A stretch of 64,000 nucleotides of DNA from Acidimicrobiales bacterium (GTDB lineage: Bacteria; Actinomycetota; Acidimicrobiia; Acidimicrobiales; UBA8190), in NCBI GenBank assembly GCA_035531755.1, contig DATKSK010000028.1:1-64000 (forward strand), read 5' to 3'. This document shows positions 1 through 64,000 of the stretch, one piece after another. The translations under genes and the position numbers were made by a program. The notes beneath the pieces are model-generated. The model was not told the origin of the DNA, made no database searches, and saw nothing but the letters and a program-made list of their open reading frames with translations. How positions within the stretch are numbered: the first letter of the stretch is position 1; every line of letters starts with the position of its first letter.

Positions 1-523
1 CAAGCAGTTGTCGGCTCTCAGTTACCCGATAACCTTTCCAGGTCAAGGCTTACACGGTGAACTCTCACGAAGCAGAAAGTACTATCCATATATCTCCGGG
101 AAGGAGCAACTGGTCTGCAACACTGACCCGACAACCGCCATGCTTGTCAACATGTCGTGCTCTAGGAAGATCAGGCGGCACACCTTCTACTACTATGGGT
201 ACTTGTGGTTTGACAACACCCAGGGTTCCTCTTTCAATGGACCACCGTGGATCGAACTCAATCGGATCGGTGGTAACCAAGCACGACTCTGACAGAGCGG
301 TCCTTATCACGGGACAGGTTCACGGCACGGTGATCCGAGCCGTGCCTGATCGCGGGGTACGAAGATGGGGTCAACCTGGAGCGCCAGAGCTGAGGGCCGG
401 CCTTAGCGCCGGCGACGAGCGGCGCAGACTCCTGGTCAGAAACCGTCAGCACATTCTCCGGGTCGGGGAATAGGAACACAAGGGAGCGCTCACCATGCCA
501 CATCAGGTACACGGGGCACGCCG
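1..523. other. No recognisable gene
   Basis: Short overlapping open frames exist on both strands, but none shows a domain, signal peptide or convincing ribosome binding site. Base composition is clearly less GC-rich than most of the window. It is probably non-coding or degraded DNA of the island that ends at the tRNA-Arg near 3.4 kb. Confidence 0.4.
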
Positions 524-592
524 ATGAGGCGCCTACGGCCAGGCGCATCCAGCGGCCACGTGAAACTGAATTCTTTTGGTATCCTCGACGTT

Positions 593-1186
593 GTGGAAGA
601 GCCTCGGAAGAGCGCGCGACAGAAGCGAACAACCTCATCTTTTGCGCTTGTATTGGGGTTCACCGCGGCGCTGCTTCTCCTTTCCTGCAGTGCAGCTAAT
701 CTTGCTGGTTCGAAATCAGATTTGGAGACACGCGTACCTGATCCGAGGGACCTGGGCGAACACTGGGGCACGTTGTCGCCACTGCGATACATGGCCGATC
801 TAGAGCTCTTCAAGTGTGGGGGTTGCATGAACCCGGCACCCAGAGGGAGCGTGGCTTCCGCAAGCTTCCGTAATTCAATTACCGGTGCCACACTTGACAT
901 AGTTGTCACTTGGTCGCCGATGGCAAGAAGGTTCTTTATGGAACTCAAGAACGGCATGGGGTCTGGCGATCGAAGTTCTCCGTCTCCGCGCGGCAGCGCG
1001 GTAGTACCAGCTCCGCAAATGGGGACGATCGATCAGTTCGGATACGAATCGATCGCTACCGTGGACCATGTCCTCGTCTATTATGCTGAGTGCAATAGTT
1101 ACGTGGGCCATTTCACACTTGGCGGTATGGCTTCGAGTACTGAGGGGCTCCGCTTCGCTATGACTCGATTGTGTCATCCCCGTTGA
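593..1186 (+). CDS. Putative lipoprotein, unknown function
   Basis: I do not recognise the family. From the GTG at 593 the protein has 197 residues. It begins with a basic stretch (about residues 5-12), then a hydrophobic segment ending in the lipobox-like LLSC with Cys at residue 32, so a lipid-anchored exported protein is inferred. The mature part has a CGGC motif and further single cysteines. The frame is also open from an ATG at 524, which would put about 23 extra residues before the signal sequence; neither start has a strong ribosome binding site. Codon use is less GC-biased than in the genes beyond 3.5 kb, consistent with the transferred region that also holds the recombinase remnant. 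Confidence 0.5.
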   Translation: MEEPRKSARQKRTTSSFALVLGFTAALLLLSCSAANLAGSKSDLETRVPDPRDLGEHWGTLSPLRYMADLELFKCGGCMNPAPRGSVASASFRNSITGATLDIVVTWSPMARRFFMELKNGMGSGDRSSPSPRGSAVVPAPQMGTIDQFGYESIATVDHVLVYYAECNSYVGHFTLGGMASSTEGLRFAMTRLCHPR

Positions 1187-1370
1187 GGCATACGAGGTAT
1201 GCCAACGGTCCGGTTTCGCGAGGTGCAGTCGGCCCTTTGGTGTTGCCCCGCTTCCGTTGGACACGTGTCTCGATCCATGACCTCCCTGAGGTGATGAACA
1301 CCGCAGGCACTGGGAGTCGACGCACCCCTCAGAAAGATCGACCGGGCGGGGACACTCGACGACTCGAGTC

Positions 1371-1850
1371 CTATGCAGGTGCCTCAGGCGAGCCCGAGTC
1401 TTCGTCGCTTGACGCTGCCTCTGCGACCTCCACGATCCCAAACTCCATCTCGTTAACCGATTGAAACCGCAAGTGCTCCATCACCTCTTCCGCTGGGAGG
1501 TCGATCAACGGCTGAATGATCTGGAATTCCAAGAGCTCGCGACGAATATGCGCCTGTACGTCGATCCCTGTCCTATGTGTCTCTATGAGCTCTTGGCGTT
1601 CGGCGGCCGCTGCACTCACGTAGCCGACGCCCATGTCCGGCTTCATCGGCCACCAGCAGAGCCCAGCTGCCACAACCTCGACATCCAACGGAATCACCTC
1701 ACGGTGGAAGTGCTCTGCCCGAATCTGAGCTACGGCAAACGTTGTATCCATTGCGGCTTCAAAGCTTTCACCTAAGCGCAGCCGCGGCTGGATTCCGTGT
1801 CGGAGCGTCGAGATCGCTTCCTCGGATAGAAGTTCGTGCCAATCTTGCAT
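1371..1850 (-). CDS. Acidic hypothetical protein
   Basis: A 159-residue protein with no family I recognise. It is acidic, especially in the Glu/Asp/Ala/Ser-rich last 25 residues, with a mid-protein GLCWWPM stretch and no signal peptide or membrane segment. Protein-like composition and length argue for a real gene. Its ATG lies at 1848-1850, within a few bases of where similarity to serine recombinase begins on the opposite strand. The original 5' end may therefore have been removed by the same rearrangement. It belongs to the lower-GC island segment. Confidence 0.5.
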   Translation of the reverse strand: MQDWHELLSEEAISTLRHGIQPRLRLGESFEAAMDTTFAVAQIRAEHFHREVIPLDVEVVAAGLCWWPMKPDMGVGYVSAAAAERQELIETHRTGIDVQAHIRRELLEFQIIQPLIDLPAEEVMEHLRFQSVNEMEFGIVEVAEAASSDEDSGSPEAPA

Positions 1851-1852
1851 GC

Positions 1853-3424
1853 TCCCTGCCCGCCCAGCGAGATGCCTGTCTCCGCCGGGCGGCCGAACTG
1901 GGGGCCGACGTGGTCGACGAGTACCTTGACCGGGGGGAATCGGCCAAGACCACGGACCGCCCCAACTTCCTGCGCATGGTGCACCGCATCCAGCAGGCCC
2001 GTGACGTCGACGTCGTCATCCTGGACAAGATCAACCGCTTCGCCCGCAACCGCCGCGACGACGCCAATGTGCTCTTCGAGCTGCGCAAGGCGGGCTGCAA
2101 GCTTGTCTCGGTCAAGGAGAACATCGACGAGACCCCGGCCGGGACCCTCATGCACGGCATCCTGGCCACCATCGCCGAGTACGAGTCACGCAACAACGGT
2201 GCCGAAGCGCTGAAGGGGATGACCCGCAAGGCCCAGGTGGGGGGCACGCCGGGGCGGGCGCCGGTCGGCTACCGCAATGTGACGCGCATGGTCGAGGATC
2301 GACCGGTCAAGTTGGTGGAGATCGATCCAGAGCGGGCACCCCATGTGCGCTGGGCTTTCGAGGCCTACAGCACCGGGCAGTGGACGTTCACCACCTTGGC
2401 GCTGGCCCTGGCCGAGAGGGGCTTGAAGGCCCTCCCGCACGGGAAGAAGCCACCCGGGCCCCTGGCGCGTTCCATGGTCGGAGCCATGCTCAAGAACCGC
2501 TACTACATCGGGATCGTCTCGTTCGACGGTGCCGAGTACCCCGGCCGCCACGAGCCGCTCATCCCCGAGGCGCTCTTCGACCAGGTCCAACACCAGCTCG
2601 AGACGGCTGCCACTGCGGGCGAGAAGCGCCGCATCCATCACCACTACCTGAAGGGCACCCTCTTCTGCGACAGCTGTCACAACCGGTTGTGCTTCAGTCA
2701 GCCTAGGGGCCACGGAGGGACCTATCGCTACTTCTACTGCATCGGCCGCCAGATGAAGCGAGCGGACTGCCTCCAGTCCCATGTGCCGGTCGACCTGCTC
2801 GAAGACGAGGTGCTCGCTCTCTACGAGGCGCGCATCGCACAGCTGGCGCCCCAGAACCGCCAGATGATGATGGATGGGGTGCGCCACCAGATCGAACGGT
2901 TCCACGAACAGGCAGGGCCCCAGCGGGCCTGGGCAGAGAAACAAGTGGCTGAACTCGAGGAGCAGCGCCGGCGGCTGGCCCGGGGAGTTGTGGAGGGATC
3001 GATCCCCGGCGATCTAGCCAAGGCGGAACAGGCTCGGATCCGAGACGAACTGGCGGGGGCCCGGCGCACCGTGGCCACGGCGCAGGCCGAGTATCCCGGC
3101 TTCGAGTGGCTCTTGGAGCGAGCCCTGGAGGTGGCGGAGCGCTGTGCTGAGATCTACCGCTCCGGCGGACCGCACGTTCGCCGGCTGCTCAATCAGGCGT
3201 TCTTCAAGATGATCTTCGTCCGGGACCGCCAGGTCGAGGACCTCGAGCTGAAAGAGCCCTGGAAGACCTTCTTCGACCCCCGGTTCGCCCGGGCCATGGC
3301 CAGGAGCGCCGAGAACCCCGGTGTCCCTCTCGGGTCCCGGGGTTCGAGAATGTTCGAATTGGCGCCCCCGGCAGGATTCGAACCTGCGACGCACGGTTTA
3401 GGAAACCGACGCTCTATCCCCTGA
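1853..3424 (+). pseudogene. Large serine recombinase, 5'-truncated
   Basis: Large serine recombinases cut and rejoin attachment sites through an N-terminal serine. Here recognisable sequence begins at SLPAQRDAC, which normally follows the YxRVSS catalytic motif by some 20-30 residues; that motif is absent and the upstream frame is antisense of the 1371-1850 gene. What remains is most of the resolvase domain (DKINRFARNRRD; about 1853-2200), the recombinase domain (about 2225-2600), a zinc ribbon with CDSC near 2667 and later cysteines, and a charged coiled coil (about 2870-3110). The frame stays open to 3424, but the last 20 codons read backwards through a tRNA gene, so the native C-terminus probably ends earlier. 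Without the serine it cannot be an active recombinase. Confidence 0.75.
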
Positions 3425-3435
3425 GCTACGGGGGC
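3360..3435 (-). tRNA. tRNA-Arg (anticodon CCU)
   Basis: On the minus strand a complete cloverleaf reads from GCCCCCG at 3435 to an encoded CCA at 3362-3360. The 7-bp acceptor stem pairs GCCCCCG with CGGGGGC, followed by discriminator G. The anticodon loop TTCCTAA gives anticodon CCU, which decodes AGG as arginine. The T arm contains GGTTCGAATCC. The 27-43 pair is a T-T mismatch; the other stems pair well. The 3' end directly abuts the recombinase remnant, the usual arrangement of an element integrated at a tRNA 3' end. Confidence 0.93.
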
Positions 3436-3744
3436 CGGGGCACACAAACACTGTCCGCGACCAGCGCCAAGTATCCCACACGGCCCATGATCCCGATCGC
3501 GGTGTCGGCACGGTTGGGCCTGCTCCGATGATGCCCGCGACAGGCGCTCGGTTCCACGGATCGCACCATGACGGGAGCCGTCTCGGAGAGGCAGGCGCCG
3601 AGTGCGTCCGGCGAATTCGTTTCCCGAAGGGCCGCAACGGTGACGTCCGGTACAAGGCGGTCCTACGACTCGTCCTACGACTCCTCCTACGACTCGCCTG
3701 GTCTGCCGTCCTCGGGCGTCGGTCCGGCTGACGGTGAGCGACGG
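3436..3744. other. Intergenic region upstream of tRNA-Arg
   Basis: No gene is supported. The segment lies between the 3' end of the minus-strand hydrolase and the 5' end of the tRNA, so it should hold the tRNA promoter. Its only distinctive content is the 12-bp tandem repeat at 3661-3696. Confidence 0.5.
3661..3696. repeat. 12-bp tandem repeat, 3 copies
   Basis: Three head-to-tail copies of TCCTACGACTCG, the middle one ending in C instead of G. They lie in non-coding DNA downstream of the hydrolase stop codon. The function is unknown; it may only be replication slippage. Confidence 0.85.
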
Positions 3745-4599
3745 TCAGGTCTCGACGAACCGGCGCACGAAGGCGAGTGCCGTCTCGGCCACGTCCCGCC
3801 AGCCGCTGTCGATCGTGAGCGCGTGCCCGCGATTGGGTATCTCGACGATCTCGGTCACCCCCTCGTTCCTCTGCTGCCGCTTGAACGAGGCGTTGGCGAT
3901 GGCCCACGGCACGGTGTGGTCCTTCTCCCCGGAGATGACGAGCAGTGGCCCCCTGGCGGGGTTCTTCGTGTCGACCTTCGCCTCGGTCCACGGGTTGAGG
4001 TTCGCCGTCGCCGCCTCGAAGAGCGGGGCCCCCGGGGCCGGCACCGCGAACATGTCGTAGAGCTCCTTCGCCTCGTCCTCGCTGACGGCATTGGCGAACG
4101 AGTAGCGGAATTGGCCGTAGGTCAGCGGGACGGCTCGACCGTGGTTGGCGGGGTTGCCGAGCACCGGCGCCGACGACCGCAGCGCCGACACCGGGAGCGG
4201 CAACACGCCCCGGAACGGCGCGGGGTCGATGGCCACCGACACGGCGGCCAGCCCACGCCCCGCGAGTATCTGGGCGAGCAGGCCCCCGAAGGAATGGCCG
4301 ACGACGGCCGGCGACCGCTCGAGCTGCCTGATGATCTCTTCGAGGTGATCGGCCACCTGGCCGACGGTCTTGTGGGCGAAGACCTCCGGGTGGGCGTTGG
4401 CCTCCTCGACCGTCTCGGGGTCGTCCGGCCACCCCGGCGCCAAGGTCGTGAAGCCGGCGTCCTCGAAGAGCGCCCGCCACCGGTCCCAGCTGCTCGGGAG
4501 GAGCCACAGGCCGTGGACGAACACCACGGGTGCCAGACCCGACGCGTTCGCCCGGTTCACCTGGTCCATCTCGTGGTCGGTGATGGTCGGCATGGCCAC
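3745..4599 (-). CDS. Alpha/beta hydrolase
   Basis: A 284-residue soluble hydrolase of the alpha/beta fold. The oxyanion-hole HG pair is in VFVHG (about residue 29), the nucleophile elbow GHSFGG puts serine at about 103, an acidic residue lies in SGEKDH, and the catalytic histidine is in NRGHAL near residue 262. No signal peptide is visible, so it is cytoplasmic. The substrate cannot be told; esters or lactones are typical. The start is GTG at 4599 or ATG at 4593; an AGGAGG sits just upstream and its spacing fits the second better. It is transcribed alone, 138 bp downstream of the VOC gene. Confidence 0.85.
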   Translation of the reverse strand: MAMPTITDHEMDQVNRANASGLAPVVFVHGLWLLPSSWDRWRALFEDAGFTTLAPGWPDDPETVEEANAHPEVFAHKTVGQVADHLEEIIRQLERSPAVVGHSFGGLLAQILAGRGLAAVSVAIDPAPFRGVLPLPVSALRSSAPVLGNPANHGRAVPLTYGQFRYSFANAVSEDEAKELYDMFAVPAPGAPLFEAATANLNPWTEAKVDTKNPARGPLLVISGEKDHTVPWAIANASFKRQQRNEGVTEIVEIPNRGHALTIDSGWRDVAETALAFVRRFVET

Positions 4600-4736
4600 G
4601 CCACCTCCTGCACCGGGCCGGGGGGTCGGCCGAGGCGCAGCGTGGTCTCAGTCTTGCCGACCGGGCACGGACGCGCACCCCGTCCGAGGTGGTGCCGTTG
4701 GTCGGCTCCTGCAGGGCCGGCCCGACCCGGTACGCG

Positions 4737-5186
4737 TCAGGTGCGGTCGAACTCCCACCACTGCAGCTCGCACAGCATCGGCAGGAGGTAGCCGACGTAG
4801 ATCGAGTGGATCTTGATCGGCCCCCGGTCGTCGACGGCGAGGTCGATCAGGTCGACTCGCGGGTCCTTCTCCTTGAAGGCGGCCGCTCGGTCGCGGGCCG
4901 CCACCAGGTCGTCGAGGCCGGCCACGGCGAAGCCGAAATGGTCCATGCGCGGGCAGCGCATGGGGTCGTCCTCGGCGATCAGGAAGATGAACTGGTCCCA
5001 GTGGACGCACGACAGGATCAGGCGGTGGCGGTCTTCCGTCATGGTCGGCATCTCGTCGAAACCGAGGACCTCGCCCCAGAAGCGGCAGATGTCCGCCCGG
5101 TTGGCCTCGTCGAGCAGGTTCGCGGGCACGCTCACGGCCACGTGGTTGAAGCGGGGGTTCCCGGCCGGGTAGAAGGGATGGGGCAT
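4737..5186 (-). CDS. VOC (glyoxalase-fold) family protein
   Basis: 149 residues with the vicinal-oxygen-chelate pattern: an N-terminal FNHVAVSV strand supplying a possible metal-ligand histidine, a second repeat with MDHFGFAV, and C-terminal aromatic residues. Members are dioxygenases, isomerases or resistance proteins acting on small organic molecules; this one cannot be assigned a substrate. Its ATG overlaps the stop of the upstream alcohol dehydrogenase by one base (TGATG), so the two are probably translationally coupled and work in one pathway. It is the last gene of the MFS-ADH-VOC operon. Confidence 0.8.
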   Translation of the reverse strand: MPHPFYPAGNPRFNHVAVSVPANLLDEANRADICRFWGEVLGFDEMPTMTEDRHRLILSCVHWDQFIFLIAEDDPMRCPRMDHFGFAVAGLDDLVAARDRAAAFKEKDPRVDLIDLAVDDRGPIKIHSIYVGYLLPMLCELQWWEFDRT

Positions 5187-6265
5187 CAGGAGCCGACCTC
5201 CTGCTCGGCGGGCTCGGGCTGGCCGCCGGGCACGACCATGACCTTGCCGGCGATGCGGCCGCTGGCGAGCCCCTCCATGACAACACCCAGATCGTCCAGC
5301 ACGACGTCGCCGGGATCGATCAGCACGTCGATGGGCAGTGAGCCCGACGCCAGCAGTTCGAGGGCCCGGTCGAACCCGTCGGCGTCGTAGACGAACGAGC
5401 CGCTGACCGTGAGCTCGTTCAGGATCATGCGGTTGGGGTCGAACCGGGGGGCCTCCATCCCCGCCCCGACCAGCACCAGATGCCCGCCGCGCCGTAGCTG
5501 GTGGAAGCCGCTCTCCATGGCGGCCTTCTTCCCCGAGCACTCGAACACGACGTCCACGGCCCGGGGCGACTGGCGTTCGGGCTCCCATGGCGGATACGTC
5601 TCGACGTCGGCGGGATCGAGCACCTCGGACGCGCCCAGGTCCTCCGCCAGCTGCCGGCGACGCTCGCCGGGCTCCACCACCACCACCGGGCCGATGCCCT
5701 CGGCCACGAGTGCCGCGATCGTGAGCGCCCCGATGGGGCCGGCGCCGAAGACCATCGCCGCGTCACCGGGGGCGATCCCCGATCGGGTGATGCCATGCAG
5801 GGCGACGGCGAGGGGCTCGGCCAGCGCGGCGACGCGCGGCGACATGCCGGCGGGCAGCGCCAGCAGCGACCGCTCGTCGGTGAGGACGTACCCGGCGAAC
5901 GCGCCGCCCAGATCGCCGTCGATCGGCCCGGGGCGGCGGTCGCACTGCGACGGCTTGCCCTCCCGGCACCGACGGCACTCCCCGCAGCGCGGCGAGGGGC
6001 CGCACACCACGGCGTCGCCGGGCGACCACCGCTCGACGCCGTCACCCACGGCGGCCACCACGCCGGTGTACTCGTGGCCACCCACGGTCCCGGGCTTGCC
6101 CCACCCCTCGATCATGATGTGGAGGTCCGACCCGCAGATGCCGCAGTAGGCCACCTCGACGAGCACCTCGCCGGGGCCGGGCCGGGGCACGGGTCGGTCC
6201 TCCACGCCGATGTCACCGGGACGCCGGTAGACGGCGCAGCGCATCGTGTCGGGGAGGTCGGGCAT
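5186..6265 (-). CDS. Zinc-dependent alcohol dehydrogenase (MDR)
   Basis: A 359-residue medium-chain dehydrogenase that oxidises an alcohol or polyol with NAD(P). The catalytic zinc ligands are visible as CGICGSD (Cys 44) and GGHEY (His 64, Glu 65). The structural zinc site has four cysteines near 94, 97, 100 and 108. The Rossmann fold carries GAGPIG near residue 175. The pattern resembles sorbitol/threonine dehydrogenase-type members; the exact substrate is not evident. It lies 15 bp after the MFS exporter and overlaps the VOC gene by one base, giving a three-gene minus-strand operon. Confidence 0.88.
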   Translation of the reverse strand: MPDLPDTMRCAVYRRPGDIGVEDRPVPRPGPGEVLVEVAYCGICGSDLHIMIEGWGKPGTVGGHEYTGVVAAVGDGVERWSPGDAVVCGPSPRCGECRRCREGKPSQCDRRPGPIDGDLGGAFAGYVLTDERSLLALPAGMSPRVAALAEPLAVALHGITRSGIAPGDAAMVFGAGPIGALTIAALVAEGIGPVVVVEPGERRRQLAEDLGASEVLDPADVETYPPWEPERQSPRAVDVVFECSGKKAAMESGFHQLRRGGHLVLVGAGMEAPRFDPNRMILNELTVSGSFVYDADGFDRALELLASGSLPIDVLIDPGDVVLDDLGVVMEGLASGRIAGKVMVVPGGQPEPAEQEVGS

Positions 6266-6280
6266 GGCGACTCCTGAACG

Positions 6281-7879
6281 TCAGACGGTCTCGGGTACGA
6301 GCTCGCGGTCGGGCGGTGCGGCCGCGGGCCGGTACCCGGCCCGGCGGCGTGAGTAGAAGTCCTTGCGGCGCACCATGGCGGCGAACACCGCGCCCACGAC
6401 GACGGTGACGGCCCCCACGAGGAAGAGCTCGTTCATGCCCGCGATGAAGGCATGCCGGGCGGCGAGGACGAGGGCGGGCTTGCGCACCGAGGCCGACGAG
6501 GCGGCCGCGGCGGCGCGGGTGCCACCGGCCGCCACCCGGCGCGCCAGCTCGGGGGCGTTGTCCCCCGCCACCGTCTGCAGCGACGTCTGGAGCCGATGCT
6601 GGAAGACCGCGCCGATGGCCGCCACACCCGTGGCCACCCCGCCGATGCGGAAGGTGTTGCTGATCCCTGAGGCCATGCCGCTGCGTTGGGGCGGGACGAC
6701 CCCGAGGGCGATCTTGGCGATGGCCGGGTTGGCGAGCCCGATGCCCAGGCCCGCGACGAGGAAGCCGGGCAGCAGCGCCGTCCATCCCGACTGGACCGTG
6801 ATCCCCCGGAACAGCAGGAGGCCACCGGCGCACGTGGCGAGACCGACCCCGAGGGCGAGCCCGGCGGGCACCCGTTCGGTCAGCGGCCGCGACACGAGGG
6901 GGACGACGAACGACAGCAACGTGAGGGGCAGCAGCCTCATCCCGCCCTGCAGCGGCGAAAGGCCCAGGTCGTTCTGGAGGTAGAGCGTCACGTAGGGGAG
7001 CATGGCGAACATCCCGGCGCCCACGCAGAAGGTGGCGATGGACACGCCGATGAAGGCCGGTTTGCGGAACAACGACAGGTCGAACATGGGCCGGGGATGG
7101 CGCAGCTCGACGATGACGAAGGTGAGGAGCAGCACGAAGGCGGCGGCCAGCGTCGACACGATGGTCTTGCTCGCCCACCCGTCGTCGTTCCCCCGGGTGA
7201 TCCCGAGGACGAGGAGGAAGAGCCCGCCCGAGAACGTGAACAGCCCCGACCAGTCGAGGCTGGTGGCGTGGGTGTCCCCCACGTTCACCATCCGGCGCGA
7301 GATGGCGAGCGTGAGGACGCCGACGGGCACGTTCACGTAGAAGATCCACTGCCATCCGAAGTCGCTCGTGAGCGCGCCACCGACGAGCGGTCCCACCGCC
7401 ACCGCTCCTCCGACCGTCGCCCCCCAGGCGGCGATGGCCGCCGATCGCTCGGAACCCTGGAACTCCTGGCCGATCAGGGCCAGCGAGGTGGCGAACATGG
7501 CCGCGCCTCCGACGCCCTGCACGGCGCGCGACGCGACCAGGGCGGCGGGGGTCGACGACAGCCCGCAGGCGAGCGAGGCCAGGGTGAAGACACCGAGGCC
7601 GACCACGAAGATCCGCTTGCGGCCGAAACGATCCGCCAGGGACCCCTGGGTGAGGATGAGGGCGGCCAGGCTGAGGGCGTACGCCGAGATGACCCACTGC
7701 AGGTCGCTGAAGCTGGCGTGCAGCGACCGCTGCATGGTGGGCAACGCCACCTGGACGATGGTGATGTCCACGAGGAGCATGAACGTCGCCCCGCAGACGG
7801 CGATGAGCGTCCACCACCGCCGTGCGATCCCCCGGGCGCGTCCTGCTCCGGACGTGTGGGACGATCCCCTGGCGGCCAC
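6281..7879 (-). CDS. MFS exporter, DHA2 (14-TM) family
   Basis: A 532-residue membrane protein of the drug:H+ antiporter-2 group, which pumps hydrophobic compounds out using the proton gradient. Motif A appears as GSLADRFGRKR after the second helix, and motif C as the Gly/Pro-rich GPLVGG in helix 5. About 14 hydrophobic segments fit the EmrB/QacA topology. A loop of about 50 residues rich in Ala/Ser/Arg precedes the last helix. It leads the operon with ADH and VOC protein, so export or processing of one compound is possible but unproved. No regulator is adjacent. Confidence 0.88.
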   Translation of the reverse strand: MAARGSSHTSGAGRARGIARRWWTLIAVCGATFMLLVDITIVQVALPTMQRSLHASFSDLQWVISAYALSLAALILTQGSLADRFGRKRIFVVGLGVFTLASLACGLSSTPAALVASRAVQGVGGAAMFATSLALIGQEFQGSERSAAIAAWGATVGGAVAVGPLVGGALTSDFGWQWIFYVNVPVGVLTLAISRRMVNVGDTHATSLDWSGLFTFSGGLFLLVLGITRGNDDGWASKTIVSTLAAAFVLLLTFVIVELRHPRPMFDLSLFRKPAFIGVSIATFCVGAGMFAMLPYVTLYLQNDLGLSPLQGGMRLLPLTLLSFVVPLVSRPLTERVPAGLALGVGLATCAGGLLLFRGITVQSGWTALLPGFLVAGLGIGLANPAIAKIALGVVPPQRSGMASGISNTFRIGGVATGVAAIGAVFQHRLQTSLQTVAGDNAPELARRVAAGGTRAAAAASSASVRKPALVLAARHAFIAGMNELFLVGAVTVVVGAVFAAMVRRKDFYSRRRAGYRPAAAPPDRELVPETV

Positions 7880-8038
7880 CTGCCTCCTCCCGCCGGCGGG
7901 CTCCCCCCCGTGGCGCGGTCAGCAAACTCGGACCGAAAGTCTCCATCGTGGCGTTGCCCGTGTCCAGACCCGGCACCCGGCCCGTCGGGTCGGGGCGGGC
8001 CCGCGGGGCGGCCCTGCGGCCCTCGGTAGCCTTGCGGT

Positions 8039-8416
8039 GTGCGGTCCCCGACGACCTCTCGACGTGTGCTCAGGGTGCACGTGGCGGCGGCCGTCGTGGT
8101 GCCCGCGTGCCTGGCGCTCACCTGGTGGCAGGCCAGCAGGGCGGTGGGCGGGAACTCGCTCAGTTGGGCCTACACGTTCGAATGGCCGCTGTTCGCCGGG
8201 TACGCCGTGTACATGTGGTGGAAGCTCGTCCACGAGCCCGCGCCGGGCGCCACCGCCGAGGCGGCTGCCGGGCGCCCGCCGTCGGTCGACGGCGACGCCG
8301 CCGGGAGCCGGGCCGTGCCGACCGGCGACGGCCTGGGCACCGAGGACGACGAGCTGGCCGCCTACAACCGCTACCTGGCGGCGCTCAACGCCAGCGGCCG
8401 CCAGAAGCACTGGTGA
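8039..8416 (+). CDS. Small two-TM membrane protein
   Basis: 125 residues from a GTG start. Two hydrophobic segments (about 11-30 and 44-62) flank the conserved-looking WQASRAVGGNSLSW loop, and the second ends in YMWWKLVHE. A Gly/Ala/Asp-rich linker leads to the C-terminal YNRYLAALNASGR. I recall similar short proteins in high-GC actinobacteria, but no function is known to me. It stands alone, divergent from the MFS operon about 160 bp away, so that gap should hold both promoters. Confidence 0.75.
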   Translation: MRSPTTSRRVLRVHVAAAVVVPACLALTWWQASRAVGGNSLSWAYTFEWPLFAGYAVYMWWKLVHEPAPGATAEAAAGRPPSVDGDAAGSRAVPTGDGLGTEDDELAAYNRYLAALNASGRQKHW

Positions 8417-8675
8417 CCGGCCGGGACGATCACCCCGGCCGGCGAGCCCGGAGGCGACGGTAGAGACCGGGGCGCCCGACGGGCCCGCCGTGTTACAGCC
8501 GTGAAAAAAACTGCCGGCTGCTCTTGCGCCGGGACCGGCCGTCGACATCATTAGGGACATGAGGTTGGGACGTGCCACGAGGCCCGGGACGTGAGGACCG
8601 GCACGTGACGACCGGGACGATCCGGACCATGGAGACGGTGGGCCCGATGCCGCCCGGGGCCGGGAGCGGGGCTCC

Positions 8676-9191
8676 GTGAGCACACGCCCGGCACGGCCGC
8701 CGGTCGAGGTCCGCACCAGCCCGCGCCGGCGCAAGACGGCGAGCGGGTTCTGGCAGGACGGGCGCGTGGTCGTCGTCGTGCCGGCCCGCCTGTCCAAGGC
8801 CGACCGGATCGAGCTCGTCGACGGGCTCGTCGAGCGCGTCCTCGCCCAGCGCCCCCATGTCACCGCCTCGGACCGCGACCTGGCCCGGCGCGCCGCGGGG
8901 CTCGCCGACGAGTACCTCGGTGGTGTCCGGCCGGAGTCGATCAGGTGGGTGGGGAACCAGCAGCGGCGGTGGGGGTCGTGCACGTCGCGCACGGGCGAGA
9001 TCCGCGTCTCCGACCGGCTGCGGGTGGTCCCCGATTGGGTGCTCGACGCCGTCCTCGTCCACGAGCTCGCCCATCTGATCGAGCCGACCCACTCGCCGCG
9101 GTTCCGCCGGCTGGCGTCGCGCTACCCCCGGACCGCCGAGGCGGACACCTTCCTGGCCGGGTACACCCTCGGCCTCGAGACCACCGCCTGA
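8676..9191 (+). CDS. YgjP/WLM-like metallopeptidase
   Basis: 171 residues with the zincin signature: HELAH puts His 129, Glu 130 and His 133 at the active site, and a third histidine follows at about 139 in PTHSPRF. The NQQRRWGSC motif just before it is typical of the YgjP (former DUF45) family of predicted metal-dependent hydrolases. Members are cytoplasmic and their substrates are unclear. The start is GTG with GGGAG about nine bases upstream. The LLM oxidoreductase follows after about 50 bp and may be co-transcribed. Confidence 0.88.
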   Translation: MSTRPARPPVEVRTSPRRRKTASGFWQDGRVVVVVPARLSKADRIELVDGLVERVLAQRPHVTASDRDLARRAAGLADEYLGGVRPESIRWVGNQQRRWGSCTSRTGEIRVSDRLRVVPDWVLDAVLVHELAHLIEPTHSPRFRRLASRYPRTAEADTFLAGYTLGLETTA

Positions 9192-9244
9192 CCCGGCGCG
9201 TCCAGGCGAGCGCCGGGCACCCCGCAGACCGCGGTCCGCGTCCC

Positions 9245-10228
9245 ATGGCCGAGTGGGTGCTCATGCACGACCTGCGGGCGCCGGAATTCGGCACGCCGCG
9301 CCCGGCGCTCTACCGCGAGGCCCTCGACATGTGCGCCTGGGCCGACGCCCGGGGATGCCCCCGGGTCGTGCTGTCCGAGCACCACGGCTCCGACGACGGC
9401 TACCTGCCGTCGCCCTTCGTCTTCGGCGCGGCGGTGGCCGCCCGCACCGCGCACACGCGGATCATGGTCTCGGCGCTGGTGCTCACCTTGCGCGACCCGG
9501 TGTCGGCCGCCGAGGACGCCCTCGTCCTCGACGTGGTGAGCGACGGCCGCCTCGAGCTCACGCTGGCGGCGGGCTACGTGCCCTCGGAGTGCGCCATGTT
9601 CGGCGTGCCCTTCGACGACCGCGCAGCGGTCTTCACCGCCAAGACCGAGGCCTTCGTCGCCGCGCTCACCGGGGAGCCGTTCACCTACGAGGGCCGCACC
9701 ATCCGGGTGACGCCACCCCCGGTGCAGCGCCCACGCCCCTTCGTCGTCCTGGGAGGTTCCGCCCCCAAGCGCGCCGCGCGCCTGGGCGACGCCTATCTCC
9801 CCCCGCTCCCCGACGAGTCCCTGGCGACCGCCTATGTCGCCGAGTGCCGGCGCCTCGGCAAGGGCGACGGCCTCCTGCTGTGGCCCGCCGGTCCCATGTG
9901 GGTGTTCGTCACCGAGGACCCCGAGCGGACCTGGGCGCAGCTGGGCCCCCACGCGCTGCACGAGACCAACGCCTACGGCGCCTGGGCGGCGGAGGTCCCG
10001 GGGGCCAACCCGTGGGCGCCGCGGGCCGACGTGGCCGCGGTCCGGGCCGACGGGCTGTACGCGGTGGTGACACCCGAGCAGTGCGTGGCCCTGGCGCGCC
10101 ACCTCGATCCGCGCGCCGCGCTGAAGCTCAAGCCGCTCGTGTCGGGGCTCGACCCCGACATCGGGTGGCGGAGCCTGGAGCTGTTCGTGAACGCCGTGCT
10201 CCCCGCCCTCGGGCCCGCCCCGGGCTGA
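9245..10228 (+). CDS. LLM-class flavin-dependent oxidoreductase
   Basis: A 327-residue luciferase-like (beta/alpha)8 barrel enzyme. Members use FMN or F420 to oxidise or monooxygenate organic substrates. Family features are the LSEHHGSDDGY stretch near the N-terminus, followed by an SPFVF segment, the DVVSDGRLEL stretch with the usual GR pair, and GYVPSE. The PPPVQRPRPFVVLGGSAP segment matches the flavin-phosphate region. F420 versus FMN cannot be decided here. ATG 9245 was chosen because the barrel begins soon after (EWVLMHDL). The gene converges on the SRPBCC gene; a GC-rich hairpin follows its stop. Confidence 0.85.
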   Translation: MAEWVLMHDLRAPEFGTPRPALYREALDMCAWADARGCPRVVLSEHHGSDDGYLPSPFVFGAAVAARTAHTRIMVSALVLTLRDPVSAAEDALVLDVVSDGRLELTLAAGYVPSECAMFGVPFDDRAAVFTAKTEAFVAALTGEPFTYEGRTIRVTPPPVQRPRPFVVLGGSAPKRAARLGDAYLPPLPDESLATAYVAECRRLGKGDGLLLWPAGPMWVFVTEDPERTWAQLGPHALHETNAYGAWAAEVPGANPWAPRADVAAVRADGLYAVVTPEQCVALARHLDPRAALKLKPLVSGLDPDIGWRSLELFVNAVLPALGPAPG

Positions 10229-10230
10229 GC

Positions 10231-10263
10231 CGCCCGGCCGACAGGAGCCCCGGCGGCCGGGCG
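10231..10263. terminator. GC-rich hairpin between convergent genes
   Basis: CGCCCGGCC at 10231-10239 pairs perfectly with GGCCGGGCG at 10255-10263 (9-bp stem, 15-nt loop). It begins two bases after the LLM stop codon and lies between convergent genes. There is no T-run, which is common for actinobacterial terminators, so the call rests on position and stem strength. Confidence 0.5.
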
Positions 10264-10408
10264 TGGGCGCCGGGCGGAATTCCCGTGGAGAGCCGGTCGA
10301 GCAGTTCGAGACCCAACGTGACACGTGGATCCCCGACGAGACGGGCCTGAAGCTTCAGACCGGCGAGAAGATCACGCCGGGCGCCGCCGACGACACGCGG
10401 CCGGCGGC

Positions 10409-10894
10409 TCAGGTCGACGTGCCGAGCCCTCCCGGTGCCACCGTCCGGGCGAGGATCCCGAGGGTCGCCCGCAGCGCCCCTTCCGAGATGACGGGGAAGA
10501 TGCCGGCGTCCTTCCACACGGGGTCGATCGACGACCAGTCGCAGTACGACGTCACCAGCGTGGTGTCGTCCGCGGGCTCGAGCGTGTAGCCGTAGACGTG
10601 GCCGATGGGTGGCCGGATCGTGCCGATGATCGTCCACGCGATCCGGCGGTCGGGGACGAAGTCGGTGATCGTGACGGTCACGTCGTAGCGGCCCATCGGG
10701 TAGTCGTTGAGCGCTTCGCGGTCCATGTGCACCACGAAGCTGTCGCCGACGCCGCTCACGGGCTCGCCGGTGGCCTGCATGAGCATCCCCGAGCTGTCGA
10801 TCGCCACGTGGCCCTGCGGGTCGCACAACACCCGGAAGATCTCCTCCGGGCCGGCCGCGATGGTCCGTCGGACCTCCAAGCGCTCAGCCGTCAT
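10409..10894 (-). CDS. SRPBCC (START/Bet v1-like) family protein
   Basis: 161 residues with the SRPBCC pattern: an N-terminal strand (RLEVRRTIAAG), PEEIFRVLCDP helix, a central antiparallel sheet with VTITDFVPDRRIAW, and a long C-terminal helix. These proteins form a hydrophobic pocket that binds lipids, polyketides or other apolar ligands, and many actinobacterial members have unknown ligands. It sits 28 bp beyond the stop of the acyl-CoA dehydrogenase in the same orientation, so it may be the last gene of the acyl-CoA operon. Confidence 0.8.
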   Translation of the reverse strand: MTAERLEVRRTIAAGPEEIFRVLCDPQGHVAIDSSGMLMQATGEPVSGVGDSFVVHMDREALNDYPMGRYDVTVTITDFVPDRRIAWTIIGTIRPPIGHVYGYTLEPADDTTLVTSYCDWSSIDPVWKDAGIFPVISEGALRATLGILARTVAPGGLGTST

Positions 10895-10922
10895 GTGCGC
10901 ATCCTGCCACGACGGGCCGGGC

Positions 10923-12059
10923 TCAGCCCCTCCCGTCGAGCAGGGCGGCCGCCACGAGCTCCTCGAGGTGGCGCGTGTCCCACCAGGAGACCTGCAGCTG
11001 CTTGGCCCGCCGGAAGTACAGCTGGATGTCGAAGTCCACGGTGAAGCCGATCCCGCCGAAGACCTGCTGGGCCATGGCGGTCACGTCACGGTAGGTGCGG
11101 CAGGCGAAGAGCTTGGCCATGGGGGCGAGCGTGGCCACCGACCGCCCCTCGGCGCGGGCCCAGGCGGCCTCGTGCACCAGCGTGGTGCCACCGTCCACCG
11201 CCGTCACCGCGTCGGACAGGTAGTGCGCCAGCGCCTGGAAGGCGCCCAGGGGCTTGTCGAACTGCGTGCGGTCCTTGGCGTACTGCACCGTGATGTCGAG
11301 CGCCTGGCGCGCTCCCCCCATGGCCTGGGCGGCGAGGAGGATGCAGCCGTCGTGCATGACGGCGTCCCACGTGGCCCAGCCCGAGCCCGCAGCGCCGATG
11401 CGCTGGGCGTCGGTCACCGCCACGCCGTCGAAGGTCACCTGGTACTGGGTGTCGGACGCCACGGTCATCTGCTGCTGCATGGACAGGCCCTCGACCGTCG
11501 GGTCGACGAGGAACAGGTCCACGTCGCCCTGACCGTCACCCGTGCGCGCCAGCACCACGAGGGCGGCGGCCGACGAGGCGAAGGCGACGTGGCGCTTGGT
11601 CCCCGTGAGGCGGTAGCCGCCGGCGTCGGGCTCGGCGCGCATCTGCACGCCGGCCGGGCCGCAGCCGTTCTCGGGCTCGAACCACGCCGGCGTGAGCACC
11701 GCGTCCCCGCTCGCCACGCGCCCGAGCCACTGGGCGCGCTGCTCGGGCGCTGCGGCGAGGGCGAGGGCGCCGCCGCACAGCACCGCGCTCGGGAAGTGCG
11801 GGGTGGGGGCGAGCGCGCGGCCCAGCTCCTCGTAGAGCACGACGCCCTCGAGGGTGGTCATCCCGGACCCCCCCTGCTCCTCGGGGAGCAGCAGCCCGAT
11901 CAGGTCGAGCTCGGCGAGTTGCTTCCACAGGTCGGCGGGATACCCGACGGGGTCGTCCTCGAGGTCGCGCACGACGGACAGGGGGCTGTACGTCGCGCAC
12001 ACCTTGCGCACCGTCTCGCGCAGCATCTCCTGCTCCGGACTGAAGTCGAGGTCCAGCAC
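10923..12059 (-). CDS. Acyl-CoA dehydrogenase, FadE27-like subunit
   Basis: 378 residues from GTG 12059, which is preceded by GAGAGGAG. The ACAD fold is clear: SPEQEM at the N-terminus, LLLPEEQGGSG, the FAD/CoA region, YAKDRTQFDKPLGAFQ, and the C-terminal QVFGGIGFT. This last motif type marks the partner subunit in alpha2beta2 ACADs such as mycobacterial FadE27/FadE29. The other ACAD of this operon carries GGGASEIQ, the FadE26/28 type, so I infer the two form a heteromer that introduces a double bond into a large acyl-CoA. It is the last enzyme gene of the operon, 13 bp after the MaoC gene. Confidence 0.85.
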   Translation of the reverse strand: MLDLDFSPEQEMLRETVRKVCATYSPLSVVRDLEDDPVGYPADLWKQLAELDLIGLLLPEEQGGSGMTTLEGVVLYEELGRALAPTPHFPSAVLCGGALALAAAPEQRAQWLGRVASGDAVLTPAWFEPENGCGPAGVQMRAEPDAGGYRLTGTKRHVAFASSAAALVVLARTGDGQGDVDLFLVDPTVEGLSMQQQMTVASDTQYQVTFDGVAVTDAQRIGAAGSGWATWDAVMHDGCILLAAQAMGGARQALDITVQYAKDRTQFDKPLGAFQALAHYLSDAVTAVDGGTTLVHEAAWARAEGRSVATLAPMAKLFACRTYRDVTAMAQQVFGGIGFTVDFDIQLYFRRAKQLQVSWWDTRHLEELVAAALLDGRG

Positions 12060-12072
12060 GTCCCAGCTCCTC

Positions 12073-12558
12073 TCAGGGCTTCCACTGCTCTTGGCGTCGC
12101 CGCCACGGGTTGTCGGCGGCTTCGACCGGGACGGCGACGCGCGCCGCGCAGGTGCTCTTGACGTCCCCGTCGACCGACATGGTGATGTCGAGGCCCACCC
12201 AGCCGCACCCGGTGTCGTCCACGGCGACTTCGGACACCACGCCGTCGAGGACCATGGTGTCACCGGGGAACACCGAGTCGCGCATGCGGAACGTGACGCG
12301 CCCGAGGCGACCGTGGGGGCCGGTCCAGTCGGTGATGTAGCGCTCGAACCACGCCGCCTGGTTCGGGGTGTTGAGGAAGATGTCCCTCGTGCCGTTGCGC
12401 TCCACGGCGAAGTCCTTGTCGTGGTGCATGGGCCGCCAGTCGCGTGCCGCCAGGGCGCCCAGCACCACGGTCGTGGCGGTGACGTCGTAGGCGAGGGGCG
12501 GCAGGCGGTCGCCCTCGGCCACGTCGGCGAACAGCAGGACCGGCGTCGTCGGGCTCAC
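12073..12558 (-). CDS. MaoC-like hydratase, catalytic half
   Basis: 161 residues of the hotdog-fold MaoC family, which adds water to enoyl-CoA. The ARDWRPMHHDKDFA stretch matches the hydratase-2 pattern with an Asp and a His in the expected spacing, so this is the likely catalytic subunit. RDSVFPGDTM in the second half is the usual MaoC strand-turn. The GTG start overlaps the preceding MaoC gene by 4 nt (GTGA), implying translational coupling and probable heterodimer formation, as in the mycobacterial ChsH1/ChsH2 pair. Confidence 0.83.
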   Translation of the reverse strand: MSPTTPVLLFADVAEGDRLPPLAYDVTATTVVLGALAARDWRPMHHDKDFAVERNGTRDIFLNTPNQAAWFERYITDWTGPHGRLGRVTFRMRDSVFPGDTMVLDGVVSEVAVDDTGCGWVGLDITMSVDGDVKSTCAARVAVPVEAADNPWRRRQEQWKP

Positions 12559-13121
12559 GACGCACCCCCGTCCGTGCCGCCGCCCCCGCCGGGCCCGGGG
12601 CCGCGCCGGTAGCCGAACCCGGTGTAGGTCTCCACGCCCACGAGCTGGTCGCGCTGGTTGGTGTACTCGACGTCGATGACCCAGAAGCGCCCGGTGCCGA
12701 GCTTGGTGGTCTTCTCGTCGCTCACCGAGCGCAGGACCTGGCGGGTGCGCAGCACGTCGCCGGGGCGCACCGGCTCGTGGAAGACGATGGTGTTGTCGGT
12801 CATGACCGCCTCGGGGAGGTCCAGGCGCTCCTTCAGGTCGAAATGGACCTTGAGCGGCAGGTGCTCCCCGGTCCGTCCCGGTGCCCAGTGGTGGGGCCGG
12901 AACCACGCCGAGATCATGGTGGGCGGCGCCACGGGCCCGCCGGTGAGCTCCTCGGCGACGTCGTCGTCCCAGAACAGGGGGTTGCCGTTCTCGACCGCGG
13001 CGCACATCGTCCAGACGTAGCCGCGCTCGACAGGGAACTCGCCGACCTCCTCGTACTGCGGCACGCCGACCAGGCCCCGGGCCTGCTCGACGGCGGCCCC
13101 GACGGTGTCGGGGGCACTCAC
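12555..13121 (-). CDS. MaoC-like N-terminal domain protein
   Basis: 188 residues resembling the MaoC dehydratase N-terminal family: ERGYVWTMCAAVENGNPLFW, then GGPVAPPTM and later HEPVRPGDVL. The place of the catalytic His looks replaced by an aromatic residue (NPLFW), as in structural partner subunits, so it likely supports the downstream MaoC protein. A Gly/Asp tail with about six consecutive glycines ends the protein. Its GTG overlaps the CaiB stop codon by 4 nt, and its own stop overlaps the next gene by 4 nt. Confidence 0.8.
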   Translation of the reverse strand: MSAPDTVGAAVEQARGLVGVPQYEEVGEFPVERGYVWTMCAAVENGNPLFWDDDVAEELTGGPVAPPTMISAWFRPHHWAPGRTGEHLPLKVHFDLKERLDLPEAVMTDNTIVFHEPVRPGDVLRTRQVLRSVSDEKTTKLGTGRFWVIDVEYTNQRDQLVGVETYTGFGYRRGPGPGGGGGTDGGAS

Positions 13122-14293
13122 GCGATCACCTGGCGGGCGCGCAGCTCGGCCAGACGCGCCGCCGGGAACCCGGCCGCCCCGAGCAGCTCGTCGGTGTCGG
13201 TGACGCCGTCGTCGGGGACGACGACCGGCTCGGCCACGGGGGCCATGCCCGCCAGCACCGGGCCCACCTGGCGGAAGGTGCCGCGCCCGGGATGCTTGGC
13301 CTCCACCACTGCGCCGCGCCACGCGAACTGGGGGTCGGCACCGATCTCCGCCACCTCCTGCACCGGGGCCACGCACGTGTCGGCGCCGGCGAGCTCGGCG
13401 ATCCACTCGTCGCGCGGGCGCGTGGCGAAGGCGGCCGCCAGGTCGGCGCGGATGGCGTCCTGCGCCTCGTCGTCGTACTGGCGCTCGGTCCAGCGCTCGC
13501 AGCCGAGCGCCCGGCAGAGGTTGGCGAAGAACTTGGCCTCGATGGCGGCCACCGCCACCCATCGGCCGTCGCCGGCACGGTAGGTGTCGTAACAGGCGTA
13601 GCGGCCGGTGAGCACGTCGTGGCCGGGGCCGGGCGAGGTTCCGGTGGCCAGGTGCTCGTCGGCGGCCAGCGACATGAGCCACAGGACCCCGTCGGCGACG
13701 GACACGTCGAGGAAGGTGCCCTCACCGGTCGCGCCCCGGCCCGCCAGCGCCGCGCACACGGCCAGGGCGGCGTGCATGCCGCCGCCGGCGGCGTCGGCGA
13801 TGGTGGCGCCGGGGACCGGCGGCCCCCCGTCGGCACGTGGCCCGGTCGCCGCCAGGTAGCCCGCCACCGCCAGGTAGTCGAGATCGTGCCCGGCCCATGC
13901 GGCCCGGGGCCCGTCCTGGCCGTAGCCGCTCGTGGAGCAGTACACGACGCCGCGGTTGACCCCCCGCACGGCCTCGTACCCGATCCCCAGGCGGTCGACC
14001 ACGCCGGGCCGGAAGCTCTCCACCACCACGTCGGCCCCGGCCGCCAGGGCGAGGAAGGCCTCGCGCCCGTCGGGGTCGCGCACGTCGAGCTGCACCCGGC
14101 GCATGCCGCGGTGCGCGCTGTAGGCGAAGAAGGGCGGGGTCACCGGGGCCGGGCCCCGGCCCGGCACGGGGCCCACCTTCACGACCGTCGCCCCGTAGTC
14201 GGCGAGCAGGCGCGTGCAGCGCGCCGCGGGCCCGACGCTCGACAGGTCGAGCACCACGACGCCCGCCAGCGGGCCGGCCGTGCCCTTCGCCAT
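13118..14293 (-). CDS. CaiB/BaiF-type (class III) CoA transferase or racemase
   Basis: 391 residues of the class III CoA-transferase family, which moves CoA between carboxylic acids or epimerises 2-methylacyl-CoA. It begins with the family opening LAGVVVLDLSS and shows KVGPVPGRG, the loop SGYGQDGPRA, and GATIADAAGG, where Asp 167 is the expected catalytic aspartate. Family length is typically about 400. Within this operon it would activate the substrate acid or set the stereochemistry before dehydrogenation. Its ATG overlaps the upstream ACAD stop by one base (TGATG). Confidence 0.87.
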   Translation of the reverse strand: MAKGTAGPLAGVVVLDLSSVGPAARCTRLLADYGATVVKVGPVPGRGPAPVTPPFFAYSAHRGMRRVQLDVRDPDGREAFLALAAGADVVVESFRPGVVDRLGIGYEAVRGVNRGVVYCSTSGYGQDGPRAAWAGHDLDYLAVAGYLAATGPRADGGPPVPGATIADAAGGGMHAALAVCAALAGRGATGEGTFLDVSVADGVLWLMSLAADEHLATGTSPGPGHDVLTGRYACYDTYRAGDGRWVAVAAIEAKFFANLCRALGCERWTERQYDDEAQDAIRADLAAAFATRPRDEWIAELAGADTCVAPVQEVAEIGADPQFAWRGAVVEAKHPGRGTFRQVGPVLAGMAPVAEPVVVPDDGVTDTDELLGAAGFPAARLAELRARQVIA

Positions 14294-15474
14294 CAGAAGT
14301 TCTTGGGGAGCCCGAGCCGGCGCCGGGCGATGATGTTCTTCTGGATCTCAGACGCCCCGCCGCCGATGGTGTCGATCACGGTGTAGCGGTAGGTGGACTC
14401 GGCCCGCCCCGCCATGGGCGCGTCCGCCGTCTTCACCCGCAGCTGCGAGCCGGGGCCGGCGATGTCCATGGAGGCGTCGGCCAGGCGCTTGGAGAGCTCG
14501 GTGGCGTACAGCTTGTACTCCGAGGCGTGCGTCGTCGGCGCGGCGCCGCCCTTCTGCGACTCGTTGACGAACCGCAGCCCGAGCACGCGGGCCACCTCCG
14601 CCTGGGTGGCCAGCTCGGCGAGGCGCTGGCGGACGACGGGGTCGTCCTTCAGGGGGCGGCCGTCGCGCTCGGCGCCGGCGACGTACTCGCACAGCAGGTC
14701 GAGGCGCTGGCCGATGGGCGAGTAGGTGAACATGGTGAACCGCTCGAGGTCGAGGGCCTCGGAGATGTACTGGAACCCCTTGTTGAGCTCCCCCACCACG
14801 TAGTCGTCGGACACCCACACGTCGTCGAGGTACACCTCGTTGGTGCGCTCGTCCCCCATGGTCCAGATGGGGTTGATGGTGATGCCGGGGTGGTCGAGCG
14901 GCACCAGGAACAGCGTGATGCCGAAGTGCTTGGGGGCGTCGGGGTCGGTGCGCGCCCCCACCCAGTACCACTCGGCGAAGTGCGCCGAGGTCGTCCACGT
15001 CTTCTGGCCGTTCAACCGCCAGCCGTCACCGTCACGCGTGGCCTTGAGCTGCATCGACGCCGCGTCGGAGCCGGCGTTGGGCTCGGAGTACCCGACGGCG
15101 AACTCCACCTCGTTGTGCAGGATCTTGGGGAGGAACTCCCGCTTGAGGCGCTCGTTGCCGTGCCGGATGATCGTCTTGCCGACGATGCCCACGCCCTTGC
15201 CGATCTGCGGGCCGCCCCGGCGGGCCAGGGACTCGTTCAGGAGGTACTCGTAGACGCCGTCGCCCTCCCGGCCGCCGTACTCCTTGGGCCACGTGATCCC
15301 GAGCCACCCCTGCTCGCCCATCTCGGCCATGAAGGCCCGCCGCTTGGGGGTGTCGACGATCTGCGCCATGTTCTCGCGGGTGACGTCGAAGACGTCGGGG
15401 TCGTCGTGCTCGTCGAGGAAGCGCTCCACCTCCTCGACGAAGGCCAGCTGCTCCGGCGAGAACTCGAAGTCCAT
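14293..15474 (-). CDS. Acyl-CoA dehydrogenase, FadE26/28-like subunit
   Basis: 393 residues with a complete ACAD fold: FSPEQLAF at the N-terminus, TWPKEYGG, the flavin-contact YSEPNAGSD, NGQKTWTT, and the C-terminal GGGASEIQKNIIARR. AGGAGG lies seven bases before the ATG. The GGASEIQ motif marks the partner of FadE27/29-type subunits such as the one at 10.9-12.1 kb, so a heterotetrameric dehydrogenase is inferred. It is the first gene of a five-gene overlapping operon: ACAD, CaiB, MaoC-N, MaoC, ACAD. The promoter region contains the CTGAC-N5-GTCAG palindrome 35 bases upstream of the start. Confidence 0.87.
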   Translation of the reverse strand: MDFEFSPEQLAFVEEVERFLDEHDDPDVFDVTRENMAQIVDTPKRRAFMAEMGEQGWLGITWPKEYGGREGDGVYEYLLNESLARRGGPQIGKGVGIVGKTIIRHGNERLKREFLPKILHNEVEFAVGYSEPNAGSDAASMQLKATRDGDGWRLNGQKTWTTSAHFAEWYWVGARTDPDAPKHFGITLFLVPLDHPGITINPIWTMGDERTNEVYLDDVWVSDDYVVGELNKGFQYISEALDLERFTMFTYSPIGQRLDLLCEYVAGAERDGRPLKDDPVVRQRLAELATQAEVARVLGLRFVNESQKGGAAPTTHASEYKLYATELSKRLADASMDIAGPGSQLRVKTADAPMAGRAESTYRYTVIDTIGGGASEIQKNIIARRRLGLPKNF

Positions 15475-15508
15475 GCGGCTTCCTCCTGCACTGGTCGCCC
15501 TCGATTTC

Positions 15509-15523
15509 CTGACAGGCCGTCAG
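15509..15523. promoter_or_regulatory. Palindromic operator-like site CTGAC-N5-GTCAG
   Basis: A perfect 5-bp inverted repeat, CTGAC AGGCC GTCAG, 35 bases upstream of the ACAD start on the minus strand. The same arms and spacing recur at 16563-16577 before the divergent thiolase operon. Length and symmetry suit a TetR-family dimer. Binding is inferred, not shown. Confidence 0.55.
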
Positions 15524-15725
15524 ATCGTATCCCGGCGAGCGCTTTGCACCCAAAAGGCGATCCGCACCAGATAGAAGTCGGCGGGTGGCACCAAAGAGGA
15601 AATCCCAGGCCCCGAGGGTTCCGGGGGCCGTCTGGCGGACCCAGCGGGGCCGTTCGGCCCTGACGGCCAGACCTCCGAACGACGATGGGCTTAGGGACGA
15701 TGGTCATAGGGATGTGGGGGGCACC

Positions 15726-15875
15726 ATGAAGGATCGCGACATTCAGTGGGTTCGGCACCAGCTCGATTCCTTGACGATGGCCCGGACCTGCGGAGGCTTC
15801 AGCCCCGCGGACGCCGTTCAATACCTGGAGCTCTGCGGCCTCGAGGCGACGCTGATCGGCCACCCACACCCCTAG
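15726..15875 (+). CDS. Small hypothetical protein (49 aa)
   Basis: From ATG 15726, with GGGGGG about five bases upstream, the frame encodes 49 residues starting MKDRDIQWVRH. A likely amphipathic helix is followed by FSPADAVQYLELCG. No family is recognised. The frame is open further upstream, but those residues are Arg/Pro-rich and unlike a protein. It stands alone between the two divergent acyl-CoA arms. It could be a small regulator, or chance. Confidence 0.35.
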   Translation: MKDRDIQWVRHQLDSLTMARTCGGFSPADAVQYLELCGLEATLIGHPHP

Positions 15876-15957
15876 ACGCCCCCGGCCCCCGGGGCGTGCG
15901 GTGGCCCCCTGGAGGTTGTTCTCGACCACGAGTCCCGGAAGCTTGGGCGGGAGCGGC

Positions 15958-16013
15958 GAACGGAGCCTTCAGAACGGAGCCTTCAGAACGGAGCCTTCAG
16001 AACGGAGCCTTCA
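15958..16013. repeat. 14-bp tandem repeat, 4 perfect copies
   Basis: Four uninterrupted identical copies of GAACGGAGCCTTCA, followed by a partial fifth (GAACG). It is non-coding and may be a phase-variable or protein-binding array. Confidence 0.92.
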
Positions 16014-16230
16014 GAACGCGAGTGCCTCCGAGATCATCGACTCGACCGGCGGGGGCGATCACCGCACCCAGGGCCTTTGCCTCGAAGCGAGCGCTCATGA
16101 GTCCCGGGCGTCGAAAGGCGGACGAAAGGGCGGCGGGGCGCCGGACCCACGGTCTGCGTGCTGCTGCCTCTGGTCCTGCGCGCCCCGTCGAGGTCGCCCT
16201 TCCGATGCCACCGTACGCTTATGGGTCCGG

Positions 16231-16270
16231 GGTGTCTATGGCCGGCCCGAGGTGTCTATGGCCGGCCCGA
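16231..16270. repeat. 20-bp tandem duplication
   Basis: Two adjacent identical copies of GGTGTCTATGGCCGGCCCGA. Each contains the palindrome GGCCGGCC. No coding function is seen. Confidence 0.9.
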
Positions 16271-16516
16271 TGTGACAGGAACAGGCGCACCCGACCACCA
16301 CCCGCCGATCGCACGACTCGTGGTCGCCGACACGGCAGGCCGTCGAGATGTAGCCGTGGGGGTGGGATTCCGTCGGGTACGACATGAGGACCACCCGACG
16401 GTCACACGCATCGGCGCCCTGGCACCAGGGTCGAAGGTCACCGAACCGGGAGGGGCACCCTGTCCGGGAAGGGGCCGGAACGCGCCAGGACCGCCCGCCA
16501 TCAAGCTGGGCCGAGG

Positions 16517-16557
16517 GTCCGGGGGACGTCCGGGGGACGTCCGGGGACGTCCGGGGA
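16517..16557. repeat. 11-bp tandem repeat, about 4 copies
   Basis: GTCCGGGGGAC occurs twice perfectly, then as GTCCGGGGAC with one G lost, then as a partial GTCCGGGGA. It ends six bases before the operator-like palindrome of the thiolase operon, so copy number could alter promoter geometry. Confidence 0.88.
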
Positions 16558-16562
16558 TCTTT

Positions 16563-16577
16563 CTGACTCGCCGTCAG
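16563..16577. promoter_or_regulatory. Palindromic operator-like site CTGAC-N5-GTCAG
   Basis: CTGAC TCGCC GTCAG has the same arms and 5-bp spacing as the site at 15509-15523. It ends 22 bases before the GTG at 16600 and 52 before the alternative GTG at 16630, a place where a repressor would block transcription. A shared regulator of the two divergent arms is inferred. Confidence 0.58.
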
Positions 16578-16599
16578 GGCACGGCTACCATCGCCGGGA

Positions 16600-18063
16600 G
16601 TGCCGGGAACGCCGTTGTCGGGTGAGCGGGTGCGCGGGATCGTGAGCGCCGGGGGCTACGTCCCCCGTAGCCGCCTGCGCCGTGCCGAGGTCGCCGCCTT
16701 CCTGGGGTCGGGGGGCGGCAAGGGTGCGCGCGCCGTGGCCTCCCACGACGAGGACACCACCACCATGGGGGTGGAGGCCGCCCGCCTGGCCCTGCGCAGC
16801 GCGCCGGCGGCCGCCGTGGGAGCCGTGTGGTTCGCCACCGCCTCCCCCGCCTACCTCGACAAGACCAACGCCACGGCCGTGCACGCCGCCCTGCGCCTGC
16901 CCGGCGAGGTCCCCGCCGTCGACTTCGGGGGCGGCCTGCGTTCGGGTGTCGGCGCCCTGGCCGCCGCCCTCGACGGCTCGACCACGACCCTGGTCGTCAT
17001 GGCCGACCAGCGCGACGGCCTCCCCGGGGGGGCCGACGAGTCCGCGGGCGGCGATGCCGCCGCCGCGCTGGTCGTAGGCGACGGGGGGACGGGCGCACCA
17101 CTCATCGCCCGGTACCTCGGCGGGGCCTCGGCGACCGACGAATTCCTCGACCGGTGGCGCACGCCGGGCGACCGCCGCTCGCGCGCCTGGGAAGAGCGCT
17201 TCGGCGAGACCCGCTACGCCGTGCTGGGGCGAGACGCCTGGGCCCGGGCGCTCAAGGCGGCCGGCGTCGAGGCGGCGGCGGTCGACCACCTCGTCGTCAC
17301 GGGCATGCACGGGCGCGCCGCCAAGGCGCTGGCGTCGAAGCTGGGTGTGCGCGAGGACGCGGCGCACGACGACCTCGGCACCACCGTGGGGCAGGCGGGC
17401 GCCGCCCACCCCGGGCTGGTGCTGGCGTCCATGCTCGAGTCGGCCGGCCCCGACCAGGTCGTGGCCCTGGTGCACCTGGCCGACGGCGCCGACGTGCTCG
17501 TGTTCCGCACCACCGGGGCCCGCACCGCCTGGGCCCCGGCCCGGCCCGTGGCCGACCAGGTGGCGGCCGGGGCCGACCTCCCCTACGGGAAGTTCCTGGC
17601 CTGGCGGGGGATGCTCACCCCCGAGCCTCCCCGGCGGCCCGAGCCCCAGCGGGTGTCCGCCCCGGCGGCCTGGCGCAACGAGTCCTGGAAGTTCGGCTTC
17701 GTCGGCTCGCGCGACCGCACCAGCGGCGCCGTGCACCTGCCCCCGGCGCGCGTGTCGATGACGGGCGGCGCGGTCGACGACATGGAGCCCGCGGCGATGG
17801 CCGACCTCGTCGGCACCGTGGTCACCTTCACCGTCGACCGCCTGGCGTACTCACCGAGCCCCCCCATCGTGTTCGCCGTGGTGGACTTCGAAGGCGGGGG
17901 TCGCTTCCCGGTCGAGCTGACCGACATCGACGCCGACGCGCTGCGCATCGGGGACCACGTGGAGATGACCTTCCGCCGCCTCTTCAGCGCGGACGGCATC
18001 CACGACTACTTCTGGAAGGCGCGCCCGGTCCCCGGGCCCGGCGCGCCCGCCGCCCAGGGCTGA
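16600..18063 (+). CDS. Degenerate HMG-CoA-synthase-like domain fused to DUF35 OB-fold
   Basis: 487 residues. Residues about 10-335 follow the thiolase-fold HMG-CoA synthase pattern (HDEDTTTMGVEAARLAL, FATASPAYLDKTNA, DDLGTTVGQAGAAHPGL). By eye, the catalytic Glu, Cys and His of HMGCS fall at Ala 81, Leu 113 and a non-His residue near 230, so catalysis looks lost. Residues about 360-475 form a DUF35-type OB-fold (GTVVTFTVDRLAYSPSPP, FEGGGRFPVELTD) without an evident zinc-ribbon CxxC. In archaea, thiolase, HMGCS and DUF35 form one complex; here two of the three are fused and the thiolase is the next gene. I infer a scaffold or acyl-CoA-binding partner of the thiolase. The true start may be GTG 16630. 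Confidence 0.75.
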   Translation: MPGTPLSGERVRGIVSAGGYVPRSRLRRAEVAAFLGSGGGKGARAVASHDEDTTTMGVEAARLALRSAPAAAVGAVWFATASPAYLDKTNATAVHAALRLPGEVPAVDFGGGLRSGVGALAAALDGSTTTLVVMADQRDGLPGGADESAGGDAAAALVVGDGGTGAPLIARYLGGASATDEFLDRWRTPGDRRSRAWEERFGETRYAVLGRDAWARALKAAGVEAAAVDHLVVTGMHGRAAKALASKLGVREDAAHDDLGTTVGQAGAAHPGLVLASMLESAGPDQVVALVHLADGADVLVFRTTGARTAWAPARPVADQVAAGADLPYGKFLAWRGMLTPEPPRRPEPQRVSAPAAWRNESWKFGFVGSRDRTSGAVHLPPARVSMTGGAVDDMEPAAMADLVGTVVTFTVDRLAYSPSPPIVFAVVDFEGGGRFPVELTDIDADALRIGDHVEMTFRRLFSADGIHDYFWKARPVPGPGAPAAQG

Positions 18064-18087
18064 GTCCCGGACCGAGGAGGAGCGACC

Positions 18088-19278
18088 ATGGCATCGCACG
18101 GCATCCGCGACCGGGTGGCCATCGTCGGCATGGGCTGCACGCCCTTCGGGGAGCACTGGGACAAGGGGCTCGACGACCTCATCATCGAGGCGTCGGGCGA
18201 CGCCTTCTCGTCGGCGGGCGTGACCAAGGACGACGTCGACGCCTACTGGCTCGGCACCGCCCAGTCCGGGATGAGCGGCATCACCCTGGCCCGCCCGCTG
18301 CAGCTCGACTGCAAGCCCGTGACCCGCGTGGAGAATTACTGCACCACGGGGTCTGAGGCGCTGCGCGCCGCGGCCTACGCGGTGGCCTCGGGGGCCTACG
18401 ACATCGCCATGGCGGTCGGCGCCGAGAAGGTGAAGGACAGCGGGTACCAGGGCCTCAACGCCGCCGGCCCACCCAACGACGGCACGGCGCGCACCCTGAC
18501 AGCGGCCGCCATGTTCTCCATGGTGGCGCCGGCGTACGGCGAGAAGTACGGCGTCGGCGAGGACCAGATGACCGACGTGCTCGCCACCATCTCGGCCAAG
18601 AACCATTCCAACGGGGCACGCAACCCCCGCGCCCAGTTCCGCCGCGAGGTGTCGAAGGAGACGATCTGCGCCTCGCCCCGGGTGGCGGGGCGCCTGGGGG
18701 TGTTCGACTGCGCGGGGGTGGCCGACGGCGCCGCGGCGGCCATCGTGGTGCGGGCCGAGGACGCCTCGCGCTTCACCGACAAGCCGATCTACCTGAAGGC
18801 GCTCGCCTTCGCGGCGGGCAGCGGGTCGGGCCTCATCGACCCCGCCTACGACTACACGCACTTCCCCGAGTGCGCGGCCGCCGCCGCCGACGCCTACGCG
18901 CAGGCCGGCATCACCGACCCGCGCCGGCAGCTGGCCTTCGCCGAGGTGCACGACTGCTTCACCCCCACCGAGCTCGTCCTCATGGAGGACCTCGGGTTCG
19001 CCGAGCGCGGCACGGCGTGGAAGGAGGTGCTGGCGGGCACCTTCGACCTCCACGGGGAGCTGCCGGTCAACCCCGACGGCGGCCTGAAGAGCTTCGGGCA
19101 CCCCGTGGGGGCGTCGGGGCTGCGCATGTTCTTCGAGTGCTGGCTCCAGCTGCGCGGCGAGGCCACCCCGGAGCGCCAGATCGACAACGGCCGCACCCTG
19201 GCGCTCACCCACAACCTGGGCGGCTACCCCGGGGAGATGGTGTCCTTCGTGTCCGTCGTGGGCACCGAGCCGGGCTGA
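18088..19278 (+). CDS. SCP2-type thiolase (acetyl-CoA acetyltransferase family)
   Basis: 396 residues of the lipid-transfer/SCP2 thiolase group, which cleaves or condenses acyl-CoAs. The nucleophilic cysteine is in ENYCTTGSEAL (Cys 85), a histidine lies in the EVHDCF motif near 294 and another in SFGHPVGASG near 349. The CxG motif of classical thiolases is replaced by HNLGGYPG, as usual in this group. A strong ribosome site (GAGGAGGAG) precedes the ATG. It follows the HMGCS-like/DUF35 fusion by 24 bp and is probably complexed with it. In the pathway it would release acetyl- or propionyl-CoA after the ACAD and MaoC steps. Confidence 0.88.
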   Translation: MASHGIRDRVAIVGMGCTPFGEHWDKGLDDLIIEASGDAFSSAGVTKDDVDAYWLGTAQSGMSGITLARPLQLDCKPVTRVENYCTTGSEALRAAAYAVASGAYDIAMAVGAEKVKDSGYQGLNAAGPPNDGTARTLTAAAMFSMVAPAYGEKYGVGEDQMTDVLATISAKNHSNGARNPRAQFRREVSKETICASPRVAGRLGVFDCAGVADGAAAAIVVRAEDASRFTDKPIYLKALAFAAGSGSGLIDPAYDYTHFPECAAAAADAYAQAGITDPRRQLAFAEVHDCFTPTELVLMEDLGFAERGTAWKEVLAGTFDLHGELPVNPDGGLKSFGHPVGASGLRMFFECWLQLRGEATPERQIDNGRTLALTHNLGGYPGEMVSFVSVVGTEPG

Positions 19279-19321
19279 CCCCCGCGCCGAGCAGCGGGAC
19301 GGGGCGGAGGGCGGAGACGGC

Positions 19322-20248
19322 GTGTCGTTCCTCGACGAGCGCGCCGGGCTGGCGGGCAAGGTGGCCGTCGTCGCCGGCGGCGGTGGGGGCCTGGGTCGCG
19401 CCTGTGCGCTGGACCTGGCCCGCACCGGCACGGCGCTGGTCCTGGCCGACATCGACGCCGACACCCTGGCGACCACGGCCGACGAGGCCCGCGCGCTCGG
19501 CGTCGAGGTGCTCGACGCCCACGTCGACGTGCGCGACACCGACGCGCTGGCGTCGGTCTTCGACTCCTGTGACGAGCGCTTCGGCCGGCTCGACGTGCTC
19601 GTGAACGTCGTCGGTGGGACGTTTCGCGCCGCGTTCACCGACGTCAGCGCCAAGGGCCGCGACGCGCTGGTGCGCGCCAACTTCACCTGGATCGTCGACG
19701 CCACGCAGCAGGCGGCGCGGCGGATGGCGGCGTCGGGAACGGGGGGCAGCATCGTCACCATCACCTCCATCGAGGCGCACCGGGCCGCGCCGGGGTACGC
19801 CATCTACGCGGCGATGAAGGCGGCGGTGACGCACCTGACCCGCACCCTGGCGGTCGAGCTCGGCGGGTCGGGCGTCCGCGTCAACTGCGTGGCCCCGGAC
19901 TTCGTGCCCACCGCCGGCCTGGCGGGCATCGCCGGTCGGGCGGGGTCGGCCGGGCAGCGGGCCGCCGCCGCCGGGGACGGCACCGACCCGGGCGACTGGC
20001 TGACGATCCCCCTGCGCCGCAAGGGCGAGGTCGCCGACGTGGGCAACTGCGTGCTGTTCCTGGCGTCGGACCTCTCGTCGTACATCACCGGGACCACGCT
20101 GCACCCCGATGGCGGGGCGCTGGCCATGTCGGGTTGGATGGACTGGCCCGACGACGGCTTCACGGCCCGCCCGCCCGCCTGGGTCCTCGACCGGCTCGAG
20201 CCGCCCGCCGGGCCCCGGCGGCGGGGCGAGCGCGATCCCGGGACGTGA
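19322..20248 (+). CDS. Short-chain dehydrogenase/reductase
   Basis: A 308-residue SDR. The cofactor motif is GGGGGLG near residue 20, with ADIDAD after strand 2 suggesting NAD preference; VNVVGG replaces the common NNAG. The catalytic Ser lies in ITSIEAH and the Tyr-x3-Lys is YAAMK. The C-terminus is about 40 residues longer than a standard SDR, rich in Pro and Arg. It probably oxidises the 3-hydroxyacyl-CoA made by the MaoC pair so that the thiolase can act. The start is GTG with GGAG upstream; it lies 43 bp after the thiolase, and the next gene overlaps it by 4 nt. Confidence 0.87.
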   Translation: MSFLDERAGLAGKVAVVAGGGGGLGRACALDLARTGTALVLADIDADTLATTADEARALGVEVLDAHVDVRDTDALASVFDSCDERFGRLDVLVNVVGGTFRAAFTDVSAKGRDALVRANFTWIVDATQQAARRMAASGTGGSIVTITSIEAHRAAPGYAIYAAMKAAVTHLTRTLAVELGGSGVRVNCVAPDFVPTAGLAGIAGRAGSAGQRAAAAGDGTDPGDWLTIPLRRKGEVADVGNCVLFLASDLSSYITGTTLHPDGGALAMSGWMDWPDDGFTARPPAWVLDRLEPPAGPRRRGERDPGT

Positions 20249-21087
20249 GCACGCCGGCGGTCCACGACGCGCTGTTCGTCCCCGACGGTGCGCACGTGGT
20301 GCCCACCGCCTACGCCCGGGGGCCGTGGAGCCCCGGTGCCCTGCACGGCGGGCCCGTGGCCGCGCTGCTGGCGCGCGCCGTGGAGGCCTGCGAACGCGAC
20401 GAGACCATGCACGTGGCCCGGCTCACCGTCGAACTGCTGCGACCCGTGCCCCTGGCCCCGCTGGCGGTCTCGGCCACGGTGAGCCGGCCCGGGCGCAAGG
20501 TCCAGGTGGTCGAGGCCCGCATCGCCGCCGACGGGCGCGACGTGGCGTGGGCCCGGGCGCTGCGCATCCGGGTGCAGCCGTCCGGCGAGGCCTCGGCGGG
20601 GCTTGCCGACGCGCTGGCGCGGGGCCCCGTGCCCGGCCGCGACCCCGGCGCGCCGGCCGGCCCCGGCGACGGGTACGTGTCGGACACCTCGATGGGCGAC
20701 GACCGCGCCTTTCACAGCGAGGGCGCCGAGCTGCGCTACGTGGTGGGGACGTTCGCCGAGCACGGCCCGGCCACGGTGTGGGTCCGCCTGGCGGTGCCCG
20801 TCGTCCCCGGCGAGGAACCGTCTCCCCTGCAGCGGGTGGCGGCGGCCGCCGACTTCGGCAACGGCGTGAGCGCGGAGCTCGACTTCGCCCGCTACGTCTT
20901 CATCAACCCCGACCTGACGGTGCACCTGTTGCGGCCCGCCGTCGGCGAGTGGGTGTGCCTGGACGCCGCCACCCGCATCGGCATCCCCGGCGTCGGCCTG
21001 GCCGAGTGCGCCCTGTGGGATGCCCACGGCCCTATCGGCCGGTCGCTGCAGAGCCTCCTCGTCGAGCGGCGGCCCGCCCGCCTCTGA
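20245..21087 (+). CDS. TesB-like acyl-CoA thioesterase (double hotdog)
   Basis: 280 residues. The pattern of the thioesterase-like superfamily is seen in ARGPWSPGALHGGPVAALLARA at the N-terminus and HVARLTVELLRPVPLAPL, with a second hotdog half from about residue 150. HGG in the first helix is the usual signature of the group. It should hydrolyse acyl-CoA to free acid and CoA, relieving CoA shortage or removing dead-end products. GTG 20245 overlaps the SDR stop by 4 nt (GTGA), so it closes the four-gene thiolase operon. It converges on the enoyl-CoA hydratase gene. Confidence 0.82.
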   Translation: MSTPAVHDALFVPDGAHVVPTAYARGPWSPGALHGGPVAALLARAVEACERDETMHVARLTVELLRPVPLAPLAVSATVSRPGRKVQVVEARIAADGRDVAWARALRIRVQPSGEASAGLADALARGPVPGRDPGAPAGPGDGYVSDTSMGDDRAFHSEGAELRYVVGTFAEHGPATVWVRLAVPVVPGEEPSPLQRVAAAADFGNGVSAELDFARYVFINPDLTVHLLRPAVGEWVCLDAATRIGIPGVGLAECALWDAHGPIGRSLQSLLVERRPARL

Positions 21088-21136
21088 TCACCGCGGGCGG
21101 CCCACCCCGCCCGGTGGCCGCGGCCATCGGCGGCGG

Positions 21137-21988
21137 CTACTGCGCCGAGGCGTTCTCCCCGGCGCTCTCCGCCGCCTTGTGGCGCGGCCGGCGCCCGCCC
21201 AGCGAGGCCATGAAGCTGCGCACGTCGCTGGCCCCGCTGCACAGCGCCACCAGGTCCGTGGACTGCTGCAGGTGCACCCGCATACCCATCATCTCCCAGG
21301 CCCGCGTGAGCCCCTGCTTGGTGGCCAGGATGGTGGTGAGCGGCATCTTGGCGATGGTGCGGGCCATCTCCTCGACGGTGTCGTCGAGCTCGGCACGCGG
21401 CACCACGCGGTTCACCATCCCCCACTGCAGCGCCTGCTCGGCCCCGATGGTCGGCGCCAGGAACAGGTACTCCGCGGCGCGCTTGAAGTTCATCATGACC
21501 CAGGGCTCGATCATGGTCTGGGCGCCGGGGAGGCCGAACCCCTGCGGGAGCGGCATCTGGAAGTAGGCGTCGTCCGACGCGATGGTGAGGTCGGTGAGCA
21601 GGCCGTACACGGTGCCGCCCCCGACGCAGTAACCGTGCACCTGCGAGATGGTCGCCTTGGGGAACTCCCACAGCCGCAGCGGTGGCCACAGGAACAGCCC
21701 GTAGTGGTGGCGGCGCCACGTGCGCTCGGGCGTCGGCCCCGTCGTCGGGTAGACCTCGGGCATCTCGTCCATGCCGACGATGGCGTGCCCGGCGCAGAAG
21801 CCCTCGCCGTTCGCCTTCAGCACGAGCACCTTCACGTCGTCGTCGTCGTCCGCCCGGGCGAGCGCCTCGTCCATGTCCCACACCTGCTGCGCCGTCTGGA
21901 TGTTGGCCTTGTCGGGCGTGTTGAGGACGATGCGGGCGACACCCCCGTCCTTTTCGTAGATGATCGTCTCGAACTCGACTCGTTCCAC
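21137..21988 (-). CDS. Enoyl-CoA hydratase/isomerase family protein
   Basis: About 283 residues of the crotonase fold. The oxyanion-hole stretches are GFCAGHAIVG and YCVGGGTVYG. The acidic residues expected in the active site are not obvious at the usual places, so hydratase activity is not certain and isomerase or lyase roles remain possible. An Arg/Lys-rich C-terminal tail of about 25 residues follows the fold. The start is taken as the second of two adjacent GTG codons after GGGAGGG; a GTG at 22009 would add seven residues. It is transcribed alone. Confidence 0.8.
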   Translation of the reverse strand: MERVEFETIIYEKDGGVARIVLNTPDKANIQTAQQVWDMDEALARADDDDDVKVLVLKANGEGFCAGHAIVGMDEMPEVYPTTGPTPERTWRRHHYGLFLWPPLRLWEFPKATISQVHGYCVGGGTVYGLLTDLTIASDDAYFQMPLPQGFGLPGAQTMIEPWVMMNFKRAAEYLFLAPTIGAEQALQWGMVNRVVPRAELDDTVEEMARTIAKMPLTTILATKQGLTRAWEMMGMRVHLQQSTDLVALCSGASDVRSFMASLGGRRPRHKAAESAGENASAQ

Positions 21989-22058
21989 CACGCCCTCCCG
22001 TCGGGTCACCGGTCGCGGCCCCGGGCGGGACCGGAGCGGGACCGGAGCGGGCCAGATG

Positions 22059-22226
22059 CTACGTGCGGCGGGCCAGAAGGCTGTAGCTGAGCGGCACCCG
22101 GGGCCGGCCGGGCGGGATGCCGTGGCGCTGGTCGTCGTGACGCACCAACCACGGGAGCGGGGCGAAGGACGTCCCGTCGTGCTCCACGAGGCGCTCCATG
22201 ACGAAGCCGCGCCCGATCAGGGCCGT
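22059..22226 (-). pseudogene. C-terminal remnant of a SAM-dependent methyltransferase
   Basis: The minus frame ending at 22059 reads LIGRGFVMERLVEHDGTSF, then PWLVRHDD, and ends VPLSYSLLARR. This resembles the last 50-60 residues of class I methyltransferases of the UbiE type. The upstream sequence in this frame is not protein-like and there is no SAM-binding domain. It is therefore a leftover fragment, probably truncated by a deletion, since the diguanylate cyclase starts just beyond. Confidence 0.4.
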
Positions 22227-22329
22227 GACGGGAGTGCTGGCGCGGTCGTGCGCCAGCCCCCGGCCGGTACCCCGGGCCCGCGGGCCGGGCGGCTCAAGGC
22301 CCGTGCGCCGGCGGCCGATACCTGTCGAC

Positions 22330-23697
22330 GTGACAGAGCGCCCCGCCCCGCGCGGGTTCGACGAGGTCGGGGTGTCGAGGCTCCTGGAGCAAGAGGCCCG
22401 CATCGTCGGGATCAAGGATTTTTCGACCCCGACCCTCGAGGCGGTCGACCGCCGCCGCTCCCAGCTCTGGACGATCGCCTTCGCCGGCCTGGTGTGCCTG
22501 GCCGCGGCGGTGGCCCTGCTGACATCGGGCGCCGGGCACCACCTGGGCTTCGCCAACCTGCTCGGGTTCCGGATCGGGACCGTCGTCCTCGTCGTCGGGC
22601 TCGCCGCCTACGTCATGGAGAAGGAGCGCCACCTCCGTCGCCTGGCCAAGCTCCTCGTCGACGAGCGCGTCCTCGGCGCGGCACTGTCGAACCGGCTCAA
22701 GGAGCTCGCCATGCTCTACGAGGCGGGCAAGGCCATGAACTCCGTCCTCGTCGTGGACGAGGTGCTCCAGCTCATCCTGTCGAGCGCCTTCGACCTCCTC
22801 ATGGCCGCCAGCGGGTCCATCATGCTCGTCGAGGACGAGGGCGACCTGGCGGTGGTGTGCCGCGCCGGCAACGCCGGCGGCGCACCGATCGAGCTGGGCG
22901 GCGGGATCGCCAGCCGGGTGGCGCGTGACCGCGAGCCGCTCCTCGTGCAGGGGACCGTCTCCGAGAAGGGGCACCAGGAGACCCAGAGCGCGGTGTGCGT
23001 ACCCCTCATGCACCGCGGCCAGGTCCTCGGCGTGATCAACCTCATCGGTGCCCCCGGACACGTCTACAGCGAGTACGACCTGCGGGCCGTGTCGCTGTTC
23101 GCCGAGCACGCCGCCATCGCCGTGGCCAATGCCCGACTCTACGAAGCCGAGCGCGCGCTGAGCGCCCAGCTGTCGCACCAGGTCGTGCACGACCCGCTCA
23201 CGGGGGCCGCCAACCGCGTGCTGATCAGCGACCGCCTCGCCCACGCCCTCGCCCGCGTGCACCGCAAGGAGTGCCAGGTGGCCGTGCTGTTCGTCGACGT
23301 CGACAACTTCAAGCTGGTGAACGACGAGCTCGGCCACGACGCCGGCGACTTCGTCCTCACCGCCATCGCGCAGCGACTGACCGAGTGTGTCCGCCCGGCC
23401 GACACCGTGGGGCGGTTCGGCGGCGACGAGTTCCTGGTGATCTGCGAGGACCTCACCCACGACGAGCAGGCGGTGGAGATCGCCGAGCGCATCCTGGAGG
23501 GCTTCGACCGCCCGTTCACGACCCCGTTCGGGGAGCGCACCCTGTCCGTCAGCATCGGTGTGGCGCCCGCCGGCCACGACCGGCCGGCGTCGGTCGCCAA
23601 CCTCATCCGCGCCGCTGACCAGGCCATGTACCGGGCGAAGATGGAGGGCAAGTCCCGCATCGTCAGCGCGCTCAGTTCCGCACCAGGACCCGCCTGA
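22330..23697 (+). CDS. Diguanylate cyclase with 2 TM, GAF and GGDEF domains
   Basis: 455 residues. Two hydrophobic segments (about 51-72 and 80-97) anchor it; a GAF domain follows (about 130-280; KAMNSVLVVDEVLQ, SAVCVPLMHRGQVLGVINL), then a GGDEF domain (about 295-450). The active-site motif RFGGDEF is intact at 364-368 and an RPAD inhibitory site lies five residues before it, so it should make cyclic di-GMP and be feedback-inhibited. The GTG start follows CGATACCTGTCGAC and lacks a ribosome binding site; a leaderless transcript is possible. An open frame continues upstream to 22198 but is not domain-like. A strong hairpin follows the stop. Confidence 0.87.
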   Translation: MTERPAPRGFDEVGVSRLLEQEARIVGIKDFSTPTLEAVDRRRSQLWTIAFAGLVCLAAAVALLTSGAGHHLGFANLLGFRIGTVVLVVGLAAYVMEKERHLRRLAKLLVDERVLGAALSNRLKELAMLYEAGKAMNSVLVVDEVLQLILSSAFDLLMAASGSIMLVEDEGDLAVVCRAGNAGGAPIELGGGIASRVARDREPLLVQGTVSEKGHQETQSAVCVPLMHRGQVLGVINLIGAPGHVYSEYDLRAVSLFAEHAAIAVANARLYEAERALSAQLSHQVVHDPLTGAANRVLISDRLAHALARVHRKECQVAVLFVDVDNFKLVNDELGHDAGDFVLTAIAQRLTECVRPADTVGRFGGDEFLVICEDLTHDEQAVEIAERILEGFDRPFTTPFGERTLSVSIGVAPAGHDRPASVANLIRAADQAMYRAKMEGKSRIVSALSSAPGPA

Positions 23698-23717
23698 GGC
23701 GCCGCCGGGAGGAGCGC

Positions 23718-23743
23718 GGGACGGGCCGGGAACGGCCCGTCCC
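23718..23743 (+). terminator. 10-bp GC hairpin after diguanylate cyclase
   Basis: GGGACGGGCC at 23718-23727 pairs perfectly with GGCCCGTCCC at 23734-23743 around a 6-nt loop, 20 bases after the stop codon. No T-tract follows, as is often the case in actinobacteria. Confidence 0.65.
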
Positions 23744-23795
23744 GCCGCTCCCGGCCGGATGACGCCCCCCGGGCGCTGTCGTTAACGTTGGTCGC

Positions 23796-25001
23796 ATGCC
23801 CCTCACCGACGCCGTGACCACCGACGAGGACCTCGTCCGCTCCCGGCTCCGGGACCTCCTCACGACCCACGACCCCGCCACCACGGGCGTGGTGGCGTTC
23901 CTCGGCGCCCGTTTCGACCTCGGGCTCGCCTGGGTGTCGTTCCCCGAAGGGCTCGGCGGCCTCGGCGTGGGCCCCGACCTGCAGGGCGTCGTGGAGCGCG
24001 AGCTGCGCGTCGCCGGCGCGCCCAACGAGTCGGACCGCAACGTCATCGGCTACGGCATGGCAGCGCCCACCATCCTCGCCCACGGCACCGAGGAGCAGCG
24101 GGCCCGGTACCTGCGGCCCCTGTTCACGTGCGAGGAGGTGTGGTGCCAGCTCTTCAGCGAGCCCGGCGCCGGCTCCGACGTCGCCGGCCTCGCCACCCGG
24201 GCGGTGCGCGACGGTGACGAATGGGTCGTGAACGGCCAGAAGGTGTGGACCACGCTGGCACACACGGCGCGATGGGGCCTGCTCGTGGCGCGCACCGACC
24301 CCGACGTCCCCAAGCACCGGGGCATGACGTACTTCGTCGTCGACATGAACGCCCCCGGCGTCGAGGTCCGCCCCTTGCGCCAGATCACCGGGGACGCCGA
24401 GTTCAACGAGGTCTTCTTCACCGACGTGCGCATCCCCGACAGCCAGCGCCTCGACGCCGTGGGCGCGGGCTGGCGGGTGGCCACCACCACCCTCATGAAC
24501 GAGCGGGTGGCGATCGGCGGCGGGGTCCCGGCGCGCAACGCCGGCCCCATCCACGAAGCGCTGCGGATCTGGAGGGACTCCCCGGACAAGACCGGGGCCA
24601 AGCGCGCCAAACTGATGGCGCTGTGGGTGGAGGCCGAGGTGGCGCGCCTCACCAACATGCGCGCCCGGGCGCTGCGCCGCGCCGGCACGCCCGGGCCCGA
24701 GGGCAGCGTGGCGAAGCTCGTCGGTGCCGAGCTCAACAAGCGCGTCTACGAGCTGTGCGTCGACCTGCTCGGCATGCACGGCACGCTCTTCCCCACCGAC
24801 TACGCGATGCGCAGGCCCGACCGTGCGGTGTTCGCCGGGGGGACCGACGCCCGGTACGCCTTCCTCCGCAGCCGTGCCAATTCCATCGAGGGTGGCACCT
24901 CGGAGATCATGCGCACCATCCTCGGCGAGCGGGTTCTGGGCCTGCCGGGCGAGCCCCGCCTGGACAAGGACCTGCCCTGGGCGGCGATCCCCCGCAGCTG
25001 A
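23796..25001 (+). CDS. Acyl-CoA dehydrogenase
   Basis: 401 residues. The core is well kept: WVSFPEGLGG, the flavin-contact LFSEPGAGSD, NGQKVWTT, the substrate loop, and the C-terminal IEGGTSEIMRTILGERVLGLP. The N-terminal helical region is about 15-20 residues shorter than in the paralogue at 50.6 kb, to which long stretches are nearly identical. It probably acts on free-standing acyl-CoA as a homomer. The ATG has no clear ribosome binding site; GTTAAC sits about 12 bases upstream. It is flanked by unrelated genes and appears monocistronic. Confidence 0.86.
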   Translation: MPLTDAVTTDEDLVRSRLRDLLTTHDPATTGVVAFLGARFDLGLAWVSFPEGLGGLGVGPDLQGVVERELRVAGAPNESDRNVIGYGMAAPTILAHGTEEQRARYLRPLFTCEEVWCQLFSEPGAGSDVAGLATRAVRDGDEWVVNGQKVWTTLAHTARWGLLVARTDPDVPKHRGMTYFVVDMNAPGVEVRPLRQITGDAEFNEVFFTDVRIPDSQRLDAVGAGWRVATTTLMNERVAIGGGVPARNAGPIHEALRIWRDSPDKTGAKRAKLMALWVEAEVARLTNMRARALRRAGTPGPEGSVAKLVGAELNKRVYELCVDLLGMHGTLFPTDYAMRRPDRAVFAGGTDARYAFLRSRANSIEGGTSEIMRTILGERVLGLPGEPRLDKDLPWAAIPRS

Positions 25002-25082
25002 CCCGTCGGGCGCGCGGTGGCGCGCCCGCGCCGGCCCCGGAATACGATCCACGCGTGGGAGCGACCATGACCATGATGCTCC

Positions 25083-25640
25083 GTGGCCGGGCCTTCCCGG
25101 ACACGGTGGGGGTGGCACCGCCTCGATAGGCACTGGGCCGGCCTGCTCGTCGCCGACGCCGGTGTCGGGCCGGGCGACCTCGTCGTCGACGTCGGGGCGG
25201 GATCGGGCGCGCTGACGGTGCCGCTGGTCGCCGCCGGGGCGCGGGTGATCGCCGTGGAGCTGCACCCCGATCGAGCCCGCCGGCTGCGCCACGAGTTCCG
25301 GGGCCGCCCGGTGACCGTCGTCGAAGCCGACGCCGCCGACCTGCGCCTCCCGCGGCGCCCGTTCCGCGTGGTCGCCAACCCCCCGTTCGCGGTGACGACG
25401 GCCCTGGTGCGCCGCCTGCTGGCACCGGGGAGCCGGCTGGTGGCGGCCGACCTCGTCGTGCCCCGCTACGTGGCCCGGCGCTGGGTCGGCCCGGGCGCGC
25501 CGGGCCGCGCCCGGTGGACACGGTCCTTCACCGTGTCGACGGGACGCACCGTCCCACGGCGCGCCCTGCACCCGCCGCCGCCATGCGACGCCGTCGTGCT
25601 CGTCGTCCGGCGCCGGCCCGGCACCCTCCCACGGCCATGA
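25083..25640 (+). CDS. Erm-like 23S rRNA adenine N6-methyltransferase family protein
   Basis: 185 residues. SAM motif I appears as VVDVGAGSGALT, the acidic end of strand 2 as VELHPDRARRLR, motif III region as EADAADLRLP, and the catalytic loop as VVANPPF, which fits the Erm/KsgA adenine dimethyltransferase group. Members methylate rRNA, and some give macrolide resistance. It is shorter than typical Erm proteins (about 250), lacking much of the C-terminal RNA-binding domain and beginning at WGWHRLDRHW after a short leader. The in-frame start is GTG 25083; a better ribosome site (GGGAGCG before ATG 25067) serves a different frame, so the 5' end may be altered. Resistance cannot be assumed. Confidence 0.68.
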   Translation: MAGPSRTRWGWHRLDRHWAGLLVADAGVGPGDLVVDVGAGSGALTVPLVAAGARVIAVELHPDRARRLRHEFRGRPVTVVEADAADLRLPRRPFRVVANPPFAVTTALVRRLLAPGSRLVAADLVVPRYVARRWVGPGAPGRARWTRSFTVSTGRTVPRRALHPPPPCDAVVLVVRRRPGTLPRP

Positions 25641-25684
25641 CGTGCGTCGTTGGCACGACGCGGCCCGCCGTTGGAGAATCGGCC

Positions 25685-26167
25685 ATGGAGCCCTCGCCGT
25701 CCACCCGCCCCGCACCCGTCCCCGCACCCGTCCCCGCACCCGCACCCGCACCATGGGTCATGCGCCGGGGCCGATCCGACGACGCCGAGGACGTGGTGGC
25801 GCTGTGGCGCCGTGCGGGAGCCGAGCCCACCGTGACCGACGACCCCGCCAGCGTGCGGGCGCTGTGCGCCCATGACCCCGCGGCCCTCGTCGTCGCCGAG
25901 GTCGACGCTCGGATCGTGGGGAGCGTCATGGCGTGCTTCGACGGATGGCGGGCGAGCTTCTACCGGCTGGCCGTCCACCCGGAGTGGCGGCGGCGGGGGC
26001 TCGGCCTGGCCCTGGTGGCCGAGGCCGAGCACCGCCTGCGCGCCGTGGGGGCCCGGCGGGTGAACGCCCTCGTGGTGTCGGACCACCCCCATGCCGTGCG
26101 CTTCTGGGAGGCGGCCGGCTACACCCGCGACCCCCGCATGCACCGGCACGTGAAGACGCTCAGCTGA
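25685..26167 (+). CDS. GNAT family N-acetyltransferase
   Basis: 160 residues. A Pro/Ala/Val repeat (about residues 8-21) precedes a single GNAT domain: RRGRSDDAEDVVALWRRAG, FYRLAVHPEWRRRGLGLALV (acetyl-CoA-binding RRxGxG at the start of helix 3), and the C-terminal AVRFWEAAGYTRD. It transfers an acetyl group to an unidentified amine, as RimI-like members do. GGAGA lies eight bases upstream of the ATG. It is 44 bp after the Erm-like gene in the same direction. Confidence 0.82.
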   Translation: MEPSPSTRPAPVPAPVPAPAPAPWVMRRGRSDDAEDVVALWRRAGAEPTVTDDPASVRALCAHDPAALVVAEVDARIVGSVMACFDGWRASFYRLAVHPEWRRRGLGLALVAEAEHRLRAVGARRVNALVVSDHPHAVRFWEAAGYTRDPRMHRHVKTLS

Positions 26168-26210
26168 CACACAGGGCGCTGTACGGCGGCCCCGATGTGG
26201 ACGCGGTCAC

Positions 26211-26648
26211 ATGGCACGCATGAGACCTCGAGACGACGCCGAGCCAACCGATACCACTCGCCGTCGACGCGCCATGGCCGGGGCGCGGTGGACGTCACGG
26301 TCGATCGCGCTCCTCGCCACGGGCGCGGCCGCCGTGGTGGGACTGGCCCTGGCGCCCAGGATCCAGGGCACGAGCGCTCCAGCGTCGGCGGTGCCGGGCA
26401 CGTCGGCGGCGGGCACGCCGACACGATCGGCCACCGGGTCGACGGGATCGGGCGCGGCGACGGCGAGCAGCACGCCGAGCGCCACTCCCAGGCCCGCCAC
26501 GGTCGTGTCCGGGGGGACGGCCACCGCCGGCGCCTCGACGGTGTCGGCGTCACCGGCATCCACGTCATCGGCATCCACGTCATCGGTCGCCGGCACCCGG
26601 AGCTCGGGAACGACGTCGACCACCGCCACCGGCGGCCGCGACGACTGA
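26211..26648 (+). CDS. Ser/Thr/Ala-rich exported or anchored protein
   Basis: 145 residues with no known domain. A basic N-terminus (about 1-29) is followed by one hydrophobic segment (IALLATGAAAVVGLALAP). The remaining 95 residues are almost only Ala, Ser, Thr, Gly, Pro and Val. The layout suggests a signal anchor with a disordered extracellular stalk. Translation could also start at the internal ATG for MAGARW. Low complexity makes coding status less sure, but the ATG start and signal-like segment support it. Confidence 0.45.
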   Translation: MARMRPRDDAEPTDTTRRRRAMAGARWTSRSIALLATGAAAVVGLALAPRIQGTSAPASAVPGTSAAGTPTRSATGSTGSGAATASSTPSATPRPATVVSGGTATAGASTVSASPASTSSASTSSVAGTRSSGTTSTTATGGRDD

Positions 26649-26825
26649 CGCCGTGCCTCACGATGGTCTCCGACATGCTGTGGCGACTGGCGCAGCGCCA
26701 GGCACCCGCCGCCCGGCCCGGCTCGGCGCGCGACCCCGACCCGGACTACTGACGGGCGCGGCGCCCCGGCCGGCACGCGGTCGGCCGCCGAGGCGACCCG
26801 GCCCGCGGCGACCGCCAGGAGCGCG

Positions 26826-27579
26826 TCAGAAGACGGACCGCGCCGGGACCACGGCGCCGGCGAGGTCGCACTCCTCCGTGCCCAGCAGCGACACCCACCG
26901 GGCCCGACCGGCGGTGAAGTCGACGTCGACATGGGCCGGCACCTTCCCGATCTGGTGGCCGGCGTTGAAGACCCACGTGTCGCCGATGCGGTCGACCCAC
27001 GAGCCGTCGGGCTGGAACGGTGACTCGTGCACGTGGCCCGTGATCACCACATCGGGCCGGTAGTCGCCGATCCAGCCGCCGACGTCGGCATCGCCGTAGT
27101 GGCGTCGACCGGTCCAGCACGTGGGGGACCCGAGCAGCGGCCAGTGGTAGACCCAGACCCAGCGCGCCGGGCGGCGAGCGGCGTCGGCGGCCAGCTGCTC
27201 CTCCACGGCGGCCCGGCCGATCGGCCCGTCCCACCACGGACAGACGGTGACGAGCGTGTCGTCGACGAGCACCGAGTCGCCGTCCGTCGGTGGGGATCCC
27301 CGCCGCCCTCACCTCGCCGAGCCACAGGGCCGACTGCTCACCGTGCGCGTCGGGCCCGGTGAGATCGTGGTTGCCGGAGCTGATGGCGACGCGGCCGGCC
27401 TCGTGCAGCAACGAGATGTAGCCCACCATGACGACGCTCTGCGCGTCGAGGGGGACCGCCGAGCTGATGCTGAGGTTGTCACCGGCGAGCACGACGAGGT
27501 CGAAGTCCGGCGCGTCGGCGACGACCCAGTCGAGCTGGGGCAGCGAGCAGTGAAGGTCGGAGACGAGGAGGATCCGCAC
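26826..27579 (-). pseudogene. Metallophosphoesterase, frameshifted
   Basis: The first frame (start ATG 27579) has the calcineurin-like metal motifs VSDLH (Asp 8, His 10), AGDN (Asp 34, Asn 35) and SGNHD. The second frame, ending at 26826, continues with VLVDDTLVTVCPWWDG, the metal-ligand YHWPLL and the GHVH motif. The join is at 27281-27288, where a 4-bp unit (CGTC on the plus strand) is duplicated; removing one copy restores a single frame of about 250 residues. The intact protein would be a metal-dependent phosphoesterase of unknown substrate. The break is either a recent slippage mutation or a sequencing error. Confidence 0.78.
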
Positions 27580-27634
27580 GGGCCCCGGTGGTCGTCGGTG
27601 GTCGTCGGTGGAGACGCCAGCGTAGGCCGGGCGC

Positions 27635-28192
27635 TCAGCTCTCGATGCGGACGGAGCTCACGTACCAGCCGCCGGGCGCCTGCGACACCGACAGCTGGTA
27701 GATGGCGGCGTTCACGGGGCCGCCGCCGGGGGGCCCGAAGGTGCAGATGAGCGGGAGGAACGCCGAGGTGCACCCCCGGTCGATGGCGAACCCGCTGCGA
27801 TACGGGACGGCGAAGAGCGTGGCCACGGCGTCGGGGGTCGCCACCGTCAGCGCCCGGGCGTTGTTCCCCGTGGCCCAGGCCGACACGAGCGAGGTGGCGG
27901 CGCCCTCGGCGGAGGGTTGCGGCGACCCCGGGACGGCGACAGTGGTCGTCGTCGGGGGCGGCGGGCTCGTGGTCGTCGTGGTCGTGGAGGTGGTGCTGGT
28001 CGGTGCCACCGTGCTCGTGGGAAGCGTCGTCGGCACGGCCGCCCGGGAGGTCCCGCAGCTCGTCACCACCACACCCACGAGCGCGACAGCCAGGACGGCG
28101 GACGCGTCTCGCACGGGCCACCGGGAGTCGGTGGAGCGAGGGCGCCCGGGCCCATCGGCGTGACGGGTCAGACGGGCGGCACGAGACGTCAT
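27635..28192 (-). CDS. Putative lipoprotein with Thr/Pro linker
   Basis: 185 residues from ATG 28192. A basic N-terminus leads to a hydrophobic stretch ending VVVTSC, a lipobox-like site with Cys 46. A Thr/Ser/Pro linker of about 45 residues follows, then a compact domain of about 100 residues with two cysteines (DRGCTSAFLPLICTF) that may form a disulfide. An upstream in-frame start at 28249 is less likely. Probably anchored outside the cell membrane; function unknown. It lies 55 bp upstream of the broken phosphoesterase in the same orientation. Confidence 0.7.
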   Translation of the reverse strand: MTSRAARLTRHADGPGRPRSTDSRWPVRDASAVLAVALVGVVVTSCGTSRAAVPTTLPTSTVAPTSTTSTTTTTTSPPPPTTTTVAVPGSPQPSAEGAATSLVSAWATGNNARALTVATPDAVATLFAVPYRSGFAIDRGCTSAFLPLICTFGPPGGGPVNAAIYQLSVSQAPGGWYVSSVRIES

Positions 28193-28345
28193 GGTCCCAT
28201 TGTGACAAATCCGCTCACCGTCCCCGGTCGCGCCGGCCCCGTGATGCACCCGTCCGGCGCCGCGGGACCACCTGCGGGGGGGCGTCCGGCGGCGGGACAG
28301 CGTCGAGGAGGCTGCTCGTCCACGACCCCGCGTGAACCCGGGGCG

Positions 28346-28855
28346 TCAAGGCAGCGGCCGCCGGTAGCGGACCTCGTCGACCGCCGTGCCCCAGACCTCA
28401 TCGGTCCGACGCAGCCCGTCGGGTGCCCACCGGTCACGGTCGTAGAAGCGCTGGGCACGCACGTTCCCGACCATGACCCAGAGCACCGCCCGGCGGTGGC
28501 CCCGGGCCCCGAGGCGCGCCCGCGCCTCGGCCATCAGGCGCCGGCCCACGCCCGACCCCCACGCGGGCGGGTCGACGTACAGAGCGAGGACCTCGCCCGC
28601 GCCGGCGACGTCGGGGTCGCGCGCCGCGCCGGTGGTGGCGAAGCCGCGCACAGAGCCGTCGGCGACGGCCACGATGGTCGACGGCAGGCCCGGGCCCGTC
28701 GCCCCCAGGTCGTAGCGCGCGGCGCGCTCGTGGGGCCGCAGCGAGTCGAGGTACTCGTCGGCGAGCAGGCCCCGGTAGCCGACCTGCCACGACCGGACGT
28801 GGACGCCGGCCACCTCGGCGGTATCGTCCGGCCGGGCGTCGCGGACCGTCACCAC
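28346..28855 (-). CDS. GNAT family N-acetyltransferase
   Basis: 169 residues, a single GNAT domain. VRDARPDDTAEVAGVHVRSW is the usual first strand and helix with a substrate-side Trp. EVLALYVDPPAWGSGVGRRLM carries the acetyl-CoA pyrophosphate loop, and RAQRFYDRDRW is the last helix. The acceptor is unknown. GTG is the start; the second codon is also GTG. It is about 135 bp downstream of the diguanylate cyclase gene in the same orientation. Confidence 0.83.
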   Translation of the reverse strand: MVTVRDARPDDTAEVAGVHVRSWQVGYRGLLADEYLDSLRPHERAARYDLGATGPGLPSTIVAVADGSVRGFATTGAARDPDVAGAGEVLALYVDPPAWGSGVGRRLMAEARARLGARGHRRAVLWVMVGNVRAQRFYDRDRWAPDGLRRTDEVWGTAVDEVRYRRPLP

Positions 28856-28991
28856 CAGCGCGCTCGGGTGCGCGACGTCCGGAACGACGGCATGCCGTGA
28901 CGGTCCTGCTGGGTCGCCTCGGGCACGGCGGGGGCCACCGCGCGGGAAGCCCGGAGCGAGGCCATGGACGCAGAGGGTACGCGAGCGGTGC

Positions 28992-30260
28992 CTACGACGT
29001 GGGGTCGTGGGCGACGCTCGAGGGGAAGCGGACCGCCACGGCGTCGCGTCCCGAGCGCTTCACCTCGTACAGGGCGAAATCGGCGTCGTCGAACATCTGC
29101 TCGGTCGTCGACACCGACCGGTCCAGGCCGCTCACGCCCACGCTGATCGTCACCGGGACCTCCAGGACCGCGGGGACGTCGCTGCGGATCCGTTCGGCCA
29201 GCGCGGCGGCCGCCGACGGCTCGGTGTCGGGCATGAGCACCGCGAACTCGTCGCCCCCCAGCCTCCCGACGACGTCGAAGCTGCGGGAGTGCGCCAACAG
29301 GGCGGCGCCGAAAGCGGCCAGGACGTGGTCCCCCACGAGGTGCCCGTAGGTGTCGTTGACCTGCTTGAAGTTGTCGAGGTCGATCAGCACGAGGCTCAAC
29401 GAGTGCCCGTGGCGCTGCGACCGGGCGACCTCGTCCCTGAACCGCTGGTGGAAGACGCGGTGCACGGCGCACCCCGTCAGCCCGTCGGTGGCGGCCATCT
29501 CGACGATCGTGTCGGCCAGGACGGCTTCGTGACGCTCCCGGCGGACGCGGTTTCGTGCCGCCGCCACCGACAGCACCGAGGATCCGGCCAGGACGGCGCC
29601 CAGCATCAACGCCGTGTTCCCGGCCGCTCCGGGGACGTGATTCGTGGCGACGACGAACGCCAGGGATGCCAGGCTCGACGCGCCACATGCGGCCGCCGCC
29701 GCCGGCGAGAAGGCCCACCCGGCGAAGCTGATGGGGAGGAACAGCAGGATCAGCATCGGGCTGCGCAGCCCGCCGTCGATGTCGGCGACCGCACCCACCG
29801 CGAACGCCGACAGGACGGTCCAGCCGGCCGAGAAGGTCGCCCGCCAGGCTTTGGCGGCCACCAACCGGACGAGCCAGAGGTTGACCGCGGCGAGAACGAG
29901 CCACGAGGCGGCGACGATCCACAGCAGCGGTCGGTGAGGCCCGTGGGGCGTCGTGCCCAGGTAGCCGAGGACCACCACGGTCTCCGCCAGGAAGACCCCG
30001 AAGCCGATCCGCATGTGGGTCAGCCAGAACCCTCGGTGGACCTCCCCGCCGACGACATGCGGGAACCCCGAGCCGTCGTCCGAGCCGATCCGGCGTGACA
30101 CCTCCCCGTCCGGCGCCGGGCGGGGACCGACCGGTCCGTCGGTCCCGCCGTCGACGGCGGGTCCCGGCCCCTCGACGGAGGCGCTGACCTGGGGATCAAC
30201 CAGCGCTATGCCCCCGGCCCGGGGGCTGCGCGGGTGCTTGAAGACCCCGGGTCGAGCCAT
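28992..30260 (-). CDS. Membrane diguanylate cyclase (GGDEF)
   Basis: 422 residues from ATG 30260. A roughly 80-residue polar N-terminus with Gly/Pro-rich stretches precedes five or six hydrophobic segments (about 85-245), then a GGDEF domain. The active-site motif RLGGDEF lies near residue 333 and an RSFD inhibitory motif sits five residues before it, so synthesis of cyclic di-GMP with product inhibition is expected. LVLIDLDNFKQVNDTYGH holds the metal-binding aspartate. It resembles the 22.3-kb cyclase only in the catalytic domain; the sensor parts differ. Confidence 0.86.
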   Translation of the reverse strand: MARPGVFKHPRSPRAGGIALVDPQVSASVEGPGPAVDGGTDGPVGPRPAPDGEVSRRIGSDDGSGFPHVVGGEVHRGFWLTHMRIGFGVFLAETVVVLGYLGTTPHGPHRPLLWIVAASWLVLAAVNLWLVRLVAAKAWRATFSAGWTVLSAFAVGAVADIDGGLRSPMLILLFLPISFAGWAFSPAAAAACGASSLASLAFVVATNHVPGAAGNTALMLGAVLAGSSVLSVAAARNRVRRERHEAVLADTIVEMAATDGLTGCAVHRVFHQRFRDEVARSQRHGHSLSLVLIDLDNFKQVNDTYGHLVGDHVLAAFGAALLAHSRSFDVVGRLGGDEFAVLMPDTEPSAAAALAERIRSDVPAVLEVPVTISVGVSGLDRSVSTTEQMFDDADFALYEVKRSGRDAVAVRFPSSVAHDPTS

Positions 30261-30471
30261 GCGTCTCTTATCGGCGTGAGAGCCACGGCACCGTAGGGGT
30301 CGTCGGACCCGTTTCCGGCGCTTCACCGCCCGCGGCCAGGCCCGGCGGGCGGCGGGGTACGCCCCGGGCCGCCGAATGGACGTTGTGCCCTGGCGCCGAT
30401 GCCGGCCCACGCGCATCCTGGCGGTAGGGCCTGGTCGCGAGGCAGGTGCCCGCATGGCGCAGCAAGGCCGG

Positions 30472-31230
30472 ATGACACGGCGACGCATGACACGAAGCTC
30501 GATCCGGGTCGCCCGCATCGGCGGGATCGACATCCGCGTGCACTGGACCTTCCTCGTCCTGCTGGTGCTGGTCGCGTGGGCCGATGCAGGCGCCCCGGGC
30601 ACCGCCGGCGTGAGCCTGGTGTGGATCGCCGCCGTCTTCGCCTCGGTGCTCGTCCACGAGTACGCCCACTGTGTCGTCGCCCGGCGCCGCGGGGCCGTCG
30701 TGGAGGACATCCTGCTCCTGCCCATCGGGGGCCTCTCGCAGATGTCCACGATGCCCGAGGCAGCGGGCGACGAGCTGGCCATCGCGATCATGGGGCCGCT
30801 CACCAGCCTGGGCCTGGCGGTCCTCGCCGCCATCGGGGGCCTGGCTGTCGGCGCCCACCTGTGGCCACCCACCCTGTTCGCCGGCTCCTGGTTCGCCCGG
30901 ATCGCGTGGCTGAACGCGCTGCTCGGCGGCTTCAACCTGCTGCCCGCGCTGCCCATGGACGGCGGGCGGGTGCTGCGGGCGGCTCTCGAGCGAAATCACG
31001 ACCGTCTGACCGCCACGCGCCAGGCCGGGAGGATCGCCAGGATCCTCGCCGCGGTCATGGTCGCCGTCGGCTTCTTCTACGACTTCTGGCTCGTCCTCAT
31101 CGGGCTGTTCGTCTACATGGGCGCCACCGCCGAGGAACAGGCGGCCCAGACCCACGGCCACGGGCCGGCGGAACCGAGCCACCCGGCGCCGCACCCGCCC
31201 CCGCCCCCGCCCTTGCCCCCGCCCGGGTGA
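30472..31230 (+). CDS. Site-2-protease-like zinc metalloprotease (M50)
   Basis: 252 residues of the rhomboid-unrelated intramembrane M50 family. HEYAH in the second hydrophobic segment gives the zinc ligands and catalytic Glu, and NLLPALPMDGGRVLR holds the third ligand aspartate. Short polytopic layout without a CBS or PDZ domain matches the SpoIVFB/YwhC-like group, which cleaves membrane-embedded regulators or clears signal peptides. The tail is Pro/His-rich. Starts at 30454 or 30487 are equally possible. It converges on the response regulator gene. Confidence 0.86.
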   Translation: MTRRRMTRSSIRVARIGGIDIRVHWTFLVLLVLVAWADAGAPGTAGVSLVWIAAVFASVLVHEYAHCVVARRRGAVVEDILLLPIGGLSQMSTMPEAAGDELAIAIMGPLTSLGLAVLAAIGGLAVGAHLWPPTLFAGSWFARIAWLNALLGGFNLLPALPMDGGRVLRAALERNHDRLTATRQAGRIARILAAVMVAVGFFYDFWLVLIGLFVYMGATAEEQAAQTHGHGPAEPSHPAPHPPPPPPLPPPG

Positions 31231-31411
31231 TCGTCAAGACCGGTCGACCCGCCCGACAACTGACCGGCAAGCGCCACCTGGACCCAGACTCCGAAGCGCC
31301 CCCCGAGCAGTACCCGTTGGGTGAAGGTCAGCCCTCGCTCTGGCGCCCCGCACTAATCCCGCAGTCGATGGCGGACGGTGCGATCACAGCCGTCCAGATC
31401 GGGCCCAATGG

Positions 31412-32053
31412 TCACCCGGCGAGACCACGGCGATGGGCGTAGGCAACTGCCTGGGAGCGGTCCCGGCTCCCGGTCTTTGCGAAGATGCGGTTCACATGGG
31501 TCTTCACGGTGGCCTCGCTCACAAAGAGTTGTCCCGCGATCTCGGCGTTGGAGCGGCCGGCGGCGATGAGCCGAAGGACCTCTCCCTCTCGCTCGGTCAA
31601 CCCGTCCGGCAGGGGGCCTCCCGCCACCGGCGTACCCGGCAAGGAGGCCACGTCCACGAGCCGGGCCTGGACCGCCGGGTCCAGAACGGCTTGGCCTGAA
31701 GCCGCCGCTTCGAGGGCTCGGCCGATGTGATCACGGCCGGCGTCTTTGGTGAGGTACCCGATCGCTCCCGCCCGCAGGGCCCCAACGATGGACCCGTCAT
31801 CGGCATAGGTGGTGAGCACCACCACCTGGGTCTCGGGATGGTCGGTGCGGATGCGCCTCGTCGCCTCCACGCCGTCCACTCGGGGCATCCGGAGATCCAT
31901 CAACACGACCTCCGGGGCGAATTCCGCGACCAGGGCGACCGCTTCCTCGCCATCGGCCGCAGCCCCCACCACTTCGATGCCGGGCATGGTCTCCAGCAAC
32001 GTGACCAGACCCTCCCGGACGACTGTCTGGTCGTCGGCCACCACGACTCTCAC
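31412..32053 (-). CDS. NarL/LuxR-type response regulator
   Basis: 213 residues. The receiver domain (about 1-120) has the acidic pair Asp 7/Asp 8, phospho-acceptor Asp 53 in VLMDLRMP, Thr in VLTTYAD and the conserved Lys in YLTKDAG. A LuxR HTH follows (about 148-210; LTEREGEVLRLIAAGRSNAEIA, SEATVKTHV). It activates or represses transcription when phosphorylated by the kinase encoded just upstream. GTG 32053 overlaps the kinase stop by 4 nt. Targets are unknown; the linked membrane protein is the most obvious candidate. Confidence 0.9.
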   Translation of the reverse strand: MRVVVADDQTVVREGLVTLLETMPGIEVVGAAADGEEAVALVAEFAPEVVLMDLRMPRVDGVEATRRIRTDHPETQVVVLTTYADDGSIVGALRAGAIGYLTKDAGRDHIGRALEAAASGQAVLDPAVQARLVDVASLPGTPVAGGPLPDGLTEREGEVLRLIAAGRSNAEIAGQLFVSEATVKTHVNRIFAKTGSRDRSQAVAYAHRRGLAG

Positions 32054-33210
32054 CCCGGCACCGCCACCTGGACGGTCCAACCCAGCGTGCTCGGCTGGGC
32101 GACGACCTGGCCGCCCAACAGCTCGATCCGCTCGCGCATGCCTTGGAGGCCGAAGCCACCTCCTGTCGTCTTGAGTTCGCTCGTGGCGTCACCGTCAGGG
32201 CATCGACCGTTGGTGACCATCAAGGTCGTCGACCGCGGGTCGAAATCGAGATGGATCGAGACCGGCGCCCCGGGCGCGTGTTTCCGGGCATTGGTGACCG
32301 CCTCCTGGGCGGCGCGATACAGCGCCAGCCCGGTATCGGCTGCGAGCGGACGGGGCGCACCGGTCACGGTCAGCTCGGCGCCATCACGTGCGGCGAGCGA
32401 GGCCAGTTGCTCGGCAAGCGCCACCGGGTCGTCACGCAGTGCGTGCACGGCCTGGCGTGTCTCCTCCAACCCCTGGACGGCGAGCCGACGAGCCTGTTGG
32501 ACCAACTGACGAGCCTTGGCGCTGTCGTCGCCCTTCTCCAAGAGCGCGTCGGCGGCGTCCAGCTGGACCGACAAAGCGCCGAGGGAGTGGGCCAGTACGT
32601 CGTGCACCTCGCGTCCGATTCGGTTGCGTTCAGCGAGCGCGGCCGCTCGATCCCGCTCTGCATCGGCCCGGACCCGTTCAGCCAGGAGCTGCTCGGCCTG
32701 AAACGTCCGTTCCACGTATTGGCGCCGGCTGGCGCCGACCATGAGCCCGAGGACGACGGAGACCGCCCCCTCGGCGACAAGGACGGTGGGAGCGCCCACC
32801 GCCAACGTGGCCACCACCAGCGCGCCAATCCCGATCCCTCCCACGCCCAACGCCGGTAGTGCCTCGAAGGCGATCGCCGCACCGAGACCGGCTACCGCCA
32901 TGAAGGTGATGGCACTGGGCGCTAAGGCCGCGAGGGCACCTCCGGACGCCGCCAGGAGCGCGAGGAGACACCACGTCGTGCGCCCCGAGGCTCGGAGGCG
33001 ACGGCTGGCCATCCAGCCCACCCATCCGATCCCGGCGCCGACCATCGACACCCACCTCACCGGGTGGTCGGCCCGCACGCCGCTCGGTGGCGGCTGGTGC
33101 CCGGCGGTCCAGAGGAGTGCCGCCAGCCCGGCGAGGCGAGCGACAGTGAGGAGGCGCTCTGTGCTCGTCCCCCCATGTCCTCGGAGTTGGGATGCCAGCC
33201 CCACGGACAC
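32050..33210 (-). CDS. NarL-type sensor histidine kinase
   Basis: 386 residues from GTG 33210. The N-terminus has five or six hydrophobic segments and no large periplasmic domain, so it senses within or near the membrane. The dimerisation helix has ERNRIGREVHDVLAHSLG with the phospho-accepting His near residue 201. The ATPase domain shows AAQEAVTNARKHA (N box) and GGGFGLQGMRERI (G box). A second GTG six bases further in is an alternative start, and the frame stays open upstream without domain content. It is the middle gene of the membrane protein/kinase/regulator operon. Confidence 0.87.
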   Translation of the reverse strand: MSVGLASQLRGHGGTSTERLLTVARLAGLAALLWTAGHQPPPSGVRADHPVRWVSMVGAGIGWVGWMASRRLRASGRTTWCLLALLAASGGALAALAPSAITFMAVAGLGAAIAFEALPALGVGGIGIGALVVATLAVGAPTVLVAEGAVSVVLGLMVGASRRQYVERTFQAEQLLAERVRADAERDRAAALAERNRIGREVHDVLAHSLGALSVQLDAADALLEKGDDSAKARQLVQQARRLAVQGLEETRQAVHALRDDPVALAEQLASLAARDGAELTVTGAPRPLAADTGLALYRAAQEAVTNARKHAPGAPVSIHLDFDPRSTTLMVTNGRCPDGDATSELKTTGGGFGLQGMRERIELLGGQVVAQPSTLGWTVQVAVPG

Positions 33211-33250
33211 GATGATCCCACCTGACCGCTGGTCCCGGCGCTTTCGAGGC

Positions 33251-33781
33251 TCAGGCCGCCGCCGGAGACCGCAGCAGTCCGCCACGCTCGATGACGGCAC
33301 CCGTGCGGCGGGCCTTGAGGTAGAGGACGCCGGTCCGGGCGGCCACCTCGGCCATCGCCATGAGGACGAACGCCGCACCCCAGGCAGCGCCCGAGGTGAT
33401 GTGGTGGAAGGCGCTGAACCGGGCGACGGCCGCCTGCCCGCCGTGCCCCACCCACAGGGCGAAGCCCGTGCGGGCACCGATACCGACCACCCAGAGGACG
33501 GCGGCCACCAGGCCCGCCTTGGCAAAGGCGCCGGCCCCGTCGCGTCGGATCGTGGTCAATAGCCCGGCCAGCGCCCCCAAGGCGCCGCCCACGCACACGA
33601 ACCCGACGACCAGCACGAGGTCGTTGCCGGCGGTGGGAACGGCGTGGAGGAACTGGGCGGCAACGAAGACCGTGGCCACCAACGGGAACAGCAGACGGGC
33701 ACGAGTCACCTTGTGCCCCCGGATCTGGAGGACGACCAAGCCGATGAGGGCGATGTTCATGAGGTAATCGGTGAATGTCAT
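33251..33781 (-). CDS. Multi-pass membrane protein, unknown
   Basis: 176 residues from ATG 33781, with five hydrophobic segments spread across the chain (TDYLMNIALIGLVVL, LLFPLVATVFVAA, LVLVVGFVCVGG, AGLVAAVLWVVGIG, SGAAWGAAFVLMAMAE). Charged loops include VARFSAFHHITSG. No family is recognised with confidence. A TTG at 33802 would add seven residues. It is the first gene of the three-gene operon with the kinase and regulator, so it may be the sensor partner or the regulated function. Confidence 0.72.
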   Translation of the reverse strand: MTFTDYLMNIALIGLVVLQIRGHKVTRARLLFPLVATVFVAAQFLHAVPTAGNDLVLVVGFVCVGGALGALAGLLTTIRRDGAGAFAKAGLVAAVLWVVGIGARTGFALWVGHGGQAAVARFSAFHHITSGAAWGAAFVLMAMAEVAARTGVLYLKARRTGAVIERGGLLRSPAAA

Positions 33782-34089
33782 GTCGCCAGTGTCTGACACC
33801 AAGGTCCGTCCGGCATCAGCCCACGGGTGGATCCCAGGGTGGATTCCGTCTCCACCCTGGCGATGAGGTCGCCGGCGCGCACCATTGCGTGTCCGTCCAA
33901 GATGGTCTTGCAGGCTCCCACAACGAGCCGGACTCGCCTACTTCGCACGCCGCGTCGCCCCGCGGGCCCAGCCGGCAACGCCGTCCCAGCGTCGTAGCGG
34001 GTGGTCGCCCCGGAAGGGTGAGGGATGCGTCGGCCGGGTTCCGCCAAGATGCGCTGGCGCCGGCGACTCGGTTTGTCGGCGACGGACGT
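33782..34089. other. Intergenic region with hairpin
   Basis: No gene is supported. It contains the perfect hairpin at 33834-33860 and the promoter side of the two-component operon. GC content begins to drop here, marking the edge of the accessory patch that extends to about 38 kb. Confidence 0.5.
33834..33860. other. Perfect 10-bp inverted repeat
   Basis: CCAGGGTGGA and TCCACCCTGG flank a 7-nt loop. It lies about 50 bases upstream of the start of the minus-strand membrane protein gene. There is no T-run on either strand. It could be an attenuator in a leader, an operator for a dimeric regulator, or the terminator of a lost gene. Confidence 0.55.
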
Positions 34090-34510
34090 CTAGAAGTTCG
34101 GGATCGAGAAGGTCGGCGAAGTCTGTAGGTAGCTCGTGACATCCCAAAGCGTGTCCTGGAACTCGGTGGCAACGCGCTCGTCGTAGTTGAGCTGCAATGT
34201 CACCGGCTGCCCATCGGTCGTCAGCTGGCCGAGCACCATCGAGCCGGTCCACGTGACATTCACGGCTTGCCCGTGAGTGTCCAGGGTGGCGAGAGGAGCC
34301 CACAGGATGGCATTGATCGAGTTGAGGCTCTTCCCGACCTCGATATTCCCGCCTCCGTACAAGGAGAGCTGCAGATCGGTCGGATCCCCCACGATCTGCG
34401 AGCTTCCGGACACGCAATTCGTCGTTGCGTTACCCGGCGTGGGGCTCCCGACCTCGCACGCGTTGATCGTCGCTCCGCTGCCCGTGTCGAGCGTCAGATT
34501 GGAAGCCCCC
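34090..34510 (-). pseudogene. Fragment of a polymer-forming surface protein (DUF7305-like)
   Basis: About 140 residues ending at 34090 look like the C-terminal part of exported proteins with a DUF7305-like domain: LTLDTGSGATINAC, the strand-repeat NAILWAPLATLDTHGQAVN, TWTGSMVLGQL, and a final NYDERV. Upstream the frame stays open to 34719, but its residues are Arg/Pro-rich and do not match the domain or show a signal peptide. The gene therefore seems truncated at its 5' end. The intact form would be a cell-surface or pilus-associated beta-solenoid protein. Confidence 0.45.
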
Positions 34511-34773
34511 GGACGGGGCAACGCCGACGGGGCCTGAAGGGCCAAGACGCCGCCTCGAGCCGAGGGTCCGGCGCCAGGGAGCCTGACGGGGCGGCCGGAA
34601 CCGTTCCGGTGCTGCGAACGGCTGTGATCGGCTCCCACGGCCCCCGGCTCCCCTGACCGCCCAGGGGTCCTTCGGCTCCGTGAGCACCCTCCATCAGCCA
34701 ACGCGGTCCGTGGCGACACAAATACTCAATCTTGCCGATGTTCACCTTCTGCCCCGTCGGACAAGCTGAGACC

Positions 34774-35016
34774 ATGAAGACATGAACCCTCAAGCGCCTG
34801 ATCGCCCTGTCTGTGGCAGGGGGATCACTGTTTGGAGTCAGCCTGGCAACCACCGGCGTGGCATCGGCCACCCCGTCCTGCGTGGACCTGGCCGACCACG
34901 GGGTCGGGAACCTGGGCGATCCCGGCAACAGTGGCAACCACCACAACGAATCCCAGGGCGTGGGCAACCACGGCGACCCCGGCAACGGCGTGGGCCACTA
35001 CTGCCCCCATGAGTAG
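34774..35016 (+). pseudogene. Small Gly/Asn/His-rich secreted protein with a stop at codon 4
   Basis: From ATG 34774 the frame reads M-K-T, then TGA at 34783-34785, then continues with TLKRLIALSVAGG, an evident signal peptide ending near ASA. The mature part (about 48 residues) has two cysteines near its ends and the internal repeat GVGNxGDPGN. One C-to-T change would turn CGA (Arg) into this TGA, giving the ordinary leader MKTRTLKR. The only later start is GTG 34813, which would leave a leader without basic residues. It may be inactive, or weakly made from the GTG. The role of the mature peptide is unknown. Confidence 0.5.
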
Positions 35017-35270
35017 CAGGACGTCGAAAGGAAGAACTTCCCACCGCCCGAACGCCCCCGCGCGGAGGCTTGGGCTTGGGTCGAATCGATCGCCACTGGC
35101 TGAACGGAGCGAGAGCACTCGCGTAGGGCCCGGCGGTCCGGCAGCTCCGCCACCCGCGCCACGACCTGCCAACGGCTGGCAATTCCAGCGATCGTCGCCA
35201 GCACGCACAGCGTATGCATCGACGCTGATTTCTCATCTACCCTGGCTCCGGACGGGGACGGGGGGACAAG

Positions 35271-36641
35271 ATGGCAAGACGCAGTAGTGGTTCGTGGACG
35301 TCGCGATCGAACAGGTTCGCCGCCGGAGGCCCAACTTCCACTCGACGGCGCTGGTCGTTCGTCGCAGCGATCGTGCTGGCTGCTTTCGCATCGAACACGG
35401 TGATCTCGGCAGCGAATGCCGCCACCACGACAAAGCCGTACTCGATCAACATTACGACCCCGGACCCGCTTCATCCCCATGACGTCGGCGCCGGATCGTC
35501 CACGTCGTTTACCGCCACGCTGGTCAACGAGGCGAATCCTCAGTCTCTGGGGTCAGCCAACATCACCGCACCCCCCGGCTTCACCGTGACGGGGGCGTCA
35601 CCCGGCAACATCGCGACAGTCGCCGGCAACGTCGTTCAACTACGCAATCTCGGTATCCCGCCGGGCCAGAGCGTCGCAGTGACGATTCAAGCCACCGCCC
35701 CGTGCACGGCCGGGACCGAGCTGTGGCAGTCGCAGGCGAAGCAGTCGAACGACTTCAACGGGCCTCCGGGTAACGCCTTCGTGATCGACAGCACCAACAC
35801 CAATCTCACCACCACGGTCGATGGAGGATGCCAGCTGAATTTCGTGACCCAGCCGACTGACGCCGTGGTCAAGAGCACCATCAGCACCTCGCCGTTCAAC
35901 ACCCCACCGGGCGGCCCGGTGCAGGTCGAGGTCCTCGACGGCAACGGGGTACGAGTCACCTCGTCCACCGTCGCCATCACCTTGGCGATCGGTGCCGACT
36001 CGCCGAACCCGGCTCCGGGGGCATTGCTCTCAGGTGCCACGTCCGTGACACAGAACGCCGTTACAGGGGTCGCCAGTTTCAGTACCCTTTCCGTCAACCT
36101 GCACGGTGATTACGACCTGTCGGCCACCTCTCCGGGGATCACGTCCGCCACGTCGAACGTCTTCTCCATATGGGACGTCGCCACCGCCTGCACCGCTGGG
36201 AAGACGTGCACGGCCACGATCAACCAGACGAACTCCATGTCCACGTCAGCAAGCGGCACCTCCTCGACGGACGGCTTCCTCCTCGAATCGTTGGGCGAGG
36301 GCACGCTCACCTGCGGGGACAACTTCCACCACGCACCGAGCGTCACCACGTTGTCGGAACGCAACTTCACGTCATTGAGTACCAAGACCGTCGTGCTCCA
36401 GATCGACAAGACCGTCGTCCAGCAACAGGGACCCAACAACGGTGTCTCCTTCTACCAAGTGTGCTACTCCTCGGGGACGCCCTTCACGGATCGCTACGGG
36501 AACACCACGACACTCGGTCTTCTGCCGGACTGCACCTCGCAGTCGCCGACCCCGCCGTGCGTCGCGTCGAAGACGAAGGACAAGGCCGGTGACGTGATCG
36601 AGACCCTGACGTTGCCGGGCGGAGACCCCAGATTCCACTAA
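35271..36641 (+). CDS. Large secreted protein with Ig-like repeats
   Basis: 456 residues. A basic N-terminus and hydrophobic stretch end at AANA, so signal peptidase I would cleave near residue 50. The mature protein is Thr/Ser/Asn/Gly-rich, largely beta, with SSTSFTATLVNEANPQS and GGPVQVEVLDGNGVRV resembling bacterial Ig-like or invasin-type modules. Ten or more cysteines are mostly in the last third. No enzyme motif, LPXTG anchor or C-terminal transmembrane helix is visible, so it is probably released or bound non-covalently. GGGGGGA precedes the ATG. GC content and codon use are lower than in flanking genes, suggesting transfer. Confidence 0.72.
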   Translation: MARRSSGSWTSRSNRFAAGGPTSTRRRWSFVAAIVLAAFASNTVISAANAATTTKPYSINITTPDPLHPHDVGAGSSTSFTATLVNEANPQSLGSANITAPPGFTVTGASPGNIATVAGNVVQLRNLGIPPGQSVAVTIQATAPCTAGTELWQSQAKQSNDFNGPPGNAFVIDSTNTNLTTTVDGGCQLNFVTQPTDAVVKSTISTSPFNTPPGGPVQVEVLDGNGVRVTSSTVAITLAIGADSPNPAPGALLSGATSVTQNAVTGVASFSTLSVNLHGDYDLSATSPGITSATSNVFSIWDVATACTAGKTCTATINQTNSMSTSASGTSSTDGFLLESLGEGTLTCGDNFHHAPSVTTLSERNFTSLSTKTVVLQIDKTVVQQQGPNNGVSFYQVCYSSGTPFTDRYGNTTTLGLLPDCTSQSPTPPCVASKTKDKAGDVIETLTLPGGDPRFH

Positions 36642-37084
36642 ATGATTGGGCTCTCCTGACCCATCCGTGGGTGCCATGAGCCGCTGAGACGCGAGCAACG
36701 CCGCTTCCTGCCTACGTTTTCGGACTGTTCGAAGGTTCGAAGACAAGGCGAGGAGGGCGGCGTGCTCGGTTCCAAGGTGAGCACCATGGTCACGATCACT
36801 ACTCGATCACTGCGCTGGAGGACACGCCACTTCCAGAGTCAGGCACGGTGCCGTCGCCCCACGCCAGCGTCCGGCAATGTCTCTCGACCAGTCTCTCGAT
36901 TGGTGGACGGAAGAGGCAGGCGACGGAGAGGGAATCCGCCGTGGCCTCGATGCTGGTTTGGCATTTGGTGGAGCAGAAGTCCTGGTCAGAGCCTCATGGC
37001 GTGCTACCCGTCATCCTTTGTTTTCCCTGGTCACAGCCCCTATACGGATCTTAGGGGCTTAAGACGGATTGACTTTGTTCCCAG
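36642..37084. other. Intergenic region, no convincing gene
   Basis: A 61-codon frame (36877-37062) starting MSLDQSLDWWTEE is the best candidate, but it has no ribosome binding site, domain or signal peptide. The DNA is the least GC-rich of the right-hand part of the window. I see no RNA gene or insertion-sequence end. Confidence 0.4.
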
Positions 37085-37105
37085 TCGCCGTACAATCGCC
37101 GTACA
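37085..37105. promoter_or_regulatory. Direct repeats upstream of toxin-antitoxin operon
   Basis: TCGCCGTACA occurs at 37085-37094 and 37096-37105, an 11-bp period of one helical turn, about 30 bases before the antitoxin ATG. Each copy contains the palindrome GTAC. The spacing suits side-by-side ribbon-helix-helix dimers, so autorepression by the antitoxin is inferred. Confidence 0.55.
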
Positions 37106-37135
37106 GAGGCCGGTAGGCTCAGTAAAGGACTGGAT

Positions 37136-37438
37136 ATGGCGAAGACTGCGAGAATCGAATTGCGAGCCGCTCCGGAGCAGGAGCAGCGGATCCGTTCGGC
37201 TGCCGGTCTCGTCAATCAGTCCCTGACTGCCTTCATGCTGACTGCCGCCGTCGAGAGAGCGGACGCCGTAATAGCTACCTGGTCGACAACCACGGTCTCG
37301 CCCGAGTTCTTCGACCAGCTCTTGCAAGCGCTGGAGCGGCCGGCGCAGAGTAGCGAGGCGCTGACGAGGGCGGTGGAACGGCGTCGGACGAGCGTGGAAG
37401 GAACGGGTCAAGTCGGGCCTGCCTCGGTTGGAGTATGA
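37136..37438 (+). CDS. DUF1778 (TacA-like) antitoxin
   Basis: 100 residues. The N-terminal 45 residues match the ribbon-helix-helix DUF1778 pattern: TARIELRAAPEQEQRIRSAA and then NQSLTAFMLTAAVERADAV. The C-terminal part should wrap the toxin. AAGGA lies seven bases before the ATG. It overlaps the GNAT toxin gene by 11 nt, the standard antitoxin-first order. By family it binds its own promoter and neutralises the acetyltransferase toxin. The last 20 residues are Arg/Thr/Gly-rich and variable. Confidence 0.85.
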   Translation: MAKTARIELRAAPEQEQRIRSAAGLVNQSLTAFMLTAAVERADAVIATWSTTTVSPEFFDQLLQALERPAQSSEALTRAVERRRTSVEGTGQVGPASVGV

Positions 37439-37958
37439 ATCTGAATCCCTAGGACCGGACCACGATCTTTCGAGCTTCGAGTGTGGCAAGGCAGAACTTG
37501 ATCGGTGGCTGAGTGAATCGGCCAGGCATGCTGCTGCGAATCGAACCGCTCTAACGTTTGTATGGCTGGATGGGAACCAAGTAGTCGGCTATTACGCTGT
37601 CGCCGCCCATGAGATTCTGCGTGAGGCGATCCGCCACAAGATCGGGAGAGGTAGCCCCGACAGGATTCCAGCTGTCCTATTGGCAAAGTTGGCGCTTGAT
37701 TCGCGGCTCCATGGCCGCCACCTGGGTGGAAGCTTGCTGGTGGACGCTTTGGAGCGGATTCTTGTTGCGGCAGAAGATGTTGGTGCCCGGTTTGTCGTCG
37801 TAGACGCGATTGACGACGAAGCTGCACGTTTCTACGAACACTTTGGTTTCGTACGGACGGAACCGGGGGGCCTCCGCCTCGTACGAAAGGTGTCGGATAT
37901 TGAGAATTCGTTCGGGCCGGATTCGGAGTCCGGCGGAGGTGCGGAGGCTTCCAAGTAG
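37428..37958 (+). CDS. GNAT toxin (TacT/AtaT-like)
   Basis: 176 residues. The fold matches GNAT toxins paired with DUF1778 antitoxins: FECGKAELDRWLSESARHA near the N-terminus, NQVVGYYAVAAHEI, PAVLLAKLALDSRLHGRHLGGSLLVD with the acetyl-CoA loop (RLHGRHLGG), and RFYEHFGFV with the expected tyrosine. Family members block translation by acetylating aminoacyl groups on charged tRNAs. A polar tail of about 15 residues ends the protein. It overlaps the antitoxin by 11 nt. Lower GC than the neighbours suggests acquisition by transfer. Confidence 0.87.
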   Translation: MEYESESLGPDHDLSSFECGKAELDRWLSESARHAAANRTALTFVWLDGNQVVGYYAVAAHEILREAIRHKIGRGSPDRIPAVLLAKLALDSRLHGRHLGGSLLVDALERILVAAEDVGARFVVVDAIDDEAARFYEHFGFVRTEPGGLRLVRKVSDIENSFGPDSESGGGAEASK

Positions 37959-38027
37959 CGGACGCTTAGGCATGCCAGGGTGCTCTACCTGGAAGGCGTT
38001 CGGCATGCGGGTCTCATGCCCCCTCGT

Positions 38028-38389
38028 CTATGGCCCCGCCGGCCCGTCGTGCGCCCGGCCTCGGATGCCACGTCCGTCGGGCCCGAACACGATGAACTCG
38101 GCGCACTCCTGGCCCCGGTGGTTGCGGTAGCTGAGAGCGATGCTGTCGTGCCCGACCAGGAGGGTCCGGGACTCGAACCGCAGGTCGGGGTGGGCGTCGA
38201 GCCCCGTGCGCCAGAGGTCCGCAACGCATCGTGTCCGTCCACCGTGCCCGACGGGTCGCCCGTGATCGTGGCGACGAGCGGGCTCGTGAACACCGCGTCC
38301 GCCACCCAGTGGCGCATGACCCGATCGAGGTGGTGTGCGTTGCACGCCTCGTACCACTCCCGAGCGCACTCCCGGGGCGTCGTCGTCAC
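38028..38389 (-). pseudogene. SnoaL-like (NTF2-fold) protein, frameshifted
   Basis: From GTG 38389 the first frame reads CAREWYEACNAHHLDRVM, then TSPLVATITGDPSGTVDGHDALR. The second frame continues with DLWRTGLDAHPDLRFESRT and IALSYRNHRGQ, ending at 38028. Together they make one SnoaL-like domain of about 120 residues. The shift lies near 38218-38224, where one base appears missing between the Leu-Arg and Asp-Leu-Trp codons. The family includes small ligand-binding proteins, cyclases and isomerases. Either a recent mutation or a base-calling error; the rest is well preserved. Confidence 0.68.
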
Positions 38390-38448
38390 CGAGCACCGTG
38401 GCCACCTCCGCTCACCGTGACTGCACACCGGCCGCTACGCTCGCACCC

Positions 38449-39189
38449 GTGCACGTCATCGACGACGTCGTGGCCAAAGGCGTACGCGAACGCCGGTTCG
38501 ACGTGATGCGCGGCGAGCGCCGGATCCCCGGGGTCCTGTGGACGCCGGCGGAGAGCTCCGCGCCGAGCCCGGTGGTGATGCTGGGCCACGGCGCCTCGGG
38601 GACCAAGCGCGAGGACTACATCGTCGCCCTGGCACGCGGCCTGGTGCGGCACCATGGCCTGTGCGCCGTGGCCATCGACGGGCCCGTGCACGGCGACCGG
38701 CGCGCCGACGGCGTCATGGACGGCGAGCGCGCCTTCCTCGACTTCGCCCAGGCGTGGTCGGCCGACCACGGCCTCATCGACGCCATGGTGGCCGACTGGC
38801 GCACCGTGCTCGACGCCGTGCAGGCTCTCCACGAGGTGGCCGATGGCCCCTGCGGGTGGTGGGGCCTGTCCATGGGGACCATCTTCGGCCTTCCCGTGGT
38901 GGCGGCCGAGCCCCGGGTGGCGGTGGCCGTGCTCGGGCTCATGGCGATCGCGGGGCCGACCAGGGAGCGGTTCGCCGCCGACGCGCCGGCGGTACGGTGC
39001 CCGGTGCTGTTCCTCGTGCAGTGGGACGACGAGCTCTTCGACCGGGAGCGGTCGTTCGAGCTCTTCGGCGCCCTCGGGAGCACGGACAAGCGCATGCACG
39101 CCCACCCCGGGATGCACGCCGAGGTGCCCGCCGAGGAATTCGAGGCGAGCGGGCGTTTCCTCGCCTCGCACCTCGACCGTCAGCCGTAG
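38449..39189 (+). CDS. Alpha/beta hydrolase (dienelactone-hydrolase-like)
   Basis: 246 residues from GTG 38449. VVMLGHGASG provides the oxyanion region near residue 47, GWWGLSMGT the nucleophile elbow near 145, LFLVQWDDELFD the acidic residue, and AHPGMHAEVP the catalytic histidine. The pattern suits esterases or dienelactone hydrolases acting on small esters. No signal peptide. It is divergent from the broken SnoaL-like gene, with 59 bp between the two starts, so they shared a promoter region, and it converges on the GMC dehydrogenase gene. Confidence 0.83.
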   Translation: MHVIDDVVAKGVRERRFDVMRGERRIPGVLWTPAESSAPSPVVMLGHGASGTKREDYIVALARGLVRHHGLCAVAIDGPVHGDRRADGVMDGERAFLDFAQAWSADHGLIDAMVADWRTVLDAVQALHEVADGPCGWWGLSMGTIFGLPVVAAEPRVAVAVLGLMAIAGPTRERFAADAPAVRCPVLFLVQWDDELFDRERSFELFGALGSTDKRMHAHPGMHAEVPAEEFEASGRFLASHLDRQP

Positions 39190-39207
39190 CGCCCCACCCA
39201 CGCACGC

Positions 39208-40893
39208 TCAGCTGGGAGCCGAGCCCCCGACCATCGCCGTCGCGGCCCGGGCCGCCAGCGCCACCAGCGTGAGCGTGGGGCCGTATCCGGCCGAGGTGAC
39301 GAACACCGAGGAGTCGGCCACCACCACGTTCTCGAGGCCGTGCACCCGTCCGTAGGCGTCGACGACCGACGTCCGTGGGTCGTGGCCCATCCGGGTGGTG
39401 CCCATGACGTGACGGCTCATGGGAACGGCCGCCTCCGCGCCGCGGCGATCCTCCCTCCCCTGGTGGTCGCGCCCGCCGACCTGCGGCGACGTGGCCGTCA
39501 TGGTCCAGGTCGCCCCCATGTCCTGGAGGATGCGCACCATGCTCGGGGCATGGTGCGCCGAGGCCACCTCCTCGTGGCGGTGCGGTCGGTAGGTGATGCG
39601 GGCCACCGGGAACCCCCGCACGTCGCGCACGGTCGGGTCGAGGTCCACGCGGTTGGTGGCCTGGGCGAGGTCCTCGCCCTGCATGGTGAAGGCCCACATG
39701 CGGTCGCGCATGGGCGACGAGCGCATGAGCGACTTGTGCTTCGCCCCCCAGGGGTAGAGCTTCGCCTCCATGACCGGCAGGCTGGGGCCGCCGTGCTCGA
39801 CCAGGCCCCCGCGGACCCACGGCAGGCCCGCCGCACGGGCCGCGGCCCTGGCGGCGTCGTCGACGATCACAGCGTCGTCGTGGAGGTGGGTCACGGCCCG
39901 CCCCTTGTGGCCGTGCACGCGCTCAGGGAGGATGCCGATGGCGAAGGTCTGAAAGTGAACCATCAGGTACCGGCCCACCAGCGGGTCGTCGATGCCCGAC
40001 AGGAGCAGCAGGCGCGGGGTTTCGATGGCGCCGGCGGCGATGACGACGTGCCGGGCGTCGATCGCCCGCGTGGCGCCGTCGGGCCCCACCACCTCCACGC
40101 CCGTGGCCCGGCGCCCGTCGCTGCGCACCCGGGCCACGAAGGTCTCGCTCAGCAGCTCGGCGTGGCCCGACGCCATGGCCCGGCGCAGCATGGCCACCGG
40201 GTCGCCCTTGGCATGGATGGGGCAGCCGAAGAACGCACAGAACCCGCAGTTGTTGCACGCCGGCCGGCCGTCGTAGGGGACGGAGTTCGCCGCCGTCGGT
40301 GCCGCGTACGGGTGCAGCCCCTGGCGCTCGGCCGCCGCCGTCGACAGCACGGCGCCGTACATCGGGGCCCCGGAGGGCATGGGGTACGGGCCCGAGCGCC
40401 ACGCCGCGAAGGGATTGGCGCCGGCCTCGCCGGCCACCCCGACGGAGCGCTCGGCCTCGGCGTAGAAGGGCTCGAGGTCGTCGTAGGTGATCGGCCAGTC
40501 GTCGACGTCGGCGCCGTCGACGGGGCCGTGGGTGCTGCGCAGGGTGAAGTCCTCCTCGCGAAAGCGCGGCACCTTGCCATCCGCGTGTGTCCCTCCGCCG
40601 CCGACGGTCGTGGGGATGGAGTTGACCTCTCCCACATGGGAGTGGTCGCCCTCCTCCTCACCGGTACGGAACGTGCGCGGCTCGATGATCGGGTCGGGCC
40701 CGAGGAAGTGCCGGTGCACGAACTTGAGCTCGTCGTTGGAGTAGTCCGCGGCGGGACGCGACAGGTCATCGGGGTCGAGCAGGTGATTCCGGCCCTTCTC
40801 GACGATGACCACGGACCACCCCGCCCGGGTGAGGACGTCGGCCACCGTGGCACCCCCGGGGCCCGACCCCACGATGACGGCGTCGACCGTCAC
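39208..40893 (-). CDS. GMC-family FAD dehydrogenase, large subunit
   Basis: 561 residues from GTG 40893. The FAD-binding GSGPGGATVAD is at residues 8-18, followed by VIVEKGRNHL. The cysteine-rich NNCGFCAFFGCPIHAKGDP near residue 230 is typical of the gluconate/alcohol dehydrogenase branch of GMC enzymes. The C-terminal HVMGTTRMG and DSSVFVTSAGYGPTLT contain the catalytic His region. No leader is visible; if exported it would travel with the small subunit. It overlaps the small subunit gene by 4 nt. It likely oxidises a sugar acid, polyol or sterol-like alcohol; which one cannot be told. Confidence 0.86.
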   Translation of the reverse strand: MTVDAVIVGSGPGGATVADVLTRAGWSVVIVEKGRNHLLDPDDLSRPAADYSNDELKFVHRHFLGPDPIIEPRTFRTGEEEGDHSHVGEVNSIPTTVGGGGTHADGKVPRFREEDFTLRSTHGPVDGADVDDWPITYDDLEPFYAEAERSVGVAGEAGANPFAAWRSGPYPMPSGAPMYGAVLSTAAAERQGLHPYAAPTAANSVPYDGRPACNNCGFCAFFGCPIHAKGDPVAMLRRAMASGHAELLSETFVARVRSDGRRATGVEVVGPDGATRAIDARHVVIAAGAIETPRLLLLSGIDDPLVGRYLMVHFQTFAIGILPERVHGHKGRAVTHLHDDAVIVDDAARAAARAAGLPWVRGGLVEHGGPSLPVMEAKLYPWGAKHKSLMRSSPMRDRMWAFTMQGEDLAQATNRVDLDPTVRDVRGFPVARITYRPHRHEEVASAHHAPSMVRILQDMGATWTMTATSPQVGGRDHQGREDRRGAEAAVPMSRHVMGTTRMGHDPRTSVVDAYGRVHGLENVVVADSSVFVTSAGYGPTLTLVALAARAATAMVGGSAPS

Positions 40894-41450
40894 GGGCCCG
40901 CCACCTCGGCGTCGCTCCAGCCGCGCGGCTGGACGTCCCCGGGGTACCCGATGGCGTCCCACCCCGTGCCGTCGCGGTTGCCGCCGTACTCGGGCGCGCC
41001 GTACATGCCCTCGCAGCAGTGCTCGTACAGCAGCGCGGTGAACTCGGCCGTGGCGCGCAGACGCTCGTCCTGCTCTCCGGGCCCGACGTCGCAGAACCCG
41101 GCTCCGAGGTCCTGCAGCCCCGCCCGGTAGCGCTCCTGCAGGCCGACCACGGGCCCGTTGAACTCGCGCTCGACCAGGCCGCGCGACCCTTCGATGCGCG
41201 TCCGCCACGCCAGCTCGTCGAGCGGCGTCAGGCGGTGGAACCGCGAGAAACCGGCCTCGCCGCCGTGGCGGCCCGACGTCGGGCCCCCTGCCCAGATCCG
41301 GGGCGGGTCGACGAGGAAGGCACCGAGCAGGCCGTCGATGTACTCCGGCACCCCGGCGCTCACCGCCCCGGGCGACTCGTCCTCGGGGATGAGGCGCTCG
41401 CAGGCCGCCTGGAGGATCCGGTACTCGCCGTCGGTGAGCCACGTCGGCAT
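40890..41450 (-). CDS. Gluconate 2-dehydrogenase subunit-3-like protein
   Basis: 186 residues from ATG 41450. The subunit-3 pattern is seen in the opening YRILQAACERLIPEDESPGA and the helical remainder with Trp/Tyr-rich stretches such as EHCCEGMYGAPEYGGN. In the family this subunit escorts the FAD subunit to the cell exterior, usually through a Tat leader; no twin-arginine leader is present here, and the upstream frame offers none. The gene overlaps the FAD subunit by 4 nt. No cytochrome c subunit is nearby, so the electron acceptor is unknown. Confidence 0.8.
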   Translation of the reverse strand: MPTWLTDGEYRILQAACERLIPEDESPGAVSAGVPEYIDGLLGAFLVDPPRIWAGGPTSGRHGGEAGFSRFHRLTPLDELAWRTRIEGSRGLVEREFNGPVVGLQERYRAGLQDLGAGFCDVGPGEQDERLRATAEFTALLYEHCCEGMYGAPEYGGNRDGTGWDAIGYPGDVQPRGWSDAEVAGP

Positions 41451-41561
41451 CAGGCGCCGCGGCCCCCTGCCCCGTGCCGGCGCGTCGCCGCGGCCCCCGT
41501 CCCTGACACCGGCGTCACCGTAGCAGTGGCCGCCCGGCGGGCTGCCGTTATCCTCGCCACG

Positions 41562-42653
41562 GTGGACACGCGCCGCTCCCACGGGCACTCCCGGTCACCG
41601 CGGGCACGGCGCACGCTGGCCCCGGCCGTTCTGGCGGCCGTGGCGGCCGTGGCGGCCACCACCCTGGCGGGATGCGGCGCCGGACACAGCGGCACCGCTC
41701 CGCATCCGGGCACTCCCACCTCGGCCCGCGCTCGGTCCACCACGACGCGCCCGCCGTCGGGCACCTCGGCTGCCACCACCACCGTTCTGGCGGCGGGCGC
41801 CGGGCGCGAAGGGGTCCCCGCCTTCGCGCACCTGTTCGTCGTCGTCATGGAGAACCTCGACCGCCAGGAAGCCCTGGCGGTGCCCGCCGTCGCCGCGCTG
41901 GCCCACCGCTACGCCAGCGCCGACGCCTGGTACGCGGTCGCACATCCGAGCCTGCCCAACTACCTGGCGCTCGCGTCCGGCTCGACCTGGGGCGTCTCCT
42001 CGGACTGCACGTCGTGCATCCAGACCGGCGCAAACCTGGCGACGCAGCTGTCGGCCGCCGGCATCCCCTGGGGCGCGTACTTCGAGGGCATGCCGGGGAA
42101 CTGCTTCCTCGGGCCTCAGTCGCCCGACGGCAGCTACGCCGCCAAGCACGACCCGTTCGCGTACTTCACCGACGTGCGTGCCGACCCGTCGGTGTGCGCC
42201 CATCTCCAACCGCTGCACGCCCTGACGCCCCTCCTGGCGCCGGGGGCTCCCGCCTCCGGCGTCCCCCGCTTCGTGTGGGTGACCCCCGATCTGTGTCACA
42301 GCGGCCACGACTGCGGCGCGGCCGCCGGGGGCGCCTGGCTCTCCGGGTTCGTCGCCACCGTCACCACCAGCGCCGCCTGGGCCGACAACGGCGCACTCGT
42401 GGTCACGTGGGACGAGGGGGCCGACTCCGCCAGCGCGTCGTCCGGTGCGATCACCGACAGCGGGGGTGGGGGGAACGTCCTCACGCTCGTCATCGCCCCC
42501 CACGTCCGCGCCGGTCTGCGCGTGGGCACGCTCTTCGACCACTACTCGTTCTTGCGCACCGTGGAGGACGCCTTCGGCCTGCCGCTCCTCGGTGGTGCCG
42601 CCGCCCGCACCACGGTGCCCATGTCGGCGTTCTGGGCGGGGACCGGCCCGTGA
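41562..42653 (+). CDS. Lipoprotein phosphoesterase (phospholipase C/acid phosphatase-like)
   Basis: 363 residues from GTG 41562. A basic start and hydrophobic segment end in the lipobox TLAGC (Cys 38), then a Ser/Thr/Pro linker. The phosphoesterase-family pattern follows: HLFVVVMENLDRQEAL (metal-ligand Glu-Asn), AVAHPSLPNYLALASG with the Ser-x-x-Asn pair, VTPDLCHSGHDC and ALVVTWDEGADS. Such enzymes hydrolyse phosphate esters or phospholipids outside the cell. GTGA overlap links it to the DUF503 gene. Confidence 0.85.
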   Translation: MDTRRSHGHSRSPRARRTLAPAVLAAVAAVAATTLAGCGAGHSGTAPHPGTPTSARARSTTTRPPSGTSAATTTVLAAGAGREGVPAFAHLFVVVMENLDRQEALAVPAVAALAHRYASADAWYAVAHPSLPNYLALASGSTWGVSSDCTSCIQTGANLATQLSAAGIPWGAYFEGMPGNCFLGPQSPDGSYAAKHDPFAYFTDVRADPSVCAHLQPLHALTPLLAPGAPASGVPRFVWVTPDLCHSGHDCGAAAGGAWLSGFVATVTTSAAWADNGALVVTWDEGADSASASSGAITDSGGGGNVLTLVIAPHVRAGLRVGTLFDHYSFLRTVEDAFGLPLLGGAAARTTVPMSAFWAGTGP

Positions 42654-42952
42654 GCGCTCTGCACGTCGGGGCCCTCGAGATGGACCTGCACCTCGGGGAG
42701 AGCGCCTCGCTCAAGGCCAAGCGGGCCGTGGTGCGCCCCATCGTGGAGGGGGCCCGGCACCGCTTCGGGGTCTCGGCCGCCGAGGTCGCCCACCACGACC
42801 GCTGGCAGCTGGCCGGCGTCGCCTTCAGCGTCGTGGCACCGACGGCGCGGCGCGCGGAGGAGATCCTCGACCGGGTGGAGCGCTTCGTGTGGTCGCACCC
42901 CGAGGTCAGCGTGGTCTCGAGCGTGCGACACTGGCTCGACACCGACCCATGA
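42650..42952 (+). CDS. DUF503 (YlxP-like) family protein
   Basis: 100 residues. The family features are HVGALEMDLHLGESASLKAKR at the start, a central AEVAHHDRWQLAGVAFSVVA, and HPEVSVVSSVRHW at the end. YlxP proteins are small ferredoxin-fold proteins usually encoded between infB and rbfA and linked to ribosome assembly. Here it is instead coupled by a 4-nt overlap to an exported phosphoesterase, away from any translation gene. The GTG start is supported by the overlap and by the conserved N-terminus. Confidence 0.85.
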   Translation: MSALHVGALEMDLHLGESASLKAKRAVVRPIVEGARHRFGVSAAEVAHHDRWQLAGVAFSVVAPTARRAEEILDRVERFVWSHPEVSVVSSVRHWLDTDP

Positions 42953-42983
42953 CGGGCCGCCGGGCGCAAGGGGGGGCCAGCCG

Positions 42984-44735
42984 ATGACCGCTCGGCCGAC
43001 AGCGGGCTCCGACGGCGGGGCCGGGCCCGAGGAGGCGGCCGGCGCCGGAAACCGGGCCGCAGCGTCGCACCCGATGGTCCCGGTGCTCGGGTGGGTCCAC
43101 GGCTACCGGCGCCGATGGCTCGGGCCCGACCTGTTGGCGTGCGTCACGCTCCTCGTCATCGCCGTGCCCGAGCAGCTGGCCACCTCCCGCCTGGCGGGGA
43201 TGCCCCCCATCACCGGCCTGTACGTCTTCGTCGCCGGCACGGTGGCCTTCGCCGCGCTGGGCTCCAACCCGCAGCTGTCGGTGGGCGCCGACTCCACCAT
43301 CGCACCGCTGTTCGCGACGGGTGTCGCCCATCTGGCGCCCGCCAGCTCGGCGCAGTACGTCGACCTCGTTGCGCTGCTGGCCGTCATGGTGGGCGTGATC
43401 GTGGTGCTGGTCGGGCTGCTGCGGATGGGATGGATCGCCGACTTCCTGTCGGCGCCGATCATCACCGGCTTCCTCGCCGGCGTCGCCGTCATCATCGTGG
43501 TGCACCAGCTCCCCGACCTTCTCGGGCTGCAGGGAGCCTCCGGATCCACCGTGCACCGCCTGGCCGATGTCGCCCGGGATCTCGGCCACGCCAACGGTTG
43601 GGCGTTCTCCATCGGCGTGGCGGTCTTCGCCGTGGTCGTGGCGGCCGAGCGTGTCGACCGCAAGCTCCCCGGCGCGCTGATCGGCATGGTGGGCTCGACC
43701 CTCGTCGTGGCGGCCGCCGGGCTGCGCGACCGCGGCGTGCCCGTGCTCGGCACGGTGGCGCACGGGGCCCCGCACCTGGGCCTGCCCGGGGCCTCCTGGA
43801 CGTCGGTCGGCCGCCTGTTGCCGCTCGCCGGCGTCGTGGCGCTCGTGGTGCTGAGCCAGACGGCCGCCACCACGCGCGCCTTCGCCGACGAGGGTGGCTA
43901 CGACGTCGACCTGAACCGCGACTTCCTCGGCGTCGGCGCCGGTGGCGTGCTGTCGGGGCTCGCCGGTGCCTTCGCCGCCGACGCCAGTCCCGCCCGCACC
44001 GCGGCGGTGGCCTCCGCCGGGGGCAAGACCCAGCTCGCCGGGCTGGTCGCCGCGGCCGGCGTCGTCCTGCTCGTGCCGGCGGCCGGCCTGCTCACCGACG
44101 TCCCCCTGGCCACGCTCGCCGCCATCCTCGTCTACATCGCCACCCGCATCTTCCACGTCCGCGAGCTGGCGTCGGTGATGCGCTTCGACCTGTGGGAGTT
44201 CGGTCTGACGATCCTCACCCTGCTCACCGTCGCCTTCGTCGGCGTCGAGCAGGGCATCGGTGTGGCCGTGGTGCTCGCCATCCTCGACCGCACCCGGCGG
44301 TCGGCCCGTCCCCGGGCCTACGTGCTCGGCAAGATCCCCGGGACCACGAGCTGGGAGCCGCTGGCCCACCACCACCGGCCCGTCCAGGTCCCCGGCGTGG
44401 TGGTGGTGCAGTTCGTGGCCCCGCTGTACTACGCCAACGCCGACCAATTCCGCACGCTCGTCCACAAGGCGCTGGCCGAGGCACCCACGCCGCCCCGGGC
44501 CCTGGTCCTCGACGCCGACGCCATGGGCGACATCGACTACACGGGCGCCCGCACACTGCGGACGCTGCTCGACGAGTTCGCGCGCCAACACATCGCCGTG
44601 GGCGTCGCCCGCACCCTGGCCGTCGCTCCCCGCAACCTCGTCCGCAGCGGGCTGCTCGACCGCATCGGGCGGGACCACATCTTCGACACCATCGACGAGG
44701 CCGTCACCGCGCTCGGGCCGGGCACGAGCGCCTGA
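42984..44735 (+). CDS. SulP-family anion transporter with STAS domain
   Basis: 583 residues. A polar N-terminus (about 1-45) leads into 10-12 hydrophobic segments (about 46-440) with SulP features: GLYVFVAGTVAFAALGSNPQLSVGADSTIA and the later LAGAFAADASPARTAAV in the substrate region. The STAS domain follows (about 460-575) with LDADAMGDIDYTGARTL, the site where anti-anti-sigma proteins carry Ser/Thr; here Thr-Gly is kept. It probably moves sulfate, bicarbonate or a dicarboxylate. It lies 31 bp after the DUF503 gene and converges on the GNAT gene. Confidence 0.88.
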   Translation: MTARPTAGSDGGAGPEEAAGAGNRAAASHPMVPVLGWVHGYRRRWLGPDLLACVTLLVIAVPEQLATSRLAGMPPITGLYVFVAGTVAFAALGSNPQLSVGADSTIAPLFATGVAHLAPASSAQYVDLVALLAVMVGVIVVLVGLLRMGWIADFLSAPIITGFLAGVAVIIVVHQLPDLLGLQGASGSTVHRLADVARDLGHANGWAFSIGVAVFAVVVAAERVDRKLPGALIGMVGSTLVVAAAGLRDRGVPVLGTVAHGAPHLGLPGASWTSVGRLLPLAGVVALVVLSQTAATTRAFADEGGYDVDLNRDFLGVGAGGVLSGLAGAFAADASPARTAAVASAGGKTQLAGLVAAAGVVLLVPAAGLLTDVPLATLAAILVYIATRIFHVRELASVMRFDLWEFGLTILTLLTVAFVGVEQGIGVAVVLAILDRTRRSARPRAYVLGKIPGTTSWEPLAHHHRPVQVPGVVVVQFVAPLYYANADQFRTLVHKALAEAPTPPRALVLDADAMGDIDYTGARTLRTLLDEFARQHIAVGVARTLAVAPRNLVRSGLLDRIGRDHIFDTIDEAVTALGPGTSA

Positions 44736-44800
44736 CCCCTCCGCCGCGCCGCCGGGGCGGCGTGTCGGCGTGTCGGACCGGGGTGGTCCCTCGACTCGAT

Positions 44801-45421
44801 CTACGGGCCGCCGGTCCCCCTCGGATGGCCGGCCTCCCATTCGCGGCGGTGGACGACCCAGACCAGGCGCGTCCCGGTCTCCCCGGGTGCCTCGGGCTCG
44901 TGGTCGACGCGCGCCGCCAACCGGTAGCCGAGGCGGCGTGGCACGGCTGCACTGGCCACGTTGGCCTCGTCGCAGTGGATCTCCATGCGCTCGATCCCGC
45001 GCAGGGCGAAGCCCGCCGCCGTGAGGGCGGCGGCGGCCGCCGCCGCGATCCCCCGGCGGGTGTGGTCGACGTGCACCCAGTACCCGATCTCCAGGGCGCT
45101 GCGGCCGATGCGCCGGTGCAGTCCGATGCCGCCCACCAGCCGGCCGTCGGGAAGGAACATGCCGTAGCCGTAGTCGCTGCCCGGCGTCCAGGCGCTGGCC
45201 GGGCCGAGCAGGCGCTCGCGTTGCGCCTCGAGCGACGTCCCCTCCGGTGTGGCCCAGGGCATCCAGGGGCGGAGGTGGTCCAGGCTCTCGACGGCGGCGG
45301 CCGACACCGTCGGGGCGTCGTCGGCGGTGAGGCGCGCCAGGACGAGGCCGTCGAGTTCGATGCGCTCCGGGGGCACGGTGGGGCGCGTCCCGGCGGCCCG
45401 GCGGCGCGGCCGCAGTCGCAC
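44801..45421 (-). CDS. GNAT acetyltransferase (RimJ/RimL-like)
   Basis: 206 residues from GTG 45421. The RimJ/L pattern is clear: LARLTADDAPTVSAAAVES, HLRPWMPWATPEG, GGIGLHRRIGRSALEIGYWV and GIAAAAAAALTAAGFA, the acetyl-CoA-binding helix. These enzymes acetylate the N-terminus of ribosomal proteins or detoxify small amines. The first 20 residues are Arg-rich, so a shorter start at GTG 45376 is possible. It begins 11 bp after the GH31 gene and is probably co-transcribed with it. Confidence 0.8.
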   Translation of the reverse strand: MRLRPRRRAAGTRPTVPPERIELDGLVLARLTADDAPTVSAAAVESLDHLRPWMPWATPEGTSLEAQRERLLGPASAWTPGSDYGYGMFLPDGRLVGGIGLHRRIGRSALEIGYWVHVDHTRRGIAAAAAAALTAAGFALRGIERMEIHCDEANVASAAVPRRLGYRLAARVDHEPEAPGETGTRLVWVVHRREWEAGHPRGTGGP

Positions 45422-45432
45422 GGGGCGCCGCC

Positions 45433-48111
45433 TCAAGCCCGACGCGTCGGTGCGGGCCGCAGGCCCTCCACCGTCAGCTGCGCGAACGGCGCGCACTCGA
45501 CGACGCCCCCCGACACCGGCACGTCGACGCCGTCGGCGGTGGCACGCTCGGCCACGAGCCCGTGCAGCACCACCCGCACCGACGGGGGCGGCGGGAAGTC
45601 CCCGTCGCGGTCCCACGTCCATGTCGCGGTGCCGCCCGGCACGGCTCCCTCCACCCGCACGAGGTCGCGTCGCACCGGCCCGTCACCGTCACCGGCGTCG
45701 TCGACGCACGTACCCTCGGCGCACCCGTCATCGTCCAACCAGGCGTGGAACGCCAGATGGACCGGGGCGTGGTCGAGCGCCAGGCCAGGCCGCCCCGGAC
45801 GCGACGGCGCGTCCCCTCCCGAGGCGTCGGGGGGTGGTGCGCCCGAGGTGGCGCCCCCGGTGGCGCCGTCGCCGTCGAGGGTGCAGGGCCCGCCGGGCTC
45901 CGCCCACCCGTCGTCGAGCGGGACCACCGCCCCGGCGCGGGCCAGCAGGGGCATCCGCTCGAGTGGTGCCGCGAACTCGCCGCCCTCCTGTTCGTCGCCC
46001 CAGATGCTGGTGAAGCCCCCGGCCGGCAGCGCAACGGCGCGGCGCCGTGCACCGGGCTCGGTGACGGGCGCCACCAGGAGCGCGTCGCCGAGCAGGAAGG
46101 CGCCGTCGGCGTCGAGGGCGGCGTCACCGGCGGCGTCACCGGCGGCGTCACCGGCGGCGTCGGCGCCGTTGGCGACCCGGGCGCCGGGCAGGGGCCACCA
46201 CACCGGGCGCAGCAGCGGGGCACCCTCCGCCGACGCCCGGTGCGCCAACGTGTAGAGGTAGGGCAGGAGCCGGTACCGGAACCTGATCCAGCCGGCGACG
46301 ATGCCGCGCGTGTGCTCGTCGAAGCACCACGGCTCGCGCGGGGGCACGCCGATCACCGAGTGCGTCCGGCAGTAGGGCATGAGGACGCTCATCTGGAGCC
46401 AACGCAGGTACAGCTCGTCGTCGGGGATCCCGCTGAAGCCGCCGATGTCCGAGCCCGAGTAGGGCACGCCCGACAGCCCCAGCCCCACGACGGTGGCGAT
46501 CTGCTGGCGCATCGACTCCCAGCTGGTGGCGGCGTCCGCCGTCCAGTTCCACGCCCAGCGCTGCATACCCGCCCACCCCGAGCGCGACACCACGAAGGGC
46601 CGGCGCTCGGGGCACGCCTGGCGCAGGCCCTCGTACCCGGCCCGGTTCATGAGCAGGCCGTACAGGTTGTGCGCCTCCCCGTGGTCCCCGCCCCGACCGT
46701 CGAAATGATGGCGCGTCGGGGTCGGCAGCGTGGGATCGCCGAGCAGAGCGATGGAGGTGGGCTCGTTCATGTCGTGCCAGACACCCGCCACGCCGGCGTC
46801 GGTGAGACGGCGGTACTTGGCCGCCCACCACGTCCGCGTGGCGGGGTCGGTGAAGTCGGGGTAGGCGCTGCGCCCGGGCCAAACCACGCCCTCGGCGATG
46901 TGCCCCTGCTCGTCGGTGCAGAAGCGGTGCTGGTCGCGCCCTTCGCGGTACACGTCGTACTCGGGGTCCACCTTCACGCCGGGGTCGACGATGGTCACGA
47001 CGCGCACGCCGCCGTCGGCGGCATCGCGGGCCAGGCCGGCGAGGTCGGGGAACCGCTCGGCGTCCACGGTGAAGACGCGGAACCCGCGCATGTAGTCGAT
47101 GTCGAGGTGCACGGCACTGAGGGGGACGCCGAGGTTCGCGAACCCGTCGGTGACGGCACGCACGTCGGCGTCGCACCGGTAGCCCCACCGGCTCTGGTGG
47201 TACCCGAGCGCCCACCGCGGCGGCAGCGCGGGGCGACCCGTCAGCTCGCTGTAGCGGTCGAGGAGGTGCGGCACCGGGCCCGCCACCAGGTAACGCCGCA
47301 GCGTCCCTCCCGCGAACCGCACTGTCGCCGTGCCCGGCACGTCCGCGGCGGCGTCGCCGAAGTCGAAGGCGGCCTCGGTGGAGTTCTCGTAGAAGGCGAG
47401 CAGGTCTCCCTGCGGGTGCGTCGACACCAGCACGGGGACGCCGAGGTAGAGAGGGCTCTCCCCCGGGCCCCACGAGCCGCCGGGGTCCCGGTTCCACAGC
47501 CGGCGCGTACCCCCGCGCAGGTCGACCCCGGCCGCCTGCTCACCCAGGCCGCACATGCGCTCGCCGGCACGGACGGAGAACGACTGCTCCCACGCGGCCC
47601 CGCGTCGCGACGGCGCCGACTCGCTGCGCAGCAGGGCCCCATCGGCGTGGGCCGTGCGCAAGGCCCCGTCGGGCGACACCGTGACCTCGAGCGCCTCGCT
47701 GCGCATGACCCAGGGGCCCTCGGCGCGCATGGCGTCGATGGGATGGGCCTGGATGTCGGGGACGGGCCACGGAGCCTCGGCGGCGATGGCATAGGGGACG
47801 GGCGCGGGGCCCGGCCCCCACGACACGCGCACCACCTCCGCCGCCAGGAAGGCCACCTCCAGCTGGGCCCGCTCGAAGTGGAACAGCGCCGTGCCCGGGC
47901 GTGGGTTCCACACCTCCACGCGCTGCAGACGGCCCGGCGACATCGGCGCCGCGTCGGGCCGGCGGGTGTCGCGGCGGGGGGCGCGCAGCTGCCGGCGAGC
48001 CGAGTTGGCGATGATCAGGGCGACGGTGTGGGGACCCAGACGGCGCACGGTGTGGGCGGCGACCCGCGCCTGGGTCAGGGTGCGGCGCATCGTCGTCCGG
48101 GGGCGGGGCAC
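45433..48111 (-). CDS. GH31 alpha-glucosidase
   Basis: 892 residues. It starts with about 60 basic residues, then a galactose-mutarotase-like N-domain, the (beta/alpha)8 barrel from about residue 300 (RWALGYHQSRWGY), and C-terminal beta domains. The nucleophile Asp near 447 is in GVWHDMNEP and the acid/base Asp near 554 in YSGSDIGGF; both are intact. It releases glucose from alpha-glucosides. There is no export signal, so a cytoplasmic role on maltodextrin-like sugars is likely. The C-terminal region contains a threefold Ala-Gly-Asp-Ala repeat and a long Gly/Ala/Pro/Asp-rich insertion (about 770-800). Divergent from the nitronate monooxygenase. Confidence 0.88.
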   Translation of the reverse strand: MPRPRTTMRRTLTQARVAAHTVRRLGPHTVALIIANSARRQLRAPRRDTRRPDAAPMSPGRLQRVEVWNPRPGTALFHFERAQLEVAFLAAEVVRVSWGPGPAPVPYAIAAEAPWPVPDIQAHPIDAMRAEGPWVMRSEALEVTVSPDGALRTAHADGALLRSESAPSRRGAAWEQSFSVRAGERMCGLGEQAAGVDLRGGTRRLWNRDPGGSWGPGESPLYLGVPVLVSTHPQGDLLAFYENSTEAAFDFGDAAADVPGTATVRFAGGTLRRYLVAGPVPHLLDRYSELTGRPALPPRWALGYHQSRWGYRCDADVRAVTDGFANLGVPLSAVHLDIDYMRGFRVFTVDAERFPDLAGLARDAADGGVRVVTIVDPGVKVDPEYDVYREGRDQHRFCTDEQGHIAEGVVWPGRSAYPDFTDPATRTWWAAKYRRLTDAGVAGVWHDMNEPTSIALLGDPTLPTPTRHHFDGRGGDHGEAHNLYGLLMNRAGYEGLRQACPERRPFVVSRSGWAGMQRWAWNWTADAATSWESMRQQIATVVGLGLSGVPYSGSDIGGFSGIPDDELYLRWLQMSVLMPYCRTHSVIGVPPREPWCFDEHTRGIVAGWIRFRYRLLPYLYTLAHRASAEGAPLLRPVWWPLPGARVANGADAAGDAAGDAAGDAALDADGAFLLGDALLVAPVTEPGARRRAVALPAGGFTSIWGDEQEGGEFAAPLERMPLLARAGAVVPLDDGWAEPGGPCTLDGDGATGGATSGAPPPDASGGDAPSRPGRPGLALDHAPVHLAFHAWLDDDGCAEGTCVDDAGDGDGPVRRDLVRVEGAVPGGTATWTWDRDGDFPPPPSVRVVLHGLVAERATADGVDVPVSGGVVECAPFAQLTVEGLRPAPTRRA
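46121..46156. repeat. 12-bp in-frame tandem repeat inside the GH31 gene
   Basis: Three copies of GCGTCACCGGCG, encoding Ala-Gly-Asp-Ala units on the minus strand in a surface loop of the glucosidase. The length change is always four residues per unit, so copy variation would not break the frame. Confidence 0.85.
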
Positions 48112-48182
48112 AGCAGGCGAGGCTACGTTGCTGCCCGGTGGCGCGCCGGAAGGGCGCCTTCTTAGACTGATCCGCCAGTCAA

Positions 48183-48218
48183 CACCCGTCCGTCAGGCAA
48201 CACCCGTCCGTCAGGCAA
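48183..48218. repeat. 18-bp direct repeats in the nitronate monooxygenase promoter
   Basis: Two adjacent perfect copies of CACCCGTCCGTCAGGCAA, preceded by a partial match (CCAGTCAA) and followed by CAC. Each copy holds CCGTCAG, the same half-site as in the palindromes at 15.5 and 16.6 kb. They lie between divergent starts, about 50 bases before the NMO ATG, and could bind a regulator of both genes. Confidence 0.7.
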
Positions 48219-48266
48219 CACGGCCGGATCGACGAGCTCGCGGCCGCGGCCGCGCCGGAGGATGTC

Positions 48267-49235
48267 ATGCAGACCCGACTCACCCGCCTGCTCGAGATCG
48301 AGCACCCCGTGATGCTCGCCGGCATGGGCGGCGTGTCCTACCACCGCCTGGTGGCGGCGGTGTCCGCCGCCGGGGGGTTCGGGTGCCTGGGCGCCTCCAC
48401 CATGTCGACAGACGCCATGGTCGAGGAGATCGCCGCGGTGCGCGCCCTCACCGACAAGCCCTTCGGCGTCGACCTGCTGACGGCCATGCCCGGCGACATG
48501 GTGGCGCAGGTCGAGAAGATCATCGAGGGTGGTGCCGCGGTCTTCGTGGCCGGCCTGGGCGTCCCGGTCGAAGTGGTGGAGCTGTGCCACCGCCACGGGG
48601 TGCTCGTCGTCAACATGTGCGGGAAGGTCGATCACGCTCGGCGCGCCGTCGACGCCGGGTGCGACATCGTGGTCGCCCAGGGCACCGAAGCGGGCGGCCA
48701 CACCGGGCAGGTGGCCACCATGCCGCTCGTCCCCCAGGTCGTGGACGCCGTCGGTGACCGGGTCCCGGTGGTGGCGGCCGGTGGCATCGTCGACGGCCGG
48801 GGGCTGGCGGCCGCCCTGGCGCTCGGTGCCGACGGCGTGTGGGTGGGAACGCGCTTCATCGCCACCCCCGAGGCCCGCTCGGTGGCCGGCTACAAAGAGG
48901 CCCTCCTGCGCACCGCCGAGGACGGCACCACCATCAGCCGCGCCTACTCGGGCAAGACCATGCGGGTCGTGCGCAACGCCTACACCGCCTACTTCGACGA
49001 GCACCCCGCCGAGCTGGAGCGCTTCCCCGCGCAACTCGGCAAGTCGATCAACGACAAGGCCTTCCACCTCGGGGGCGACGCCGACACGCCCGAGGTGGAC
49101 CCCGAGCGGGAGTGCTACCCGACCGGCCAGGGCGTCGGCGCCATCGCCGCGCTCGTGCCGGCGGCCGAGCTCGTGCACCGGTTCGTGGCCGAGGCCGAGC
49201 AGGCGCTGGAGCGGGCCCGCGCCGTGACGGCGTGA
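48267..49235 (+). CDS. Nitronate monooxygenase family protein
   Basis: 322 residues of the FMN-dependent TIM-barrel nitronate monooxygenase (2-nitropropane dioxygenase) family. Characteristic stretches are HPVMLAGMGGVSYHRLVAAVSAAGGFG, PFGVDLL, QGTEAGGHTG and VPVVAAGGIVDGRGLAAALALGADGVWVGTRF, the FMN-phosphate site. Members oxidise alkyl nitronates; many actinobacterial ones sit in fatty-acid and acyl-CoA loci and may be enoyl reductase-like. ATG 48267 begins the barrel directly. The upstream repeat array carries CCGTCAG half-sites. Confidence 0.87.
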   Translation: MQTRLTRLLEIEHPVMLAGMGGVSYHRLVAAVSAAGGFGCLGASTMSTDAMVEEIAAVRALTDKPFGVDLLTAMPGDMVAQVEKIIEGGAAVFVAGLGVPVEVVELCHRHGVLVVNMCGKVDHARRAVDAGCDIVVAQGTEAGGHTGQVATMPLVPQVVDAVGDRVPVVAAGGIVDGRGLAAALALGADGVWVGTRFIATPEARSVAGYKEALLRTAEDGTTISRAYSGKTMRVVRNAYTAYFDEHPAELERFPAQLGKSINDKAFHLGGDADTPEVDPERECYPTGQGVGAIAALVPAAELVHRFVAEAEQALERARAVTA

Positions 49236-49346
49236 CCGCGTCCAGGCGTCGAACGTTCGAGCCCCCACGCCCCAGGGTCCGGCGCGTGACGTTCCGTGTC
49301 GAATGGACCACAGAACGCGGGTAGTGACGCGTCCTGCGGTAGCGTC

Positions 49347-50468
49347 ATGGTCGTCATGCACGCTGCCGTGCTGCCTTCACGAGGGGACCAGGCCGGGGGG
49401 GACGGGGCCGGGGGGGACGGGGCCGGGGATGCCCACACCCCCCGACGGCCCGCGGTCGCGCCGCGGCGCCCCGTGCGCATGATCCCCCACAAGCTCGTCG
49501 TGGACGGCCGGCGGATGCGCTACGCCATATCGGACAACCACCGCGCCCACGGCCCGGAGGGCGCCCGCAGCGAGCCGGTGTGGGCCGTCAACCTCCACGG
49601 GTACTTCGCCGGCGGCGGCATGTACTGGCGCGAGAGCGGCAACCTCGCCCAGGCCCTGGGGTGGCGCGTGCTCAACCCCAGCCTTCCGGGGTTCGCGGGC
49701 AGCGACCCGCTCCCGTGGGAGCGCGTCACCATCGCCGAGATCGCCGACCAGGTCGTGCACCTCCTCGACCACGTCGGGGCGGAGCGGGCCGTCCTGCTCG
49801 GGCACTCCATGGGCGGCGCCGTCGCCGTGCAACTCGCCGACGCCCATCCCGAGCGCGTGCTCGGCATCGTGTACCGCGACGGCGCCGCCACGCCGGAGTG
49901 GAAGCACCGGCACGGCGTCCTGGTGAAGCTGCTCTCCCCCGTCCTGCCCGACATGGCCGGTGTCGCCGACCTGCTCGTGGCGGCCGTCCTCGACACCCCC
50001 GACCTGTTCATCGGGCGCCGGTTGGCGTCCACCCTGCGCGGGCTGTGGCCCGACGCCCGTCGGAACATCCGCTCGATGGGGCGCACCCTGCCGGTGGCGT
50101 CGATGCTCATGGCGATCGACCTGCGCACCGAGGTGGGGCGGGTCGTCGACGCGGGCATCCCCATCCTCCCGGTCTGGGGCTGCTTCGACCGGATCGTGAG
50201 CCCGGAGACGGCCCGGGAGTTCGCCGAGCTCACCGGCATCGGCGTCGTGTGGGTGCCCGGCGGCCACTCCTGGATGCTGCCCCGGCCCCAGGGCCAGGCC
50301 GACGTCCTGCGCCATCTGCCTCGCGGCCGGGCCTTCGTCGCCGACGTCGCCGCCCGTCGCCGGCGATTGCTCGCCGGCGACGCCTCCGATCACCCGGGCC
50401 CCTCCGCCGACCCCGGGTCACCCGTTCACCCGGGCGACTCCTGGCCGGCCATCCACATCGTCCGCTGA
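49347..50468 (+). CDS. Alpha/beta hydrolase
   Basis: 373 residues from ATG 49347. A Gly/Asp/Ala stretch (about 15-30, from repeated GGGGACGGGGCC-like DNA) precedes the fold. The oxyanion region is VNLHGYF near 83, the nucleophile elbow GHSMGG puts Ser at 154, the acid lies in WGCFDRIV, and the histidine in PGGHSW. The cap region is helical. The last 50 residues are disordered Pro/Asp/Ser-rich. Substrate unknown; the gene follows the NMO by 110 bp. Alternative starts at 49296 (GTG) or 49356 are possible. Confidence 0.82.
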   Translation: MVVMHAAVLPSRGDQAGGDGAGGDGAGDAHTPRRPAVAPRRPVRMIPHKLVVDGRRMRYAISDNHRAHGPEGARSEPVWAVNLHGYFAGGGMYWRESGNLAQALGWRVLNPSLPGFAGSDPLPWERVTIAEIADQVVHLLDHVGAERAVLLGHSMGGAVAVQLADAHPERVLGIVYRDGAATPEWKHRHGVLVKLLSPVLPDMAGVADLLVAAVLDTPDLFIGRRLASTLRGLWPDARRNIRSMGRTLPVASMLMAIDLRTEVGRVVDAGIPILPVWGCFDRIVSPETAREFAELTGIGVVWVPGGHSWMLPRPQGQADVLRHLPRGRAFVADVAARRRRLLAGDASDHPGPSADPGSPVHPGDSWPAIHIVR

Positions 50469-50557
50469 CAGTGACCGGCCGGTCCTTACCGCGGCATCGG
50501 CCCGGCTCGCCCCATGCGCGCGCGACCCCTCCGGGGCCGCCGGCGGCCTCCCCTACA

Positions 50558-50590
50558 CTGACGCCCAGCTGTCGCTGATCGACACGTCAG
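50558..50590. promoter_or_regulatory. CTGAC/GTCAG half-sites before ACAD gene
   Basis: CTGAC at 50558-50562 and CTGAT at 50575-50579 face GTCAG at 50586-50590; the closest pair has a 6-bp spacer. This is an imperfect relative of the palindromes at 15.5 and 16.6 kb, 42 bases upstream of an acyl-CoA dehydrogenase start. A weak site for the same regulator is possible. Confidence 0.35.
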
Positions 50591-50631
50591 TTCGGCGACT
50601 CCCGCCCGGCGACCCAGGGAGGCACGAGCCG

Positions 50632-51885
50632 ATGCGCTGGAAGATCGAGGACACGCCCGAGCAGGAGGCGTTCCGCCGGGAGTTCCACTCGTGGTTGCGG
50701 GACAACCTTCCCGCCGGGTGGACCGAGGCGGCCGCCGCCGGCGACGACCGGGCCCTCGAGGCGCTGAAGGCGGACAGCGGGTTCAACCCCTTCACGTGGC
50801 AGGGCACGATCGGGCGGAGCCCCTATGCCGCGCCCCTGTGGCCCCAGGAGTACGGGGGGCTGTCGGGCGAGGCGTGGATGCAGCAGGTCATCCGGTCCGA
50901 GCTCGTGCGGTACCGGCTCCCCACGGTGTCGATCAACCTGCTCGGCGTGGGCCTCGCCGGGCCGACTCTGATCGAGCACGGGACCGACGCGCAGAAGGAG
51001 CGCTACCTGCGCAAGATCCTGTCGGGCGAGGAGATCTGGTGTCAGCTCTTCAGCGAGCCGGGCTCGGGGTCCGACCTGGCGTCGCTGTCGACGCGGGCGG
51101 TGCGCGACGGCGACGAGTGGGTCGTGAACGGCCAGAAGGTGTGGACGACGATCGCCCAATTCGCCGCCTTCGGCATGCTGCTCGCCCGCACCGATCCCGA
51201 CGTGCCCAAGCACGAGGGGCTGAGCTACTTCATCCTGGACATGAAGACCCCCGGCGTGGAGGTCCGCCCCCTCAGGCAGCTGACCGGCTCCTCGGAGTTC
51301 AACGAGGTGTTCCTGTCCGAGGTGCGTGTCCCCGACGCCAACCGCGTGGGCGCCGTCGGCGACGGCTGGCGCTGCGCCCGCACCACGCTCATGAACGAGC
51401 GGGTGGCGCTGGCCGGCATCTCGCTCGACCCCGTGTCGTTCACCGGGGGCGTGCGTCGCGACCCGTGGCAGGCGTACCTCGACGGGATCCCGGACCGCAC
51501 CGACCCGCTCGTGCGCCAGCACCTGGCGCAGTTCTACATCGAGTCCGAGGTGAAGGAGATCACCGCCTTCCGCGCCAATTCGGCGCGCCTGCGCGGCCAG
51601 CAACCGGGCCCCGAGGGTGCGGTGAACAAGGTCTTCAACGCCGAGTACAACCAGCGGCGCTCGAGCTTCGCCGTCAACGCCAACGGCGTCGCGGCCACGG
51701 CGTGGCTGCCTGACGACACCGCGTCGCAGGCCCGCGCCCAGACCTTCCTGCGGGCGCGGGCGAACACCATCGAGGGTGGGACGTCGGAGGTCCTGCGCAA
51801 CCAGATGGCGGAGCGGATCCTCGGGCTGCCGCGTGACGTCGAGGTGGACAAGGACGTCGCCTGGGCCGCCGTGAAGCGCAGTTGA
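50632..51885 (+). CDS. Acyl-CoA dehydrogenase
   Basis: 417 residues with a full ACAD fold: EQEAFRREFHSWLRDNLP at the N-terminus, LWPQEYGG, LFSEPGSGSD, NGQKVWTT, and IEGGTSEVLRNQMAERILGLP at the C-terminus. Long identical stretches (for instance VRDGDEWVVNGQKVWTT) show it is a paralogue of the enzyme at 23.8 kb. GGGAGG precedes the ATG by nine bases. It oxidises an acyl-CoA to the 2,3-enoyl-CoA. The next gene, a hotdog thioesterase, overlaps its stop if translated from the TTG. Confidence 0.88.
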   Translation: MRWKIEDTPEQEAFRREFHSWLRDNLPAGWTEAAAAGDDRALEALKADSGFNPFTWQGTIGRSPYAAPLWPQEYGGLSGEAWMQQVIRSELVRYRLPTVSINLLGVGLAGPTLIEHGTDAQKERYLRKILSGEEIWCQLFSEPGSGSDLASLSTRAVRDGDEWVVNGQKVWTTIAQFAAFGMLLARTDPDVPKHEGLSYFILDMKTPGVEVRPLRQLTGSSEFNEVFLSEVRVPDANRVGAVGDGWRCARTTLMNERVALAGISLDPVSFTGGVRRDPWQAYLDGIPDRTDPLVRQHLAQFYIESEVKEITAFRANSARLRGQQPGPEGAVNKVFNAEYNQRRSSFAVNANGVAATAWLPDDTASQARAQTFLRARANTIEGGTSEVLRNQMAERILGLPRDVEVDKDVAWAAVKRS

Positions 51886-52577
51886 CCGCCCTCGGGGAGC
51901 CGACGGGGCACGAACGCGCCGACGAGCCCAGGGCTGACGAGCCCAGGGCCGAGGACGGGCCCGCGTCGCCGGCGCGCATGGAGACGGCGGCGGCGTTGCG
52001 GCGGTTGGGCCACGCCATCGTGGCCCACGAGGTCGACGACGACACCTTCCACCGCATGACGGCGGAGGTCCGTGCGCTCCTCGCCGTGGTCGACGCCATG
52101 GCGCCGAGGCACCGGACACCGCTCGACGTGACACACCGGGTGTTCGTCGTTCCCCCGCCTGACGGCGCATCGCGGTCTCACTTCCCGGACTGCATCGTGA
52201 CCGGCCAGGCGAACCCGATGGGCATGGCGGCGGACATCGTGCGCGACGGTGACGAGGCCGTGCTGCGCACGACCCTGGGGCCCGCCTTCGAAGGCGCGCC
52301 GGGTCGCGCCCACGGCGGGGCGGTCGCCGCGCTCTTCGACGAGGTGATGGGTTTCGTGCTGTCGATCCAGGCCACGCCGGCGTACACCGGGCGGCTGACG
52401 GTGACCTACCGGGCGGCGACCCCGCTCGACCAGGAGCTCGAGCTGAGGGCCAAGCTGCACTCGCGCCACGGCCGCAAGCTCAGGATCGAAGCGCACGCCC
52501 GCCAGGGAGAGACGCTCCTCGCCGAGGCCGACGGCCTGTTCGTGGCGGTCGACCCCGAGCGCTTCGCCGCCGGCTGA
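51882..52577 (+). CDS. PaaI-like hotdog thioesterase
   Basis: Up to 231 residues. The hotdog core is in the second half: GRAHGGAVAALFDEVMGFVLS holds the usual HGG and the catalytic Asp/Glu helix position, followed by GRLTVTYRAATPLDQELELRAKL. It should hydrolyse short- or aryl-acyl-CoA. The first 30 residues are Glu/Arg/Pro/Asp-rich repeats (ADEPR twice) and probably not folded. Start is uncertain: TTG 51882 overlaps the ACAD stop, whereas ATG 51978 begins just before the first helix. Same operon as the ACAD. Confidence 0.78.
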   Translation: MTALGEPTGHERADEPRADEPRAEDGPASPARMETAAALRRLGHAIVAHEVDDDTFHRMTAEVRALLAVVDAMAPRHRTPLDVTHRVFVVPPPDGASRSHFPDCIVTGQANPMGMAADIVRDGDEAVLRTTLGPAFEGAPGRAHGGAVAALFDEVMGFVLSIQATPAYTGRLTVTYRAATPLDQELELRAKLHSRHGRKLRIEAHARQGETLLAEADGLFVAVDPERFAAG

Positions 52578-52645
52578 GACCGCCGGAGAGGTGACCGAGA
52601 GCCGCACCGAGCAGGCCCGGAGCCCGCCCCGCCGGTCGCAGCGCC

Positions 52646-52894
52646 TCAGCGAGCAGGCGACGTGGAAGTGCCGGCGTCGGCGACGGTGCTCGTCGTGGCT
52701 GTGGCGGTGCTCCCGGTGCCGGCCGACGGGAAGTGGACCGGCGGTCGGAGGGCCGGTGCCGGGCTGCTCGTGCGGAGCGTGGGGGCCAGGTTGAGCAGGG
52801 CGACGACGCCGGCGACCACCACCGCCGACGGTAGGTAGCGCCGGACGAGGACGAACGCTCCCACGACCGGCCCGCGCCGCCGCGTGCCGGCCAT
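52646..52894 (-). CDS. Small membrane-anchored protein
   Basis: 82 residues. A basic start (RRR), one hydrophobic segment (VLVRRYLPSAVVVAGVVALLNLAP), then a Pro/Ser/Thr/Ala-rich tail with no domain. The ATG at 52894 shares one base with the stop codon of the fused ABC transporter, so translation would be coupled. Inferred to be a single-pass membrane protein of the transporter operon. It may be an accessory or stabilising peptide, or a chance frame. Confidence 0.45.
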   Translation of the reverse strand: MAGTRRRGPVVGAFVLVRRYLPSAVVVAGVVALLNLAPTLRTSSPAPALRPPVHFPSAGTGSTATATTSTVADAGTSTSPAR

Positions 52895-55800
52895 CACCCC
52901 ACCCCCCGGGTCGCCAGCGCGTGCGCGGGCTCGGTGGCGGCGCGCCCGCCGAGCAACTCCTCGGAGCCGAGGTAGGCGGCCACCACCGCGGGGTCGTCGA
53001 GGACGTCGGCCGTGCCCCCTTCGGCGATGACCTCCCCGACGTGCATGCAGGCGATGCGGTCGGCGATGGAGGTCACCAGGGGGACGTCGTGCTCGATCAC
53101 CACGAAGGACGCGCCCGTCTGGTCGCGCAGGGCCAGGAGCATCTCACCCAGCGCCTCGGACTCGCGCTGCGCGATCCCGGCGCTGGGCTCGTCGAGCAAC
53201 AGCACCTCGGGCTCGTGGGCGAAGACAGCCGCCAGCTCGAGCACCCGGCGGGTCCCCGAGCTCAGCTCCGACACGGCGTGCTCCCGGAACCGGTCCAGCC
53301 CGAACAGCACCACGATGCGGTCGACCTGGCCGTCCACCTCGACCTCGGACCTGATGGCGGCCGCCAGCCGCAGGGCACCCGCCACGGGGTCGCGCACCGG
53401 CACGTGACGCTCGAGCGACGTCCTGAGCACGTCGGCGACCGTCATGGCGGGGAACAGCCTGGCGTCCTGGAACACGCGCCCCAGACCGCGCGCCGCTCGC
53501 CGCGCCGGCGACAGCCTCGTGACGTCACGGCCGTGGAGGCGGACGCGGCCGGCGTCGGGGACGACGAACCCCGAGCACACGTCGAACAGCGTCGTCTTGC
53601 CGGCGCCGTTGGACCCGATCACGCCCACGATCTCGCCCGGCATGACCCGGAGGCTCACGTCGGTGAGGGCGGCGACGCCGCCGTACTGCTTCGTGGCGCC
53701 GACCACCTCGAGGGCGGGAACCGGTTCGATTCCGCAGATCGCCCGAGCCGGGTGCGCGCCCGGCGACCAGGACCGCGACACAGTGGCCGCCGGCCCGCCG
53801 GCCCCATCGGGGACGGCCGCCAACCGGTCGACACCGTCGGGTGCAGCCGTCAACCCGTCGGGGAGTGCGGCCGGCCTGTCCGCACCGTCCGGGACGGCGA
53901 TCAGTCCGTCCCCGGCATCGGAGGTCCCTGCCATCGACGACTCGAACGCGTCGGGGACCGCCGTCATGGCGCGGCGAAGATCGGCGGCGGACACCGGGTC
54001 GGGCGCGGACACCGGGTCGGGCGCGGCCACCGGGTCGGGCACGGCCACCATGCCCGTCGTCCCGTCGTCGACGCCCGGCGCCGGGGCGGGATCGGGCACG
54101 TCGGGTCGAGCGAACGGTAGGAGGCCTCCGCCGAGGATGACCGCCACGTCGTCGGGCGTGAGGACCGTCGGCGGCGCGCTCGGAACCGCCGCCGCCCGGA
54201 CGGCGACGGGCGGCTCCCGGTGCTTGGCCCGGACGGCGGCGTGCATGAACACCGAGCGCAGCAGGTCGGGCTGGTGCGCCAGCTCGGGCGTCGGACCGCT
54301 GAAGCGCAGCCTGCCGCGCTCCATGAAGACGGCGCGGTCGGAGATCGACGCCGCCAGGTTGACGGACTGCTCGACGATCACGACGGTGACCCCGCTCTCG
54401 GCCAGGTCGCGCACTACCTGCACGAGATCGCCCACGACCGTCGGGGCCAGCCCGAGCGACAGCTCGTCGATGAGCAGCAGGCGCGGCCGGCACAGCAGCG
54501 CCTGGGCGAGCGCGAGCATCTGCTGCTCGCCTCCCGACAGCAACCCGGCCCGCTGGCGACCGCGATCGGCGAGGCGGGGGAAGATCTCGAGGATCCGGTC
54601 GGTGGCCGCCCGGGCGAAGGCCTCGTCGTGGTGGTTGCGCCGGGCCAGCCACGCTCCCATGCGCAGGTTCTCGCCGACGGTCAGCGACGGGAAGACGCCG
54701 CGTCCGCCGAGCACGGTGACGATGCCGGCCTCGACGCGCCGTCGTGGGCTCCAGGAGCTGATGTCGGTCCCGAGGTACCGCACCGACCCGGCGGCCGGGC
54801 GGATCAGGCCGGCGGCGACCTTGAGGGCCGTGGTCTTGCCGGCGCCGTTGGTGCCGAGCAGCGCGACCACCTCCCCCTGGGCCACACCCAGGTGCACGCT
54901 CCGCAGCGCCGGGACCCGGCCGTAACGGGCGTCGACGTGCGCCATGGCGAACATCGACCTGCGGCCGTCGGGGGGGCGGGCGTCGACCGGGGCGCCGTCG
55001 AGGCTCGGCGCCTGCCAGTGGACCTCGAGGTCCTCGAGTGCCGCCAGGCGAAGGGCGGCGGTGTGCACGGGCACCCCGGATCCCGGGCGGGCGTCGTCCC
55101 ACGACGCATCGGCGGCGGCACCGGGCGCAGCCGCCCGGTCGGGCACGGGACCGACGGCACCGCCGCCGGCGGTGCCGTGTCGGGCGGCCCGACGACCGGC
55201 CCCCGGGGGGTCGGTGCCGGCGCGCCGGGCGAGCACCGAGAGCGCGGCATCGCGCAGCCGGAACACGATGCCGCCGAGGCCCTCGGGCCACACCATGAGC
55301 ACGACGAGCAGTCCCGCACCCGACACCACCAGCTGCCACACGTCGGGGAGGAAGCTCGCCGAGCCCCGGATGTAGAGCGCACCCAGCACGCCGCCGGTCA
55401 ACGACCCCAGGCCGCCGATGACGGCCATGGCGAACACGCTCACGGACTCGTCGGGGGGGAACCCCGCCGGGGCCTGGGGGATGCCCTGCTGCGCCACCAC
55501 GAGCAACGATCCTGCGACGCCCGCCAGGGCGCCGGCGATGGCGAATGCCATGAGTCGCGACTTGAGCGCGCTTATGCCGTAGGCGGACGCACCACGGGGG
55601 CTCTCGCGCACCGCCACGATGACGCGCCCGGCCCACCCCCGGCGCAGGTTCCACGCCAGCGCCACGGCCAGCACGAGGAAGAGGAGACAGAACTCGTACA
55701 GCGTGTAGGGCGAGTGCAGGTCGAAGCGCCCGAAGAGCACGGGCTGCGAGACCGACGACGGGGTGAGCCAGGGCACATACGCCGACGACAACAGGAACGA

Positions 55801-57213
55801 GGACGCCACCACGGCGAAGGCGAGGGTGGCGACGGCGAGGTACAGGCCCTGGATGCGCAGGGCCGGGATGCCGACGACGCAGGCGACGACGGCGCCCGCC
55901 GCCGAGGCCGCCACCATGGCCACGAGCAGGTCGAGGTGCACGTGGACGACGAGGGCGCCGGTGACGGCGGCCCCGATGCCGACCAGCGCGTACTGCCCCA
56001 GGCTGATCTGGCCCGCCCAGCCGGCGAGCACGACGAGCGACACCGCGATGATCCCGTAGATGGGGACGTAGGTCAGCGTGCTCAGCCGGGGGGCGGGCAG
56101 CTGGAGGGGGATCACGACGGCGGCGGCGGCCACGGCGACGAGGCCGACCGCCCTGGCGGCCTTCACGGCGCGCAGCGCACTGAGCGCGGGCGCGATGCGC
56201 GGGATCTCGCGCAGGGCCACGAAGCCACCGAAGGCATTGCCGTCGGGTCGGCGGGTCACCCGCCGCTGCAGGAGCAGTGCGGCCAGGATGAGGACGAAGG
56301 CGATGACGTCGGTATAGGGGGCCTGGTGGTAGCTCCACGAGCTCGCCTGGCTGACGATCGCCAGGACCACCGCCCACAGCACGGTCAGGGGCAGCGACTC
56401 CATGCCCGCCAGGACGGCGGCCGCCAACGGCGTGAGGAGCGTGGCGGGCCCCGAGGCGACCCCGACGTTCTGCCCGAGGATGGGGGCCGACAGGATGGCG
56501 CCGACACCGGACAGGCCCGCGGCCACCATCCACGTGATGGTGCTCAGCCGCCGGACGGGTATCCCGAGGAGCACGGCCCGTTCGGCGGAGTCGGCGGCGG
56601 CGCGGATGGCGGTGCCGGTGTCGGTGCGCTGGAAGAACCAGTACAGCGCACCGAGCGCCACGGGCACGACGCTGAGCGCCAGCAGGTCGTCGCCCGAGAA
56701 GGTGAACGGGCTCACGCGGAAGTGGAAGGAGAACGGCGTCGTGAAGGTGGTCGTCGAGTGCGAGGGCTTGAGCTGGCGCGGCAGCTCCACCTGCGCCGCC
56801 CCCAGGAGCTGCGCCAGCCCGATGGTGGCGACCGTGAAGATCATCCGCGGGGCGTCGGTGAATCGGCGGGCGACGACGACGTCGACGAGCCACCCCGTCG
56901 CCACCGCCCCCGCCAACCCCACGGGGACCGCCACGTAATACGACCAGTGCTCGCCGGTGACGAGGACGATGGCCAGGGACGCCGCCAGGCCGCCGATGGC
57001 GGTCTGGGCGAAGTTGATGATGCGCGTCGACCGGTAGACGAGGACGAGGCCCATGGCCACGAGGCCCTGCAGACCGCCGAGCACCAGGCCGCGGAGGAGC
57101 ACCCCGGCGGGGAGATGGCTGGGCAGGAAGCGGTCGGCCACGACGTAGGCGCCGACGATGGCGGCGGCGCCGATCGTCCATGCGCCGATCCGGCCGCGCC
57201 CCGCACCGCTCAT
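52894..57213 (-). CDS. Four-domain fused branched-chain amino-acid-type ABC transporter
   Basis: 1439 residues without interruption. Residues about 10-315 form a LivH-like permease (LVLVYRSTRIINFAQTAIG); about 345-645 a LivM-like permease (VLAGWAGQISLGQYALVGIG); about 725-960 a LivF-like ATPase with Walker A GTNGAGKTT at 787-795, signature LSGGEQQ and Walker B LLLIDE; about 1150-1420 a LivG-like ATPase with GSNGAGKTT at about 1200, LSSGTRR and LLLDEPSAG. Two low-complexity linkers (about 645-725 and 960-1145) join them. These are separate genes in most bacteria. It would import branched-chain amino acids, amides, urea or organic acids. ATG 57213 overlaps the binding-protein stop by 4 nt. Confidence 0.9.
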   Translation of the reverse strand: MSGAGRGRIGAWTIGAAAIVGAYVVADRFLPSHLPAGVLLRGLVLGGLQGLVAMGLVLVYRSTRIINFAQTAIGGLAASLAIVLVTGEHWSYYVAVPVGLAGAVATGWLVDVVVARRFTDAPRMIFTVATIGLAQLLGAAQVELPRQLKPSHSTTTFTTPFSFHFRVSPFTFSGDDLLALSVVPVALGALYWFFQRTDTGTAIRAAADSAERAVLLGIPVRRLSTITWMVAAGLSGVGAILSAPILGQNVGVASGPATLLTPLAAAVLAGMESLPLTVLWAVVLAIVSQASSWSYHQAPYTDVIAFVLILAALLLQRRVTRRPDGNAFGGFVALREIPRIAPALSALRAVKAARAVGLVAVAAAAVVIPLQLPAPRLSTLTYVPIYGIIAVSLVVLAGWAGQISLGQYALVGIGAAVTGALVVHVHLDLLVAMVAASAAGAVVACVVGIPALRIQGLYLAVATLAFAVVASSFLLSSAYVPWLTPSSVSQPVLFGRFDLHSPYTLYEFCLLFLVLAVALAWNLRRGWAGRVIVAVRESPRGASAYGISALKSRLMAFAIAGALAGVAGSLLVVAQQGIPQAPAGFPPDESVSVFAMAVIGGLGSLTGGVLGALYIRGSASFLPDVWQLVVSGAGLLVVLMVWPEGLGGIVFRLRDAALSVLARRAGTDPPGAGRRAARHGTAGGGAVGPVPDRAAAPGAAADASWDDARPGSGVPVHTAALRLAALEDLEVHWQAPSLDGAPVDARPPDGRRSMFAMAHVDARYGRVPALRSVHLGVAQGEVVALLGTNGAGKTTALKVAAGLIRPAAGSVRYLGTDISSWSPRRRVEAGIVTVLGGRGVFPSLTVGENLRMGAWLARRNHHDEAFARAATDRILEIFPRLADRGRQRAGLLSGGEQQMLALAQALLCRPRLLLIDELSLGLAPTVVGDLVQVVRDLAESGVTVVIVEQSVNLAASISDRAVFMERGRLRFSGPTPELAHQPDLLRSVFMHAAVRAKHREPPVAVRAAAVPSAPPTVLTPDDVAVILGGGLLPFARPDVPDPAPAPGVDDGTTGMVAVPDPVAAPDPVSAPDPVSAADLRRAMTAVPDAFESSMAGTSDAGDGLIAVPDGADRPAALPDGLTAAPDGVDRLAAVPDGAGGPAATVSRSWSPGAHPARAICGIEPVPALEVVGATKQYGGVAALTDVSLRVMPGEIVGVIGSNGAGKTTLFDVCSGFVVPDAGRVRLHGRDVTRLSPARRAARGLGRVFQDARLFPAMTVADVLRTSLERHVPVRDPVAGALRLAAAIRSEVEVDGQVDRIVVLFGLDRFREHAVSELSSGTRRVLELAAVFAHEPEVLLLDEPSAGIAQRESEALGEMLLALRDQTGASFVVIEHDVPLVTSIADRIACMHVGEVIAEGGTADVLDDPAVVAAYLGSEELLGGRAATEPAHALATRGVG
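53987..54040. repeat. 18-bp in-frame tandem repeat in the ABC linker
   Basis: Three copies of GCGGACACCGGGTCGGGC, the third with one change. On the minus strand they encode Pro-Asp-Pro-Val-Ser-Ala units in the linker between the two ATPase domains, so changes in copy number would lengthen or shorten the linker without breaking the frame. Confidence 0.88.
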
Positions 57214-58868
57214 GACGGGCACGTCGGCTGTGTGTGGGGCGGGACGCCGCTGGCGCGGCTGCTCGGCGCGTCCCCGCCGCCGGACGGAGCGGCGAACCGG
57301 AAGACCTTGCCCCTGTCACAGGGCACGAAGGCGCCGAGCTGTCCGTCCTGGCGGCTCGTGGCCGTCGGGCTCCAGCGCAGGAGCTGGTAGTCCGACGCCG
57401 GGTCGACGCTGCCGGGACCGAACGACCACCCGCCGAGCTGGCCCCCGGGGGCCGAGGGGGCGAGCGAGGCGGTGTCCGCCATGGCGGCGTGCAGCGTCCG
57501 GGGGGTCAGATCGGGCCCCGCCGCCTGCAGGAGGTCGAAGAAGTACAGCATCGAGCCGTAGACGAAGGGGTACGACGGGAGCAGGCCGTCCTGCGAGCCG
57601 CCGTTCCCGAGCTCATAGGCCCTCACGGCCTCCTGGTCGGCGTGCGCCACCGTCGCCGTGCCGGTGGCCAGGATGCCGGCGGCCTCGTCGGCCGCGCCCG
57701 ACTTGGTGACCTCGTTGCGCACGAAGGTGTCCTGGTTGTCGCTGTTGCCGGCGAAATAGGACTGGAACACCCACTCGGGGCGGTACCCGTCGGCATGGGC
57801 CGCCTGGAGCAGGAACACGGGTGTCACCGGGTCGCACGAGGAGCAGATGATCGTGGTCACACCGTGGGACCGCAGCTGGGCGACGGCGTCGGCCGAGGAC
57901 TGCACGAGGGTGGCCGGGTCGAAGGTGAACCCGACGTCGACCGCCGAGGGGTGGTGCGCGGCGGTGAGCGCAGCCTCGACCTCCTGGGCGCACACCGTGG
58001 CCGTGGAGTTGTCCGGGTAGACGATCCCGTACACCCGGTCCTTGGCCCGCAGGTCGGCCTCGCCGGCGAACACGGCGGGGCGCTCGGACATGCCCGTGCC
58101 GAGCAGGTCGCCCAGCGCCGACGCGCCCTTGGTGCAGTTCGGCCCCGTCGTGTACTGGTACGGGGACGCCTGCCGGTACCACGACGCGTCCTGGAGGTAC
58201 AGCCCGAACGACGCCACGCCGCGCGCCTGGAGCGCGCCGGTGTAGATCACGCTCGAGTCCACGAGCGACATGTCGGCGAACCCGTGGATGGCGGACGACA
58301 CGGTGAGGGCGTCGGCCTGGGCCTCGGCCATGCCCGACCCGGTGTCCTCGGTGATGAAGTTCCCCTGGCCGTTGTAGGTGCGCAGCACCACCTTGCGCCC
58401 GTAGAGCTCGAAGTAGTGGTTGAACGTGTTCACGTAGGCCTGCATCGTGTGCACCGCTTCGTCGTTGGTGCCCACGGTCGCCGGCGGGATGAGGGCGTAC
58501 AGCTCCTGGAGCTCGTTGGTCGCCGCCAGCCGGTAGACGAGCGTGATGGTCTTCGACGTCACCCCGTTGGAGGTGGCGCCCCCGTTGTCGCCGTGCCACG
58601 CCGGCTCGCACACCGGGGCGTAGGCCGACCACGGCACCTGGCGCACGCCCGGACCGCAGGAGATGCCGCCGACGGTCGTGCCGGGCGTGCCCGGCGCGGC
58701 CGGCGCGGTGATGCGCGACGCCACGCCGGTGGACGAGGCGGTGGCCGAGATCTTGGGCGACAAGAGCAGCAACAAGGCCAACCCGGCAATGAGGCCGACG
58801 GTCACTGCATGGCGCCGGGCCAACGCGGTCGACCGACGCCCGTGCTGTCGCGGCCTGTGACCGCTCAC
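57210..58868 (-). CDS. ABC substrate-binding protein (Leu/amide-binding type)
   Basis: 552 residues from GTG 58868 with GGCGGGG upstream. A basic start and hydrophobic segment (about 20-37) form a signal anchor or uncleaved leader without a lipobox. The body follows the type I periplasmic binding fold: ITLVYRLAATNELQE, VNTFNHYFELYGRKVVLRTYNGQG, RVYGIVYPDNSTATVC and YRPEWVFQSYFAGNSDN. It delivers substrate to the fused transporter encoded next, whose start overlaps its stop by 4 nt. The length is about 130 residues more than usual, with several cysteines. The substrate is not evident. Confidence 0.83.
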   Translation of the reverse strand: MSGHRPRQHGRRSTALARRHAVTVGLIAGLALLLLLSPKISATASSTGVASRITAPAAPGTPGTTVGGISCGPGVRQVPWSAYAPVCEPAWHGDNGGATSNGVTSKTITLVYRLAATNELQELYALIPPATVGTNDEAVHTMQAYVNTFNHYFELYGRKVVLRTYNGQGNFITEDTGSGMAEAQADALTVSSAIHGFADMSLVDSSVIYTGALQARGVASFGLYLQDASWYRQASPYQYTTGPNCTKGASALGDLLGTGMSERPAVFAGEADLRAKDRVYGIVYPDNSTATVCAQEVEAALTAAHHPSAVDVGFTFDPATLVQSSADAVAQLRSHGVTTIICSSCDPVTPVFLLQAAHADGYRPEWVFQSYFAGNSDNQDTFVRNEVTKSGAADEAAGILATGTATVAHADQEAVRAYELGNGGSQDGLLPSYPFVYGSMLYFFDLLQAAGPDLTPRTLHAAMADTASLAPSAPGGQLGGWSFGPGSVDPASDYQLLRWSPTATSRQDGQLGAFVPCDRGKVFRFAAPSGGGDAPSSRASGVPPHTQPTCPS

Positions 58869-59029
58869 GTCCCCGCCATGTGTGGCATCGGCCCCGGTGT
58901 GTGTCGCATCGCCCCGGTCTCGGCTCGGCCCGGCGCCCGACCCTCGGTCGGCCCGCCCCCACGACCTCCGGGACGCCGGCTGGCGCTCAAGATAGTGCGG
59001 AAGGCCCCCGCGACCCGGGATGTCGGGGG

Positions 59030-60514
59030 CTACCGGGGCCCGGCCAGCACGGTGCGGTCCCCGGCCCGCAGGCCCTGGATGATCCGCCGGTAGGCACCCG
59101 CGGCGTCGAACCCCATGGCGTCGGTGGCGAGCACCCGGATGCCCCGCTCGCGGTCGACCCCGTGGATCCCGAAGCGCGGCTCGTAGCTGCCCCACTCGTA
59201 GTTGTCCACGAGCGACCAGTGGTAATAGGCGCCCACCGGCATGCCGGCGTCGATCGCCGCCACCAGCGCCTCGAGGTTGCGCTGGAGAAAGCGGACACGG
59301 TCCCACCCGTCGAGGCGCGGGAAGCTCCGGCCCCGCCGCACCCGGTTGCACAGGCCGTTCTCCACGATCCACAGGCCGAGGCCCGGCACCAGGTTGGCGC
59401 CCGAGTACTCGACCAGGCCGGCAGGGTGGATACGGTCGTCCCACAGATCGTTCCCCGGCTGCCACGAGCGCCCGCCCGCCGTCCGGTGGCCGGGCAGCCG
59501 GGCGTGGTGCGCGACCACGGGGTCGTAGTAGTCGATGCCGACCACGTCCAGCGTGCGCTCGTGCGGGCTCGCCCACAGGGCGTCGAGCGCGCTCGAGAGC
59601 CCACCGCCTCGCTCCCACACCGCCGCCATCAGCCGCCGCAGGGCGCGCTCGAGGGCCCCGGCCGGCGCCACCGCCGCGTACCAGTCCGACCGGCGCTCGC
59701 CGAGCCAGCGGTGCAGGCCGTCCCTCGTCACACCCGTGCTGCGGGCCAGGAGCACGTCGACGAGCATCCGATCGATCTCGTACAGGCTGATCGACACGTT
59801 GTTCGTCGTCACGACGGCCTCGGGCTGGATGCGGTGGACGACCTCGTATCCCTTGACGTGGGCCGCCAGCAGGTGGTCGAAGGCCGTGGCCATGTCGACG
59901 AACGCCCCGGTGCGCCCCGGGGGGAAGAGCCCGAGCACGTAGGAACCGAGCCCGACGACGTTGATCTCGTTCAGGGTCACCCAGGTCTTGCAGCGTGACG
60001 CCAGACGGGAGACGGCGGTCTCCACCCACCGGGCGTACCGGTCCGGCGAGTCGCCCGACAGCCAGAAGTCCTCGCCCAGCCATGCCGGATGGGTGAAATG
60101 GTGCAGCGTGACCAACGGCTCCATGCCGCGCTGGCGGCAGGCGTCGAGAATGGCGGCGTAGTGGTCGAGCGCGCCGTCGTCGACCTCCCCGGGACGGGCT
60201 TCGACGCGCGCCCACTCGACGCCCAGACGAAATGCGTCGCACCCGAGAGCGAGCGCCCGGTCCAGGTGCTCCTCGTACCGGTTCCAGAAGTCGACGGCGA
60301 CGCCCGAGGGCTCCACGCGCCCGGCGCGCTCCCAGCGCACCCAGTTGTTGGCGGGCTCGCCCGGGCCGTTGAACCCGCCTTCGATCTGGAAGCCCGACGT
60401 GGCCACACCGAACCGGAACCCGTCGGGGAGGACGGCGCCCCCGGCCCGGCCCGGCGCGTCCGTCGGGGCCCCGGCGGACGAATGGGGGTCGTGCGCGTGC
60501 ACGGCGCTCAGCAT
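59030..60514 (-). CDS. GH1 family beta-glucosidase
   Basis: 494 residues. The barrel begins at FRFGVATSGFQIEGG. The acid/base Glu near residue 182 is in TLNEINV and the nucleophile Glu near 385 in IVENGLCN; both are intact, as is AYYHWSLVDNYEWGSYEPRFGI before the end. It hydrolyses beta-glucosides or related glycosides. No export signal is seen, so the substrate must enter the cell. The ATG at 60514 is only 33 bp from the ATG of the divergent gene, so one of the two starts may be further inside. Confidence 0.87.
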   Translation of the reverse strand: MLSAVHAHDPHSSAGAPTDAPGRAGGAVLPDGFRFGVATSGFQIEGGFNGPGEPANNWVRWERAGRVEPSGVAVDFWNRYEEHLDRALALGCDAFRLGVEWARVEARPGEVDDGALDHYAAILDACRQRGMEPLVTLHHFTHPAWLGEDFWLSGDSPDRYARWVETAVSRLASRCKTWVTLNEINVVGLGSYVLGLFPPGRTGAFVDMATAFDHLLAAHVKGYEVVHRIQPEAVVTTNNVSISLYEIDRMLVDVLLARSTGVTRDGLHRWLGERRSDWYAAVAPAGALERALRRLMAAVWERGGGLSSALDALWASPHERTLDVVGIDYYDPVVAHHARLPGHRTAGGRSWQPGNDLWDDRIHPAGLVEYSGANLVPGLGLWIVENGLCNRVRRGRSFPRLDGWDRVRFLQRNLEALVAAIDAGMPVGAYYHWSLVDNYEWGSYEPRFGIHGVDRERGIRVLATDAMGFDAAGAYRRIIQGLRAGDRTVLAGPR

Positions 60515-60547
60515 GGCACGGCGGTGAGGGCGAACGTAGGGTGACGC

Positions 60548-61513
60548 ATGGGTCGTCGGCCGTCCGACGCGCTGGCCCGCCGGTGGGACGGCCGGCCGGC
60601 GCGCCTCGAGGTCTGGTACGCCACGCTGTCGGACCCCGGCTCCGGCCTCGGGTGCTGGATCCACCACGAGCACGTCGCCCCCGTGGCCGGGGCGCCCTTC
60701 GCCCACGGGTGGACGGCGGTGTTCCGCCCGGGCACCGACCCCGTGCTGGAACGGTTCGGGCCCGGGCCGGTCCGGACCGGTGGACCCGACGGCGCCCTCT
60801 CGGCGGCGGGCGGCGCCGTGCTGGACCCCCCGCGGCTCCACGGCGCCGCGGGCCGGTGCCGTTGGGACCTGCGATGGGAGGAGACCGGGCCCGAGGGCGG
60901 CACCCCGCCGACGTTGTTCACGTTCCCGGCATGGGCGTGGGACCGCGACGTCCTCCCTGCCGCACAGGTCGTGCCCGCGCCCAGCACACCGTTCGCCGGG
61001 TCGATCCGGGTGGACGACGAGGAGATCGCCCTGTCGCCCGGAGCCCGCGGCGGCGTCTCCCACATCTACGGCCACGGGAACGCTCAGCGGTGGGGTTGGC
61101 TGCACGCCGATCTCGGCGCCGGCGACGTGCTCGAGATCGTCAGCGCGGTGAGCCGGAGGCCGGGAATGCGCCGCCTGCCCCCGCTCGCCTTCGTCCAGCT
61201 GCGGCTCGGCGGCCGTGACTGGCCGCGGGACCCGCTGGCGGCGGCCCCGTTGTTCCACACCGAGCTCGGGCTGCCCTCGTGGCGGGTGCGGGGCACCGTG
61301 GGGAGGTGGCGCCTGCGCGTGGAGGTGACCATCCCGAGCGCCGACGCCGTGCGGGTCGGCTACGTCGACCCCGACGGCGCCGGCGCCACGTGCACCAACA
61401 GCGAGCGCGCCGACGCGGACATCGTCCTCGAACGCCGGCGCGCCGTCTGGGAGGTGGCGGCGCGCTGGTCCCTGCGCGCCGGCGCGCACGCGGAGATCGG
61501 CACGCGGCCGTGA
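60548..61513 (+). CDS. Hypothetical protein, possible AttH/CrtC-like beta-barrel
   Basis: 321 residues, no export signal. It is beta-rich with many tryptophans; features are WYATLSDPGSGLGCWIHHEH near the start, a middle SHIYGHGNAQRWGWLHADLG, and RVRGTVGRWRLRVEVTIP near the end. This arrangement resembles lipocalin-like CrtC/AttH or tocopherol-cyclase-like proteins, which bind terpenoids, but the match is by eye only. GTG 60541 is an alternative start. Divergent from the GH1 gene. Confidence 0.55.
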   Translation: MGRRPSDALARRWDGRPARLEVWYATLSDPGSGLGCWIHHEHVAPVAGAPFAHGWTAVFRPGTDPVLERFGPGPVRTGGPDGALSAAGGAVLDPPRLHGAAGRCRWDLRWEETGPEGGTPPTLFTFPAWAWDRDVLPAAQVVPAPSTPFAGSIRVDDEEIALSPGARGGVSHIYGHGNAQRWGWLHADLGAGDVLEIVSAVSRRPGMRRLPPLAFVQLRLGGRDWPRDPLAAAPLFHTELGLPSWRVRGTVGRWRLRVEVTIPSADAVRVGYVDPDGAGATCTNSERADADIVLERRRAVWEVAARWSLRAGAHAEIGTRP

Positions 61514-61594
61514 CCACGGTCGGCGCGTGGGGCCGGTCGATCGAGCGCCCGTCGGGCCCAGTCGACTGACGAATCGGTTTGCTAGCCTGCCGCG

Positions 61595-62106
61595 ATGGCG
61601 GGCGCTCCTCCGGTGACGACGACGGCAACCCGCCCGCGGCGCGCCCTGCGGCGCGCCATGAGCGATCAGGAGAAGCAGGAGCGCCACGACGACATCCTGG
61701 CCGCCGCCAAGAGGATGTTCGCCCGCATGGGCTACCACTCCACGACGATCGCCGATCACCCGACGCGCCGGTGCGCGCCGCGGTGCGGACGACGTTCGAG
61801 TTCTTCGGGTCCGACCCGGCCCTCGTGAAGCTCCTCTTCCGCGACGCCTACGCACTGGGCGACCGGTTCGAGAAGCACCTCTTCGGGATCTTCGAGCGCT
61901 TCATCACCGACATCGACAAGATCGTGCAGGACGCCCAGCAGCGCGGCCTGGGCGTGGCGGGACCCCCGCGCCTGGTCGCCTTCTCGGTGGCCAGCCTCGT
62001 CGGCCAGATCGCCCACCGCCGGCTGGTCACCGACGACGGGATGTCGGCCGCGGCCGCCGCCGACTTCGTGGTGCCGTTCCTGCTCGACGGGCTCCTGCCC
62101 CGCTGA
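61595..62106 (+). pseudogene. TetR-family regulator with deletion in the HTH
   Basis: The first frame starts normally for TetR: ERHDDILAAAKRMFARMGYHSTTIAD. There it should continue with the recognition helix and the first linker, but the sequence jumps, near 61757-61761, to DAPVRAAVRTTFEFFGSDP in another frame, which then carries the ligand-binding domain to 62106. About 35-50 residues, including the DNA-reading helix, are missing and the frame is shifted. The remnant cannot bind DNA as a TetR. The ligand domain is well preserved, so the loss is recent or an assembly collapse. Confidence 0.75.
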
Positions 62107-62117
62107 GGACGTCAGCC

Positions 62118-63599
62118 GTGGCGCTCGACGAGACCAGGATCCCGGTCGTGCTCGCGTCGGGACAGTCGATCGAGCGCGCCGCCACGGTGACGGCCCTCGA
62201 CCTGGCGGTGCGCGCCGCCGACGAGGCGCTCGACGTCGCTCCCCGCCTCCGGGCGAGCGTCCAGCAGGTCTCGATGGTGAACATCCTCTCGCCGGTGGGA
62301 GCCGCGCCGGCGGCGGCGCTCGCCGCCCGGACGGGGCTGTCACCGCAGCGGACCGAGGTCACGACGGTCGGGGGCAACTCCCCGCAGTGGCTGGTCAACC
62401 GGGCCGCCGCCGCCATCGCCGCGGGCGAGCTCGAGAGCGCTCTCGTCGTGGGGGCCGAGGCGCAGCGTTCGGCCCGGGCCGGCAACGCCGCGCCCGGCGT
62501 GCCCGCGGGCCAGCCCACCGGCGCCGGCGATCCCGGTGCCGACCCCGTCGTCGGCGACGACCGCCCCGGGGTGGGCGACGCCGAGCTCGCCGTCGGGCTG
62601 GTCGCCCCGGTGCACGTGTACGCCCTGTTCGAGAGCGTCATCGCCCGGCGCGCCGGGCGGACGGCGGCGGAGCACCGGCGGGTGCTCGGGGCGCTGATGG
62701 CCCCGTTCTCCGCCGTGGCCGCCACGCACCCGCAGGCGTGGTTCCCCGTGGCGCGCACCGCCGCCGAGCTCGCCGAGGTCCACCCCGACAACCGTCTCGT
62801 GACGGAGCCGTACCCGAAGCGGATGTGCGCGGTCCTCGCCGTCGACCAGGGGGCCGCCGTGCTGGTGACGTCGCTGGCGCTGGCGCGCGCCTGTGGTGTG
62901 GCGGACCGGGCGGTCTTCTGCTGGTCGGGGGCGCAGGCCACCGACGTGTGGTTCCCGTCGGCGCGGCCCGACCCCGGCACGTCCCCCGGCATCCGGGCCG
63001 CCGCCACCGCCGCGCTCGGCGCCGCCGGGCTCGGCGTCGACGACATCGGCGCCTTCGACCTCTACTCGTGCTTTCCGTCCGCGGTCCACATGGCCGTCGA
63101 GGCGCTCGCCATCGCCCCCGACGACCCCCGCGGCCTCACCGTCACCGGCGGGCTGCCCTACTTCGGGGGGCCCGGCAACAACTACGCGCTCCACGCCATC
63201 GCCACGCTGGCGGACCGCCTGCGCGGGCGGGACGGCACCGCGCTGGTGAGCGCCATGGGCTGGTACGCCACCAAGCACGCCGTCGGCGTGTACGGCGCGG
63301 CGCCGCCGGGACAGGGCTGGCGCCGGGGGGACACGACCGACCGGCAGCGGGCCATCGACGCCTCGGCCGTCGAGGTGGCCACCGACGCCGGCGGGCGGGC
63401 CGTCGTGGTGGCCTCGACCGTGGCCTACGGCCGCGACGGAGCGGTGACCGCGGCCCCGGTGATCGCCCGCCTCGACGACGGCCGGCACGTGGCCGCCGCG
63501 GCCGCAGCCGGGGAGCTCCCCGCGCTGGCCGGGCGCAACCTCGTGGGCGAGCCCGTGGTCGTGGCGGGCACGCCGCCGCGGTACCGCACGGCGGGCTGA
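62118..63599 (+). CDS. Thiolase-like protein lacking the catalytic Cys (TLP1-like)
   Basis: 493 residues. It follows the SCP2-thiolase fold (NILSPVGAAPAAALAARTG, DLYSCFPSAVHMAVEALAI, GGLPYFGGPGNNYALHAIATLADRLR), but where the catalytic cysteine belongs it reads TTVGGNSPQWLVNRAA. A C-terminal domain of about 90 residues (from about 400) is OB-like. Mycobacterial thiolase-like protein type 1 has the same lack of cysteine and an extra C-terminal domain, and its function is unknown. GTG 62118 begins 11 bp after the broken TetR gene. The enoyl-CoA hydratase that follows is probably in the same operon. Confidence 0.8.
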   Translation: MALDETRIPVVLASGQSIERAATVTALDLAVRAADEALDVAPRLRASVQQVSMVNILSPVGAAPAAALAARTGLSPQRTEVTTVGGNSPQWLVNRAAAAIAAGELESALVVGAEAQRSARAGNAAPGVPAGQPTGAGDPGADPVVGDDRPGVGDAELAVGLVAPVHVYALFESVIARRAGRTAAEHRRVLGALMAPFSAVAATHPQAWFPVARTAAELAEVHPDNRLVTEPYPKRMCAVLAVDQGAAVLVTSLALARACGVADRAVFCWSGAQATDVWFPSARPDPGTSPGIRAAATAALGAAGLGVDDIGAFDLYSCFPSAVHMAVEALAIAPDDPRGLTVTGGLPYFGGPGNNYALHAIATLADRLRGRDGTALVSAMGWYATKHAVGVYGAAPPGQGWRRGDTTDRQRAIDASAVEVATDAGGRAVVVASTVAYGRDGAVTAAPVIARLDDGRHVAAAAAAGELPALAGRNLVGEPVVVAGTPPRYRTAG

Positions 63600-63683
63600 G
63601 GGCCCGGCGCTCCCGGCCGGGGCCGGGTGGCGGCTCCGGGCGACGCGCGGCCAGACTCGGGCGGACCGAGGGAAGGAGCACCC

Positions 63684-64000
63684 ATGCCCGCAGTCGAACG
63701 CGAGCGCCGAGGACACGTCGAGATCCTCACCATCAACAGGCCCGAGGCGCGCAACGCCATCAACGGCGAGGTCAGCACGGCCATGGCCGCCGCGCTCGAC
63801 GAGCTCGAGGCCGACGACGAGTGCGCGGTCGTGGTCCTGACCGGGTCGGGTGACAAGGCGTTCTCGGCCGGGATGGACCTGAAGGCCTTCGCCTCGGGCG
63901 AAGGGGCCTCGATCATGGGCGGCTCAGGGGGCTTCGCCGGGATCACCCAGCGCGACTTCCCGAAGCCCATCATCGCCGCCGTCAACGGCGCCGCCCTGGC
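63684..64000 (+). CDS. Enoyl-CoA hydratase/isomerase, partial (runs off window)
   Basis: The first 105 residues of a crotonase-fold protein. RGHVEILTINRPEARNAIN is the usual N-terminus and DKAFSAGMDLKAFASGEG the first oxyanion-hole loop; the frame continues at the right edge with PKPIIAAVNGAAL. GGAAGGAG lies five bases before the ATG. It follows the thiolase-like gene by 84 bp in the same direction and is probably a beta-oxidation partner. The C-terminal half is outside the window. Confidence 0.85.
   Translation, partial: MPAVERERRGHVEILTINRPEARNAINGEVSTAMAAALDELEADDECAVVVLTGSGDKAFSAGMDLKAFASGEGASIMGGSGGFAGITQRDFPKPIIAAVNGAAL

Follow-up and report, generated by a model that had tools for sequence, protein, structure and literature searches.

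The window analysed here, a 64,000-nucleotide stretch of a contig from an Acidimicrobiales bacterium, very probably encodes the entire core of a Liv-type (HAAT-like) ABC importer as one polypeptide, served by an adjacent type-1 binding protein. An uninterrupted ORF runs along the minus strand from 57213 to 52894 and specifies 1439 amino acids plus a terminal TGA, with LivH-, LivM-, LivF- and LivG-like domains in sequence; translation of 52894-57213 on the plus strand hits a stop, and only the minus strand reads through as 1439 residues. An alternative GTG start lies nine bases upstream of the ATG at 57213 and would give 1442 residues. The gene, its parts and the gene next to it are as follows:

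52894..57213, minus strand: four-domain Liv-type ABC importer chain, 1439 aa (ATG at 57213, TGA at 52894-52896)
56239..57213, minus strand: LivH-like permease, residues 1-325 (BPD_transp_2; aligned H domains)
55264..56181, minus strand: LivM-like permease, residues 345-650 (BPD_transp_2 at 378-639; alignment)
54958..55263, minus strand: M-F linker, residues 651-752, low complexity (alignment columns 760-800)
54259..54957, minus strand: LivF/UrtE-like ATPase, residues 753-985 (Walker A GTNGAGKT, LSGGEQQ, LLLIDE, Gln at H-switch)
53719..54258, minus strand: F-G linker, residues 986-1165 (three 18-nt tandem units and several PDG motifs)
52954..53718, minus strand: LivG/UrtD-like ATPase, residues 1166-1420 (Walker A GSNGAGKT, Q-loop VFQD, LSSGTRR, LLLDEP, IEHD, C-terminal BCA_ABC_TP_C)
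57210..58868, minus strand: substrate-binding protein gene, 552 aa, directly upstream of the transporter gene (signal-peptide-like N-terminus, type-1 periplasmic binding protein fold)

Within the 1439-residue chain Pfam recognises BPD_transp_2 (the LivH/LivM family) twice, at 211 bits where the cut-off is 26.8, ABC_tran twice, and a C-terminal BCA_ABC_TP_C domain, the last also above its cut-off. Domain-specific searches give the order H, M, F, G, and both kinds of ATPase are present: one carries the LivF-type LSGGEQQ and VEQ, the other the LivG-type Q-loop and EHD. Two claims of the initial annotation hold on this evidence: the four domains share a single frame, as the minus-strand ORF and the Pfam stretches show, and they are joined by two low-complexity linkers (about 106 residues between M and F, about 182 between F and G). 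GC content peaks at codon position 3 in 67 of 70 windows along the ORF, and the other three windows lie in its Ala/Gly/Pro-rich linkers. A search for internal re-initiation in both linkers found no start with a Shine-Dalgarno-like sequence.

Occurrence and evolution of the fusion

The four-domain chain is a standing architecture of the Acidimicrobiales, soil and water bacteria, and not a one-off. A profile HMM was built from 21 four-domain chains, and a match was counted as end-to-end when it covered at least 1150 of 1259 positions. Such matches were found in at least 60 of 298 sampled Acidimicrobiales genomes (76 chains in 21 families); these counts are lower bounds, since the large scans scored only the best few candidates (about two) per genome. 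In a phylum-wide sample of 396 genomes, four-domain chains came from Acidimicrobiales and, outside the class, from a single genome (G447, locus L273); other orders of the same class have a few (G071, G055, G098 and G102). With about two candidates scored per genome, neither the 201 Chloroflexota nor the 299 Pseudomonadota genomes scanned yielded a four-domain chain, the latter sample having no positive control. The chain had at first been called unusual, and this is right in part: by these two samples it is rare across bacteria, but it is not isolated, being common within Acidimicrobiales. Most Liv-type loci examined from other phyla have H, M, G and F as separate genes; a broad contig scan brought up mainly classic four-gene loci, without any of the closest relatives; and a plasmid search found generic ABC ATPases only, with coverage of the query below 80% in every record. 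The open-licence literature searched holds no description of a fused LivHMGF chain, a single-polypeptide prokaryotic importer or an “Acidimicrobi-” fusion, and the chain is a new architectural variant within a known importer family, with no earlier description in that literature.

Other arrangements of the same domains were also seen (written below with a slash between genes). The source genome (G000) has at least five further Liv-type systems, on contigs C68, C30, C11, C60 and C10 (L039-L043), among which the architectures HM/FG, F/HM/G, HM/GF and HM/G/F occur. Further partial fusions include F/HMG in L070, in L076 and in L078 (the last from Acidimicrobiia SZUA-87), HMG in L150, and HMF/G in Sphaerisporangium (L134). 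One of the 201 Chloroflexota genomes (G821, L287-L289) has Acidimicrobiia-type HM and FG genes, through either transfer or misbinned contigs.

A FastTree tree of 115 systems, calculated from 1041 columns of the four domains with the linkers left out, places the window protein in a clade in which all 34 sampled members are four-domain chains (support 100). Fusion state changes at least seven times over the whole tree, likewise when only starred branches are counted; inside the group with F before G it changes six times. The nearest unfused relatives are HM/FG systems, in which a permease fusion and an ATPase fusion are two genes. In 46 of the 48 such pairs compared, the FG frame is shifted by one base relative to HM, the pattern that a 4-nt ATGA overlap would give. 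HMFG probably arose from the two-gene HM/FG arrangement; on the most economical path the two frames fused on several occasions, and reversals are possible.

Linkers, ATP sites and predicted structure

The linkers differ from the domains in how they evolve. Four close pairs of relatives give dN/dS values of 0.03-0.25 for the domains and 0.21-0.76 for the linkers, and linker indels between close relatives are whole codons. Judging by these values, all four domains are under purifying selection; the linkers are less constrained and change in the manner of coding sequence. Among other fused chains, the F-G linker can be down to 24 residues long and the M-F linker 46. The M-F linker (54958-55263) is otherwise variable, but a stretch TAALRLxALEDLE within it is common to the window protein, L044, L045, L048, L049, L050 and L053, which suggests a conserved short helix. 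In the F-G linker, three 18-nt tandem units at 53981-54049 encode PDPVSA-like repeats, and such units are a likely source of its length variation.

Two alternative accounts of the single frame turn on these linkers. The first is that it is an artefact of assembly or sequencing that unites two or more genes, an account to which the 77-contig state of the source assembly and the weak third-position GC bias in the three linker windows lend some colour. We give it almost no weight: the same fusion recurs in the 60 independent Acidimicrobiales genomes and throughout the clade of 34, linker dN/dS is below 1 with indels in whole codons, and the M-F linker has residues in common with the nearest relatives in the same frame. 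Because independent relatives carry the same chain, chance or a frameshift artefact is very unlikely, and the single-frame, four-domain ORF is real and confirmed. The second account accepts the frame and holds that the chain is a precursor cleaved in its linkers, the working transporter consisting of four (or two) subunits. The linkers are long, rich in Ala, Pro and Gly, of variable length and under weak constraint, and could leave the chain open to proteolysis after synthesis; they are also low-confidence regions in the structure model described below. But the aligned linkers show no conserved cleavage motif, and the short F-G and M-F linkers of other chains imply that tethering without cutting is plausibly tolerated. 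Cleavage is therefore an unlikely account, and an intact single-chain importer is the reading preferred here.

In the ATPases, the Walker, signature and switch motifs are all retained across the four-domain chains; in the window protein the Walker-B Glu is E917 in F and E1342 in G. The G ATPase has His at the H-switch and a signature of the form LS[ST]G[TS]RR. At the H-switch, the F ATPase carries Gln in all systems compared, classic four-gene ones included, and its signature is LSGGEQQ in nearly all; the position of PEGR in ordinary LivF is PGGR in the window-type F ATPase. The LSSGTRR signature of the second ATPase had been thought atypical, a description that did not survive comparison: 45 of 56 four-domain chains have LSTGTRR, and the sister HM/FG systems have LSTGSRR or LSTGTRR. 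Given the predominance of LSTGTRR, an LSSGTRR-type signature is a trait of the clade and not a peculiarity of the window protein. ABC ATPases pair head-to-tail, so that the signature of one domain and the Walker motifs of the other form a site. In the proposed mechanism, the canonical ATP site would combine the Walker motifs and His of G with LSGGEQQ of F, and the Walker motifs and Gln of F would face LS[ST]GTRR of G in a degenerate site.

A structure model was taken from a homologue, L273 (1195 aa, all four domains, about 50% identical to the window protein), whose linkers are the shortest in the window protein's own clade; it was predicted with AlphaFold on an alignment of 49 chains. Over the whole chain of 1195 residues the model has a pLDDT of 86.3 and a pTM of 0.86, and confidence drops below 50 solely in three joints and the C-terminal end. 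Its ATPase pair aligns with DppD, the fused ATPase of M. tuberculosis DppABCD, over 475 residues (Z 28.1, rmsd 4.6). Domain contacts, as judged from pTM and this ATPase-pair alignment, support but do not prove that one chain folds as one full transporter. The early suggestion of a monomeric full transporter thus finds its sole support in the predicted structure of this homologue. In such a transporter, the LivH-like and LivM-like halves would form the translocation pathway, and the LivF-like and LivG-like ATPases would sit beneath them as one head-to-tail pair. The disordered linkers would merely tether domains that in other bacteria are assembled from four proteins, and the fusion would set a 1:1:1:1 stoichiometry.

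Binding protein and substrate class

The ATG of the four-domain gene (57213) and the stop of the binding-protein gene overlap as ATGA, so the two genes very likely form one operon; a promoter scan around it, of a kind that covers actinobacterial promoters poorly, found no promoter-like site. Substrate delivery would fall to the exported type-1 binding protein, the product of the gene immediately upstream. Pfam gives no convincing match to the 552-residue protein itself; of 38 relatives, 20 match Peripla_BP_6. A profile of the family matched no sequence in the PDB, and the fold was therefore examined by structure: the model (pLDDT 85.8) matches leucine-, hydroxybenzoate- and coumarate-binding proteins, and the match of the predicted fold to leucine-binding protein identifies a type-1 periplasmic binding protein beside the transporter. 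Relatives of the binding protein adjoin the transporter in most loci, and in some (L191, L207 and L049) two copies of its gene flank a fused transporter. The family also has an N-terminal cysteine pair, C71 nearly invariant and C87 invariant, possibly a disulphide.

Which substrate class is served can be approached from the neighbouring genes and from the family models. In one relative (G004) the G side has the same acyl-CoA dehydrogenase and thioesterase as the window, and past the binding protein comes a thiolase-like gene; another (G013) keeps the nitronate-monooxygenase, hydrolase and GH1 genes. The gene neighbourhood by itself gives a weak hint, taken with low confidence, of a small acid that is broken down via its CoA thioester. 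As to branched-chain amino acids, the NCBIfam LivF and LivG equivalog models both fall below cut-off on the window chain. A different possibility is import of urea or other short amides, as by UrtABCDE, and not of an amino acid or acid. It draws on the NCBIfam models, of which UrtE and UrtD score highest on the window chain. But the UrtE score (312 against a cut-off of 285.8) sums two ATPase stretches, UrtD at 287.9 is below its cut-off of 304.1, the neighbours examined include no urease-type gene, and the fold of the binding protein resembles those of leucine- and aromatic-acid-binding proteins (the fold alone does not give the substrate). An amide importer is accordingly quite improbable, and the Liv-type (HAAT-like) assignment is retained.

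Known systems and MFS-ATPase chimeras

Likeness to the branched-chain amino-acid importer LivKHMGF of E. coli (HAAT) lies in two LivH/LivM permeases, LivF/LivG ATPases, a type-1 binding protein and Gln at the LivF H-switch. LivHMGF is encoded by four genes, usually in the order H, M, G, F, whereas the window has one ORF in the order H-M-F-G, whose G ATPase carries LS[ST]GTRR and whose F ATPase has PGGRG in place of PEGR. The HM/FG and HM/MFS-FG relatives, from this lineage and ones near it, have the same four domain families, F before G and the same family of neighbouring binding proteins, but two genes where the window has one. DppD/OppD of the mycobacterial peptide importers (8wdb, 8j5r) likewise place two ATPases in one chain to drive an importer; their permeases are separate and come from another permease family, whereas those of the window are in-chain. 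The full-length eukaryotic transporters ABCB1 and ABCA4 also have all four core domains in one chain, in the order TMD-NBD-TMD-NBD and with other transmembrane folds. In contrast, the window chain has the order TMD-TMD-NBD-NBD with Liv-type permeases.

The MFS-FG relatives are considered more surprising than the four-domain chain of the window. In about 28 HM/FG loci the FG gene starts with a complete MFS_1 domain of about 430 residues (12-TM), in frame with both ATPases. MFS_1 scores 105-143 bits in the eight chimera proteins tested, against a Pfam cut-off of 33.4, and the 28 or so loci include those of the single-contig genomes G042 and G018. No paper on MFS-ABC chimeras was found in the open-licence literature. 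MFS-F-G fusion genes, in operons of the form HM/MFS-F-G, occur at the following positions and in about 20 more loci:

L278:3931-6930, plus strand
L057:1664-4774, minus strand
L063:1660-4776, minus strand
L279:1100-4141, minus strand
L276:3125-6151, plus strand

A bolder and rather doubtful reading would be that Acidimicrobiia have repeatedly rebuilt the Liv importer, as HMFG monomers and as HM/MFS-FG systems with an MFS carrier covalently joined to the two ATPases, giving a prokaryotic family of full-length importers in which a primary and a secondary transporter could share their coupling to ATP. The MFS-ATPase chimeras, if functional, would pose a new question about how primary and secondary transport are coupled. 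For single-molecule and cryo-EM studies of importer mechanism, a single-chain Liv-type importer would offer unusual simplicity, because stoichiometry and choice of partner are fixed, and in a single chain either ATP site could be mutated independently of the other. Repeated switching between one gene and two offers a natural experiment on why fusion persists.
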